DNA from: Longimicrobiales bacterium
GTDB lineage: Bacteria > Gemmatimonadota > Gemmatimonadetes > Longimicrobiales > Gaopeijiaceae
Assembly (NCBI GenBank): GCA_028280525.1
Contig: JANQLR010000309.1
Coordinates: 1-43,242, forward strand
DNA: 43,242 nucleotides
Direction: 5' to 3'
Shown here: one piece after another, positions 1 through 43,242 of the stretch
How the letters are laid out: each line of letters begins with the position of its first letter
How positions within the stretch are numbered: the stretch's first letter is position 1
Notes under the pieces: generated by a model
Told to the model about the DNA's origin: nothing
Databases searched by the model: none
Seen by the model: the letters and a program-made list of their open reading frames with translations, nothing else
Position numbers and translations under genes: made by a program

Positions 1-76
1 CGGCGCGGGCTCGAAGGCGGCCGGCTCTGGCGCGGGCTCGAAGGCGGCCGACTCCGGAGCGCGCTCGAACGCCGCC
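1..76 (-). repeat. 27-bp tandem repeat in the TPR protein tail
   Basis: Reading the minus strand, about 2.8 copies of a 27-bp unit encode AAFERAPES, AAFEPAPEP and AAFEPAP, and the array runs off the window edge. The units differ by a few substitutions. Copy number cannot be determined here. Confidence 0.75.
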
Positions 77-1500
77 TCTTCGACCGCATCTCCGAGGGCG
101 TCCGCCGCCGGAGACTCGATGGGCGAATCCTCGAAGACCCCAGGTGCAGCCACCGCCTCCTCGTCACCGAAGCCCGGCAGCGGAGCGGGGTCTTCCGGGA
201 GGGCGTCGTCCCCGTCATCGAATCCCGGGAGCGGCGTCGCATCCTCCTCGGGGTCGTCGTCGAAGCCGATCAGCGGAAGGTCGCCCCCCTCCGGGACGTC
301 GTCGTCCTCCTCCGGGCCGGCACCAAGGCCCCCTCCGAAGGCGCCGAACGAAGAGGCCATCGCCTCCAGCTCGGCCTCGGCGGCGTCCCGGTCCGGGTCA
401 CCGGGGAGGGTCGATCCCGGCTCGTCGCCGAGGGAGAATCCCTCGGCCCCCTCCGGCTCGGTCACTGGCGTCTCGGTCACCGGCGTCTCGGCGTCGCCCG
501 CGGCCCCCTCGGCCGGGGCGTCCGCTCCGATCTCGAAGCCGCCGATCTCGATCTCCCCGAAGCCGCCGAGGGCGTCCTCCTCTTCGGACCCGGACTCCGC
601 GGCGGGCGAGGTCGACTCGGCGACGGGCTCCTCCTCGATCGCCGTCTCCTCCCCGATCGCGGCCTCCTCCTCCTGCGCGCCGCCGATCGAGATCTCGGCG
701 AAGTCCGCCGATACCTCGATCCCGTCGTCGGAGACGCCGAGCTCCCCCGACTCCGTCGCGGCACCGGCTCCGGCGCCGACCCCGGCGTCATCGGAGACAT
801 AGGCGCCGAAGGAGGCGTCGGGTTCGACCTCGCCGAAGGAGGCGAAGGCATGATCCTCCGACTCCGTACCCCCCGAGAGCCGTCCCTCGGCGCCCTCGGG
901 GTCGAGTTCGCGGACCTTGGCGGCGAACGCCTCTGCCCGCTCGGTCTCCCCCTTCGTGGCAAGGATCGCGTGCCCCGCCAGTAGCTGTTCGATCGCCTCC
1001 TCGGTCCGGTCGTGCTGCTCGAACTGGGTGGCGATGGCCATCCGGATCTCGGTGTCGTCCGGTGCGAGATCGGCGAACTCGACGAGCGCCCGCAGCGCCT
1101 CGTCCAGGTCCCCGCCCGCCTGCATACGCTCGGCGTAGGTCAGGAAGTTCTGACGCGCGTCGACCAGGAAGCCCTGCGAGGCGCGAATCTGACCCATGCG
1201 CAGGAAGGCCCGGTGCCGGTCCGGGAGGTTCCGGAGGATCTTCTTGCAGACCGCGATCGCGTTGTTCGGGAGGTCGGCCTCGAGGTAGAGGTCGACGGCG
1301 GACTCGTAGCTGTCGACCGCCTCGTCGCTCTGCCCGGTGCGGGTGAAGAGGTCCCCGACCCGGTTGTACAGCCCGATGTCGGGCTGCTCCTCCTCGGCCA
1401 GCTTCTCGATCGCCTTCCCGTAGAGCTCGAGCGCCTTCCCCCACTCTTCCTTCTGCTCGTGGCGGCGGGCCTGCTCCTTGAGGCCTTCGATGCTGCTCAT
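1..1500 (-). CDS. TPR protein with acidic, Phe/Gly-rich low-complexity tail (3' end outside window)
   Basis: Reading from the ATG at 1500, the frame stays open for 500 codons to the window edge, so the C-terminus is missing. Residues 1 to about 215 are helical TPR-like repeats (starts MSSIEGLKEQARRHEQKEEW) resembling protein-interaction scaffolds. From about residue 220 the protein becomes a long acidic tail rich in Glu, Asp, Ala, Gly and Pro with recurring Phe-Gly pieces such as ASFGEVE and GGFGEIEIGG. It ends at the edge in 9-residue repeats of the type AAFEPAPEP. The start overlaps the stop of the formiminotransferase gene as ATGA, so the two are probably translationally coupled. No catalytic motif, signal peptide or membrane segment is visible. 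Function is unknown; a scaffold or regulatory role is only inference. That it is coding is well supported by the intact frame and the ATGA overlap. Confidence 0.85.
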   Translation of the reverse strand, partial: MSSIEGLKEQARRHEQKEEWGKALELYGKAIEKLAEEEQPDIGLYNRVGDLFTRTGQSDEAVDSYESAVDLYLEADLPNNAIAVCKKILRNLPDRHRAFLRMGQIRASQGFLVDARQNFLTYAERMQAGGDLDEALRALVEFADLAPDDTEIRMAIATQFEQHDRTEEAIEQLLAGHAILATKGETERAEAFAAKVRELDPEGAEGRLSGGTESEDHAFASFGEVEPDASFGAYVSDDAGVGAGAGAATESGELGVSDDGIEVSADFAEISIGGAQEEEAAIGEETAIEEEPVAESTSPAAESGSEEEDALGGFGEIEIGGFEIGADAPAEGAAGDAETPVTETPVTEPEGAEGFSLGDEPGSTLPGDPDRDAAEAELEAMASSFGAFGGGLGAGPEEDDDVPEGGDLPLIGFDDDPEEDATPLPGFDDGDDALPEDPAPLPGFGDEEAVAAPGVFEDSPIESPAADALGDAVEEAAFERAPESAAFEPAPEPAAFEPAP

Positions 1501-2534
1501 CTGGGGTCGCTGAACACCGGGAGGGGGTCAGAGAGGCCCCGCAGACGGGCGGCAGCCTCACGAATCGAATCCGGCACGTCCTCCCGGCCCTCGCACCACG
1601 CGGCAACGGCAGCGGCGTCGTCCGCAGCCGGGTGGGCGGCGCGATGCTCGGCGATGCGACGGGAGAGGAGGCGGGAGGGCGTGGCTCCGTAGAGTCGTAA
1701 TCTGTCGGCGGCTGCCGGGAGCACAAGTGCATCCGGGATCATGCCGATGACCTCCGTTTCCACGACCCGCCCGCCCGCCTCCTCCACCCGATCCTCGAGC
1801 GCACGGAAGACGGCCCACGGGTCGCGTCCCTCCACGCGCTCCAGATTCATCGAGATCTGGAGACGCCCGGAACTCTCCAGCGGGAGGGCGAGGGCGCGGA
1901 CGCCGGGGAAGCCCCCGCCCACCTCGCGAAGCGATCGGGCGATCTCGCGGGCCACCCCCTCCCCCACTCCCTCGACGAACACGTTCCACGCCAGGAGGAG
2001 GGGGCGCGCGCCGACGCAGGTCGCCCCCGCCGAGGGGTGCGGGCGATCGCGACCGGCGTCGAGGTCGGGGTGACGCCCCTCCGGCCACCCGTCCCGCAGC
2101 GCCTCCACCCCACCGCGCCTCAGCTCGGCCAGCCCCCGCCCGGGGGGCGTCGACGAATCGGCGTACCAGTAGACCGGGATTCCCAGCGCCTCCAGGCCGG
2201 CCCCGACGCGCCGGGCGGAGCGCTGAGCCACCGCACTCGGCGTCCCGGCGAGCGGGACGATCGGGAGGACGTCGAGCGCACCGATCCGCGGGTGGACCCC
2301 ACGGTGTTCGCGCAGGTCGATCCGGTCGCAGGCAATCTCCGCGACGGCGAGGGAGGCCGCCTCCACCCGCTCGGGGGATCCGATGAAGGTGAGAACGGAG
2401 CGGTGGTGGTCGGGGTCACCGGAGGCGTCGAGCAACTCGGCCCCCGCCGCGCGAACCGCCGCGGCGAGGGCCTCCAGGAGCTCGGGGTCTCGCCCGTCCG
2501 AGATGTTGGGAACGGCTTCGAGGAGTGCGCTCAT
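1497..2534 (-). CDS. Glutamate formimidoyltransferase (formiminotransferase domain only)
   Basis: This 345-residue protein matches the formiminotransferase family that moves the formimino group from N-formimino-L-glutamate to tetrahydrofolate in histidine breakdown. It opens with the family N-terminus (EAVPNISDGRDPE), then DPDHHRSVLTF around residue 42 and HRGVHPRIGALDVLPIVPL around residues 78-96, corresponding to the family HPRxGAxDVxPF region. It lacks the cyclodeaminase domain of mammalian FTCD, so cyclodeamination would need a separate protein. About 70 extra residues follow the core. It starts 24 bp after the FN3 lipoprotein stop and its TGA overlaps the next ATG (ATGA). No hut genes are nearby, so the pathway assignment rests on the family alone; a different one-carbon role is possible. 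Confidence 0.88.
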   Translation of the reverse strand: MSALLEAVPNISDGRDPELLEALAAAVRAAGAELLDASGDPDHHRSVLTFIGSPERVEAASLAVAEIACDRIDLREHRGVHPRIGALDVLPIVPLAGTPSAVAQRSARRVGAGLEALGIPVYWYADSSTPPGRGLAELRRGGVEALRDGWPEGRHPDLDAGRDRPHPSAGATCVGARPLLLAWNVFVEGVGEGVAREIARSLREVGGGFPGVRALALPLESSGRLQISMNLERVEGRDPWAVFRALEDRVEEAGGRVVETEVIGMIPDALVLPAAADRLRLYGATPSRLLSRRIAEHRAAHPAADDAAAVAAWCEGREDVPDSIREAAARLRGLSDPLPVFSDPR

Positions 2535-2558
2535 TCCTCGAAGATATCGCCTTCCCCG

Positions 2559-3755
2559 TCAGCCGCCCCCACGGAGGCGGGCCGAAGTCCCGTCCATCCT
2601 CAGCAGCGCCGGATTCCCCGGCTGCAGCTGCCACGCCCAGTCGAAGATCACCAGCGGGACGTCGTCCTGGTCGAAGCCGAGGGTGACGACCCGGATGGTC
2701 GCGTAGCGCGGCTGGTTGTCCGCGCCCGGGACGCGAAGGACGTAGCTCGTCTGACTCTCCAGGAAGAGATCCTGCGCGACGTACCCGGTCTGCGGCGCGA
2801 AGCGGAGATCGGTGCAGGTCGCGTCCGCGCCCGGGCCGCACCGGAGGGCGGTCGTCGCCCACGCGGTGGGGTGGACCGTCGTCCCCGGACCCGGGACGAG
2901 CCACCAGCCCTCGCTGTCGACCTCGAGTCGGAAGTGGCGGAGCGGGTCGCTCCCGGCGACGATCGGGTTCGAACCCTCGTCGGACTGGAAGACGAAGCCC
3001 GATGCGATCGGATCGCTGAACCAGTCGAAGAGGACCTCCCCATGGAAGTCCGGACGGGGTGTGCCGGTCGCGGTCGCGCTGCCGGCGCTCTCGTGCCCGT
3101 CCAGGTCGACCGACGAGACGTAGTAGCCGTACGTCACCCCGTTCTCGGCGAGCTCGTCGAGGAAGCCCTCGGAGTCCGTCTCGCCGAGGAGGAAGCCGAC
3201 ACCGTCGATCTCGACCCATACGCGGTAGTGCGAGAAGTCCAGCACCTCCCGGGCCCGCGCATCCCAACGCAGATAGAGCGAACCGTCGAGCGCGACCACC
3301 TCGACGTCCCCGGGAACGGGGGGCGGGGTGAAGCGGGGCACGAAGACGCGAACGGTCGCCCGCGACCCCGTCTCGACTCCGAAGTCGTCGACCGCGGCGA
3401 CGTAGTACTCGTACTCGACCTCTTCGCTGAGGTTGATGTCCCGGTACTCGCAGAAGGCGTCGACGCAGCTCGAGACCTCGGCAATCAGGAACCAGTCTGG
3501 ATCGGCGACGCGCTTCGAGTAGACGCGGAAGGCCTCGCCATTCCAGAACTGGCCGAACTCCCAGCTCACGGTGACGGCGCCGGCGTAGTAGCGAGCGTCC
3601 ACCGCCACCGGGGCGTCCGGGGCACCGGTCCCCGGATCCACCGGGACGAAGACGGTATCCGTCTCACACCCCGCGAGCGCGAAGGCGAGCGCCGTCATGA
3701 TGAGCCCCGCCCAGAGATCGCGTCGACACCACCTCGACCCAATTCGCCACATCAT
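2559..3755 (-). CDS. Lipoprotein with two fibronectin type III-like domains
   Basis: A 398-residue protein. Residues 1-30 are a lipoprotein signal: basic n-region, hydrophobic stretch, and lipobox LAGC with the lipidated Cys at 30. Two FN3-like domains follow, at roughly 46-135 and 140-232, with the typical pattern of VTVSWEF...YRVY...YEYYVAAVDDFG and LYLRWDA...YRVWVEI...YGYYVSSVDLDGHES. The last 165 residues form a beta-rich domain I do not recognise, with two Cys near CGPGADATC that could form a disulfide. It is probably anchored in a membrane facing the periplasm or surface. Function is unknown. It lies 24 bp upstream of the formiminotransferase gene and 243 bp downstream of lptD, so it may be transcribed separately from lptD. 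Two adjacent ATG codons at 3755 and 3752 are both possible starts. Confidence 0.85.
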   Translation of the reverse strand: MMWRIGSRWCRRDLWAGLIMTALAFALAGCETDTVFVPVDPGTGAPDAPVAVDARYYAGAVTVSWEFGQFWNGEAFRVYSKRVADPDWFLIAEVSSCVDAFCEYRDINLSEEVEYEYYVAAVDDFGVETGSRATVRVFVPRFTPPPVPGDVEVVALDGSLYLRWDARAREVLDFSHYRVWVEIDGVGFLLGETDSEGFLDELAENGVTYGYYVSSVDLDGHESAGSATATGTPRPDFHGEVLFDWFSDPIASGFVFQSDEGSNPIVAGSDPLRHFRLEVDSEGWWLVPGPGTTVHPTAWATTALRCGPGADATCTDLRFAPQTGYVAQDLFLESQTSYVLRVPGADNQPRYATIRVVTLGFDQDDVPLVIFDWAWQLQPGNPALLRMDGTSARLRGGG

Positions 3756-3897
3756 CGTCCTGTCCTCGATCGAATCGTCCTCGCTCTCCCGAGTCCCGGG
3801 AGGCCGACCTTCATGAGAGCAGGGGGCGTACCAGACCGCCGGAGGCGCACAACTGAGCCGTTTTCGGCGGTTCGCAGGGGAGCCGGAGTGGAGAAGC

Positions 3898-3913
3898 GTC
3901 CTCCCCGGAGGAC
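3898..3913 (-). terminator. Perfect 7-bp-stem hairpin downstream of lptD
   Basis: In the 243-bp gap after lptD, GTCCTCC and GGAGGAC pair perfectly around a 2-nt loop (or 6 bp around 4 nt), about 86 nt past the lptD stop. A second small stem, GCCG-TTTT-CGGC, lies at 3857-3868. There is no T-tract, so this is only a candidate transcription end for the lptD run. I see no gene in the gap. Confidence 0.3.
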
Positions 3914-3998
3914 AGGCGCACTGCCCGGGGTGTGTCGTGTCGGCGAGCTCCGGCGGCGCGGACGCGTACCGATTCCCCGCCCCCCGGCGCCTGTGGGC

Positions 3999-6900
3999 TC
4001 AGCGACGGCTGCGGTTCAGGACGTTGTTCCGCTGCTCGTAGTCGAAGTTGAGGTCCCGGTTGTCGATCAGGGAGACCTCGAAGCGGAAGACCCAGTTGCC
4101 GTTGACCGCCTGCACGAGGTCGAAGTTCGCCCGCCAGCGATGGAGGTCGCGGCTCAGCCGGATCGTGTGATCGTTGAAGCGGCTGTTGGAGAAGTCGTAG
4201 GAGGTGTTCCAGCTCATCTCCCACATCTCGGTGGGCTGGAGCCGAAGCTGTGCTCGCAGCGACGAGCTCTCGGCCGCGCGGTTCATCGAGTACCCCAGGT
4301 TCGCGGACCACTCCCCGATCCCCGAGCTGGAGGAGCGGCGGTTCCCGACCGTCCGGTTTCCGGGGAGCATGGAGGTCTCGTCGGCGCCCGCAAGGCCGAG
4401 CACGTCGTCCTCCAGGAAGTCGCCCTCCTCCTCCTCGAAGAGCTCGTCCTCGTCGCGCTCGTCCTCGTCGCCCTCCCCGCGGCCGGCCAGCCCGAGGAGC
4501 CGGAAGATCGAGGACCGGTTGGAGAGCTGGAAGTTGAGGTTGAGCCGCGCGAGTCGCGGGGAGAAGCGGCGCTCCGTCTGGGCGGGGTCGTCGCCAACCT
4601 GCACGTCCTCGAAAAGGTCGTGCGCCATCTGGATCTGCAGTCCGCGCAGAAAGTCGGAGGAGATCGTGTTGTCGAGCGTCGTCGTGGTGAAGCCGTCGAT
4701 GAAGGAGCGCGGCAGAGAGTCCGGGTTCACGAAGTCGTAGGTAAGCGCCCGGGTATTGACCGAGAGGAGGTTGACGACCTCGCCCTGCTCGAGCCGACGC
4801 GGCTCGTCCGGGTCGACCGGGTCCGCTGCCGCCGCGTCGACCGAGTCGGCGAGCGCCGCGACATCCACGCTCCCCGCCTCCCCCAGCGCCGGGTCGGGAT
4901 CGTCGCCGGCCCCGGCCTCCGCATCCGGCCCCGGTGGCCGCCGCTTCGCCTCGAAGGTCTGGTTGAGCCCGACGGTCAGCACGTTGCGGGGCTGGAGGTT
5001 GCGAGAGCCAAAGACCTGCTCCTGCAGCTCGTTCGGTTCGATCTCCGGAGACCAGTCGTAGCTCATGCTGGGGGTGATCTTGTGGCGGACGCGCTCGTAG
5101 CCGCCGAAGCCGGGGAAGAAGCCGAAGAGGTCTGCGTTGAGCTGCGCACCGAAGGAGAGCTGGCTCGGGGCCGCCACGAACGACTGCGCATTCTCGATGG
5201 TGTTCGAACGGCGCTGCCTGCCCGAGAACTGGATGCGCGGGGTAAAGGTCGTGGTCCCGATCAGTCGCTTCTGGTAGTTGAGTGACCCGGACCACCGGAT
5301 GTTCTCCTGCCGCGTGTCGACGATCCGTACCGAGTCCTCCTCCAGACCCAGGTGACGCGCCCACGCCGGAGTCCAGAAGGCGGCGAGCCCCTGCTCCGCC
5401 ACATCTCCGGCGAAGAAGGCGGCGCTGTCGAGCGCCACGTCGAACGCGTCGGACCGTTCGTAATTCACGTTCCCGGTTAGCTGCAGGTTCCCGAGGTTCA
5501 GCGACGAGTTGACCCCGAGCCGCATGTTCCCGGTGTTGTTTCGGGTCGAATCCAGCCCGAAGTCCGAGGTCGTCAGCTGAAGCCTCGTCGACCCCGCCAG
5601 CGTCATGTTGTTGTACCACCGCGCCTGCGAGGCCGGTGCGGGGAGTAGGGTGACCGTGGCGACGGAGAGACTCCCGTTCGGGAGCGTCTGCTCGACGCGG
5701 TCGTCGTTGAGGAACTGACGCCGGTTCGCCGAAAGCTGGAGGTTCCCCCAGTCGAAGCGGTGGTTCAGACCCCCCTCGGAGTCGACCGACTGGGTGACCT
5801 CGGCGGGGTTGAAGGAGTTATTGGCGATGAACTCCGACGACGAGGCGAAGCTCATGCGCCCCCGGAAGCTGGTGCGCTCCGAGATCTGCCACTGGTGGCG
5901 AGTGTTCAGCGTCGTCTCCGTCCCGCCGTTGGCGCGCCAGAACTGCCGGAAGTCGAGCGAGCCCTCGAGGAACTGCCGAAGCCAGCGGTAGCGGACCGAT
6001 CCGGTCAGCGCGGTGAAGTTCTCGTCGAACCAGTCGAAGGCGAGCGTCGCGTCCGAGTAGTCGTTGATCGCCCAGTAGTAGCCGACGTTGCTGACCCGCC
6101 GCCGGTAGCCCCCGGAGGAGCGTACGATGTCGTTGACGCTGAAGCGCGGCGCGAGGATCCCGCTCGACCGCTCGGATTGGGTGTTCTGGGCGATGAAGGG
6201 GAGCCAGAAGACGGGGACGTCCGCGAAGTAGAGCCGGACGTTTCGGGCGACGATCGTCCCCCCGCTCGTCCACTTGTACTCCTCGGCCTGGAAGTGGTAG
6301 TGCGGCTCCTCCTCGTCACAGGAGGTGAACATGAGGTGCGAGCCGAAGGTCCGGCCGGCGGAGATCTCCCGCAGATCCCCGCGGATGTTCCACTCCCCGC
6401 CCTCGGTCACGCGGGTCCTCGCGTCCCTCGCTGCGCCGATCTCCGTGTCGGTGTTGAACTTCGCGATCTGCGCGGTGAGCGGCTCACCGGTCGACGGCAC
6501 GATGATCGCCTCGCCCCCGCGGAAGAGGACGTCGCCGCTCTCCTGATCGTAGTCGATCGTGTCCGACTCCATCCGGGTGCCGTCGGACATGAGCGTCTGC
6601 GCCGCCTGCGTGGAGTCGCCCACCAGGAAGAGCCGGGAGCGACGCGCGTCCCAGGTGGCCTCGGTCCCGGCGTACTGCGTGACCTCGTAGCCCTCCAGCT
6701 CGAGGAGGGCGAGCATGATCGAGTCGGCGCCGGGGAGGGTGACCGTCTGCTCCGCCGCGCGGGTGGCGCGGACGGCGAGGCGGGCCGAATCGGCGGAGAT
6801 GTTCGCCGAATCGACGCCCGGAGCGCGGTCGAGGAGCCGAAGCCGCTCGGCGAGACGCTGCTCCACGGTCAGCGTGTCGGCCCCGGCGGCGGCTCCACTC

Positions 6901-7013
6901 CCCCGCGCCTGACCCGCCACCTCGGTCGGGGCTCCCGCCGCGACGCCCAGGACGAGCACGAGGAGCGAAGGGAGGAGGAGACTCGCGCCGAATCGGGGCG
7001 CCCGCCTCCTCAT
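3999..7013 (-). CDS. lptD: LptD-like LPS-assembly outer-membrane protein
   Basis: A 1004-residue protein with a Sec signal peptide (residues about 1-34, ending near GQ). A periplasmic OstA/LptA-like beta-jellyroll follows at about 100-230, with an LptD hallmark segment at about 225-300: SHLMFTSCDEEEPHYHF, then GTIVARNVRLYFADVPVFWLPF and RSSGILAPRFSV, then YYWAINDYSDATLAFDW. The rest looks like a large beta-barrel of alternating polar and aromatic residues. It would insert LPS into the outer leaflet together with LptE. Oddities are two acidic insertions in the barrel (about residues 689-748 and 841-873) and a C-terminus ending in RSRR rather than an aromatic residue. It overlaps tatC by ATGA (7010-7013). 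No other lpt genes are present. Family assignment is strong; exact function in this lineage is inferred. Confidence 0.88.
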   Translation of the reverse strand: MRRRAPRFGASLLLPSLLVLVLGVAAGAPTEVAGQARGSGAAAGADTLTVEQRLAERLRLLDRAPGVDSANISADSARLAVRATRAAEQTVTLPGADSIMLALLELEGYEVTQYAGTEATWDARRSRLFLVGDSTQAAQTLMSDGTRMESDTIDYDQESGDVLFRGGEAIIVPSTGEPLTAQIAKFNTDTEIGAARDARTRVTEGGEWNIRGDLREISAGRTFGSHLMFTSCDEEEPHYHFQAEEYKWTSGGTIVARNVRLYFADVPVFWLPFIAQNTQSERSSGILAPRFSVNDIVRSSGGYRRRVSNVGYYWAINDYSDATLAFDWFDENFTALTGSVRYRWLRQFLEGSLDFRQFWRANGGTETTLNTRHQWQISERTSFRGRMSFASSSEFIANNSFNPAEVTQSVDSEGGLNHRFDWGNLQLSANRRQFLNDDRVEQTLPNGSLSVATVTLLPAPASQARWYNNMTLAGSTRLQLTTSDFGLDSTRNNTGNMRLGVNSSLNLGNLQLTGNVNYERSDAFDVALDSAAFFAGDVAEQGLAAFWTPAWARHLGLEEDSVRIVDTRQENIRWSGSLNYQKRLIGTTTFTPRIQFSGRQRRSNTIENAQSFVAAPSQLSFGAQLNADLFGFFPGFGGYERVRHKITPSMSYDWSPEIEPNELQEQVFGSRNLQPRNVLTVGLNQTFEAKRRPPGPDAEAGAGDDPDPALGEAGSVDVAALADSVDAAAADPVDPDEPRRLEQGEVVNLLSVNTRALTYDFVNPDSLPRSFIDGFTTTTLDNTISSDFLRGLQIQMAHDLFEDVQVGDDPAQTERRFSPRLARLNLNFQLSNRSSIFRLLGLAGRGEGDEDERDEDELFEEEEGDFLEDDVLGLAGADETSMLPGNRTVGNRRSSSSGIGEWSANLGYSMNRAAESSSLRAQLRLQPTEMWEMSWNTSYDFSNSRFNDHTIRLSRDLHRWRANFDLVQAVNGNWVFRFEVSLIDNRDLNFDYEQRNNVLNRSRR

Positions 7014-7825
7014 CGGTCCATCTCGACCGACTCCGGCGCCGGGCCGGGCGGCTGGATCGTGTGCTCTTCTTCCTCCTCCTGCGCGCGGCCCTTGTCGCGC
7101 CAGACGAGGACGGAGAGGAGGATCGAGAACTCGTAGAGGAAGACGAGCGGGACCATCATCAGGACAGTGACCATGATGAGGTCACCCGGGGAGAGGAGAC
7201 TCGCCAGGATGGTGATGACGACGATGGCGTGGCGCCGCTTCGTCCGCAGGAAGTTCGGGGTGACGATCCCGAAGGCGGAGAGAATGAGGACGACGATCGG
7301 GAGTTCGAAGAGGAGCCCGAAGCCGAGGAGGAGGCGGGTGACGAAGGAGAGGTACTCCCCCGCCGTGTAGGCGGCCTCGAGGTACTCCACCTGAATCCCC
7401 GCGAGGAAGCGCAGGGTGACCGGAAGCGCGTACTCGTAGGCGCCCCACACGCCGGCGGCGAAGAAGCCGACCCCGCCGTAGAGCGCCGGGACGATGATGT
7501 TGCGCTCCCGCTTCTCGAGGGCCGGCGACAGGAAGGCCCAGATCTGCCAGAGGATCACCGGGAAGCCGAGGATGAGACCGCCCAGCAGGGTGAAGCGCAG
7601 GATGAAGAAGAAGGATCCGGTCGGCCCCAGGATGAGGAGCTTGTCCGTCTCCAGAATGTCGATCGCCGGCTCGATAAGGAGACTGATCAGCTCGAAGCGG
7701 ACGATCAGCCAGTACGAGATCCCGGAGGCGACGATGAGTGCCGCGATCGACTTGAAGATCCGCCAGCGCAGCTCCTCGAGGTGATCGAGGAAGGGCATCT
7801 CGCCCCGGGAGGGCACCTTCGACAT
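7010..7825 (-). CDS. tatC: Twin-arginine translocase subunit TatC
   Basis: 271 residues, normal TatC length. It begins with the conserved cytoplasmic motif MPFLDHLEELRWRIFKS (residues 10-26), which helps bind twin-arginine signal peptides. About six membrane helices follow, including the family pattern PTGSFFFILRFTLLGGLILGFPVILWQIWAFLSPAL and, later, ASLLSPGD before the last helices. The C-terminal tail is acidic (EEEEEH). TatC is the receptor of the Tat pathway for exporting folded proteins across the inner membrane. tatA/tatB are not in the window. Its stop overlaps the lptD start (ATGA). The start codon directly abuts the left end of the inverted-repeat element at 7827-8093, so its upstream signals must come from inside that element or from nrdR read-through. 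Confidence 0.96.
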   Translation of the reverse strand: MSKVPSRGEMPFLDHLEELRWRIFKSIAALIVASGISYWLIVRFELISLLIEPAIDILETDKLLILGPTGSFFFILRFTLLGGLILGFPVILWQIWAFLSPALEKRERNIIVPALYGGVGFFAAGVWGAYEYALPVTLRFLAGIQVEYLEAAYTAGEYLSFVTRLLLGFGLLFELPIVVLILSAFGIVTPNFLRTKRRHAIVVITILASLLSPGDLIMVTVLMMVPLVFLYEFSILLSVLVWRDKGRAQEEEEEHTIQPPGPAPESVEMDR

Positions 7826-7826
7826 C

Positions 7827-8093
7827 AGGGCCTGTTCACACTGCGGGGAGCACCGCTGCCGAGGCCGTTTCGTCGGCTGGCCAGGAAGCGCGAGCGATGC
7901 GTAGCACCGCTACGTGACCGAGCGATGACGCCGCCAGCCGGCGAAACGGCCCGGCCCGGGAGGGGGGCGGCTGAGATCGCGCCCCTCTGCGTTGCCCGTC
8001 GCTCATTTGACGCTGCCAAACTTCGCTCCTCCCGTCTGGACGGGCACGATTTCCGCCGCAACAGCGGTGATCCCCACAATGTGAACAGGCCCT
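7827..8093. mobile_element. MITE-like inverted-repeat element between nrdR and tatC
   Basis: A 267-bp element bounded by 35-bp terminal inverted repeats at 7827-7861 and 8059-8093 (30 of 35 positions match; outermost arm AGGGCCTGTTCACA). Inside lies a second inverted repeat, 7863-7881 against 7933-7951 (18 of 19 match, core GGCCGTTTCG). At its centre is a small hairpin, CGTAGC-ACC-GCTACG, at 7900-7914, flanked by a direct repeat CGAGCGATG. No transposase is encoded. The structure is that of a non-autonomous transposable element or large structured RNA repeat; the family is not determined. I see no clear target-site duplication. The right end overlaps the nrdR stop codon and the left end abuts the tatC start, so it fills the whole gap. 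An open frame on the minus strand runs through it but looks like a by-product of GC-rich sequence. Confidence 0.8.
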
Positions 8094-8598
8094 AGGACGA
8101 CGGCAGGGTCAGCTCGACCTGGTTCAGGGCCTGGACTTCCTGGCGCTGCCGGTGGTCGAGTTCGGCGACGAACTCCTGGAACTCACCGGCGTCCTGGAAA
8201 TTCCGGTACACGGAGGCGTAGCGGACGTAGGCGACGCGATCGAGCGGACGGAGGGCGTCCATGACCATCTCACCGACCTTCCCGCTCTCGATCTCGACCC
8301 CCGCCTGCCTCGAGAGTGCGTCCTCGATCGCCTCGATCATGCTCTCCATCGCCGAGGCGGAGACGGGGCGCTTGGCACACGCCACCCGGATCGAGTTCAG
8401 GAGCTTCTTGCGGTCGAATTCCTGCGTGGAACCATCCCGCTTGAGGATCTGGATCGGCCGCTCCTCGATGTACTCGTACGTCGTGAAGCGGGAGTCGCAG
8501 ACGAGGCACTCCCGGCGCCGGCGCACGGCGCGGCCGCCACGGCTGGTCCGGGTGTCGACGACCTTGTTTTCGGTCGCGTCACATTCTGGGCATCGCAT
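8092..8598 (-). CDS. nrdR: Transcriptional repressor NrdR
   Basis: 168 residues. The N-terminal zinc ribbon has Cys3/Cys6 (CPEC) and Cys31/Cys34 (CLVC) with the family core VVDTRTSRGGRAVRRRREC. The ATP-cone domain follows at about 49-139 (ILKRDGSTQEFDRKKLL). NrdR senses (d)ATP and represses ribonucleotide reductase genes; no nrd genes are in the window. A GAGGAG ribosome-binding site 8 nt before the ATG supports the start. The stop TAG at 8092-8094 is shared with the right end of the inverted-repeat element, so the final residues or stop may have been altered by insertion. The tail ELTLPSS is not diagnostic either way. The gene follows cpoB by 38 bp. Confidence 0.96.
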   Translation of the reverse strand: MRCPECDATENKVVDTRTSRGGRAVRRRRECLVCDSRFTTYEYIEERPIQILKRDGSTQEFDRKKLLNSIRVACAKRPVSASAMESMIEAIEDALSRQAGVEIESGKVGEMVMDALRPLDRVAYVRYASVYRNFQDAGEFQEFVAELDHRQRQEVQALNQVELTLPSS

Positions 8599-8636
8599 CT
8601 GCGGGTCTCCTCAACTGCCGGCTCTGCGCTGCGGCG

Positions 8637-9464
8637 TCACGCCGACGGACGAAGGCCGCCGAGCTCGTCCAGCCGGTCCTGCGCGAGCGGGGTCACCGAC
8701 GCATCCGGCCAGGTGTTGATGAGACGGCGGAGGACGGAGCGCGCGTTGTCCTCCTCGTCCATCAGCAGGTGGACCAGCGCCGACCGGTAGAGCGCGTCGG
8801 GAACGAGGCGATCCGTCGGAAAGAGCTCCGGGATGCGCTCGAACTCCTCGAGCGCGCCGTCGAGGTCCTCCGACTGCTCGAGGACGTCGGCGAGCTTGAA
8901 GTGCGCCTGCGGGGCGAGCTCGTCGCGCGGGTAGTTCTCGAGGAAGTCGCGGAAGGCGGCCTCCGCCGCGGTCAGCGAGCCCCGGTTGAGGAGGTTGATC
9001 GCGGTCGAGTAGGCGCGGTCCGCCTGCTCCCCGTAGTTCGCGGTGCCAGCCGTGGCGCCGAGGTCGGCACCCACCGGCTCTCCGCCCGGTCCGTTCCCCG
9101 CGCGCGGCGCGCCCCCCGCCGTGCGCCGCAGCTGATCCATCGCGTCGCGCATCGCCTGGATGGCGACCGAGTTCTGGCCGACGAGCTCCGTCAGGCGGTC
9201 GAGCTGCTCCGACATCGTGTTGAGCTGACGGACGACGTCGCCCCGAATGTCGAAGAGCTCCTCGGTGGTGCTGCGCAGCGTATCCTGCGTCGCCATCCCC
9301 TGCGCCTGCAGCTCCGCCAGAAGGGCGTCCTGACGGCGCGCGAGATCCTGGATCTCGGTGCCCAGATCCCGCACGTCGCGCTTCGTCGCGCACCCCGTCG
9401 ACACGAGGACGGCGAGAAGGACCGAAGCCCGTCTCGCCGTCCGAACCCACATCCGATTCATCAT
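8637..9464 (-). CDS. cpoB: CpoB/YbgF-like Tol-Pal accessory protein, predicted lipoprotein
   Basis: 275 residues. The N-terminus carries a lipoprotein signal with lipobox STGC (Cys25), unlike E. coli CpoB, which is a soluble periplasmic protein. A coiled coil at about 30-105 (heptad pattern in LARRQDALLAELQAQ) is followed by a Gly/Ala/Pro linker. TPR repeats occupy about 140-262, beginning at GEQADRAYSTAINLLNRGSL and with AAFRDFLENYPRDELAPQAHF, the classic YbgF pattern. CpoB couples Tol-Pal constriction of the outer membrane to peptidoglycan synthesis during division. It follows pal by 52 bp and precedes nrdR. Adjacent ATG codons at 9464 and 9461 are both possible starts. No Shine-Dalgarno sequence is seen and a strong hairpin ends 15 nt upstream. 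Confidence 0.9.
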   Translation of the reverse strand: MMNRMWVRTARRASVLLAVLVSTGCATKRDVRDLGTEIQDLARRQDALLAELQAQGMATQDTLRSTTEELFDIRGDVVRQLNTMSEQLDRLTELVGQNSVAIQAMRDAMDQLRRTAGGAPRAGNGPGGEPVGADLGATAGTANYGEQADRAYSTAINLLNRGSLTAAEAAFRDFLENYPRDELAPQAHFKLADVLEQSEDLDGALEEFERIPELFPTDRLVPDALYRSALVHLLMDEEDNARSVLRRLINTWPDASVTPLAQDRLDELGGLRPSA

Positions 9465-9479
9465 AGTGAAGGTGTACCG

Positions 9480-9510
9480 GCCCTCCCGCGAAATGGATCC
9501 GCGGGAGGGC
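9480..9510 (-). terminator. 11-bp-stem hairpin between pal and cpoB
   Basis: GCCCTCCCGCG pairs perfectly with CGCGGGAGGGC around a 9-nt loop (9491-9499). It begins 6 nt after the pal stop and ends 15 nt before the cpoB ATG. There is no T-tract, so it may be a Rho-independent-like attenuator, an mRNA-stability hairpin protecting the pal transcript, or a structure limiting access to the cpoB start. The symmetry is seen directly; the role is inferred. Confidence 0.6.
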
Positions 9511-9516
9511 GGTCCA

Positions 9517-10119
9517 TCACATCCCCGGGTTGATCTGGTTGGCTCCCGCCGTGATCACGAACTCGGCGCGGCGGTTGCGGGCCCACGCCGACTCGCTGCT
9601 CGCCGGGTTGAGCGGGCGCTCCTCGCCGTACGAACGGATCTGGAAGCGGCCCTCGTCGAGCCCGAAGCTCACGAAGAAGGCGCGGACCGCCTCGGCGCGG
9701 CGGTTTCCGAGCGCGATGTTGTACTCGGTCGAGCCGCGCTCGTCGGCATGCCCGTCGATGCGCATCATCACCTGCGGCGAGTTGCGGAGGATGTCGAGCT
9801 TGCTCCGCAGCACGCGCTCGGCCTCGGCAGTCAGCGTCGACTCGTCGTATCCGAAGAAGATCATCTCCTCGAGCGTCGTCCGGGCCGCGGCCATCCGCTG
9901 CTCCATCGCCCGGCGCTCCCGCTCGGCCTCGGCCTCGGCGGCGCGGCGCTCGCGCTCGGCCGCGGCCTCCGCGGCGCGGATCGAATCGGCACGGCGCTGA
10001 GCGGCGATCTCCTCGGCCGTCGGGCCGGCCGGCTCGACGGGCGGGGGCGGATCCTTGCTGCAGGCCGCGGCGAAGACGGCGAGGGCGAGGACGGGGACGA
10101 GGATGCGGCGGTGCGTCAT
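9517..10119 (-). CDS. pal: Peptidoglycan-associated lipoprotein Pal
   Basis: 200 residues from the ATG at 10119. This start was chosen over an upstream in-frame extension because it places a proper lipoprotein signal at the N-terminus (lipobox AAAC, Cys20). After the anchor comes a charged Ala/Glu/Arg-rich segment (about 35-80), probably helical. The OmpA-like peptidoglycan-binding domain covers about 85-197, with the Pal signature DGHADERGSTEYNIALGNRRA. Pal links the outer membrane to the cell wall and binds TolB and TolA. The gene lies 147 bp downstream of tolB with a promoter-like sequence in the gap, so it may have its own transcription start in addition to read-through. Confidence 0.95.
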   Translation of the reverse strand: MTHRRILVPVLALAVFAAACSKDPPPPVEPAGPTAEEIAAQRRADSIRAAEAAAERERRAAEAEAERERRAMEQRMAAARTTLEEMIFFGYDESTLTAEAERVLRSKLDILRNSPQVMMRIDGHADERGSTEYNIALGNRRAEAVRAFFVSFGLDEGRFQIRSYGEERPLNPASSESAWARNRRAEFVITAGANQINPGM

Positions 10120-10160
10120 GCGAGTGTCCGGTAGAATGGAGAGGGTCCCAAAACCCCTGA

Positions 10161-10189
10161 GCAATACCCCAAAATGCTCCGTTTGGCAA
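10161..10189 (-). promoter_or_regulatory. Candidate sigma70-type promoter for pal-cpoB
   Basis: On the minus strand, TTGCCA (10184-10189) and TATTGC (10161-10166) are separated by 17 bp, in a locally AT-richer part of the tolB-pal gap, about 42 nt upstream of the pal ATG. The -35 is good and the -10 weak; assigned by eye only. Confidence 0.35.
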
Positions 10190-10266
10190 CGCTTTCGCGA
10201 CCGTTTCGGGGCGCACGAATGCGGAAGTCTGCGGCGGCCGTCCGCACGGCCCGGAGAGCGGCCCAC

Positions 10267-11709
10267 CTACATCGAGGGCGACCAGTCGGGCTCGCCGACC
10301 TCGAAGCCCCTCAGGAGCGCCCGGGTACGGCCCGAGGCCGCGTCGACGACGAAGAGCCCGCTCCCCCAGTCACGACGCCCGAAGAAGACGATGTGGCGCC
10401 CATCCGGCGCCCACGCCGGGTCCTCGTTGTTCCCCTCGGCGGTGAGCTGCGTCAGGCGGCGGCCCTCCCCCATCCGCGCGACCAGGATGTTGAAGAACCC
10501 GGCCCGAGACACCCGGCCCGAGAAGGCGATGTTGTCGCCGAAGGGCGCCCAGTCGGGGGCGGTGAAGAAGGAGTTCTGGCTCCCGTAGCGGTACGGTGAG
10601 AGGAGCTCGGGCTGCCCGCCCCCCGCGTCGAGGGTGTAGATCTGCGGGATCGCGCTCCCGAGACGGGTCGAGGAGAAGACGAGCTGCCGTCCGTCCGGGG
10701 AGTACGACGGATTCGTGTCGCTGAAGCGGCCCCCGGTGAGGTTGGTCAGGCAGCACTGATCCTCGAGATCCCAGGTGTAGAGCCCGGAGGTCGCACCCTC
10801 GTGGATCGTGAAGGCGAGTCGCCGTCCGTCCGGAAGGTACTCGGGCGTCATGTACTCGCCGACGCGCGGCTCGATGCGGCTGGACTCGCCGCTCCCCAGC
10901 TCGTGCTCGAAGATGCGCCAGCCGTCGTCGGTCATCGCGGTGTAGGCGATCCGGCCCCCGTCGGGCGACCACGCCGGCGAGAGAGCGAGATCCCGGTGAT
11001 CCGAGATGCGCGTGAGGTTCGCCCCGTCCGCATCGATCACGTAGATCTCCTTCGTCCCGTCGTCCCGCTGCATCGAGAAGGCGATGCGCGAGGCGGCCAT
11101 CCCCGGCTCCCCGAAGACCCACTCGACCACCTGGTCCGAGGCGCGGTGGACGGCCATGCGGAAGCCGCGGTCATTCGGATCAGGAACGCGGAAGGTCCCC
11201 TCGTGCGCGACCTGCCGGTACAGGACGTCGTGCACGCGGAGGATGAGGACGAAGCCGTTCCCGCTCCCCTCCACCGTGCCGGTCAGGAGGTAGACGGCGC
11301 CGAGCCGGTCCCAGAGGGCGTAGTCGATGTCGCGGACGCCACCGAGCGACTCCGGCAGCTCCGACAGGATCCGGAAACGGTCGGAGAAGTCGAGGTCGTT
11401 CGCAAGGATGCTCTCGACCTGGGAGGCCGCGCCCTCCCCGCCGAAGCGCCCGGAGAAGGGCCGGATCGCGAGCTCGGGGACGTACGCGCCCTCGTAGACC
11501 ATCCCGAGGCGGACGCCGGGGACCCGGGTGTCGACGTCCTGCGCCGCGGCAGGGGTGGCGAGGACGGCGGCAGCGACGAGCGCGGAGCCGGCGGCTGCGA
11601 GGAGGGGTCCGGCGACGGAGCGCTGTCCCGCAGCGATGACACGGGATGCCCGGCTAGGGGGTCGTCGGGTGCGGAGGTCGACGGTTTCGAGGGCGCGGGC
11701 GATCGGCAT
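10267..11709 (-). CDS. tolB: Tol-Pal system beta-propeller protein TolB
   Basis: 480 residues from the ATG at 11709. The open frame continues upstream antisense-free into other sequence, but this Met is the nearest that leaves a signal peptide (hydrophobic stretch LLAAAGSALVAAAVLATPAAAQ, about residues 37-58). An N-terminal TolB domain (PELAIRPFSG...ILANDLDFSDRFRIL) is followed by a WD40-like propeller with repeated blades of the type SPDGGRIAYTA, LPDGRRLAFT, SPDGRQLVFSS and APDGRHIVFFG. TolB is periplasmic and binds Pal and TolA. It lies 80 bp after the tolA-like gene. The roughly 30-residue basic leader before the hydrophobic core is long, so the true start may be an unseen alternative codon. 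Family assignment is certain. Confidence 0.93.
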   Translation of the reverse strand: MPIARALETVDLRTRRPPSRASRVIAAGQRSVAGPLLAAAGSALVAAAVLATPAAAQDVDTRVPGVRLGMVYEGAYVPELAIRPFSGRFGGEGAASQVESILANDLDFSDRFRILSELPESLGGVRDIDYALWDRLGAVYLLTGTVEGSGNGFVLILRVHDVLYRQVAHEGTFRVPDPNDRGFRMAVHRASDQVVEWVFGEPGMAASRIAFSMQRDDGTKEIYVIDADGANLTRISDHRDLALSPAWSPDGGRIAYTAMTDDGWRIFEHELGSGESSRIEPRVGEYMTPEYLPDGRRLAFTIHEGATSGLYTWDLEDQCCLTNLTGGRFSDTNPSYSPDGRQLVFSSTRLGSAIPQIYTLDAGGGQPELLSPYRYGSQNSFFTAPDWAPFGDNIAFSGRVSRAGFFNILVARMGEGRRLTQLTAEGNNEDPAWAPDGRHIVFFGRRDWGSGLFVVDAASGRTRALLRGFEVGEPDWSPSM

Positions 11710-11789
11710 GTCGTCGGTCGAAGGGGTGGTGCGCGCTCGGGCGCGGCGATCTGTGGAGGTGCGTCCGTCCGGTTCGACGGAGGCGCGGA

Positions 11790-12587
11790 TCAGCGGGTTG
11801 CACGATCCGGGCCGTTTCCGACCCTGAACTCGAAGAGTACCGGAAGCCCCTCGTACGGGTAGTCCTCCGGAAGCGGCCCGAAGAGTGCATTCCGACCGGC
11901 GCAGTCGGCGACCGCGGCGATCGACCCGAAGTCCAGATCCGGGTTCCCCGACCGTTCGTACAGCCGCTCGCCCGTGGTGGTCCCGTCGCGGCGGATCTCG
12001 AAGTAGACGGTCGTCTGCGAGCCCCGGCGAGCCGAGCCGGGCGGGCGGAAGCAGCGCCGCAGCTGGCGGACGATGTTCTCGTAGTAGCGCGGGTAGTCGC
12101 GCTGCAGTCCCTCGATGCGGACCTCGAGTTCCTCGCCGGCGAGATCCGTGGGGTCGTCGTCGGGCTCCGGCGTCGCGGCGACCTCCTCGACCGGCTCCGG
12201 GTCCGGATCGGGGGGCGGCGCCTCTTCCTCGTCCTCCTCCTCGGGCTCCGGTTCCTCCTCCTCCGGCTCGTCCGCGACGGTCTCGACGACCTCCTCGACC
12301 ACGGGAGGCGGCGTCTCCTCGACGACCGGGTCGGGCTCGGGAAGGGGCGGTTCGGGATCGGGGCGCTCGACGACGAGTTCCTTGGTGGGGGTGACCACCT
12401 CTTCGCTCAACGGCTCGGGTGAGGGCGCCTGCACGATCTGGATCTCGATCGACTGGAATTCGATCGGCGCGGGGCGCGTGAGCGAGAGGAGGACGGTCGC
12501 GACGACCACCCCGCCGTGGACCGCGAGACTCCCGTAGAGCGAGGCGCGCGGCATCGGCTCCCGGTGATGACGGGGGCGCCACGCCAT
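11790..12587 (-). CDS. tolA: TolA/TonB-like energy-transducing protein with acidic Glu/Pro linker
   Basis: 265 residues from the ATG at 12587, 4 bp past the tolR stop. An N-terminal membrane helix (about residues 17-37, SLYGSLAVHGGVVVATVLLSL) is followed by a long Pro/Glu/Asp-rich linker (about 60-155). The C-terminal domain is TonB/TolA-like (about 165-255, containing YYENIVRQLRRCFRPP and TTVYFEIRRDGTTTGERLYERSG). The position between tolR and tolB indicates a TolA role: transmitting the TolQR proton-driven force across the periplasm to TolB-Pal. The acidic linker differs from the Ala/Lys-rich helical linker of proteobacterial TolA and looks more like a TonB spacer of opposite charge. Two Cys residues (in RRCF and ADCAG) could form a disulfide. 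A TonB function cannot be ruled out from sequence alone. Confidence 0.85.
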   Translation of the reverse strand: MAWRPRHHREPMPRASLYGSLAVHGGVVVATVLLSLTRPAPIEFQSIEIQIVQAPSPEPLSEEVVTPTKELVVERPDPEPPLPEPDPVVEETPPPVVEEVVETVADEPEEEEPEPEEEDEEEAPPPDPDPEPVEEVAATPEPDDDPTDLAGEELEVRIEGLQRDYPRYYENIVRQLRRCFRPPGSARRGSQTTVYFEIRRDGTTTGERLYERSGNPDLDFGSIAAVADCAGRNALFGPLPEDYPYEGLPVLFEFRVGNGPDRATR

Positions 12588-12591
12588 GGGG

Positions 12592-13020
12592 TCAGCCGTC
12601 CTCCCGCCCGCCCGTCTCCGGTGCGGCGACGAGGGCGAAGTCGACGCCGGCCTGCGAGAGGGTGGCAACGACCTGCATGAAGCGCCCGTAGGAGACGGTC
12701 GAGTCGGCCCGGAAGTAGACGTGCTCGAACTCCCCGACCTCGGCGAGCTGCGCGAAGCTCTCCTCGAACTCCTCGATGGTAAAGGGCGCTTCCTGCAGGA
12801 AGACCCGCCCGTCGGCGACCAGGTCGACGAAGACCGGGTCGTCGGCCTGCGTGATCGGCGGCACGTCCGCCTCCGGGACGGCCACCTCCACCCCGCCCTG
12901 CAGCACCGGGGCGGCGATGATGAAGATCACGAGGAGGGTGAAGGCGACATCGACGAGCGAGGTGATGTTCACCTCGGCGCTCGGCGGAAGGACGTCGCGG
13001 CCGCGGCTCTTCCGCGGCAT
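12592..13020 (-). CDS. tolR: Biopolymer transport protein TolR/ExbD family
   Basis: 142 residues. A single N-terminal membrane helix at about 18-40 carries the essential proton-path Asp at position 24 in SLVDVAFTLLVIFIIAAPVL. The periplasmic ExbD/TolR domain follows (VFVDLVADGRVFL...VYFRADSTVSYGRFMQVVATL). With TolQ it forms the stator that converts the proton gradient into force on TolA. Its ATG overlaps the tolQ stop by one base (TGATG). TolR is chosen over ExbD on gene context. Confidence 0.93.
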   Translation of the reverse strand: MPRKSRGRDVLPPSAEVNITSLVDVAFTLLVIFIIAAPVLQGGVEVAVPEADVPPITQADDPVFVDLVADGRVFLQEAPFTIEEFEESFAQLAEVGEFEHVYFRADSTVSYGRFMQVVATLSQAGVDFALVAAPETGGREDG

Positions 13021-13736
13021 CAGACTCGGCCCTCCCGAGCCAGGGTGCCGATGAACTCGCTCGAGAAGCCTTCCAGCTCGCCCATGACCAGGTTGAGGCG
13101 GGAGGCGAAGTGGTTGTAGGCGATGACGGCGGGGATTGCGACGAAGAGGCCGGCGACGGTGGTGATGAGCGCCTCCCCGACCCCCGGGGCCACGGCCGCG
13201 ATGTTCGTCGAGCCGGAGGCGCCGATGCCGAGGAAGACGTTCATGATCCCGACCACCGTCCCCAGGAGCCCCAGCAGGGGCGACACCGACGAGATCACGA
13301 GGAGCCAGGGAATCCCGCGGGAGAGTTCGTCCCGCTCCTCCGCCTCCTCCTTCTCCAGGACGAGCCGGAGCACCTCGAGCTGCGCCGAGGAGAGCCCCGG
13401 TCCCGGCGCCGACCCTTCACGGAGCGCGCCGGGGCGCAGCTCGGAGAAGAAGTTGACGCCCTGCCGGAAGACGCGTCCGTACGGCGAATCGGGGAGGGTC
13501 AGGATCGCCTTGTAGGCGTCCTCCAGCCGCTGCGCCCGCTCCATGGCATCGAGGAACTCGTCGCCCAGCCGCTTCACCTCCCGGAACTGACGGATCTTCC
13601 AGAAGATGATCCACCAGGAGAGGAGCGAGCCCAGGACGAGCGTCAGGAGGACGACCTGGGTGGGGAGGGTCCCGCCGAAGATGATCCCGGTGAGCGAGGT
13701 GGGGGCGGCGGACTGCAGGAGCAGGGTGGAGATCAA
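13020..13736 (-). CDS. tolQ: MotA/TolQ/ExbB proton channel family protein (TTG start)
   Basis: 238 residues with three predicted membrane segments: one near the N-terminus (LTLVLGSLLSWWIIFWKI), and two in the conserved C-terminal part (WLLVISSVSPLLGLLGTVVGIMNVFLGIG and ITTVAGLFVAIPAVIAYN). The cytoplasmic loop lies between the first two. It is the TolQ component of the Tol-Pal motor. The start is TTG at 13734-13736, overlapping the TGA of the upstream epimerase gene (TTGA). No ATG gives the full first helix region, so the TTG start is preferred. The gene order tolQ-tolR-tolA-tolB-pal-cpoB is the classical one. Confidence 0.93.
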   Translation of the reverse strand: MISTLLLQSAAPTSLTGIIFGGTLPTQVVLLTLVLGSLLSWWIIFWKIRQFREVKRLGDEFLDAMERAQRLEDAYKAILTLPDSPYGRVFRQGVNFFSELRPGALREGSAPGPGLSSAQLEVLRLVLEKEEAEERDELSRGIPWLLVISSVSPLLGLLGTVVGIMNVFLGIGASGSTNIAAVAPGVGEALITTVAGLFVAIPAVIAYNHFASRLNLVMGELEGFSSEFIGTLAREGRV

Positions 13737-14710
13737 GCCTCGGCCTCGTTCAGGGCGGCTGCCCGGCGCTCGCGGGCGATGTACTCGTACGTCTCCCGGA
13801 GCCCGTCCAGGAGGGGCCAGTGCGGCGACCAGCCGCGCGCGGCGATACGGGAGATATCGAGCGTCGAGTGGCGGAGTTCCCCGGGGCGCGCACCCCGGTA
13901 CTCCCGTCCCGGTCGACGACCCGCCACCGTCTCCAGGTGATCGGCAAGCCGGTTGACGCTCGTCGCCTCCCCGGTCGCGATGTTGAAGGCGACATCGTCC
14001 ATCCCGTCCTCCGGGAGTTCGAGGTCGGTCAGCTTCAGATTCGCGGCGACGACATCCTTGACGAAGACGTAGTCGCGGGTCTGCTCGCCGTCTCCGAAGA
14101 CGGTGAGGGGCGTGTCCTCCAGGAGGCGATCGCAGAAGATCGCGATCACCCCGGCCTCCCCGTGCGGGTCCTGGCGTGGGCCGTAGACGTTGGAGTAGCG
14201 CACCGCGACGTACTCCAGGCCGTGCACCCGCCGGTAGTAGTTCAGGTAGTACTCCCCGGCGAGCTTCGTGACCCCGTACGGCGAGAGCGGAGCCTTCGGG
14301 GCCGTCTCGGGGGTCGGGATCGTCTCCGGCTCCCCGTAGACCACGCCCCCGCTCGATACGTGGATGAAGCGGCGCGTGCCGACCTCGCGCGCCCCCTCGG
14401 TCAGGTTCACCAGGCCGAGGATGTTCGCGTGGGCGTCCCGAATCGGATCGTCCACCGAAACCCGGACGTCGATCTGAGCCGCGTGGTTGTTGATGACCTC
14501 GGGCCGGACCTCCCGGACCAGCGCCCGCGCCTCCTCCGAGGCGATGTCCGCCTCCACGAAGGTGGCGTCGGAGGGGAGGTTCTCCCGCCGGCCCGAGCTG
14601 AGGTCGTCGAGGATCCAGACGCGGTCACCCCGCTCGAGATAGGCGTCGGCGACGTGACTTCCGATGAATCCAGCACCCCCGGTGACGAGCACGCGGCGAG
14701 GTTCGGTCAT
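13733..14710 (-). CDS. NAD-dependent sugar-nucleotide epimerase/dehydratase (extended SDR)
   Basis: 325 residues. The Rossmann motif GGAGFIG is at 11-17, the acidic NAD-binding turn is DDLSSG, and the catalytic Tyr145/Lys149 lie in YGVTK, with Ser119/Ser120 in HVSSGGVVYGE. The fold and motifs are those of GalE-type UDP-sugar 4-epimerases ([29 protein letters not shown]). The substrate cannot be read from sequence; UDP-glucose or UDP-GlcNAc are plausible. It overlaps tolQ by TTGA, so the tol genes may be transcribed and translated together with it. This suggests, but does not show, a cell-surface polysaccharide role. A hairpin CGGGCC-GGATT-GGCCCG lies just upstream at 14732-14748. Confidence 0.9.
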   Translation of the reverse strand: MTEPRRVLVTGGAGFIGSHVADAYLERGDRVWILDDLSSGRRENLPSDATFVEADIASEEARALVREVRPEVINNHAAQIDVRVSVDDPIRDAHANILGLVNLTEGAREVGTRRFIHVSSGGVVYGEPETIPTPETAPKAPLSPYGVTKLAGEYYLNYYRRVHGLEYVAVRYSNVYGPRQDPHGEAGVIAIFCDRLLEDTPLTVFGDGEQTRDYVFVKDVVAANLKLTDLELPEDGMDDVAFNIATGEATSVNRLADHLETVAGRRPGREYRGARPGELRHSTLDISRIAARGWSPHWPLLDGLRETYEYIARERRAAALNEAEA

Positions 14711-14837
14711 GACCTGCTCCAGCGGACGGATCGGGCCGGATTGGCCCGGTAGCGGTTGCGAGAACGCCCCATCGTGGCGGTTCCCGACGACCTCGTAAAG
14801 GGTGGCGTAGAGGCGACCGGACGACGCCCCGGGACGG

Positions 14838-15917
14838 TCAGCGGGTCGCCGGCATCCGGCGCGAACGAACCAGCTCGGCGCCGTCCAGGAAGACCGCGCT
14901 CCGCATCCTCAGGATCCGGGCGCTCGCGGTATTCGAATCGACCCGCACGACCTGAGCGACCGCCTCGGTCATCTGACCGCCGAAGACCACGGTGAACTCG
15001 TCGCCGACGTGCACCCCCGAGGCCTCGCCCTGATCGAGGAAGAGGTGGTCTCCCGGACCGTGCAGCGCCGCGTCGAGGGCGTAGCCGAGGACGCGCGCCG
15101 TCGGTCCCCCCTCCTCCGCCTGGGGGCGGACGCCGGGCTCGGGCGCGTACTCGAGGGCGGCGATCAGCTCGTTCCCGACCATCACCCGGTCGAGGGCGAC
15201 ATCGAGGATCAGACGCGCCCCCTCCTCCTCGGAGGCCAGCACGGTGAAGAGCCCCGTCGGGATGGCCACCTCTCCCAGGTCCGGCCGGAGTTCGCGCCGA
15301 ATCGACACCCAGTGCGAGCCGACCGGGAGACTCCGCGTGGTGCGCGCCTCCATCCGGTTGAAGGGCTGCGCCGTCGTCTGGTTGGAGCGGAGCGCATAGT
15401 CGGCCGAGAAGCCGGTGAGCTCGCCCACCGCCTCGAAGTCGGCGCGATCGGTCAGGAAGGGTGCGCCCAGGACGACCTGCCTGGGGACCATGACGAGCCG
15501 CGCCTCGACCTCCCGGAAGAACTGCCCGGCGACGGAGGTCGTGTCCGGGTAGAAGATCGTCCGTTCGATCCCGGGGCGCTCCTGCGGGAGTTCCGGTGCC
15601 GGATCGGCCGGCGGCTCGCGCGGGTCGACGGTCTCGGTCCCCTCCGGCACGACCCGAACCTCGAGGAATCCGCCCTGCCCGTCGGGGATCCGAATGACCT
15701 GACCCGGGAAGATCAGATCCGGGTTCGGGATGGTCTCGAGGTTCGCCTCCCAGATGGTGCGCCACTGGAAGGGGTCGCCGTAGAAGCGCTCCGCCAGATC
15801 CCAGAGGGTATTCCCTGCCGAGACCGTATGCTCCACCGGCTCCTGGGCCGACGCCGTCGCGGGCACGGCGAGCAGAACGAGCGTCGCGAAGGACAGGATG
15901 GCGGCGGCACGTCTCAT
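14838..15917 (-). CDS. Secreted LysM-domain protein
   Basis: 359 residues from the ATG at 15917. GGAGGAG 9 nt upstream and an immediate signal peptide (residues 1-25, ending ATASAQ) fix this start. A LysM peptidoglycan-binding domain follows at about 30-80 (HTVSAGNTLWDLAERFYGDP, then PNPDLIFPGQVIRIP). After a Pro/Glu linker comes a beta-rich region of about 230 residues that I do not recognise. It contains a short domain resembling cell-surface barrel modules near GDHLFLDQGEASGVHVGDEFTVV. The protein is probably periplasmic and tethered to the cell wall. It is the first minus-strand gene after the divergent wza promoter region and lies 127 bp before the epimerase-tolQ run. The exact role is unknown. 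Confidence 0.88.
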   Translation of the reverse strand: MRRAAAILSFATLVLLAVPATASAQEPVEHTVSAGNTLWDLAERFYGDPFQWRTIWEANLETIPNPDLIFPGQVIRIPDGQGGFLEVRVVPEGTETVDPREPPADPAPELPQERPGIERTIFYPDTTSVAGQFFREVEARLVMVPRQVVLGAPFLTDRADFEAVGELTGFSADYALRSNQTTAQPFNRMEARTTRSLPVGSHWVSIRRELRPDLGEVAIPTGLFTVLASEEEGARLILDVALDRVMVGNELIAALEYAPEPGVRPQAEEGGPTARVLGYALDAALHGPGDHLFLDQGEASGVHVGDEFTVVFGGQMTEAVAQVVRVDSNTASARILRMRSAVFLDGAELVRSRRMPATR

Positions 15918-15926
15918 GAAAGCGGT

Positions 15927-15933
15927 CTCCTCC
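15927..15933 (-). promoter_or_regulatory. Strong Shine-Dalgarno site fixing the LysM gene start
   Basis: GGAGGAG on the minus strand lies 9 nt before the ATG at 15917. It decides between this start and an upstream in-frame extension. Several other genes in the window have no recognisable Shine-Dalgarno sequence. Confidence 0.7.
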
Positions 15934-15967
15934 GGGGGCATTCGGAACGTCTGTTCCCGGTCGCTGC

Positions 15968-15996
15968 AAGATAGACGCCGGGATTGGCCGGAGCAA
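15968..15996 (-). promoter_or_regulatory. Candidate promoter for the LysM gene
   Basis: The 301-bp divergent region 15918-16218 holds no gene. On the minus strand TTGCTC (15991-15996) and TATCTT (15968-15973) are 17 bp apart, about 50 nt upstream of the LysM ATG and beside an unusually A/T-rich tract (about 15995-16025). By-eye assignment. Confidence 0.3.
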
Positions 15997-16121
15997 AGGG
16001 TTTTTGGGAAAAAGATACAAACGTTTACGGGTGCGGGAGGGTGTCGAGCGCCCCTCCAGCCGTTCGGGCGCAGTGTTCCCGCCACGGGGATCACGGAGGT
16101 GAAACGACCCCGACGCCCGTG

Positions 16122-16149
16122 TTGCCGTGTACCGGGGCGCGCGTATAGC
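16122..16149 (+). promoter_or_regulatory. Candidate promoter for wza-wzc
   Basis: TTGCCG (16122-16127) and TATAGC (16144-16149) are separated by 16 bp, about 70 nt upstream of the Wza start. Each hexamer matches the sigma70 consensus at 4 of 6 positions. Confidence 0.35.
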
Positions 16150-16218
16150 TTTGTGAGATAAAGGTGGTTCGAATGATCGAATCTTCCGCCCCGCTCTACC
16201 GCGCGCCTCGCGCTCATC

Positions 16219-16824
16219 ATGCGACGTCTTCTCTTCTCGCTGCTCTGCCTCTCCTTCGCACTCCCCGTCTCGGCACAGACGCCCACCCCCGTCACAGGGG
16301 CGGCCCTCCTTCCCGGCGACGTGGTCTCGGTGGACATCTGGCGTGAGCCCGATCTCTCCGGCCAGTTCATCATCGACGAGGACGGCGAGGTCACCCTCCC
16401 CCTGCTGGGGACGCTCCTCGTGACCGGGATCGACACCGGGGAGCTGCGAGACCAGCTGATCGAGCAGTACAACGAGTACCTCGTGAACACGTCGGTGAAC
16501 GTGGTCCTGCTTCGGCGGGTCAACGTCCTGGGCGAGGTCCGGATGCCGGGACAGTACACGGTCGACGCCACGCAGTCCGTCGCCGACCTCATCGCGCGTG
16601 CGCAGGGGATCACGCAGGAGGCGAACGCCGACGACATCCGTCTGCTGCGCGGAGGACAGGTGACGCGGGCCAACCTCAACGGGACGCTCACCCTCAACTC
16701 GGCGGGGATCCGCTCCGGCGACCAGATCTTCGTCGGTCGACGCAGCTGGCTGTCGCGCAACTTCCAGTCGCTCGTCGGTATCGGCACGATCATTGCCAAC
16801 GTTGCCGTCATCGTTACCCGGTAA
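16219..16824 (+). CDS. Minimal Wza-type polysaccharide export protein
   Basis: 201 residues. A signal peptide (1-20, ending VSAQ) without a lipobox is followed by a Poly_export domain at about 28-105 (LLPGDVVSVDIWREPDLSGQ, then DGEVTLPLLGTL). One SLBB domain lies at about 105-165 (VNVLGEVRMPGQYTV), and a C-terminal hydrophobic segment follows (about 183-200). E. coli Wza is about 380 residues, lipidated, and forms an octameric outer-membrane channel through a C-terminal helix. This shorter type lacks the extra domains but keeps the core and a C-terminal helix. It probably forms the export conduit for capsule or exopolysaccharide with Wzc, encoded 30 bp downstream. Co-transcription is very likely. 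Confidence 0.9.
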   Translation: MRRLLFSLLCLSFALPVSAQTPTPVTGAALLPGDVVSVDIWREPDLSGQFIIDEDGEVTLPLLGTLLVTGIDTGELRDQLIEQYNEYLVNTSVNVVLLRRVNVLGEVRMPGQYTVDATQSVADLIARAQGITQEANADDIRLLRGGQVTRANLNGTLTLNSAGIRSGDQIFVGRRSWLSRNFQSLVGIGTIIANVAVIVTR

Positions 16825-16854
16825 TCCCTGCGGAACCAGGCACAGATTCACGCT

Positions 16855-19278
16855 ATGGACAACAACGGTGGCGAGCCGCCGCGTTCCGACGACGAGCTGG
16901 ACCTGAAGGATGCGGTCAACCTCGTCCGTCGAAACCTGCTCCTGATCACCTCCATCGCCGTCGTCATCATCGGCGCGGTGGGGTGGTACACGTGGACCGT
17001 CCCGCCCGTCTTCGAAGCGCACGCGAGCGTTCACGTCGAACCCGAGCGCGGCAGCGGGCTGGGGATGGAGGCGCAGCTCGACTTCATCAGCGGGCTCGTC
17101 GGACAGAACGACGTCGAGACCGAGATGGCACTTTTGCGCGCGCGCTCCCGCGCCGAGGCCGTCGTGGATTCGCTCGGGCTCCAGGTAAAGTTGAGCGAGC
17201 CGGTGGGCAGGGCGCGCAGCGACGTCTTTGCGATCGCGGAAGCCACCCGCCAGACCCAGGAGAACCGGTACACCCTCCTCCTCGAGGACGGGCGCTACCG
17301 GATCACCGATTCCGAAGGGCTCCAGATCGGCCTGATCGGTCGTGGCGAGCCGATCGTCTTCAACGGGATGCGGATCGCTCTCCTTCCCGAGAGCGCGTCG
17401 CCTCTCGATCTGAACGACGAGGGGGAGTCGGACTTCCCCACCCGGATCGTTCTGGAGGTGTTCACCTTCCGCGATGCGGTTCGTGCCCTGACGGAGACGC
17501 TCTCGGTCGGCCGGCCCTTCCGTGACGCCTCGATGATTCGCCTGACGTACACCAGCGAGGATCCCCAGCTCGTCGCCGATGTCCCGAATCTGATCGCTGG
17601 CGTCTATGTCGATTGGCGCGCCGACACCAAGAAGACCGAGGCGAACTCGACGGTCGACTTCCTCAACGAGCAGATCCTCGCATACCGCGACCAGCTCCTC
17701 GCCGCCGAGGAGAACCTGCTGAACTTCCAGCAGACCGAGCAGGTCGTGAACCTCGAGGCCGAGGGATCGGAGCAGGTCCGGCGAATGGTCGAGGCGCAGG
17801 CGGACGTCGACGACATCGAGGCAGACCTGACCGAGCTGAACGGGCTGCTCGCGCAGATCGACGGCTCCGAGACCGTGATCGGCGAGGACCCGCTGACGAA
17901 CCCGTACCGCCAGCTCGCCGCCTTCCGGACCTTCCTCGAGATCCAGTCGGTGTCGGACCTGCTGAGCCAGCTCAACGAGACGGAGGCCGAGTACGTCTCG
18001 ATGAGGAACTTCCGGCAGCGCGAACACCCGGACATGACGGCGCTGGAACAGCAGATCCTTCAGCTCCAGGCCCAGCTCTACCAGCTCGCGGTGAACTACC
18101 GGAACACGCTGAGCGGTCGCCTCGACAACGCGCAGGCGTCGCTCGCGCGGTTTGGTGAGCAGCTCGAGGCCATCCCCGACAAGGCCGTCCAGGAGGCCCG
18201 CCTCGAGCGTGAGAAGACGGGCCTCGAAGAGGTCTACCTCCTCCTGCAGAGCCGCCTCAAGGAGGCCGAGATTGCTCAGGCGGTCGAGCCGGGGGACGTG
18301 CAGGTCATCGACCCGGCCATCCGACCCACCCGACCGATCCGCCCGCGCAAGCTCCTCAACCTCCTCCTCGGGGTGATCTTCGGCGTCGTGGCCGGGGTCG
18401 GGGTCGCGGCGGCTCGGGACTACCTGGACGAGACGGTTCACTCCCGCGAGGAGCTGACCCGGCTGACGAACCTCCCCGTCCTCGGGATGATCCCGAAGAT
18501 CCGGGGTGCCGGGTCGAACGGGGTCGGACTTCTGGGCCGGGCGAAGGCCGCCGGCGACCGGCTGGTCACGAAGAACGACTCCGGGAATCCGGTCTCGGAG
18601 GCGTACCGCGCCTTCCGGACCAACATCACCTTCCTGGACCTCGACAAGCCGGCGCGGAGCCTGGTGATCACCTCGCCCGGCCCCTCCGAGGGGAAGAGCA
18701 CGAGCGCCTCGAACCTCGCGATCACCCTCGCCCAGCAGGGTTCGTCGACGATCCTGGTCGACTGCGACCTCCGGAAGGGGATCGTGAACCAGATCTTCGA
18801 GGCGAAGTCCGAGCCCGGGGTCACCGACGTCCTCATGGGATCGGCCACCCTCGAGGAGGCGATCCAGGAGGTCGACCTCGGAGAGGGCACCCTGCACTTC
18901 ATCGCGACGGGGACGATCCCGCCGAATCCCTCGGAGATGATCGGTTCGCGGCAGATGAAGCAGTTCCTCGACCTCCTTCACGAGCGCTTCGAGAAGGTGA
19001 TCCTCGACTCGCCGCCGCTGAATCTGGTGACCGATGCCGCGGTTCTCGGGACGATGTCGGACGCCGTGATCCTGGTGACGCGGGCGGGGCACACGGCGCG
19101 CGGCGCGATCCGCTACGCACGCGACCAGCTCTCCGCCGTCCGGGCGCCCCTTTCGGGCCTCGTCCTGAACGACCTCGACTACCAGGGCCGCGACCGCTAC
19201 TACGGCGCGGGCGCCGGCTACGGCTACTACCACAAGTACTACGGCACCGACAAGAAGCGGGGCCGGAAGCGGAGCTGA
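16855..19278 (+). CDS. Wzc-type chain-length regulator and BY-tyrosine kinase
   Basis: 807 residues. An N-terminal Wzz domain has a first membrane helix at about 31-51. A periplasmic region with long coiled coil (about 255-470, with RREHPDMTALEQQILQLQAQLYQ) precedes the second helix (about 498-521, including PIRPRKLLNLLLG). The cytoplasmic BY-kinase domain follows: Walker A SPGPSEGKST (Lys614), Walker A' ILVDCDLRKG and Walker B VILDSPP. The C-terminus is a tyrosine cluster (YYGAGAGYGYYHKYYG) typical of autophosphorylated Wzc tails. It controls polymer length and export with Wza. No Wzx, Wzy or initiating glycosyltransferase is nearby, so the repeat-unit machinery lies elsewhere. It converges with rimI across only 18 bp, with no clear terminator. 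Confidence 0.95.
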   Translation: MDNNGGEPPRSDDELDLKDAVNLVRRNLLLITSIAVVIIGAVGWYTWTVPPVFEAHASVHVEPERGSGLGMEAQLDFISGLVGQNDVETEMALLRARSRAEAVVDSLGLQVKLSEPVGRARSDVFAIAEATRQTQENRYTLLLEDGRYRITDSEGLQIGLIGRGEPIVFNGMRIALLPESASPLDLNDEGESDFPTRIVLEVFTFRDAVRALTETLSVGRPFRDASMIRLTYTSEDPQLVADVPNLIAGVYVDWRADTKKTEANSTVDFLNEQILAYRDQLLAAEENLLNFQQTEQVVNLEAEGSEQVRRMVEAQADVDDIEADLTELNGLLAQIDGSETVIGEDPLTNPYRQLAAFRTFLEIQSVSDLLSQLNETEAEYVSMRNFRQREHPDMTALEQQILQLQAQLYQLAVNYRNTLSGRLDNAQASLARFGEQLEAIPDKAVQEARLEREKTGLEEVYLLLQSRLKEAEIAQAVEPGDVQVIDPAIRPTRPIRPRKLLNLLLGVIFGVVAGVGVAAARDYLDETVHSREELTRLTNLPVLGMIPKIRGAGSNGVGLLGRAKAAGDRLVTKNDSGNPVSEAYRAFRTNITFLDLDKPARSLVITSPGPSEGKSTSASNLAITLAQQGSSTILVDCDLRKGIVNQIFEAKSEPGVTDVLMGSATLEEAIQEVDLGEGTLHFIATGTIPPNPSEMIGSRQMKQFLDLLHERFEKVILDSPPLNLVTDAAVLGTMSDAVILVTRAGHTARGAIRYARDQLSAVRAPLSGLVLNDLDYQGRDRYYGAGAGYGYYHKYYGTDKKRGRKRS

Positions 19279-19296
19279 GGCTCGGCGCGGGCTTCC

Positions 19297-19773
19297 CTAC
19301 CCGCCGTCGAGCCCGATTCTGAGGACCAGCGCGTCCTCGGTCGGCTCCTGGTAGTACCCCTTTCGCCGCCCGATCACCTCGAAGCCGACATCGGCGTAGA
19401 GCGTCCGGGCGGCCCGGTTCGACTCCCGAACCTCCAGGAAGAGGGTGTGGACCCCGCGCTCGGTGGCCCGGGCGAGGACGGCGCCCAGGAGGTGCCGACC
19501 GTGTCCCTCGCCCCGTCGGTCGGTGCGCACCGCGATGTTCGCGAGCTCGCCCTGATCCAGGATGCACCAGACGACGGCGTAGGCGACGATGTCGCCCGCA
19601 TGGTCCAGGACCAGAAGCTCCGCGCCGGGGCGCTCCAGGAGCGTGCGGAAGGTCTCTGCACTCCAGGGGGTCGAGAACGCCTCGGACTCGAGTGCGACCA
19701 CGGCGTCCACGTCCGCTTCTCGCATGTCGCGAACCCGGATCTCCCCGGCAACGCGCGCCGCCGTGCGTCTCAC
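19297..19773 (-). CDS. rimI: Ribosomal protein alanine N-acetyltransferase RimI
   Basis: 158 residues from a GTG at 19771-19773 that overlaps the tsaB stop as GTGA. A longer upstream extension would read into tsaB and is unlikely. It is a GNAT fold with acetyl-CoA loop RRGEGHGRHLL (about 87-97). The catalytic pair corresponding to E. coli Glu103/Tyr115 is Glu114 and Tyr126, in LFLEVRESNRAARTLYADVGF. RimI acetylates the N-terminal alanine of ribosomal protein S18 in enterobacteria. Its coupling to tsaB and tsaE is a common bacterial arrangement. Confidence 0.93.
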   Translation of the reverse strand: MRRTAARVAGEIRVRDMREADVDAVVALESEAFSTPWSAETFRTLLERPGAELLVLDHAGDIVAYAVVWCILDQGELANIAVRTDRRGEGHGRHLLGAVLARATERGVHTLFLEVRESNRAARTLYADVGFEVIGRRKGYYQEPTEDALVLRIGLDGG

Positions 19774-20495
19774 CCGCCCCGTTCCCGCTCGGCGCTCGAC
19801 GCCCGCAGGTAGTCCGGCTCCCACCCGGCCCGATCGACCGGGTCGGGGCGTTCGACGGCCCACGCCCGCAGGAGACCATCCGCGGAGGGGAAGCCGACCG
19901 GCGGGGGCAGGATCACCCGTCCCGCAGCCTCCAGCCGGGGGGCGTTCCGGGCGGCCCCTTCCCCCGCGAGCGCGGCCCCCTCGAACTCCCCGTCCTCGAG
20001 GAGTTCGTCGAGCGTCGTGAACCGGGGGGTGGCGACGGTCTCGAATCCGATCCCGGACGGACGGAAGGCCGCGGCGAAGAGTCGCCCCCCACGCGCGTCG
20101 AAGAGGACGCCGACGACGCGGGAGGGATCGACCCTTCGAGGCTCGGGGATCGCCTCCTCGGTCCAGACCGCCGCGGTCAGGGAGGAGACCGCGTAGAGCG
20201 GGAGGTCCCGGGCCGTGGCGAAGCCCTTTCCGAGTGCCGCCGCGACGCGGACCCCGGTGAAGGAGCCCGGACCCGCCCCGACCACGACCCCGTCCACCTC
20301 CCGCCGGTCCACCCCCGCCCTCGCGAGGACGCGTTCGATCGCGGGGATCGCCGCGGTCGCGTGCCGTCCCCGCTCCCCGAGAAACTCGCGAGCGGGCACC
20401 GCGAGGTGGCCGTCCCCGTCCACGACGCCCAGGGCGACCGAGCCCACCTCGCCGGAGGTCTCGATCGCGAGGAGCCGCCGCGTCGACTCAGCCAT
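19770..20495 (-). CDS. tsaB: tRNA t6A37 threonylcarbamoyltransferase partner TsaB
   Basis: 241 residues of the ASKHA fold. It begins RRLLAIETSGEVGSVAL and carries the family motif VVVGAGPGSFTGVRVAAALGKG (about 70-91). TsaB forms a complex with TsaD and TsaE that makes N6-threonylcarbamoyladenosine at tRNA position 37; tsaD is not in the window. Its start lies 8 nt inside the end of tsaE and its stop overlaps the rimI GTG. Confidence 0.95.
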   Translation of the reverse strand: MAESTRRLLAIETSGEVGSVALGVVDGDGHLAVPAREFLGERGRHATAAIPAIERVLARAGVDRREVDGVVVGAGPGSFTGVRVAAALGKGFATARDLPLYAVSSLTAAVWTEEAIPEPRRVDPSRVVGVLFDARGGRLFAAAFRPSGIGFETVATPRFTTLDELLEDGEFEGAALAGEGAARNAPRLEAAGRVILPPPVGFPSADGLLRAWAVERPDPVDRAGWEPDYLRASSAERERGG

Positions 20496-20955
20496 CGACC
20501 TCGATCCTCAGAGGGAAGGCGGGGAGTTCGGGCGGGTCACCCACCCGGACGAGGTGCACCTCGCGAAGCTCAGGACGGCCCCGGACCGCGCGCAGACCGA
20601 TGTCCCACCGGTCATCGGGGAGCAGGGTTCCGGCGCGTTCCGGCCACTCGACGAGGGCGACCTCCCCCTCCCCCCCCACCTCCTCCCAGCCGAGCTCCCA
20701 GACCTCGTCGGGATCGGAAAGACGGTAGAGATCGAGGTGGGCGACGGTGAAGCCCCGCTCGGAGGGGTAGCGGAAGAGGACGTTGAAGGTCGGAGACGGG
20801 AGGTGCCCCTCGACGCCCGCCCCGCGGGCGATCGCGCGGGCGAGCACCGATTTCCCCGCCCCGAGCGTCCCGCGGAGGGCGAGGAATGCGGGGGCGTCGA
20901 TCTCTCGCCCCACCGCCTGGCCCCAGCGCTCCAGATCGGACTCGCTGAGGATCAC
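20488..20955 (-). CDS. tsaE: tRNA t6A37 modification ATPase TsaE
   Basis: 155 residues, the normal size for this small P-loop ATPase. The Walker A motif is [12 protein letters not shown] (about 29-40). The family patterns [12 protein letters not shown] and [22 protein letters not shown] (switch and Walker B regions) follow, then VALVEWPER. TsaE hydrolyses ATP to reset the TsaBD complex in t6A synthesis. Its ATG overlaps the uvrB stop (ATGA, 20952-20955) and its 3' end overlaps tsaB by 8 nt. Confidence 0.95.
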
Positions 20956-22946
20956 CGAGCCCCGACCTTCGCCTTGAGCTCCATGAGTTCGTCGCGGAGG
21001 AGAGCGGCCCTCTCGAAGTCGAGGTTCTCCGCCGCCTGGTTCATCTCCGCCTCGACGATCTTGATGCGGCCCTCGACGTCGAGCTCCTCCGAGTACGAGG
21101 CGAGCGCCTCCGACACCTTCGACTGCGGCTGCTCGCGGGCGTCCGCCACGCGCGTGGAGAACTCGATCTCCTCGATCGACTTCCGGATTGTCTCCGGGGT
21201 GATGCCGTGCTCCTCGTTGTAGGCGAGCTGGATCTCCCGCCGGCGCGTCGTCTCCTCCAGCGTCTCCCGCATCGCGCCGGTGACCTTGTCGGCGTAGAGG
21301 ATCGCTCGTCCGTTCACGTTCCGGGCGGCCCTCCCGATCGTCTGGATGAGCGAGCGCGCGTTCCGGAGGAAGCCCTCCTTGTCCGCGTCCAGGATCGCCA
21401 CGAGCGACACCTCGGGGAGGTCGAGCCCCTCGCGCAGCAGGTTGATCCCGACGAGGACGTCGATCTTCCCCAGCCGAAGCTGCCGGAGGATGTCCATCCG
21501 CTCGATCGAGTCGATGTCGGAGTGCATGTAGCGCACCCGGATCCCCACCGAGGCGAGGTACTCGGAGAGGTCCTCGGCCATCCGCTTGGTCAACGTGGTG
21601 ACGAGGACGCGCTCCCCGCGCTTCTCCCGCTCCCGGATCTCCGCGAGGAGGTCGTCAACCTGACCGCGGACGGGCCGGACGTCGACCTCCGGGTCGACCA
21701 GACCGGTGGGACGGATGATCTGCTCCACCACCACGCCCCCCGACTGCTCCAGCTCCCAGTCGCCCGGCGTCGCCGAGATGAAGACCGCCTGGTTGATGAG
21801 CGACTCCCACTCCTCCCGCTTGAGCGGGCGGTTGTCGAGGGCGCTCGGGAGGCGGAAGCCGTGGTCGACCAGGGTGATCTTCCGGGCGCGGTCGCCGTTG
21901 TACATCCCGCCGATCTGCGGGACGGAGACGTGGCTCTCGTCGACCACCAGGAGGAAGTCCTCCGGGAAGTAGTCGAAGAGACAGGCGGGGCGCTCCCCCT
22001 CGTCCCGACCCGAGGTGTAGCGCGAGTAGTTCTCGATCCCCGGGCAGGTCCCCAGCTCGAGCATCATCTCGATGTCGAAGTTGGTGCGCTGCTCGATCCG
22101 CTGGGCCTCCAGGAGGCGGCCCTGCATCTGGAACTTCACCACCTGATCCTGCATCTCGTCGCGGATCAGCGGGACCATCTGTTCGATGGTGCGGCGACGG
22201 GTCACGTAGTGCGACGCCGGGTAGATCGCGGTCCGCTCGAGCTGGGTGATCAGCTCGCCGGTGATCGGCTCGAAGCGGGTGATCCGTTCGATCTCGTCGC
22301 CCCAGAGCTCGACGCGGATCGCCTGCTCGTCGTAGGCGGGGAAGATCTCGATCGTGTCCCCGCGCACCCGGAAGGTAGCGCGCTCGAAGGCGTAGTCGTT
22401 CCGCCGGTACTGGATGTCGACCAGCCCCTTGAGGATCTCCTTCCGCGGCCTCTGGTCCCCCTCGGCGAGGTGGAGCATCAGCCCGCGGTAGTCGGCCGGG
22501 TTCCCCAGACCGTAGATGCAGGAGACCGAGGCAACCACGATCACGTCCTCCCGCTCCATCAGCGACGAGGTGGCGCGGAGGCGGAGGCGCTCGATGTCCT
22601 CGTTGATCGAGGAGTCCTTCTCGATGTAGGTGTCCGAGGAGGGGACGTACGCCTCGGGCTGATAGTAGTCGTAGTAGGAGATGAAGTACTCGACCGCGTT
22701 CCTCGGGAAGAGCGCCTTGAGCTCTCCGTAGAGCTGGGCCGCGAGCGTCTTGTTGTGGCTCATCACGAGCGTCGGGCGCCCGTGGTTCGCGATGACGTTC
22801 GCGATCGAGAAGGTCTTCCCGGTGCCGGTCGCGCCGAGGAGGACCTGGTGGCGGTCGCCGCGCTCGAGGCCCGCGGTCAGCTCGGCGATCGCCTTCGGCT
22901 GATCACCGGCGGGCTCGTACTGCGACTCGAGTTCGAAGAGGGGCAT
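20952..22946 (-). CDS. uvrB: Excinuclease ABC subunit UvrB
   Basis: 664 residues, typical UvrB length. Walker A GATGTGKT is at 38-45. The damage-probing beta-hairpin region follows ([20 protein letters not shown], about 88-107), then [13 protein letters not shown] and helicase motifs V/VI near [17 protein letters not shown] and QTIGRAARN. The C-terminal UVR motif at about 628-660 ([17 protein letters not shown]) binds UvrC. It verifies DNA damage in nucleotide excision repair together with UvrA and UvrC, neither of which is in the window. It is 18 bp after rel and overlaps tsaE by ATGA, which suggests co-expression. Confidence 0.98.
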
Positions 22947-22964
22947 GCGAAGAGGGTACCGCCC

Positions 22965-25148
22965 TCAGTCCAGATCCGTTTCCTCGAACGACTCGCGTCG
23001 CTCGACCCGAATCACGCCCTTCACCCGCTCGATCGCCTTCAGGACCTTCTCCAGGTGGCCGAGGTCCTGCACCTCGACGACGAAGCGCCCGTCCATCCCG
23101 TCCTCGACGGCGCGCATGTCGGCGTGCTGGATGTTCGTGCCGGTGTTGGTGATCGCCATGGCGACGTCGGAGAGGAGACCGCGGCGGTCCGTCCCCTTCA
23201 TCTGGATCTTCACCATGAAGCGGTCCCCCTTCTCGGCGGCCCACTCGATCTCGACCCGTCGCTCGGGGTCCGGCAGGGCGAGGATGTTCGGGCAATCCGA
23301 GCGGTGGATCGACACCCCCCTGCCCCGCGTGATGTAGCCGATCACCCGGTCACCGGGGACGGGCTGGCAACACTGCGAGTAGCGCACCATCAGGTTGTCC
23401 ATCCCCTGGATGCGCACCCCCTTGTTCGTCCGCACCAGCTTCTGCGCGAGCCGCTGGAGCGTGGACGGAGCGCGGTCCTCGACCTTGGAGGGGTCGTGGT
23501 CGGGGAAGAGCTCGCGGATGACCTGGCTCGGGCCGATGTCTCCGCGGCCGAGCGCCTCGTAGACGTAGTCCCACCCGTTCAGCCCGAGCTTCGTCGCCAC
23601 GGCGGTCAGCGTCGGTTCGCTCTTCGGCAGGTCGAGCCGCTGCTTCCGGAGTTCGCGCGCGAGGAACTCCTTCCCGATCTGATGCGCCTGCTCGAACTCC
23701 TGGCGCCGGATCCACTGGCGGATCCGCCCACGCGCCCGCGACGTCTTCACGAAGTTCAGCCAGTCGCGGGTCGGCCACTGACGGGGGTTCGTGAGGATCT
23801 CGACGGTGTCCCCGTTCTGCAGCTCTCGCGAGAGGGGCGCGATCCGCCCGTTCACCTTCGCGCCGGCGCAGTGCAGCCCGACCTCGGTGTGCACCGAGAA
23901 GGCGAAGTCGATGGGCGTTGCGGCGGCGGGGAGCTGCTTGACCTCGCCCTTCGGCGTGAAGACGAAGATCTCACCCTGGAAGAGGTCCATGCGGAGGAAC
24001 TCCATGAACTCCTCCGGCTCGCTCGTGTCCTGCTGCCACTCCAGGACCTGGCGGAACCACATCAGCGCCTCGTCGACGTCGTTCCCCTTCCGACCCTCCT
24101 TGTACTTCCAGTGCGCGGCGATCCCGTACTCGGCCGTGCGGTGCATCTCCTCGGTGCGGATCTGGATCTCGTAGCGGCGCCCGCCCGGCCCGACGACCGT
24201 CGTGTGCACCGACTGGTACATGTTCGACTTCGGCGTCGCGACGTAGTCGTGGAAGCGGTCCTGCACCGGCGCCCACTTCGAGTGGATCATCCCGAGCGCC
24301 GCGTAGCAGTTGGTCAGCGTGTCGGTGATGACCCGCATCGCCATCAGGTCGTAGATCTGCTCGTACGGCAGATCCCGCTTCTGCATCTTCTTGTAGATCG
24401 ACCAGAGGTGCTTTGGGCGCCCCGTCACCTCCGCCGGGATCCCCGCCTCACGCAGCAGCTCGACGAGCGGCTCGTGCATCTGGCGGATCTGCTCCTCCCG
24501 CTCGTTCCGGCGCTCCCTCACCTTCCGCGTCAGGTCGGCGTAGGCCTCGGGCTCCAGGTACTTGAAGCAGAGGTCCTCCAGCTCCCACTTGATCGAGAAG
24601 ATCCCGAGCCGGTGGGCGAGCGGAGCGTAGATCTCCCGGGTCTCGCGCGCGATGCGGCGGCGCTTCTCCTCGGGGAGGTGGTGCAGCGTCCGCATGTTGT
24701 GGAGGCGGTCGGCGAGCTTCACCAGGATGACCCGCGCGTCGTCGGCCATCGACAGGAGGAGCTTCCGGTAGTTCTCGACCTGCGCCTCGGTGTGCGACCG
24801 GAACTGCACCTTTCCGATCTTCGTGACGCCGTCGACCAGCTGGGCGACCTCCTTCCCGAAGCGCTCCTCCAGCTCCCGCACGGTGACCGCCGTGTCCTCC
24901 ACGGTGTCGTGGACGAGTCCCGCCACGATCGAGGAGGTGTCGAGCTTCAGCCCGGCGATGATCGTCGCGACGTCGATCGTGTGCGTGACGTAGTCCTCGC
25001 CCGACGCCCGCTTCTGACCCCGATGGGCACGGACGGCCAGATCGTGGGCCTCCTGGATCTGCTCGACGTCCAGCCGATCCACGTAGTCCTCCATCGCGCG
25101 CGCCAGCGGGCGCGGAAGACGGGCGAGGACGGAGGCGGCAGGGGGCAT
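22965..25148 (-). CDS. rel: Long RelA/SpoT homologue (Rel), (p)ppGpp synthetase/hydrolase
   Basis: 727 residues from the ATG at 25148, with hydrolase motifs close to the N-terminus. A longer upstream frame is unlikely because it is Arg/Pro-rich non-coding-like sequence. The HD hydrolase domain has His56, His80-Asp81 (HDTVEDT) and VKLADRLHNMRTL. The synthetase domain shows GRPKHLWSIYKKM, IYDLMAMRVIT and YQSVHTTV, then EIQIRTEEMHRTAEYGIAAHWKYKEG. TGS (GEIFVFTPKGEVKQLP), a zinc-finger-like region (YSQCCQPVPGD...RSDCPN) and an ACT domain complete the protein. Hydrolase residues are intact, so it is probably bifunctional. The usual RXKD motif reads RFHD here. First gene of the rel-uvrB-tsaE-tsaB-rimI run. 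Confidence 0.96.
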   Translation of the reverse strand: MPPAASVLARLPRPLARAMEDYVDRLDVEQIQEAHDLAVRAHRGQKRASGEDYVTHTIDVATIIAGLKLDTSSIVAGLVHDTVEDTAVTVRELEERFGKEVAQLVDGVTKIGKVQFRSHTEAQVENYRKLLLSMADDARVILVKLADRLHNMRTLHHLPEEKRRRIARETREIYAPLAHRLGIFSIKWELEDLCFKYLEPEAYADLTRKVRERRNEREEQIRQMHEPLVELLREAGIPAEVTGRPKHLWSIYKKMQKRDLPYEQIYDLMAMRVITDTLTNCYAALGMIHSKWAPVQDRFHDYVATPKSNMYQSVHTTVVGPGGRRYEIQIRTEEMHRTAEYGIAAHWKYKEGRKGNDVDEALMWFRQVLEWQQDTSEPEEFMEFLRMDLFQGEIFVFTPKGEVKQLPAAATPIDFAFSVHTEVGLHCAGAKVNGRIAPLSRELQNGDTVEILTNPRQWPTRDWLNFVKTSRARGRIRQWIRRQEFEQAHQIGKEFLARELRKQRLDLPKSEPTLTAVATKLGLNGWDYVYEALGRGDIGPSQVIRELFPDHDPSKVEDRAPSTLQRLAQKLVRTNKGVRIQGMDNLMVRYSQCCQPVPGDRVIGYITRGRGVSIHRSDCPNILALPDPERRVEIEWAAEKGDRFMVKIQMKGTDRRGLLSDVAMAITNTGTNIQHADMRAVEDGMDGRFVVEVQDLGHLEKVLKAIERVKGVIRVERRESFEETDLD

Positions 25149-25234
25149 CGAGAGCGGGATCGAAGGAGGCGAATCGGGACGGCGCGGGCCGGACGCACGG
25201 AGGCGGGCGCAGGCCGGAGTTCGGGCGGATCTGG

Positions 25235-25240
25235 ATGATA
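25235..25240 (-). promoter_or_regulatory. Candidate -10 element for rel
   Basis: TATCAT on the minus strand (5 of 6 to TATAAT) lies about 87 nt upstream of the rel ATG in the 215-bp divergent gap 25149-25363. The matching -35 position (GGCTCC) is poor. No gene is visible in the gap. An A-rich stretch at about 25320-25331 precedes the plus-strand gene. Confidence 0.3.
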
Positions 25241-25363
25241 CACCATCGGTGCGCCGGGGAGCCACCCGGAGCCGCCTCCAACCCGGGTTCGTCATGATTC
25301 CTTTGCGCACGGGCGGAAGAGGAAGAAAACTTATGGGTTGAGTGAACTCCTCCACCGCACCCG

Positions 25364-28300
25364 GTGACCCCCGTGCTTCGTCTCCGTTTCGTCGCGCTGT
25401 GCGCGCTCCTCCTCCTCTCCTCGTCCTGCGTGGACGGGGATGCGACCGGCGCAGGCGGCGAAGGCCCGGCGGGGGCCTCCGTCCTGGCCCTTCAGCCGAT
25501 CTTCCCCCCGGGGGCGGCACAGCAGCTGATCGACGCGCCGATCACGATCATCCGGGCGACGGTGGTGCGGCTCCCGAACGAGGTCGTGTCGACGCAGGAC
25601 TTCGACGTCGATCCGGACGCCGCCTCGTGGGACCTCGACATCGAGTTCACCTTTCAGCCGGGGGACGAGACGACGGTGGAGATCCGTCTGGAGCTCCTCT
25701 CGGCCGATCTGGTGGTTCAGTGGAGCGGCGTGACCGAGCCGATCCAGGTCACGGGCGCGACCCCCTCGACGCCCGCCCCCGTGGAGCTGGGGAGTGGACC
25801 TCTCAGCAACCTCTCGATCACCGCCATCCGGCTGAATCCGGTCGATCCCTTCGACGAGCAGACCACCGCTCAGCTCTCCGCCGACGTCACCGTGAACGGC
25901 GACGTCACGCCGGTCGTCACCTGGTCGTCCGCCAACCCCGCCGTGGCCACCGTCAACTCGAACGGGCTGGTGACCGGGGTTGCACCGGGGAGCGCGAGCA
26001 TCTCGGCTCAGGCCGGGACCGTGGTGGGGGCCACCACCGTGACGGTCCTCGCCGTTCCCACGCAGATCGCGATCACGCCGCCCGACGACCTCACCGTGGG
26101 CGCCCCCGGACGGGTCTTCGACTTCGCCGCCGTCGTCTCCGACCGCCGCGACGACCCCGTGCAGGGCGTCGAGGTACGCTGGTCCGTCGAGCACGACACC
26201 GAGGACGAGGTGCTCCGGCAGGTCGCTCCCGGGCGCTTCGAGGTCCTCGCGGAGGGCCCGGCCACCGTGGTCGCCGAGGTGGCGAGTCCCGCGCTCCGAG
26301 ACGAGTTCCCGCTCGCGGTGGCCTTCACCGACGCGCGGCTCGTGGTGACCCAGTCGGTCCTGCCGGTCTCCGTGCTCCCGGGCGAGGTCGCGGAGTTCAC
26401 GGTGAACGTGCGCAACGACGGTCCCGGCGTCGCCCGTGGGGTGGCCGTTGCGCACGCCTGGAATGGCGGGCTGACGCTGGAGGGTGGCCCGCCGAGCGGG
26501 TTCGAGACCACGGGGCCAACGTCCGGTCTGTGGACCGTCGGGGACCTGGCGGCAGACGAGACGGCCGAACTCACGCTGCGGTTCCGCACGCCCGCCTCCA
26601 CCGGCAACGCCTCCTACAACCACACCGCGACGGGCTCGGTTGCGGCGCCGTCGACGCTGATCCCGGGCGCGGAGACATCGACCGCATCGGCCGAGGTGGG
26701 CGTCCGGAACGTCGACCTCGAGGTCAGCGTGGCAGGCCCCGCGGCTCCGGTCGCGCCCGGCGACGAGGTGACCTTCCTCGTCACGGTTCGGAACAGGGGA
26801 TCGGACGCTGCCGAAGGGGTCCGCGTAGTGAACTTCCCCGGCAGTGGGCTCATCGATGTCCGGCTCGAGCCTCAGGGGGGGATCGGAACCGCAAGCGGGG
26901 CGACGTGGAGCGTGGGCCGCCTCGAGCCCGGCGTGGTGATCGACATGCGCGTGGCGGGTCGCATCGAACCGGGATTCCTCGGAACCGCGGTGACGAACGA
27001 TGCGGAAGTCTCGGTCGAGAACCCCTCTGCGCATGCCGACTCCAATCCCGGCAACAACCGTCGGCGTGGGAGTGCCGAGGTGAACAGCTTCGCCGACCTG
27101 GAGCTGAGGCTCGTCTCCTCCCCGACCACGGCCGAGGTGGGCGACGCCCCGCTGGCCGCCGTCTTCGAGCTGACCAATACCGGTCCGGCGCCCGCTACCG
27201 GGATCGCGCTCGGGATCGTCCCGGGCGATGCGAACGCCCTGCCGATCGTCTCGGCTTCGGCGACCGCCGGCAACGCCACCACGGTCTCCTGGACTCTGTC
27301 CCCCCTCGCCCCCGGTGCCTCTGCGCGCCTGACGCTCATCCTGGATCCGGTCGCGCCGACCGCCGGCGTGGCGACGACCCGCGTCTCGATTCAATCGCTC
27401 AACGAGTTCGATCCGAACACGACGACGCTGAACGACGCGGAGGCTCCGATCACGGTCTCCCTGCCGGAGACCGACCTGAGCGTCGACATCACCGCGAGCG
27501 ACGTCGCCCCCTTCGAGGCCGACCAGATCACCGTGACCACCACAGTCCGGAACGGTCAGACTGTGGATGGACGTTCTTCCCCGGTCGGAGACCTGGAGAT
27601 CGAGGTCCCGCTCCCCTCCGTTCCGAACAGCCTCACGCTCATTGCCGCAACCCGCACCGGGCAGGCGACGAGCGGATACGATCCGACGACCGGGCGGTGG
27701 ACCGTGGGGTCGATGCCGGCGAACGCGTCGGCCGAACTCGTCCGGACCTACGCGATCCGCGCGGGCACGGTCGGGCAGGCGCTGAACTTCCGTGCCTCGC
27801 TGCTGCGGACCTTCACCGGGGCATCCGACCCGAACTCCGCGAATGACAGCGACAACGTCACGGTCACGCCGCGCGGCGTCGACATCGACATCGACAAGGA
27901 AGTCGTGGGAGGGGACCTTCGCCCGATCGCGGGAGAGACCGTCACCTACCTGATCCGCGCGACGAACGCCGGGCAGCGGAGGGTCGAGAACATTCGGGTC
28001 GGCGAGCCGCTGGCGAGCGGGCTGACCCTCGAACGCACCTCTCTGACGGAGACGGCGGTGGAGGGGCAGAGCTTCACCTCCGGGGTCTGGACGATTGACG
28101 CGATCGAGCCGGGCGAGAGGGTCGAGCTGCGGGTCGTCACTCGCGTCGGGCGCGAGCAGGCCGATCGAGCGATCACCAATACCGCGAGCTTCCTGGGCGC
28201 GGTTCAGTCGGACGGCGACGCGAGCAACGACCGGTCCTCCGTCACGATCACGCCCCGGGCTCGTCAGGCGAATCTGACGCTCGGAGCGACCGCTTCCCCG

Positions 28301-31300
28301 CTCGATCCGGTGGAAGGGGACTCCACCGTGCTCGGCATCACGGTCGAGAACTCCGGACCGCATGAAGTGACCGATCTGGAGGTGTTCGTCCGGATCCCCA
28401 CCGGACTCTCCCTTCGCCGCTGGCCGAGTCCAGCGCTGGGTGGAGCCGAAAGCGGCGGGATCCGCTGGGTGATCGGTGACCTGGAGGCTGGCGGATCCGC
28501 CACAATCCGCCCAGTCCTGGACGTCGCCGCACGCACCGCGGGGAGCACCCTGACCCCCGTCGTCGCGATCACGAGCTTCGCCGACGCAGTGGACGACGAG
28601 TCGGACAACCGCGTCGAGGACCTCGTGATCACGCCGCGCGAGGCGCCGCGTGACGCGGTGGCCCGCGACTACACGACGCTGGGCAACACCGAGCTGGTCG
28701 GGGGCGACTTCTCTCCGTGGTCGACCTATCCGATCTACGGCGTCGGGCTGCTCGACGGGCTCGGGGACGCAGAGATCGATCCCGATCTCGTCGGCACGCA
28801 CGAGCTGGAGTACGGGACGCTGGAGGTCCAGTCGGACGGGGCCTTCTCGTACCGCCCGTACGCCGGGGTGACCGAGGCGAGGGAGACCTTTACCTACACC
28901 CTCACCAATGAAACCAGCGCCCCGGTGACGATCGACATCGAGGAGCTGGTCTGGTGGCTCGACAACGGCAGGGACCCGCTGCTCAGGGCGCCCGAGACCG
29001 CCGCGCCAGCTTCGTCGAGCGCCGGGGTCGAGCCGGTCACCGGCGGGACGACGACGGCGAGCTCCTACTACGGCAGCTTCGGGACGAGCTACGACCCCTT
29101 CGGCTCCTCGCACGACGTGGAGAACTTCGCCCCCTCCTACGCGGCGATCATCGTCCTCGGCGGGAGTGGTTCGTACGGACCGATCGAGCTGCAAGAGGGG
29201 CAGGAGCTCATCGGCAGCGGCGTCGACATCGACATCCCCGAGTACGGCAACCTCGTCCCGGCAGGGGACGCGCCGGTCTTCGCAGCGGCGGACTGCGAGG
29301 TCGCGATCCGCCTCGCGGGCGGGAACACGCTTCGCGGCCTCCGTGCCGAGGCGAACAACTCCGGAGGCTACCCTGCGATCTACGCCAACGTGAACAGCTC
29401 CGGGAGCGAGATCGACCGGGTTCACGTCTCGGGCAACGAGTCGCCCCTGATCGAGATCACCAACTCGAGCGGGACCTTCGACTTCTTCCAGCTGGAGATC
29501 GACGGGGGGCCGGGAGGGATCCGCATCCAGGGCGGCGACGCCAACTACAACGTCGACATCGCGTCGTGGACGCAGCCCACCGGGAGCAGCTGGGCGCTCT
29601 CGTTGGAGAACACCGACGGCGACTTCGAGATGAGCGGCGCCGCGGTGGACTGGCAGGGCGGCGGCATCTACGCCTTCAACAACGACGGCACCCTGGTCGC
29701 GGTCCGGAACCGGATCGTGCACCGGAGTTCGGATGGCGGCCCGCTCTACCTCGACTCGAACTCCGCCCACATCGTGATCGAGGAGATCGACTCGGAGTCG
29801 ACCGGATCCGGCGTCTGGATCTACAACAACGTGGAGATCGACCTGAACTCCGTCCGCTACGTGGGCGAGGAGTACGCCACCTTCCTGGTCGATGACACCT
29901 ACCTCGACGCGAACTTCGTCGACCTGCAGTACTCCGCTCTGGGCGACGACTACTTCGGGGACGCGATCCGGATGACCGACCTCTACGACGGCACGGACAT
30001 CCGCATCGAGCGCGCCGACATCCTCGCCTACGGCGGCGACGCCCTCTTCATGAGCGGGCTCGACGAGGCGGGGCTTCGCGCGTCGCCAGCGCTCTCCAGC
30101 GCTGCGGCCACGGTGCGAGACCGTCGGGAGCCCTCCGAGATCGGCGGACGCGACGCCGTCTACCTCGCGACCGGGGCGCCGCGCCGGACGGCACGCGCGA
30201 ACGCGGACACCCCCGCCATCATCTCCTCGGTCTTCACCACGCCCGACGTCGTCCTGACCATCCCCGACCCGACGCAGACCAACCTCACCTCGGTGGGCGG
30301 CGGCGGCTACTCCGGATCACCCCTCGTCCTCGAGCGGCTGGAGATGGACGTGTCGCTGGGCACGGTCGACGGGGAGGACATTCACTCCGGGCTGCAGCTC
30401 CACTACGTGACCGGGTCGATCTCGATCGACGACTTCGACGCCTCGGACCTCACCGGAGGCGCGGTCCTGATCACCGGCGGAGACCCGGACGTGGACATCG
30501 ACGTCCGGGACGGGTCGGTGGAGGCGACGAACTCCTGGCTCGCGCGCATCCGCTACACGGGCTCCGCGGACATCGACTTCACCGGGGGCGCGATGCGCTC
30601 CAACGGCGGCTACGGGATCGAGCTGACGGACAACGACGAGTCCACGATCACCTTCGACGTCCCCCTCGACATCCGACCCACCGACTACGCCGTCGGACTG
30701 AACGCCACCGGAGGCGGCACCCTCGAGATTCTCGGCTCCAGCAACGTGATCGAGACGCGCTTCGCCGAGGCGGTGATCATGAACGGCGTCGAGGTCGGGG
30801 AAAACGGCGTCACCTTCGCGCGGGTGGCCGTCGAGGGCGACGGATTCTACCCCGACGGAGGGATCCAGCTGACCAACACCGGCACGCGGGGCACCTTCAG
30901 CGTCACCCCGACGACGGCGGGGATCGGGGCCGGGGGCGTCTTCACGTCGATGGGGGCGGGTCGCGGGATCGTCCTCGACAACGTCCACGGCGCCTCCTTC
31001 GAGGACATGGACATCGAGGGCGGGCCCGCGCTCCGGGTGACCGGCGGATCGAGCGACCTCGCCTTCCGTTCGATGATCCTCCGGGACGGCTACTTCGGTC
31101 CGGCGGTCGATCTCGACGGCATCGACGGCTCCGTGGTCTTCGACGACGTCGACTTCTACGGGAACGACGGTGCGATCGACGTGGCCGTCTACTCCGGGGC
31201 CGACGCACACCTCGAGGGTCGCGACCTGGAGATCAACGGCGGGGACCTCGAGATCAACACCTACTCGAGCGCGGTCCTCCGGACGGAGCTCTCGGGCGTG

Positions 31301-32359
31301 CGGCCGAGCTCCATCAGCGGCACCGCCATCCGCGTGGACGTCCAGGGCACCTCCACGCACGACTTCTCCCTGCGCGACTCCGACTTCGGGTCCGGGCTGG
31401 CGAACGGCGTCGACCTCCTCGGTGGACCGTCCGGATCCCGTCTCTTCTTCGATGTTCGAAACGTCGAAATGGCCGGTCTGACGGGTCGGGGCGTGACGAT
31501 CCACGACGAGGGCGGGACGGTCGAGGGCGTCCTCTTCGACAACGACATCTCCTCGACGGACGAGGGGATCCGAGCCTTCGGCGACGGGGTCGGGTCGGGA
31601 TTCACCGGGACCGCCGCCCTCTGGCTCCAGGGGAACCAGGTCTTCTCGAGCACCGAGCCGGCCGTCCTCATCACGATGGAGGGAGGCACACCGTCCACCG
31701 CGACCGGAACGGCCAGCGTCACCATCGTGGGCAACCAGTTCGAGGGCGAGTACGGCGCGCTCGACCTTCGCAACTCGCACTCGGCCACGCTCTGCCTGAA
31801 CGTCGGGGGCAACGTCATGAGCGGGGGCGAGATCGAGGCCGGGTACTTCGACTTCAACTCCGGCACCACGCGGATCGAGCGACTCGGCGGGGGCTCCGGG
31901 AGCGAGTGGAGTTCCACGACGATCCGGGATCACTTCCTGAGCGAAGACGCCTCCGTCTCCCCGGACTGGAGCGGCATCGGGGTGGGCGACGGGGTCGCGC
32001 ACGGGAGCTGCGCCACACCGACTACCGACCCCTTCGAGCTCGGCAACCTCCCGCCGGTGGTCATCCCGGCGGCGTTCGGGGTCGACTCGAGCGAGTCGAG
32101 TGTTCCTCTGACCGTGTACGCGGTCGACCGGGACGACGCCTCTCTCCTCTTCGGCGCCGGAACGCTCACCACGCCGGACGTGATCACCGTCGATACGACG
32201 GCGGTCAGCAACCTCTCCCTCGGCGCGAAGTCGGTCTCCTTCGACTTCAACGCGACGCTGAACCCGATCGGTCTCTACAAGCTCGAGATCACCGCGACGG
32301 ATGGGAGCGGCGCAGACGACACCGCCGAGGCGAGGATGCAGGTCTCCGACACGGACTGA
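25364..32359 (+). CDS. Giant lipoprotein: Big2-like, six DUF11-like repeats, right-handed beta-helix
   Basis: 2331 residues from a GTG at 25364 (a second GTG at 25373 is equally possible). The signal ends in lipobox SSSC (Cys about 22). Domains in order: an unassigned beta-rich part (25-145); a Big2-like immunoglobulin domain at about 147-229 (TWSSANPAVATVNSNGLVTGVAPGSASI); a second beta domain (230-320); and six DUF11-like repeats of about 125 residues starting near 324, 449, 575, 701, 836 and 964, each with a VEFTVTVRNDGP-like core and a T-x-S-G-x-W-x-V-G-x-L motif. A cadherin/VCBS-like domain follows (about 1107-1190), then about 930 residues of right-handed parallel beta-helix (about 1245-2180). 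A final Ig-like domain ends the protein (2228-2331). The helix is interrupted at about 1573-1625 by an Arg/Ala-rich insert. Probably surface-exposed; adhesion or glycan binding is inference. It stands alone as a single-gene plus-strand unit. Confidence 0.88.
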   Translation: MTPVLRLRFVALCALLLLSSSCVDGDATGAGGEGPAGASVLALQPIFPPGAAQQLIDAPITIIRATVVRLPNEVVSTQDFDVDPDAASWDLDIEFTFQPGDETTVEIRLELLSADLVVQWSGVTEPIQVTGATPSTPAPVELGSGPLSNLSITAIRLNPVDPFDEQTTAQLSADVTVNGDVTPVVTWSSANPAVATVNSNGLVTGVAPGSASISAQAGTVVGATTVTVLAVPTQIAITPPDDLTVGAPGRVFDFAAVVSDRRDDPVQGVEVRWSVEHDTEDEVLRQVAPGRFEVLAEGPATVVAEVASPALRDEFPLAVAFTDARLVVTQSVLPVSVLPGEVAEFTVNVRNDGPGVARGVAVAHAWNGGLTLEGGPPSGFETTGPTSGLWTVGDLAADETAELTLRFRTPASTGNASYNHTATGSVAAPSTLIPGAETSTASAEVGVRNVDLEVSVAGPAAPVAPGDEVTFLVTVRNRGSDAAEGVRVVNFPGSGLIDVRLEPQGGIGTASGATWSVGRLEPGVVIDMRVAGRIEPGFLGTAVTNDAEVSVENPSAHADSNPGNNRRRGSAEVNSFADLELRLVSSPTTAEVGDAPLAAVFELTNTGPAPATGIALGIVPGDANALPIVSASATAGNATTVSWTLSPLAPGASARLTLILDPVAPTAGVATTRVSIQSLNEFDPNTTTLNDAEAPITVSLPETDLSVDITASDVAPFEADQITVTTTVRNGQTVDGRSSPVGDLEIEVPLPSVPNSLTLIAATRTGQATSGYDPTTGRWTVGSMPANASAELVRTYAIRAGTVGQALNFRASLLRTFTGASDPNSANDSDNVTVTPRGVDIDIDKEVVGGDLRPIAGETVTYLIRATNAGQRRVENIRVGEPLASGLTLERTSLTETAVEGQSFTSGVWTIDAIEPGERVELRVVTRVGREQADRAITNTASFLGAVQSDGDASNDRSSVTITPRARQANLTLGATASPLDPVEGDSTVLGITVENSGPHEVTDLEVFVRIPTGLSLRRWPSPALGGAESGGIRWVIGDLEAGGSATIRPVLDVAARTAGSTLTPVVAITSFADAVDDESDNRVEDLVITPREAPRDAVARDYTTLGNTELVGGDFSPWSTYPIYGVGLLDGLGDAEIDPDLVGTHELEYGTLEVQSDGAFSYRPYAGVTEARETFTYTLTNETSAPVTIDIEELVWWLDNGRDPLLRAPETAAPASSSAGVEPVTGGTTTASSYYGSFGTSYDPFGSSHDVENFAPSYAAIIVLGGSGSYGPIELQEGQELIGSGVDIDIPEYGNLVPAGDAPVFAAADCEVAIRLAGGNTLRGLRAEANNSGGYPAIYANVNSSGSEIDRVHVSGNESPLIEITNSSGTFDFFQLEIDGGPGGIRIQGGDANYNVDIASWTQPTGSSWALSLENTDGDFEMSGAAVDWQGGGIYAFNNDGTLVAVRNRIVHRSSDGGPLYLDSNSAHIVIEEIDSESTGSGVWIYNNVEIDLNSVRYVGEEYATFLVDDTYLDANFVDLQYSALGDDYFGDAIRMTDLYDGTDIRIERADILAYGGDALFMSGLDEAGLRASPALSSAAATVRDRREPSEIGGRDAVYLATGAPRRTARANADTPAIISSVFTTPDVVLTIPDPTQTNLTSVGGGGYSGSPLVLERLEMDVSLGTVDGEDIHSGLQLHYVTGSISIDDFDASDLTGGAVLITGGDPDVDIDVRDGSVEATNSWLARIRYTGSADIDFTGGAMRSNGGYGIELTDNDESTITFDVPLDIRPTDYAVGLNATGGGTLEILGSSNVIETRFAEAVIMNGVEVGENGVTFARVAVEGDGFYPDGGIQLTNTGTRGTFSVTPTTAGIGAGGVFTSMGAGRGIVLDNVHGASFEDMDIEGGPALRVTGGSSDLAFRSMILRDGYFGPAVDLDGIDGSVVFDDVDFYGNDGAIDVAVYSGADAHLEGRDLEINGGDLEINTYSSAVLRTELSGVRPSSISGTAIRVDVQGTSTHDFSLRDSDFGSGLANGVDLLGGPSGSRLFFDVRNVEMAGLTGRGVTIHDEGGTVEGVLFDNDISSTDEGIRAFGDGVGSGFTGTAALWLQGNQVFSSTEPAVLITMEGGTPSTATGTASVTIVGNQFEGEYGALDLRNSHSATLCLNVGGNVMSGGEIEAGYFDFNSGTTRIERLGGGSGSEWSSTTIRDHFLSEDASVSPDWSGIGVGDGVAHGSCATPTTDPFELGNLPPVVIPAAFGVDSSESSVPLTVYAVDRDDASLLFGAGTLTTPDVITVDTTAVSNLSLGAKSVSFDFNATLNPIGLYKLEITATDGSGADDTAEARMQVSDTD

Positions 32360-32409
32360 TTCCGGGCCCGGGCGTCAAGCAGCGCTCCAGGGGGGAGGTC
32401 GGGAGCAGG

Positions 32410-33078
32410 TCACTCCCCCTCCCTCCCCAGCGCCCGCCACCCGTCGCGCGCCACGACGATGTGGTCGAGGAGGGGGATGCCCAGGATCGCCCCCGCCTCC
32501 CTCAGCTGGCGCGTGACCGCCCGGTCCTCCGCCGAGGGCGTCGGGTCCCCGCTCGGGTGGTTGTGCACGACGAGGATCGCCGCGGCGCCCGCCTCGACGG
32601 CCGGTCGAAAGACCTCACGCGGGTGAATCAGCGAGGCGTCGAGGATCCCCCGGGTGATCTGACGTTCGTCGAGGATCCGGTGCTGTCGGTCGAGGAGGAG
32701 GAGGTGAAACTCCTCCTGATCGAGGTCCGCGAGGCGCGGCTGCATCCGCGCGGCAACCTCCGCCGGCCCCGTGATGCGCAACGCCGCCCGTCCGCCCGCG
32801 GCCGCCGCCCGCCGGCCCAGCTCGAAGGCGGCAACCAGTCGGGCCGCCAGGGCGCGCCCGAGCCCCGGAACTCCGGAGAGGGCGTCCGCGGAGCGGCGGG
32901 CGAGGAGGGCGAGGCCGGCGGTCCCTGCCGTCCGAAGCAGCCCCTCGGCGATCTCCGGCGCCGGGCGGCCCCGCGTGCCGGAGCCGACCAGGAGGATCAG
33001 CAGCTCACGGTCCGAGAGGGCGGCGGCACCGAGTCTGCGGAGGCGTTCTCGGGGACGGTCGTGGGTCGAGAGGGACAT
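32410..33078 (-). CDS. radC: RadC family JAB1/MPN-domain protein
   Basis: 222 residues. A helix-hairpin-helix-like N-terminal part (LSGVPGLGRALAARLVAAFELGRR, about 67-90) precedes the JAMM/MPN metalloprotease-like domain. The metal-binding motif HNHPSGDPTPSAED has His172, His174 and Asp185. Despite its name the family's role in DNA repair is not established and its activity is unclear. The reading is intact and of normal length. It converges with the giant lipoprotein gene across 50 bp in which I see no convincing terminator. Confidence 0.94.
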   Translation of the reverse strand: MSLSTHDRPRERLRRLGAAALSDRELLILLVGSGTRGRPAPEIAEGLLRTAGTAGLALLARRSADALSGVPGLGRALAARLVAAFELGRRAAAAGGRAALRITGPAEVAARMQPRLADLDQEEFHLLLLDRQHRILDERQITRGILDASLIHPREVFRPAVEAGAAAILVVHNHPSGDPTPSAEDRAVTRQLREAGAILGIPLLDHIVVARDGWRALGREGE

Positions 33079-33119
33079 GCCCGAAGGGTCGGGCGAGCCG
33101 CGGGGCGGAGCGATGCCGG

Positions 33120-33144
33120 GACGGGCCGCGATCGCGGCCCCGTC
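33120..33144. repeat. GC-rich palindrome between TPR lipoprotein gene and radC
   Basis: GGCCGCGATCGCGGCC at 33124-33139 is a perfect 16-bp palindrome. It extends to 33120-33144 with a one-base bulge (GACG against CGTC). It sits 28 nt after the TPR lipoprotein stop and 42 nt before the radC ATG. It could be a terminator-like hairpin without a T-tract or a protein-binding site; its core contains GCGATCGC. Confidence 0.5.
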
Positions 33145-33171
33145 GGGCGGTGGTGGGGAGCCCGAACTCCC

Positions 33172-34233
33172 TCAGCCGCATCCACCCGCTCTCCGGAAGC
33201 CCTCGAGCCCGCGCCCGAAGCGGATCTCGTCGAAGCGGGCCTGCGCCCGGGTGACGAGCGGACCGGTCCCGCCCGGCTCGGCGTAGCGGACCTGCGCGAA
33301 GGACTCCATCGCGCCGTTGCACTCCCCCAGGAGGGCGAGGATCTCGCCGCGCTCGAACCAGGCCTGGCCCTGGATGTTGCGAGGCTCGCCGACCTCGATC
33401 GTGCGGTCGACGGCGGCGAGCGCGGCCTCGAAGGGCTCCCGTGCCTCGAGCGGGAGTTCGCGCGGTTGTGAGCTCCGGCGAGGGTCGCGGCGCCGATCCC
33501 GATCCCCGAAGATGCCGGGCGCCCGGGTGATGGAGGGTCGCGACTCGGGACTCCCCAGCGCCTCCTCCCCCTCGGCCCGAAGTCGACGCGCGAGCTGGAA
33601 GGAGCAGTTGCCGATGTACCAGTCCACCTCACTCCGCTGACTCCGCGAGGCGCGGCCACGGAACTGCTCGAAGAAGACGAGTGCGCGCTGGCAGTCGCCG
33701 ATCTCCTCGTGCGCCTGGCCGATCTCGAAGACGACCGCCGGGAGGGTGTCGGAGCCGGCAACGAGGGCCCGCTGATAGAGGGGAAGCGCCCGCCCGTACT
33801 CGCCGTTCGTGAAGTAGTGGCGTGCGAGGGGGAGCGCCATGTCGCCCAGGCCGAGCGCCGGTTCGAACTCGAGCGCGTTCGACACCGCCGACGCCATCTC
33901 GAAGCCCTTCCCGTCCTCGCGCGCCCGGCGCGCCAGCCGCATCAGGTCGGCGACCGCCTGCGTCGACAGCTCCGGCTCCAGCCGGACCGCTCGCCGGTAG
34001 AAGTCGGACGACTCGTCGACTCGGCCGAGGGCGCCGTACGTGTGCGCGATGCGGGCGATCACCTCCGCGGACTCGTCGCCCTCGCGCATCGCGAGGCGGT
34101 ACTCGGCGAGGGCCTCCTCGAGCGAGTCGGCCGCGAAGGCCACGTCGCCGCGCAGGATCGCGGTGTCCTCGGTCGCGGGGCCGCAGGCCGCCGCGAAGAG
34201 GAGGAGTCCGGGAAGGAGGGCGCGCGCCATCAT
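33172..34233 (-). CDS. TPR-repeat lipoprotein
   Basis: 353 residues from the first of two adjacent ATG codons at 34233. The start was chosen because a lipoprotein signal follows at once (ALLPGLLLFAAAC, Cys about 17). TPR units span about 28-215 (EEALAEYRLAMREGDESAEVIARIAHTYGALGRVDES; YGRALPLYQRALVAGS; CQRALVFFEQFRG). An Arg/Pro-rich low-complexity stretch lies at about 237-263 (DRDRRRDPRRSSQPRELP) and another TPR-like part follows to the end (WFERGEILALLGECNGAMESFAQV). No enzyme motif is visible. It is probably a membrane-anchored interaction protein; partner unknown. It lies between the aminotransferase gene (128 bp upstream) and radC. Confidence 0.85.
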   Translation of the reverse strand: MMARALLPGLLLFAAACGPATEDTAILRGDVAFAADSLEEALAEYRLAMREGDESAEVIARIAHTYGALGRVDESSDFYRRAVRLEPELSTQAVADLMRLARRAREDGKGFEMASAVSNALEFEPALGLGDMALPLARHYFTNGEYGRALPLYQRALVAGSDTLPAVVFEIGQAHEEIGDCQRALVFFEQFRGRASRSQRSEVDWYIGNCSFQLARRLRAEGEEALGSPESRPSITRAPGIFGDRDRRRDPRRSSQPRELPLEAREPFEAALAAVDRTIEVGEPRNIQGQAWFERGEILALLGECNGAMESFAQVRYAEPGGTGPLVTRAQARFDEIRFGRGLEGFRRAGGCG

Positions 34234-34361
34234 GCCCGGACGTGGTGCAAACCGCGTGCCGGATGGGGAGTCCGCCCGCTCCCCGCTCGGCCGGGGCCCC
34301 ACCGGAGGACTCCCTCGCCGGTCACACCCGACCCCGGTCGACCCGCCCACCGCACCTGCCG

Positions 34362-35492
34362 TCAGCCCCCGTACCCGTAGAAGTCGCGGATCGCAGCCGC
34401 CACCTCGTCGACCCGCTCCTCACCCAGCTCGGGGAAGATCGGGAGGGAGAGGACCTCGCCGCAGAGGCGCTCCGTCACCGGGAACTCGCCCTCGCGGTGT
34501 CCCAGCTCCGCAAAGCACTCCTGCAGGTGCAGCGGCTTCGGGTAGTAGATCCCCGACCCGATCTCCCGATCGGAAAGGAAGGCGCGCAGCTCGTCGCGGC
34601 GCTCCGCTCGGATCGTGAACTGGTTGTAGACGTGGTGGTTGCCCTCGGCGACGACCGGGAGGCGGAGCTCGGCGACCTCCTTGAGCCGCTCGTGATAGCG
34701 GCAGGCGTTCGTCCGCCGCCCCTCGGCCCAGCCGTCCAGGTGCTTCAGCTTCACCCGGAGTACCGCCGCCTGCAGCGCGTCCAGGCGCGAGTTCGTCCCG
34801 ACCATCTCGTGGTGGTACATCTGGCGCCCGCCGTGGACCCGCAGCTTGGCGATCCGGTCGGAGAAGTCCTCGTCGAAGAGGGTGACCATTCCGCCGTCGC
34901 CGAAGCCCCCGAGGTTCTTCGTCGGGAAGAAGGAGAAGGCCGCGCCGAACCCCGCCGCGCCCGCCCGCCGCATCGCTCCGCCCTCGTCCCGCTGCGCGGC
35001 CCCGATCGCCTGCGCCGCATCCTCCATCACCAGGACGCCCTCGTGGCCGCACGCCATCCGGTTGATCTCGACCATCGGCGCCATCTGCCCGAAGAGGTGC
35101 ACCGGCACGACCACCCGGGTGCGCTCCGACATCGACGCCTCGAGCGTCTCCGCCGTCACGTTGAAGGTGTCGGGATCGACGTCGCAGAAGACGGGCCGGA
35201 AGCCGGCGTTCCAGACGGCGCCCGCGGTGGCGAAGAAGGTGAAGGAGGGGATGACCACCTCCTCCTCCGCCTTCGGCTCGAGGGCGATGAGCGGGATGAG
35301 GAGGGCGTCGGTGCCCGAGGCGACCCCGACGGCGAAGGGCGCGCCCGTGTACGCCGCGATCTCCTCCTCGAGCCCCACGACCTGCGGCCCCATCACGAAG
35401 TACTGCGATTCCACCACGTCGCGGATGGCGGCGTCGAGTTCGTCCTGCAGGGTGGCGTACTGCGCCTTGAGGTCGAGGAGGGGGACGGGCAT
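34362..35492 (-). CDS. DegT/DnrJ/EryC1-family PLP sugar aminotransferase
   Basis: 376 residues, typical for the family. Features are the N-terminus VPLLDLKAQYATLQDEL, SGTDALLIPLIAL, IPSFTFFATAGAV and VHLFGQMAPM. The cofactor-binding EDAAQAIGA (Asp158) and the Schiff-base Lys192 in SFFPTKNLGGFGDGG are both present. The C-terminal part carries IYYPKPLHLQECFAELGHREGEFPVTERL. The family transfers amino groups to keto-sugar nucleotides for O-antigen, capsule or glycan synthesis. The closest resemblance I recognise is to WbpE-like enzymes that make UDP-GlcNAc3NA derivatives, but the substrate cannot be fixed from sequence. It is 88 bp downstream of the Wzi-type gene, so a polysaccharide role fits. 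Confidence 0.93.
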   Translation of the reverse strand: MPVPLLDLKAQYATLQDELDAAIRDVVESQYFVMGPQVVGLEEEIAAYTGAPFAVGVASGTDALLIPLIALEPKAEEEVVIPSFTFFATAGAVWNAGFRPVFCDVDPDTFNVTAETLEASMSERTRVVVPVHLFGQMAPMVEINRMACGHEGVLVMEDAAQAIGAAQRDEGGAMRRAGAAGFGAAFSFFPTKNLGGFGDGGMVTLFDEDFSDRIAKLRVHGGRQMYHHEMVGTNSRLDALQAAVLRVKLKHLDGWAEGRRTNACRYHERLKEVAELRLPVVAEGNHHVYNQFTIRAERRDELRAFLSDREIGSGIYYPKPLHLQECFAELGHREGEFPVTERLCGEVLSLPIFPELGEERVDEVAAAIRDFYGYGG

Positions 35493-35580
35493 GCGGAGGG
35501 CCGGAGCCGGAGAGATCGGATTCGAGACCCCCGAATCTAGAGCCGCGGGCCTCGGAGGTGGAGACCGAGTCGGTCCCGCC

Positions 35581-37185
35581 CTACCACCTCCGCTCGATCA
35601 CGACCTCCAGAACCATGTTCGTTCGATCCACCTCCGAGAAGTCGAAGCGGGACACCCGCTCGACTCCCAGTCGCAGCTCGCCCGCCCAGCGCGGGTCGAG
35701 GTCCACGGTGCGAGCGTGGAGCGAAAGCCGGGTCCGAACCTCCTCGGCGAAGTCCTCGATCTTCTCCCACGGGAGGGGTTCCGGCCCCTCCGGGCCCGGC
35801 GGTGAATCGATGAAGAAGCGGTCCCGCGAGTAGAGCTCCCGCGCCAGCTGCACGGAGGTCCGAAGCCGTGAACCGGTTCGAGAGATCTCCGCGTACGTTC
35901 CGTCCGCGTGTGGCCCGAGCGCGTCCCCCAGGACGCGACCATCCACCGCCATCCCCGAGGTGAACTGCGAGTGCGCATGCGCGATCGCTCCCGAGCGCAC
36001 CCACGCCGCACGCGCGTCCCAACGCCCCCCGGGTCCAATTCCTCGAAGGTCCCACGCGACGGACCAGAGTGCGTCTTCCGTGTACCCCCGCCCCGGCTCG
36101 GAGAAGAAGCCCCGGTCGTCGGTGGTGGCGAAATGCAGCGCGAACGAGGAGTGCAGCGACGGGAGGTCCAGACGGAGATCGCCCCCCAGCACCTTGTTCG
36201 AGATCCCCGGGCGCCGGCCGTCGGGAGTGGTCGGCGTGCGATCGGGGAGGAGGAGCACATCGCGGACCCGGTCCCAGAACGCCGCCTCCGGAGCCCCGTC
36301 TCCACCCTGCACATTCGTGTAGGTGAGGCCGAACTCCAGGAAGCGCGAAGGCCGGCCCGATACCCGCATCAGGAGCGCGCGAGCGCCGGGGATGTCGCGG
36401 TCCTCGCCGAGGTGAGCCAGCGCGGCGGACGCCCTCCACCGCCCGAGACGACGGAGTGCCCCGGGCAGGCGACCCGGCCACCGCGACGATACCCGGATCT
36501 GGTCGATTCCCCGCGCCTGACCCGAGAGCATGGGACCGCGCCGCAAGCCGTGGCCCCACGCGGCGTTGAGCCGGCCAGCGCCGAGGGCGAGAGGGCCGAC
36601 CTCGAAGCGCCCCCACGCCTCCACGACCTCGAGCGATGACTCCCCGTTCCCTCGGACGGTCGCGCGCGGAGTGAACCCGAGGGCGACCGGTCCGGGCGCG
36701 GCGAGGACGACCGCCTCCCCCCAGCTCGACCCGCCGTCCGGGACCGAGCGGCCGGCGGCGCGCTGGGCGAGAGGGTCGATCACCGCGTCGATCCGCTGCT
36801 GCGGAAGCCCGGTGCGGGCCTGCCGGGCCCGAGTGTCGGCGAGGCCCACCCCGACTCGGACGAGCGATCTCTGCGCAGAGCCACTCTCGGACGCCACGAA
36901 CCGTGCGTGCAGCCGCGCAAGCGACTCCCGCGTGCGATCGTCGGGGATCGGGCTCGTTCGGCCCGCCTCGGTCGCGATCCGCGCGAATTCGGCCTCGGTG
37001 AAGGGCACCTCGCCGAGGAAGGCGGAGCCGACGAGCCCGCGCGCCACGAGCCACTCCACGTCCTCGTAGGCGGGATCGCCGACGGGCACCCACGGGCTCG
37101 TCTGCGCGGCGGCCGAGAGAGGCGACAGGACAATGGCCGCCGCCCCGACCATCGCGGCAGTGCAGCGGCGGAGGCGACGCGTCAT
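35581..37185 (-). CDS. Capsule assembly Wzi-family outer-membrane barrel
   Basis: 534 residues from the ATG at 37185; a short upstream in-frame extension was not used because the signal peptide (MVGAAAIVLSPLSAAAQ) begins right after this start. A helical N-terminal part with a Wzi-like motif (DPAYEDVEWLVARGLVG...TEAEFARIATEAG, about 35-75) is followed by alternating beta strands of an outer-membrane barrel. Examples are GEAVVLAAPGPVALGFTPR, GRFEVGPLALGAGRLNAAWG and FLEFGLTYTNVQGG. The last residue is Trp (VIERRW), as expected for an outer-membrane barrel. Wzi anchors capsular polysaccharide at the surface in Klebsiella and E. coli. It is 19 bp downstream of the cupin gene. A small hairpin (GATTCG...CGAATC, 35519-35537) lies between it and the aminotransferase gene. 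Confidence 0.85.
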   Translation of the reverse strand: MTRRLRRCTAAMVGAAAIVLSPLSAAAQTSPWVPVGDPAYEDVEWLVARGLVGSAFLGEVPFTEAEFARIATEAGRTSPIPDDRTRESLARLHARFVASESGSAQRSLVRVGVGLADTRARQARTGLPQQRIDAVIDPLAQRAAGRSVPDGGSSWGEAVVLAAPGPVALGFTPRATVRGNGESSLEVVEAWGRFEVGPLALGAGRLNAAWGHGLRRGPMLSGQARGIDQIRVSSRWPGRLPGALRRLGRWRASAALAHLGEDRDIPGARALLMRVSGRPSRFLEFGLTYTNVQGGDGAPEAAFWDRVRDVLLLPDRTPTTPDGRRPGISNKVLGGDLRLDLPSLHSSFALHFATTDDRGFFSEPGRGYTEDALWSVAWDLRGIGPGGRWDARAAWVRSGAIAHAHSQFTSGMAVDGRVLGDALGPHADGTYAEISRTGSRLRTSVQLARELYSRDRFFIDSPPGPEGPEPLPWEKIEDFAEEVRTRLSLHARTVDLDPRWAGELRLGVERVSRFDFSEVDRTNMVLEVVIERRW

Positions 37186-37204
37186 CGAGGCGGGCGAAGC
37201 GCGT

Positions 37205-37612
37205 TCAGGGCGCCGTCGTGCCCTCACGCCCGTAGCGATCGTTCAAACGGACGATGTCGTCGAGGTGGGGCGTCGAGGCCTCGAGGATGTCGCAGTCGGT
37301 GATTGCCGTCATCCGGTGGATCGTCCCCGGCAACGTGCAGTACCCGTCGCCCGCCGCCAGATGGACGGATTCGAGGGAGTCCACCGACGTGCCGACCTCA
37401 TACCTCACCTCACCGGAAAGAACGTGGATCGTCTCCTGCTTCCGTTCGTGGAACTGCAGGGAGAGCGCTTCGCCTGCCCGGATGTGCAGGAGCTTGCCCA
37501 CGTACCGGTCGCATTCGGCCCAGATGATCTCGTGCCCCCATGGCTTCTGGACACGGCGAGCGGTACGGGGACCGGAGCTGGTGATGGGGTCGTTCAAGTC
37601 GAGCGGAGTCAT
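37205..37612 (-). CDS. Cupin, mannose-6-phosphate isomerase type II-like domain
   Basis: 135 residues forming one cupin. The pattern RVQKPWGHEIIW, then LSLQFHERKQETIHVLSGEV (His55, Glu60 and His63 as likely metal ligands), LPGTIHRM and DDIVRLNDRYGR matches the C-terminal isomerase domain of bifunctional ManC-type proteins. Here it stands alone without the guanylyltransferase domain. It could isomerise mannose-6-phosphate and fructose-6-phosphate, or be a binding protein of the same fold; activity is not proven. It is divergent from hldD across 103 bp and precedes the Wzi-type gene, consistent with sugar-nucleotide supply. Confidence 0.85.
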   Translation of the reverse strand: MTPLDLNDPITSSGPRTARRVQKPWGHEIIWAECDRYVGKLLHIRAGEALSLQFHERKQETIHVLSGEVRYEVGTSVDSLESVHLAAGDGYCTLPGTIHRMTAITDCDILEASTPHLDDIVRLNDRYGREGTTAP

Positions 37613-37629
37613 GAGAAGCGTGGCGACGG

Positions 37630-37635
37630 AATATA
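37630..37635 (-). promoter_or_regulatory. Candidate -10 element for the cupin gene
   Basis: TATATT on the minus strand (5 of 6 to consensus) lies 18 nt before the cupin ATG, so the 5' leader would be only about 10 nt. No Shine-Dalgarno is visible. A small CCGGC-ATCAGA-GCCGG hairpin sits just upstream. No -35 is clear; low certainty. Confidence 0.3.
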
Positions 37636-37715
37636 CCAGCCGGCATCAGAGCCGGAGAGTCACTAGCTTGCAGGCGATCGGCAAGCGTACCGTACCCCAA
37701 CCTTCCCCACACCCC

Positions 37716-38696
37716 ATGATCCTCGTCACCGGCGGCGCTGGCTTCATCGGCTCCAACCTCGTGGCCGCGCTCGACGACGCCGACGAGCGCGTCTCCGTCT
37801 GCGACCGCCTCGGCCACGACGACAAATGGCGCAATCTGGAGGCGCGGGAACTCGACGAGCTCGTCGATCCGGACGACCTGGCCGACTTCCTCGACCGTCG
37901 GGGCGACGAGCTCCGGGCGATCGTTCACATGGGGGCGATCTCCGCCACGACGGAGACGGATGCCGACCTGATCGTCGACACCAACTACCGGCTCAGTCAG
38001 TCACTCTGGCACTGGTGCGCCCTCGCCGAGGTGCCCTTCATCTACGCCTCGTCGGCCGCGACGTACGGGGACGGGAGCCACGGCTTCGACGACGACGCGT
38101 CGCCCGAGGCGCTCGCCCGCCTGCGACCACTCAACGCCTACGGGTGGAGCAAGCACCTCTTCGACCGCTGGGTGGCACGCGTTCTCGTCGATGGCGATGC
38201 GAGGCCGCCGCAGTGGGCGGGACTCAAGTTCTTCAACGTCTACGGACCGAACGAGCACCACAAAGCCTCGATGCGCTCCGTGGTCAACAAGGCCTTCCGG
38301 GGGGCGCACGCCGGGGAGCCCGTAACTCTATTCCGCTCGCATCACCCGGACTACGAGGACGGCGGTCAGATGCGGGACTTCGTCTGGGTCGGCGACTGCG
38401 TCGACGTGATGACGTGGCTCCTGGACCGGCCCCACGTCAGTGGGCTCTTCAATCTGGGGAGCGGGGAGGCGCGCAGCTGGCTCGAACTGATGGGCGCGCT
38501 CTACGCCGCGGTCGGGCAGGAGATGCGGGTCGACTGGGTCGACACGCCGGAGGAGATCCGGGAGAAGTACCAGTACTTCACGCAGGCGGAGATGGGGAAG
38601 CTCCGCGAGGCGGGGTACGACGGGACCTTCACCTCGGTGGAGGACGGGGTGGGCGAGTACGTGCGGGAGTACCTGGTCCCGGGTCGCTACCGATGA
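37716..38696 (+). CDS. hldD: ADP-L-glycero-D-manno-heptose-6-epimerase-like SDR
   Basis: 326 residues from the ATG at 37716, which begins the Rossmann motif at once ([16 protein letters not shown]). Catalytic Tyr142/Lys146 lie in YGWSKHLFD. Other HldD-type motifs are IVHMGAISATTETDADLI, FIYASSAATYGDGS, LKFFNVYGPNEHHKASMRSV and MRDFVWVGDCVDVMTWLLD, then FTQAEMGKLREAGYDGTF at the end. HldD makes ADP-L-glycero-D-manno-heptose, a precursor of inner-core LPS. No other heptose gene (gmhA, gmhB, hldE) is seen here. The stop overlaps the rfbC start (ATGA). The divergent gap with the cupin is 103 bp. Confidence 0.93.
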   Translation: MILVTGGAGFIGSNLVAALDDADERVSVCDRLGHDDKWRNLEARELDELVDPDDLADFLDRRGDELRAIVHMGAISATTETDADLIVDTNYRLSQSLWHWCALAEVPFIYASSAATYGDGSHGFDDDASPEALARLRPLNAYGWSKHLFDRWVARVLVDGDARPPQWAGLKFFNVYGPNEHHKASMRSVVNKAFRGAHAGEPVTLFRSHHPDYEDGGQMRDFVWVGDCVDVMTWLLDRPHVSGLFNLGSGEARSWLELMGALYAAVGQEMRVDWVDTPEEIREKYQYFTQAEMGKLREAGYDGTFTSVEDGVGEYVREYLVPGRYR

Positions 38697-39286
38697 CGCG
38701 GGAGTCGGGCGGCTTCCGCGTCCGCGCCCTCGAGGTCGGTGGGCGGCCCACGGAGGACGGACCGCTCCTGATCGAGGGACGGCGCTTCACAGACGAGCGG
38801 GGGTGGTTCACCGAGAGCTGGAAGGCCTCGACCTTCCGAGCCCTCGGGATCGGGGATGCCTGGTCGCAGGACAGCCTCGCCTGGTCGGGGGCGTCGGTGA
38901 TCCGGGGGCTGCACTACCAGCTCCGCCCCGCTGCCCAGGCGAAGCTGGTCCGCGCACTCGTGGGACGGATCCTCGACGTGGCCGTCGACCTGCGGCGCGA
39001 TTCGGCGACCTTCGGAGGGGCGACCGTGGTCGAGCTCGACGCCGGGGGAGGCGCCGCCCTCTACGTCCCGGAGGGGTTCGCACACGGCTATCAGGTTCTA
39101 GGCAACTCCGCGCTCGTCGCGTACAAGGCGGGGGGCGAGTACGCGCCCGAGTTCGAGCGGTCCCTCCGCTGGGACGACGCCTCGCTCGCCATCCCCTGGC
39201 AGAGGGGCGACGCCCCCCCCCTCCTGAGCGAGAAGGACCGCCGGGCACCAACCCTCGAGGAGCTGACCGCCGAAGACCTCTTCTGA
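38693..39286 (+). CDS. rfbC: dTDP-4-dehydrorhamnose 3,5-epimerase-like protein
   Basis: 197 residues from the ATG at 38693, overlapping the hldD stop (ATGA). A RmlC-type cupin follows a roughly 25-residue N-terminal extension. It has RRFTDERGWFTESW (about 30-44), then VIRGLHYQL with the catalytic His74, AKLVRALVGRILDVAVDLR and FAHGYQVL. The enzyme epimerises dTDP-4-keto-6-deoxyglucose at C3 and C5 on the way to dTDP-L-rhamnose. rmlA, rmlB and rmlD are not nearby. The substrate could be a related dTDP-sugar. Confidence 0.92.
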   Translation: MTRESGGFRVRALEVGGRPTEDGPLLIEGRRFTDERGWFTESWKASTFRALGIGDAWSQDSLAWSGASVIRGLHYQLRPAAQAKLVRALVGRILDVAVDLRRDSATFGGATVVELDAGGGAALYVPEGFAHGYQVLGNSALVAYKAGGEYAPEFERSLRWDDASLAIPWQRGDAPPLLSEKDRRAPTLEELTAEDLF

Positions 39287-39299
39287 GGTTCCGGCCGGC

Positions 39300-40052
39300 T
39301 CAGGTTGGGCCCTCCCCTCCCGCCGTCGGGACCACCGGGGTCGCTCCTACCGAGGCCAGATAGGCCTGAGGGCGCATGTCGTGCCGGTTGGCCAGGGCGC
39401 ACAGCTGCCACTCCTCGATCGCCCCTTCGCGATCTCCAAGCCGGTTCTTCACGACCCCCAGCCGGAGGCGGGCCCCTAGGAAGTCGGCATTCTGTTCGAG
39501 CACGGTCTCCAGCTCGGTGCGGGCACGTTCGAGTCCACCCGCATCCATCAGCGCCTCGGCCAGCTTCGTGCGGATGTCGGCGAAGCGCGGTCGGACGCGG
39601 AGCGCCGCATCGTACTGCTCCACCGCCAGCTCGGGGCGCTCCGCGACCAGATAGAGGTCACCGAGCTGCGCGTGGGTGATGGCCAGGCGGTTGCCCAGAT
39701 CGGACGGAAAGGCGGGGTCGCCCCGGTGATCGAGCCGCTCGGCCTCCGCAAAGGAGACGCTCGCGTCCTCGTGTCGTCCGAGCTCCTGCTGGACGATTCC
39801 CCTGTTGAGGTGGGCCTCGGCGTAACCGGGCGCCAGCCGGACCGCCTCCGCGAAGGCGGCATCCGCATCTTCAGGGCGGCCGAGCAAAGCGAGACAGAGC
39901 CCCCGCTTGTTGTGCACGTCGGCAAAGGTGGGGTGCTCGTCGAGGACGTGGTCGAAGATCCGCAACGCCTCGTCCAGGTCGTCCGCTTCCCACGCGGAGA
40001 CCCCCTCGGCGATCCGCCGCTTGGCCAGGACTCTTCGCCCCTTCGGAATCAT
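39300..40052 (-). CDS. TPR-repeat protein
   Basis: 250 residues with no signal peptide. About five TPR units are visible: AWEADDLDEALRIFDHVLDEHPTF, NKRGLCLALLGRPEDADAAFAEAVRLAP, NRGIVQQELGRHEDASVSFAEAERL, YLVAERPELAVEQYDAALRVRP and GLERARTELETVLEQNADF. Probably a cytoplasmic interaction protein. It overlaps the upstream WbpP-type epimerase gene by ATGA (40049-40052), so it belongs to the same unit. A regulatory or assembly role in sugar-nucleotide metabolism is possible but not shown. It converges with rfbC across 13 bp. Confidence 0.85.
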   Translation of the reverse strand: MIPKGRRVLAKRRIAEGVSAWEADDLDEALRIFDHVLDEHPTFADVHNKRGLCLALLGRPEDADAAFAEAVRLAPGYAEAHLNRGIVQQELGRHEDASVSFAEAERLDHRGDPAFPSDLGNRLAITHAQLGDLYLVAERPELAVEQYDAALRVRPRFADIRTKLAEALMDAGGLERARTELETVLEQNADFLGARLRLGVVKNRLGDREGAIEEWQLCALANRHDMRPQAYLASVGATPVVPTAGGEGPT

Positions 40053-40999
40053 CGCGTGAACCAGTCCACCGTGCGCTCGAGTCCCCGTCGGAGCGAGTAC
40101 TGTGCCTCGTATCCGAGGAGTTCGCGTCCCAGTTCAAGAGATGCCAGCGAATCCCGGATATCGCCAGCCCGAGGCGGGGCGTGCCTCGCCTCGATCTCGA
40201 CGCCCATCACCGACTGGACCATCGCCCAGAGCTCGTTCACTGAGGTCCGGTCCCCGCACCCCACGTTGAAGGTTCGGCCGGAGACCGATTCCGCCACCCG
40301 GGACGCCGCGAGCAGGTTCGCGTGGACGGCGTTGCCGATGTAGGTGAAGTCTCGCGTCTGCTCCCCGTCCCCGAAAATCGTGGGGGCCGTCCCGGCCTTC
40401 GCATGGCGGATCAGGATCGGGATCAGCGCGGAGTAGGGCGAGTCCGGGTCCTGCCGCTCGCCGAAGATGTTGAAGTAACGGAGCACCACCGTCTCCATGC
40501 CGTAGGCGATCGCCCACGCCCGGCAGTAGTGCTCGCCGGTGAGCTTGGCGACCGCGTAGGGAGAGCGGGGCACGCCGAAGTCCTCCTCTCTCTTCGGAAG
40601 GGTGGGCGTGTCGCCGTACGCCGAGGAAGACCCCGCGTACACCACTCTGCGGACGCCGCCGGCGCGCGCCGCCTCCAGGACGTTCAACGTCCCGGTCGCG
40701 CACGCCTCGTGCGTCGGCACCGGCGCATCGATCGAGCGCGGCACGGAGGGGATCGCCGCCTGATGGAAGACGACCTCCGCGCCCTCGACGGCGGCCGCGC
40801 ACGTCGCGGGATCCACGACAGACCCCTCGATGAAGCGGATCCCGGAGAGGACGCCCTCCAGATTTGCGCGGTGGCCGGTCGACAGATCGTCCAGAACGGT
40901 CACGTCGTGGCCGTCGCCGACGAGGCGGTGGACGAGATTCGAGCCGATGAAGCCGGCGCCCCCGGTGACCAGGATGCGGGTTGGAGCGAGCATACTCAT
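40049..40999 (-). CDS. UDP-GlcNAc 4-epimerase-like SDR (WbpP type)
   Basis: 316 residues. The Rossmann motif is GGAGFIG (13-19) and the catalytic Tyr148/Lys152 are in YAVAK, with SSSAYGD preceding. The motifs [35 protein letters not shown] and [25 protein letters not shown] resemble WbpP/Gne-type epimerases that interconvert UDP-GlcNAc and UDP-GalNAc (or the uronic acids). Exact substrate is inferred. Two in-frame ATG codons lie at 40999 and 40993. The upstream one overlaps the UDP-glucuronate decarboxylase stop as ATGA. Confidence 0.9.
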
Positions 41000-41958
41000 C
41001 CGAGGACCCGGGCGGCTCCCCCGCCCGCCGCGATCGTCCGCTCGAAGTAGGGGATCGTTCTCCGGATGCCCTCCCGCAGGGCGACCTTCGGCTCCCAGCC
41101 CAGCTTCTCGCGGGCGACCCTGATATCGGGCTGCCGGACCTTCGGATCGTCCTGGGGCAGCGGGAGCGAGGTCAGCTCGCTCTTCGACCCCGTCTCGTCG
41201 ATTACGACCTCCGCCAGCTCCCGAATCGTGAACTCCCCCGGGTTGCCGATGTTGACCGGCTGGTTCAGGTCCGAGTGGAAGAGACGGACGATCCCCTCCA
41301 CCTCGTCCTCCACGTAGCAGAAGGAGCGCGTCTGCTCCCCGTCGCCGTAGATCGTGATCGGGTCGCCTCGCAGGGCCTGCACGATGAAGTTCGACACCAC
41401 CCGCCCATCACCCGGTCGCATGCGCGGGCCGTAGGTGTTGAAGATCCGCAGGATGCGCGTGTCGACGCCGTGATGCCGGTGGTACGCCATCGTCATCGCC
41501 TCGGCAAAGCGCTTCGCCTCGTCGTAGCAGCCGCGGACGCCCACCGGGTTCACGTGCCCCCAGTACGACTCGGGCTGCGGGTGGACCTGCGGATCCCCGT
41601 AGACCTCGGAGGTGGAGGCGATCAGGAAGCGGGCGCCGTGCGCGAGCGCGATCCCGAGGCAGTTGTGCGTCCCCAGACTCCCGACTTTGAGCGTCTGGAT
41701 CGGGATCTCGAGGTAGTCGACCGGGCTCGCCGGAGAGGCGAAGTGCAGCACACCGTCGATCTCGCCGAGGATGTAAATCGGTTTCGAGATGTCGTGCTGG
41801 ATGAACTCGAACTCGTCGAAGGCCCGCAGCGGCTCGAGATTCTCCCGTGAGCCGGTCGAGAAGTTGTCGAGGCCGATGACGTGGTGGCCGTCGCTCAGGA
41901 AGCGCTCGGCGAGGTGGGAGCCGAGGAAGCCGGCGGCTCCGGTGATCAGAAGTTTCAT
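40996..41958 (-). CDS. UDP-glucuronate decarboxylase (UDP-xylose synthase)
   Basis: 320 residues. The Rossmann motif is GAAGFLG (7-13) and the catalytic Tyr145/Lys149 are in GCYDEAKR. The family signature [20 protein letters not shown] precedes it, and [40 protein letters not shown] follows in the typical order (given in pieces: [23 protein letters not shown]). This is the UXS pattern that converts UDP-glucuronic acid to UDP-xylose. The protein is soluble, with no membrane segment. UDP-glucose dehydrogenase (Ugd) is not in the window. Its stop overlaps the next gene's start (ATGA). Confidence 0.94.
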
Positions 41959-42027
41959 GGGGCGGGTTTTCGGGGCGTCTACGCTCCGGACAAGCTAATG
42001 ATCCGGGGCACCCCCGGCTCGGGTCCG

Positions 42028-42252
42028 CTAATCCCGGGCCTCGCCCTCCTCCACGCCGAACCGGCTGAAGCGGTACCAGGCGCGTTCGTGCCCGTAGTAC
42101 AGGACCATCTTCGCGAAGAACTCGACGCCCCCGACCTGTGCGCCGATCCGCCAGTCCCCGGTGATCGCCCAGGCGATCACGATCGTTGCGGTGGTCGCGA
42201 GGATCCGCCAGGTGACGGTCTTCGCCATGTGACGACGAGGGGAAACCGACAT
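42028..42252 (-). CDS. DUF2061 small membrane protein
   Basis: 74 residues. It carries the DUF2061 pattern KTVTWRILATTATIVIAWAITGDWRIGAQVGGVEFFAKMVLYYGHERAWYRF in parts (TWRILATTATIVIAW; GVEFFAKMVLYYGHERAW), with two hydrophobic stretches at about 15-30 and 40-55. DUF2061 proteins are often encoded next to sulfate-activation genes, as here, but their function is not established. A GAGG site lies 5 nt before the ATG at 42252; an in-frame Met at 42228 is a possible shorter start. It is 27 bp after the cysNC stop. Confidence 0.85.
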   Translation of the reverse strand: MSVSPRRHMAKTVTWRILATTATIVIAWAITGDWRIGAQVGGVEFFAKMVLYYGHERAWYRFSRFGVEEGEARD

Positions 42253-42279
42253 TCGAGCCTCAGAAGCTGGTCGCGCGGG

Positions 42280-43242
42280 TCATCGTCCCTCCTGGATCAC
42301 GTCGCGATCCACCAGCATCGCGATCACCCGGTCGACGGCGACCTCGACGGAGACATCCGACGTGTCGAGCTCCAGCTCGGGCGACTCGGGGCTCTCGTAG
42401 GGGTCGGAGATACCGGTGAAGTTCGGGATCTCACCGGCCCGCGCCCGGGCGTAGAGCCCCTTTGCGTCCCGCCGTTCGCACTCGTCGAGCGGCGTGCTCA
42501 CCCACACCTCGTGAAAGCGACCCTCGTCCACACGGCTTCGGGCGAAGGCGCGCGCCTCCGCGTAGGGCGACACGAAGGCGCACAGGACGATCGAGCCCTG
42601 CCGCGCCATGAGCGCGGCGACCTCGGCGACCCGTCGGATGTTCTCCGTGCGATCGTCGAGCCCGAAGCCCAGGTCCCCGTTCAGCCCGTGCCGAACCAGA
42701 TCCCCATCGAGCCGCGCCACCTGGACGCCGCGCCGGAAGAGCTCCCGCTCGACTCCCCGGGCGACGGTGGTCTTCCCCGAGCCCGAAAGCCCGGTGAACC
42801 AGACGACGGCGGAGCGGTGCCCCGATCGGGCTTCCCGCTCGGCGAGGGCGACCCCCTCCTCACTCTCCCAGACCACGTTCGGGCTGACGTGCACCGCGGG
42901 GCGGGCCCGGTCGGCAGGGTCCGGCACGGCGCGGACCTCCCCCCGGATCATCCCCGCGGCCACCGTGCCGTTCGTCGCCGGGTCGATCAGGATGAAGCTC
43001 CCCGTCTCGCGGTTCATCGCGTACGGATCGAAGGCGACCGGCGAGGCGAGCGCGACGTGAACGCGGGCGATGTCGTTCAGCTCGAGCGTTTCGCGCGCTT
43101 CGCGATGGAGGGTATCGACGTCGATGCGGTGCACGATGCGGCGGACGCGGCCCCGGACCGAGCGGGTCGTGTGCCGCAGCCAGACCTCCTGCCCGGCGCG
43201 CAGCGGTTCGTCCGTCATCCAGCAGATCGTCGCGTCCAGCTC
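42280..43242 (-). CDS. cysNC: CysNC sulfate adenylyltransferase/APS kinase fusion, 3' part
   Basis: The frame is open to the window edge. Codons before the Met at 43218 read ELDATICWMTDEPLRAG, which is the C-terminal beta-barrel of CysN, so the true start lies outside and the GTPase part is missing here. That domain spans about 100 residues (to about ATNGTVAAGMI). The APS kinase (CysC) domain follows: P-loop FTGLSGSGKTTVARG, LDGDLVRHGLNGDLGF, ENIRRVAEVA, CAFVSPYAEAR and NFTGISDPYESPESPEL. The fusion would make APS and then PAPS, the sulfate donor for assimilation or for sulfating polysaccharides. cysD would be expected just upstream. DUF2061 and UDP-sugar genes follow, which hints at sulfated surface polymers; that link is inference. 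Confidence 0.93.
   Translation of the reverse strand, partial: ELDATICWMTDEPLRAGQEVWLRHTTRSVRGRVRRIVHRIDVDTLHREARETLELNDIARVHVALASPVAFDPYAMNRETGSFILIDPATNGTVAAGMIRGEVRAVPDPADRARPAVHVSPNVVWESEEGVALAEREARSGHRSAVVWFTGLSGSGKTTVARGVERELFRRGVQVARLDGDLVRHGLNGDLGFGLDDRTENIRRVAEVAALMARQGSIVLCAFVSPYAEARAFARSRVDEGRFHEVWVSTPLDECERRDAKGLYARARAGEIPNFTGISDPYESPESPELELDTSDVSVEVAVDRVIAMLVDRDVIQEGR

Follow-up and report, generated by a model that had tools for sequence, protein, structure and literature searches.

A probable IS5-type MITE at the nrdR stop codon of a Longimicrobiales bacterium carries two inverted copies of a conserved hairpin module

The gap between nrdR and tatC in the 43,242-nt stretch of Longimicrobiales DNA analyzed here (the window) is occupied by what we take, with a probability of about 0.85, to be a non-autonomous IS5-type MITE that lies at the nrdR stop codon and carries two inverted copies of a conserved hairpin module of approximately 100 nt. 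Its identity as a genuine MITE with IS5-type ends has good support. The first-pass annotation had drawn a MITE-like element of 267 bp at 7827-8093; the MITE stands, but comparison of copies refined its span to 265 bp at 7828-8092 (GGGCC...GGCCC; ends of the GGGCCTGTTCACAC...GTGTGAACAGGCCC type; no strand), with the outer A and T belonging to the YTAR target and the TA duplication. Along the minus strand, nrdR (8092-8598, minus, with an ATP-cone and an NrdR zinc ribbon) is followed by the element and then by tatC (7010-7825, minus), and Pfam agreed with the identification of both neighbors. The minus-strand genes of 3999-13020 encode an LptD-like protein, TatC, NrdR, an OmpA-domain (Pal-like) protein, TolB and a TolR/ExbD protein, which is an ordinary cell-envelope neighborhood.

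The repeats that had been read directly from the letters were all reproduced. The 35-bp terminal inverted repeats match at 30 of 35 positions and can be extended to 39 nt at 85%; the left repeat (7828-7858, plus strand) is the foot of the terminal stem and the right one is at 8062-8092 on the minus strand. Between them lie hairpin arm 1 (7858-7955, plus) and hairpin arm 2 (7964-8062, minus), which is inverted relative to arm 1, and an inter-arm linker (7950-7966, no strand) that is of the CCCTTCGGG type in other members and degenerate in the window copy. The outer stem of arm 1 is the nested 19-bp inverted repeat 7863-7881/7933-7951 (95% match), and its terminal hairpin is CGTAGC-ACC-GCTACG at 7900-7914, with the direct repeat GAGCGATG on either side, at 7892 and 7920. 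A covariance model of the arm (R1), built from arms outside the window genus, matched arm 2 at 51.4 bits (E 7e-11), while arm 1 of this copy was too diverged for the model. This was the one significant match in the 43-kb window, a second being at chance level, and the element is thus the only one of its kind there, as had been claimed. No transposase gene was found within it, the sole long frame across it running opposite to tatC. The large folded structure that had been anticipated is borne out by comparison with shuffled sequences, both as RNA (z -8.8, with 0 of 200 shuffles as stable) and as DNA (z -8.0), and by the two-arm fold shared across members.

The element is repeated within its own genome, an assembly of 4.1 Mb in 427 contigs, where we counted about 14 copies, five of them full or nearly so and about nine partial; many lie at contig ends, as is expected of repeats. 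These copies are 78-91% identical to the window copy. A comparison of copies with one another placed the window copy among the most diverged, at 86-91% to the others, and the closest pairs reached 98.3% identity over 121 bp. A blastn search of the other genomes of the genus gave about 10 copies in one and none in four. In 18 relatives without the element at this locus, 17-114 nt separate the nrdR stop from the conserved MPFLDHL of TatC, versus 293 nt in the window. The window element had no match in a plasmid collection and a Chromatiales member had none in a phage collection; a Variovorax replicon carries one full-length relative.

Other arrangements of these ends were also seen. Two loci of the window genome (L022:1501-1544 on G000 C74 and L042:1501-1543 on G000 C393) consist of two terminal repeats back to back and nothing else; such palindromes are flanked by CTAG or TA, further cases measure 31-55 bp, and they are apparently mobile or residual minimal elements. 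Four MITEs of genome G002 (L108, L109, L110 and L112; 350, 230, 299 and 381 bp) have GGGCCTGTTCAC-type ends and an unrelated interior, and are absent from the four R1 matches listed for that genome. The left flank CACTACACTA is common to four copies in genome G004 (L114, L116, L118 and L119). It forms the end of a separate inverted-repeat element of approximately 170 bp (CTAGTGTAGTGTCGCC...; L306:268-437), and this suggests nested or tandem insertion at CTAG.

The target of the window element is a TA inside YTAR, at the stop codon of nrdR. Among 83 junction dinucleotides at ends collected without bias, TA was found in 42, CA in 20 and TG in 6. The window copy has CA on the left (7826-7827), where most copies have TA, and TA on the right (8093-8094), so that the target duplication is evident across copies and is not an identical one here. 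A four-base CTAG duplication was also considered and rejected, since in many copies the two sides read CTA/TAA or TTA/TAG, which fits a TA duplication better. The junction changes are skewed, TAGGG to CAGGG being more frequent than TAGGG to TGGGG (CA 20 vs TG 6), and the skew resembles the bias of very-short-patch repair. With a TA target and one transition, the empty junction probably read TCC-TAATG-TCG, with an overlap between the stop of nrdR and the start of tatC.

On the minus strand the right TA and the first base of the element, a G, make up the TAG stop of nrdR, and the suggestion that the element supplies this stop is therefore upheld. Its companion, that the element supplies the upstream signals of tatC, is not: no promoter-like site was found, and in relatives tatC lies directly behind nrdR. 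Insertion at stop codons is not peculiar to this locus. Of 30 clean insertions from other loci, 23 coincide exactly with the stop codon of an ORF at least 100 codons long, versus 79 of 270 control sites (Fisher p 6e-7), the controls being other YTAR sites on the same contigs because controls at any TA were uninformative. The excess may reflect target preference or the survival of harmless insertions; since a target TA and the leading G of the element give TAG, insertions at stop codons should be well tolerated.

IS427-like members of the IS5 family have two overlapping frames and a TA target. The window element has the same terminal repeat and TA/YTAR target as these, but it lacks a transposase, and its hairpin core is missing from those IS copies. 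Its end GGGCCTGTTCAC is also that of complete IS5-family insertion sequences of 813-822 bp, the full-length relatives with a transposase that the first-pass annotation had proposed looking for. The end TAGGGCCTGTTCACRCTACG turned up in no fewer than 117 stretches of genomes belonging to many phyla, and pairs of ends 813-822 bp apart were found at five loci (L143, L157, L165, L224 and L280). Within each of these copies lie two overlapping frames, which are intact in some and degraded in others; most have an A-rich slippery run, and the product of L165 matches DUF4096, DDE_Tnp_1 and the NCBIfam IS5 family (NF033580, PF13340, PF01609). Complete copies occur in the same order as the window genome and also in Nitrospira and Gemmatimonadales. 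They are the likely donors of the transposase. A search for DUF4096-type transposases, run with positive controls, detected none in the six genomes of the window genus that it covered; the window assembly is fragmented, and the helper may have been lost, may be unassembled or may be of another type. The earlier statement that no family could be assigned thus no longer holds for the ends, which are IS5-type, and still holds for the core: no Rfam family matched the element at gathering score, and one sub-threshold miRNA match lies outside it.

TA-target MITEs of bacteria such as Correia and RUP are short, non-coding and multicopy, with terminal inverted repeats and a target duplication, traits that the window element shares with bacterial MITEs in general. 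Such elements are usually regarded as decayed internal deletions whose interiors are lineage-specific. In contrast, the class described here combines a near-constant length with a structured core across phyla and across ends. About half of the distinct elements with paired ends, 27 in number, fall into a sharp length peak of 263-266 bp; they belong to Burkholderiales, Chromatiales, other Gammaproteobacteria, Acidobacteria and the Gemmatimonadota-like lineage of the window. Blastn among these members finds little similarity beyond the ends, except within the window genus and within a Chromatiales/gammaproteobacterial group (about 65% identity). Most of them, taken singly, adopt a common fold of a terminal stem of approximately 30 bp, two arms and a CCCTTCGGG-type linker. 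Over 27 sequences, standard pairs fill 92.6% of the pair cells, versus 69.4% in shuffled and 34-42% in slid alignments, and 60 of 84 pairs show compensatory changes on both sides, with the caveat that template switching also keeps inverted repeats complementary, so that covariation alone is no proof of selection. Counts of G-T versus A-C mismatches did not tell RNA and DNA folds apart, the near-symmetric design weakening the comparison.

When arm 2 is reversed it aligns with arm 1, and the two are inverted copies of one module of approximately 100 nt. Within the genus, R1 matched the window genome 10 times, G004 16 times and two more genomes 4 times and 2 times, and it found nothing in G003 and G005, which lack the element. 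Outside the genus, a Chromatiales genome had 133 matches and Roseateles 29, whereas three genomes to which only the end sequence had led (Gemmatimonadales, Treponema and Caldilineaceae) had none. The window element belongs to a previously unassigned class that spans at least three bacterial phyla and has one paired hairpin core. No published description of the element or its core was found in a search of open-access literature, and a catalogue entry may exist for some members.

The same core is found behind different ends. R1 finds the arm in MITEs of 273-275 bp with GAAGGSTGTTGAAGAA ends, and such ends are present in 43 out of 154 genomes from the order; no helper insertion sequence for this class was found among the loci examined. 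The window's own genome is among the 43, and its locus (L303:199-477; G000 C149:6148-6426) represents a second MITE family there, of about 275 bp, with TAGAAGGCTGTTGAAGAA ends and this core. Other carriers have a single arm, namely elements with GGGTCTGTTGACAT ends, elements with AAGCTGTGAATG ends, a long repeat without a clear duplication, and a repeat of Cupriavidus plasmids, in which the matches are to the core only. The arm is absent from the five IS copies tested with R1. Invariant across six end classes are an A-G, a C-G, a C-A-A-C and one G, mostly in or beside internal loops, and the conserved loop motif of the arm is AGGCG...CAACG. Some of the different end classes have CTGTTnA in common, so that they may be recognized by different IS5-like transposases rather than by unrelated ones. 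Both one-arm and arm-less elements are present, and the core is therefore not strictly required for mobility.

The existence of such versions is in keeping with an ordinary decayed IS5 derivative, in which nothing but the ends would matter, the interior being a long chance palindrome that has no function and is kept complementary by template-switch repair. For many MITEs the terminal repeats alone are sufficient. This explanation has some weight, but we find it doubtful, since members vary so little in length (263-266 bp) and have their loops at the same positions despite having little blastn similarity beyond their ends, the loop bases are invariant in six end classes, and the IS copies lack the core. 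It is unlikely that the element is a conserved structured RNA, regulatory or in a 3' UTR, that spread with MITEs and here controls expression of nrdR and tatC. The fold is strong, and insertion directly after a stop codon would place the element in the 3' UTR; however, 18 relatives lack the element at this locus, so that it is not a conserved regulator of nrdR-tatC, no Rfam family was matched, and neither a terminator nor a promoter was found.

A third reading, to which we give little credence, takes the core to be a single-stranded DNA substrate with its own recombinase, like integron attC sites or REPIN/BIME units, and the IS5-type ends to be secondary. It draws on the conserved unpaired bases of the two inverted hairpins and on the occurrence of the core behind at least five different ends. 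Integron attC sites have the core sites RYYYAAC / GTTRRRY, and these were not seen on inspection of the arm alignments. REPIN/BIME elements have two inverted palindromic units, lie in many cases downstream of coding regions and have proposed RNA roles (PMC3116915, PMC3733652), and their hairpins are of 20-40 bp with a GTAG or CGTC foot (PMC3733652). Set against those descriptions, the class of the window element is similar in its paired inverted palindromic units, in the placement of many members behind coding regions and in having a proposed RNA role, and differs in that the units are approximately 100 nt and lie between DDE-type transposon ends; the arm alignments have neither a conserved GTAG nor a conserved CGTC at the hairpin foot, and in most copies the ends are clearly of the DDE type and flanked by a duplicated TA.

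We prefer an account in which an IS5-family transposase acting in trans would have moved the element onto the nrdR stop, where relatives have a compact junction, and in which the target TA and the first G of the element would have rebuilt the TAG stop. Most likely it is a folded single strand, either transcript or lagging-strand DNA, that is conserved; through the inverted duplication, each strand would have one arm in the correct orientation. The fold may act as a stabilizer or insulator in the 3' UTR, or it may aid transposition. Near-identical length, fold and loop motif in several phyla, together with recurrence behind several ends, suggest that the interior is under constraint, a conclusion that the sequence comparisons support. 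It is possible, and we put it forward tentatively, that the hairpin of approximately 100 nt, with its invariant internal loops, has a function of its own and represents a new class of folded module, either structured RNA or single-stranded DNA, which MITEs with several types of ends carry as inverted pairs across phyla. The rule by which a TA target and a leading G give TAG would offer a simple reason why such elements fill compact operons while leaving the genes unbroken.
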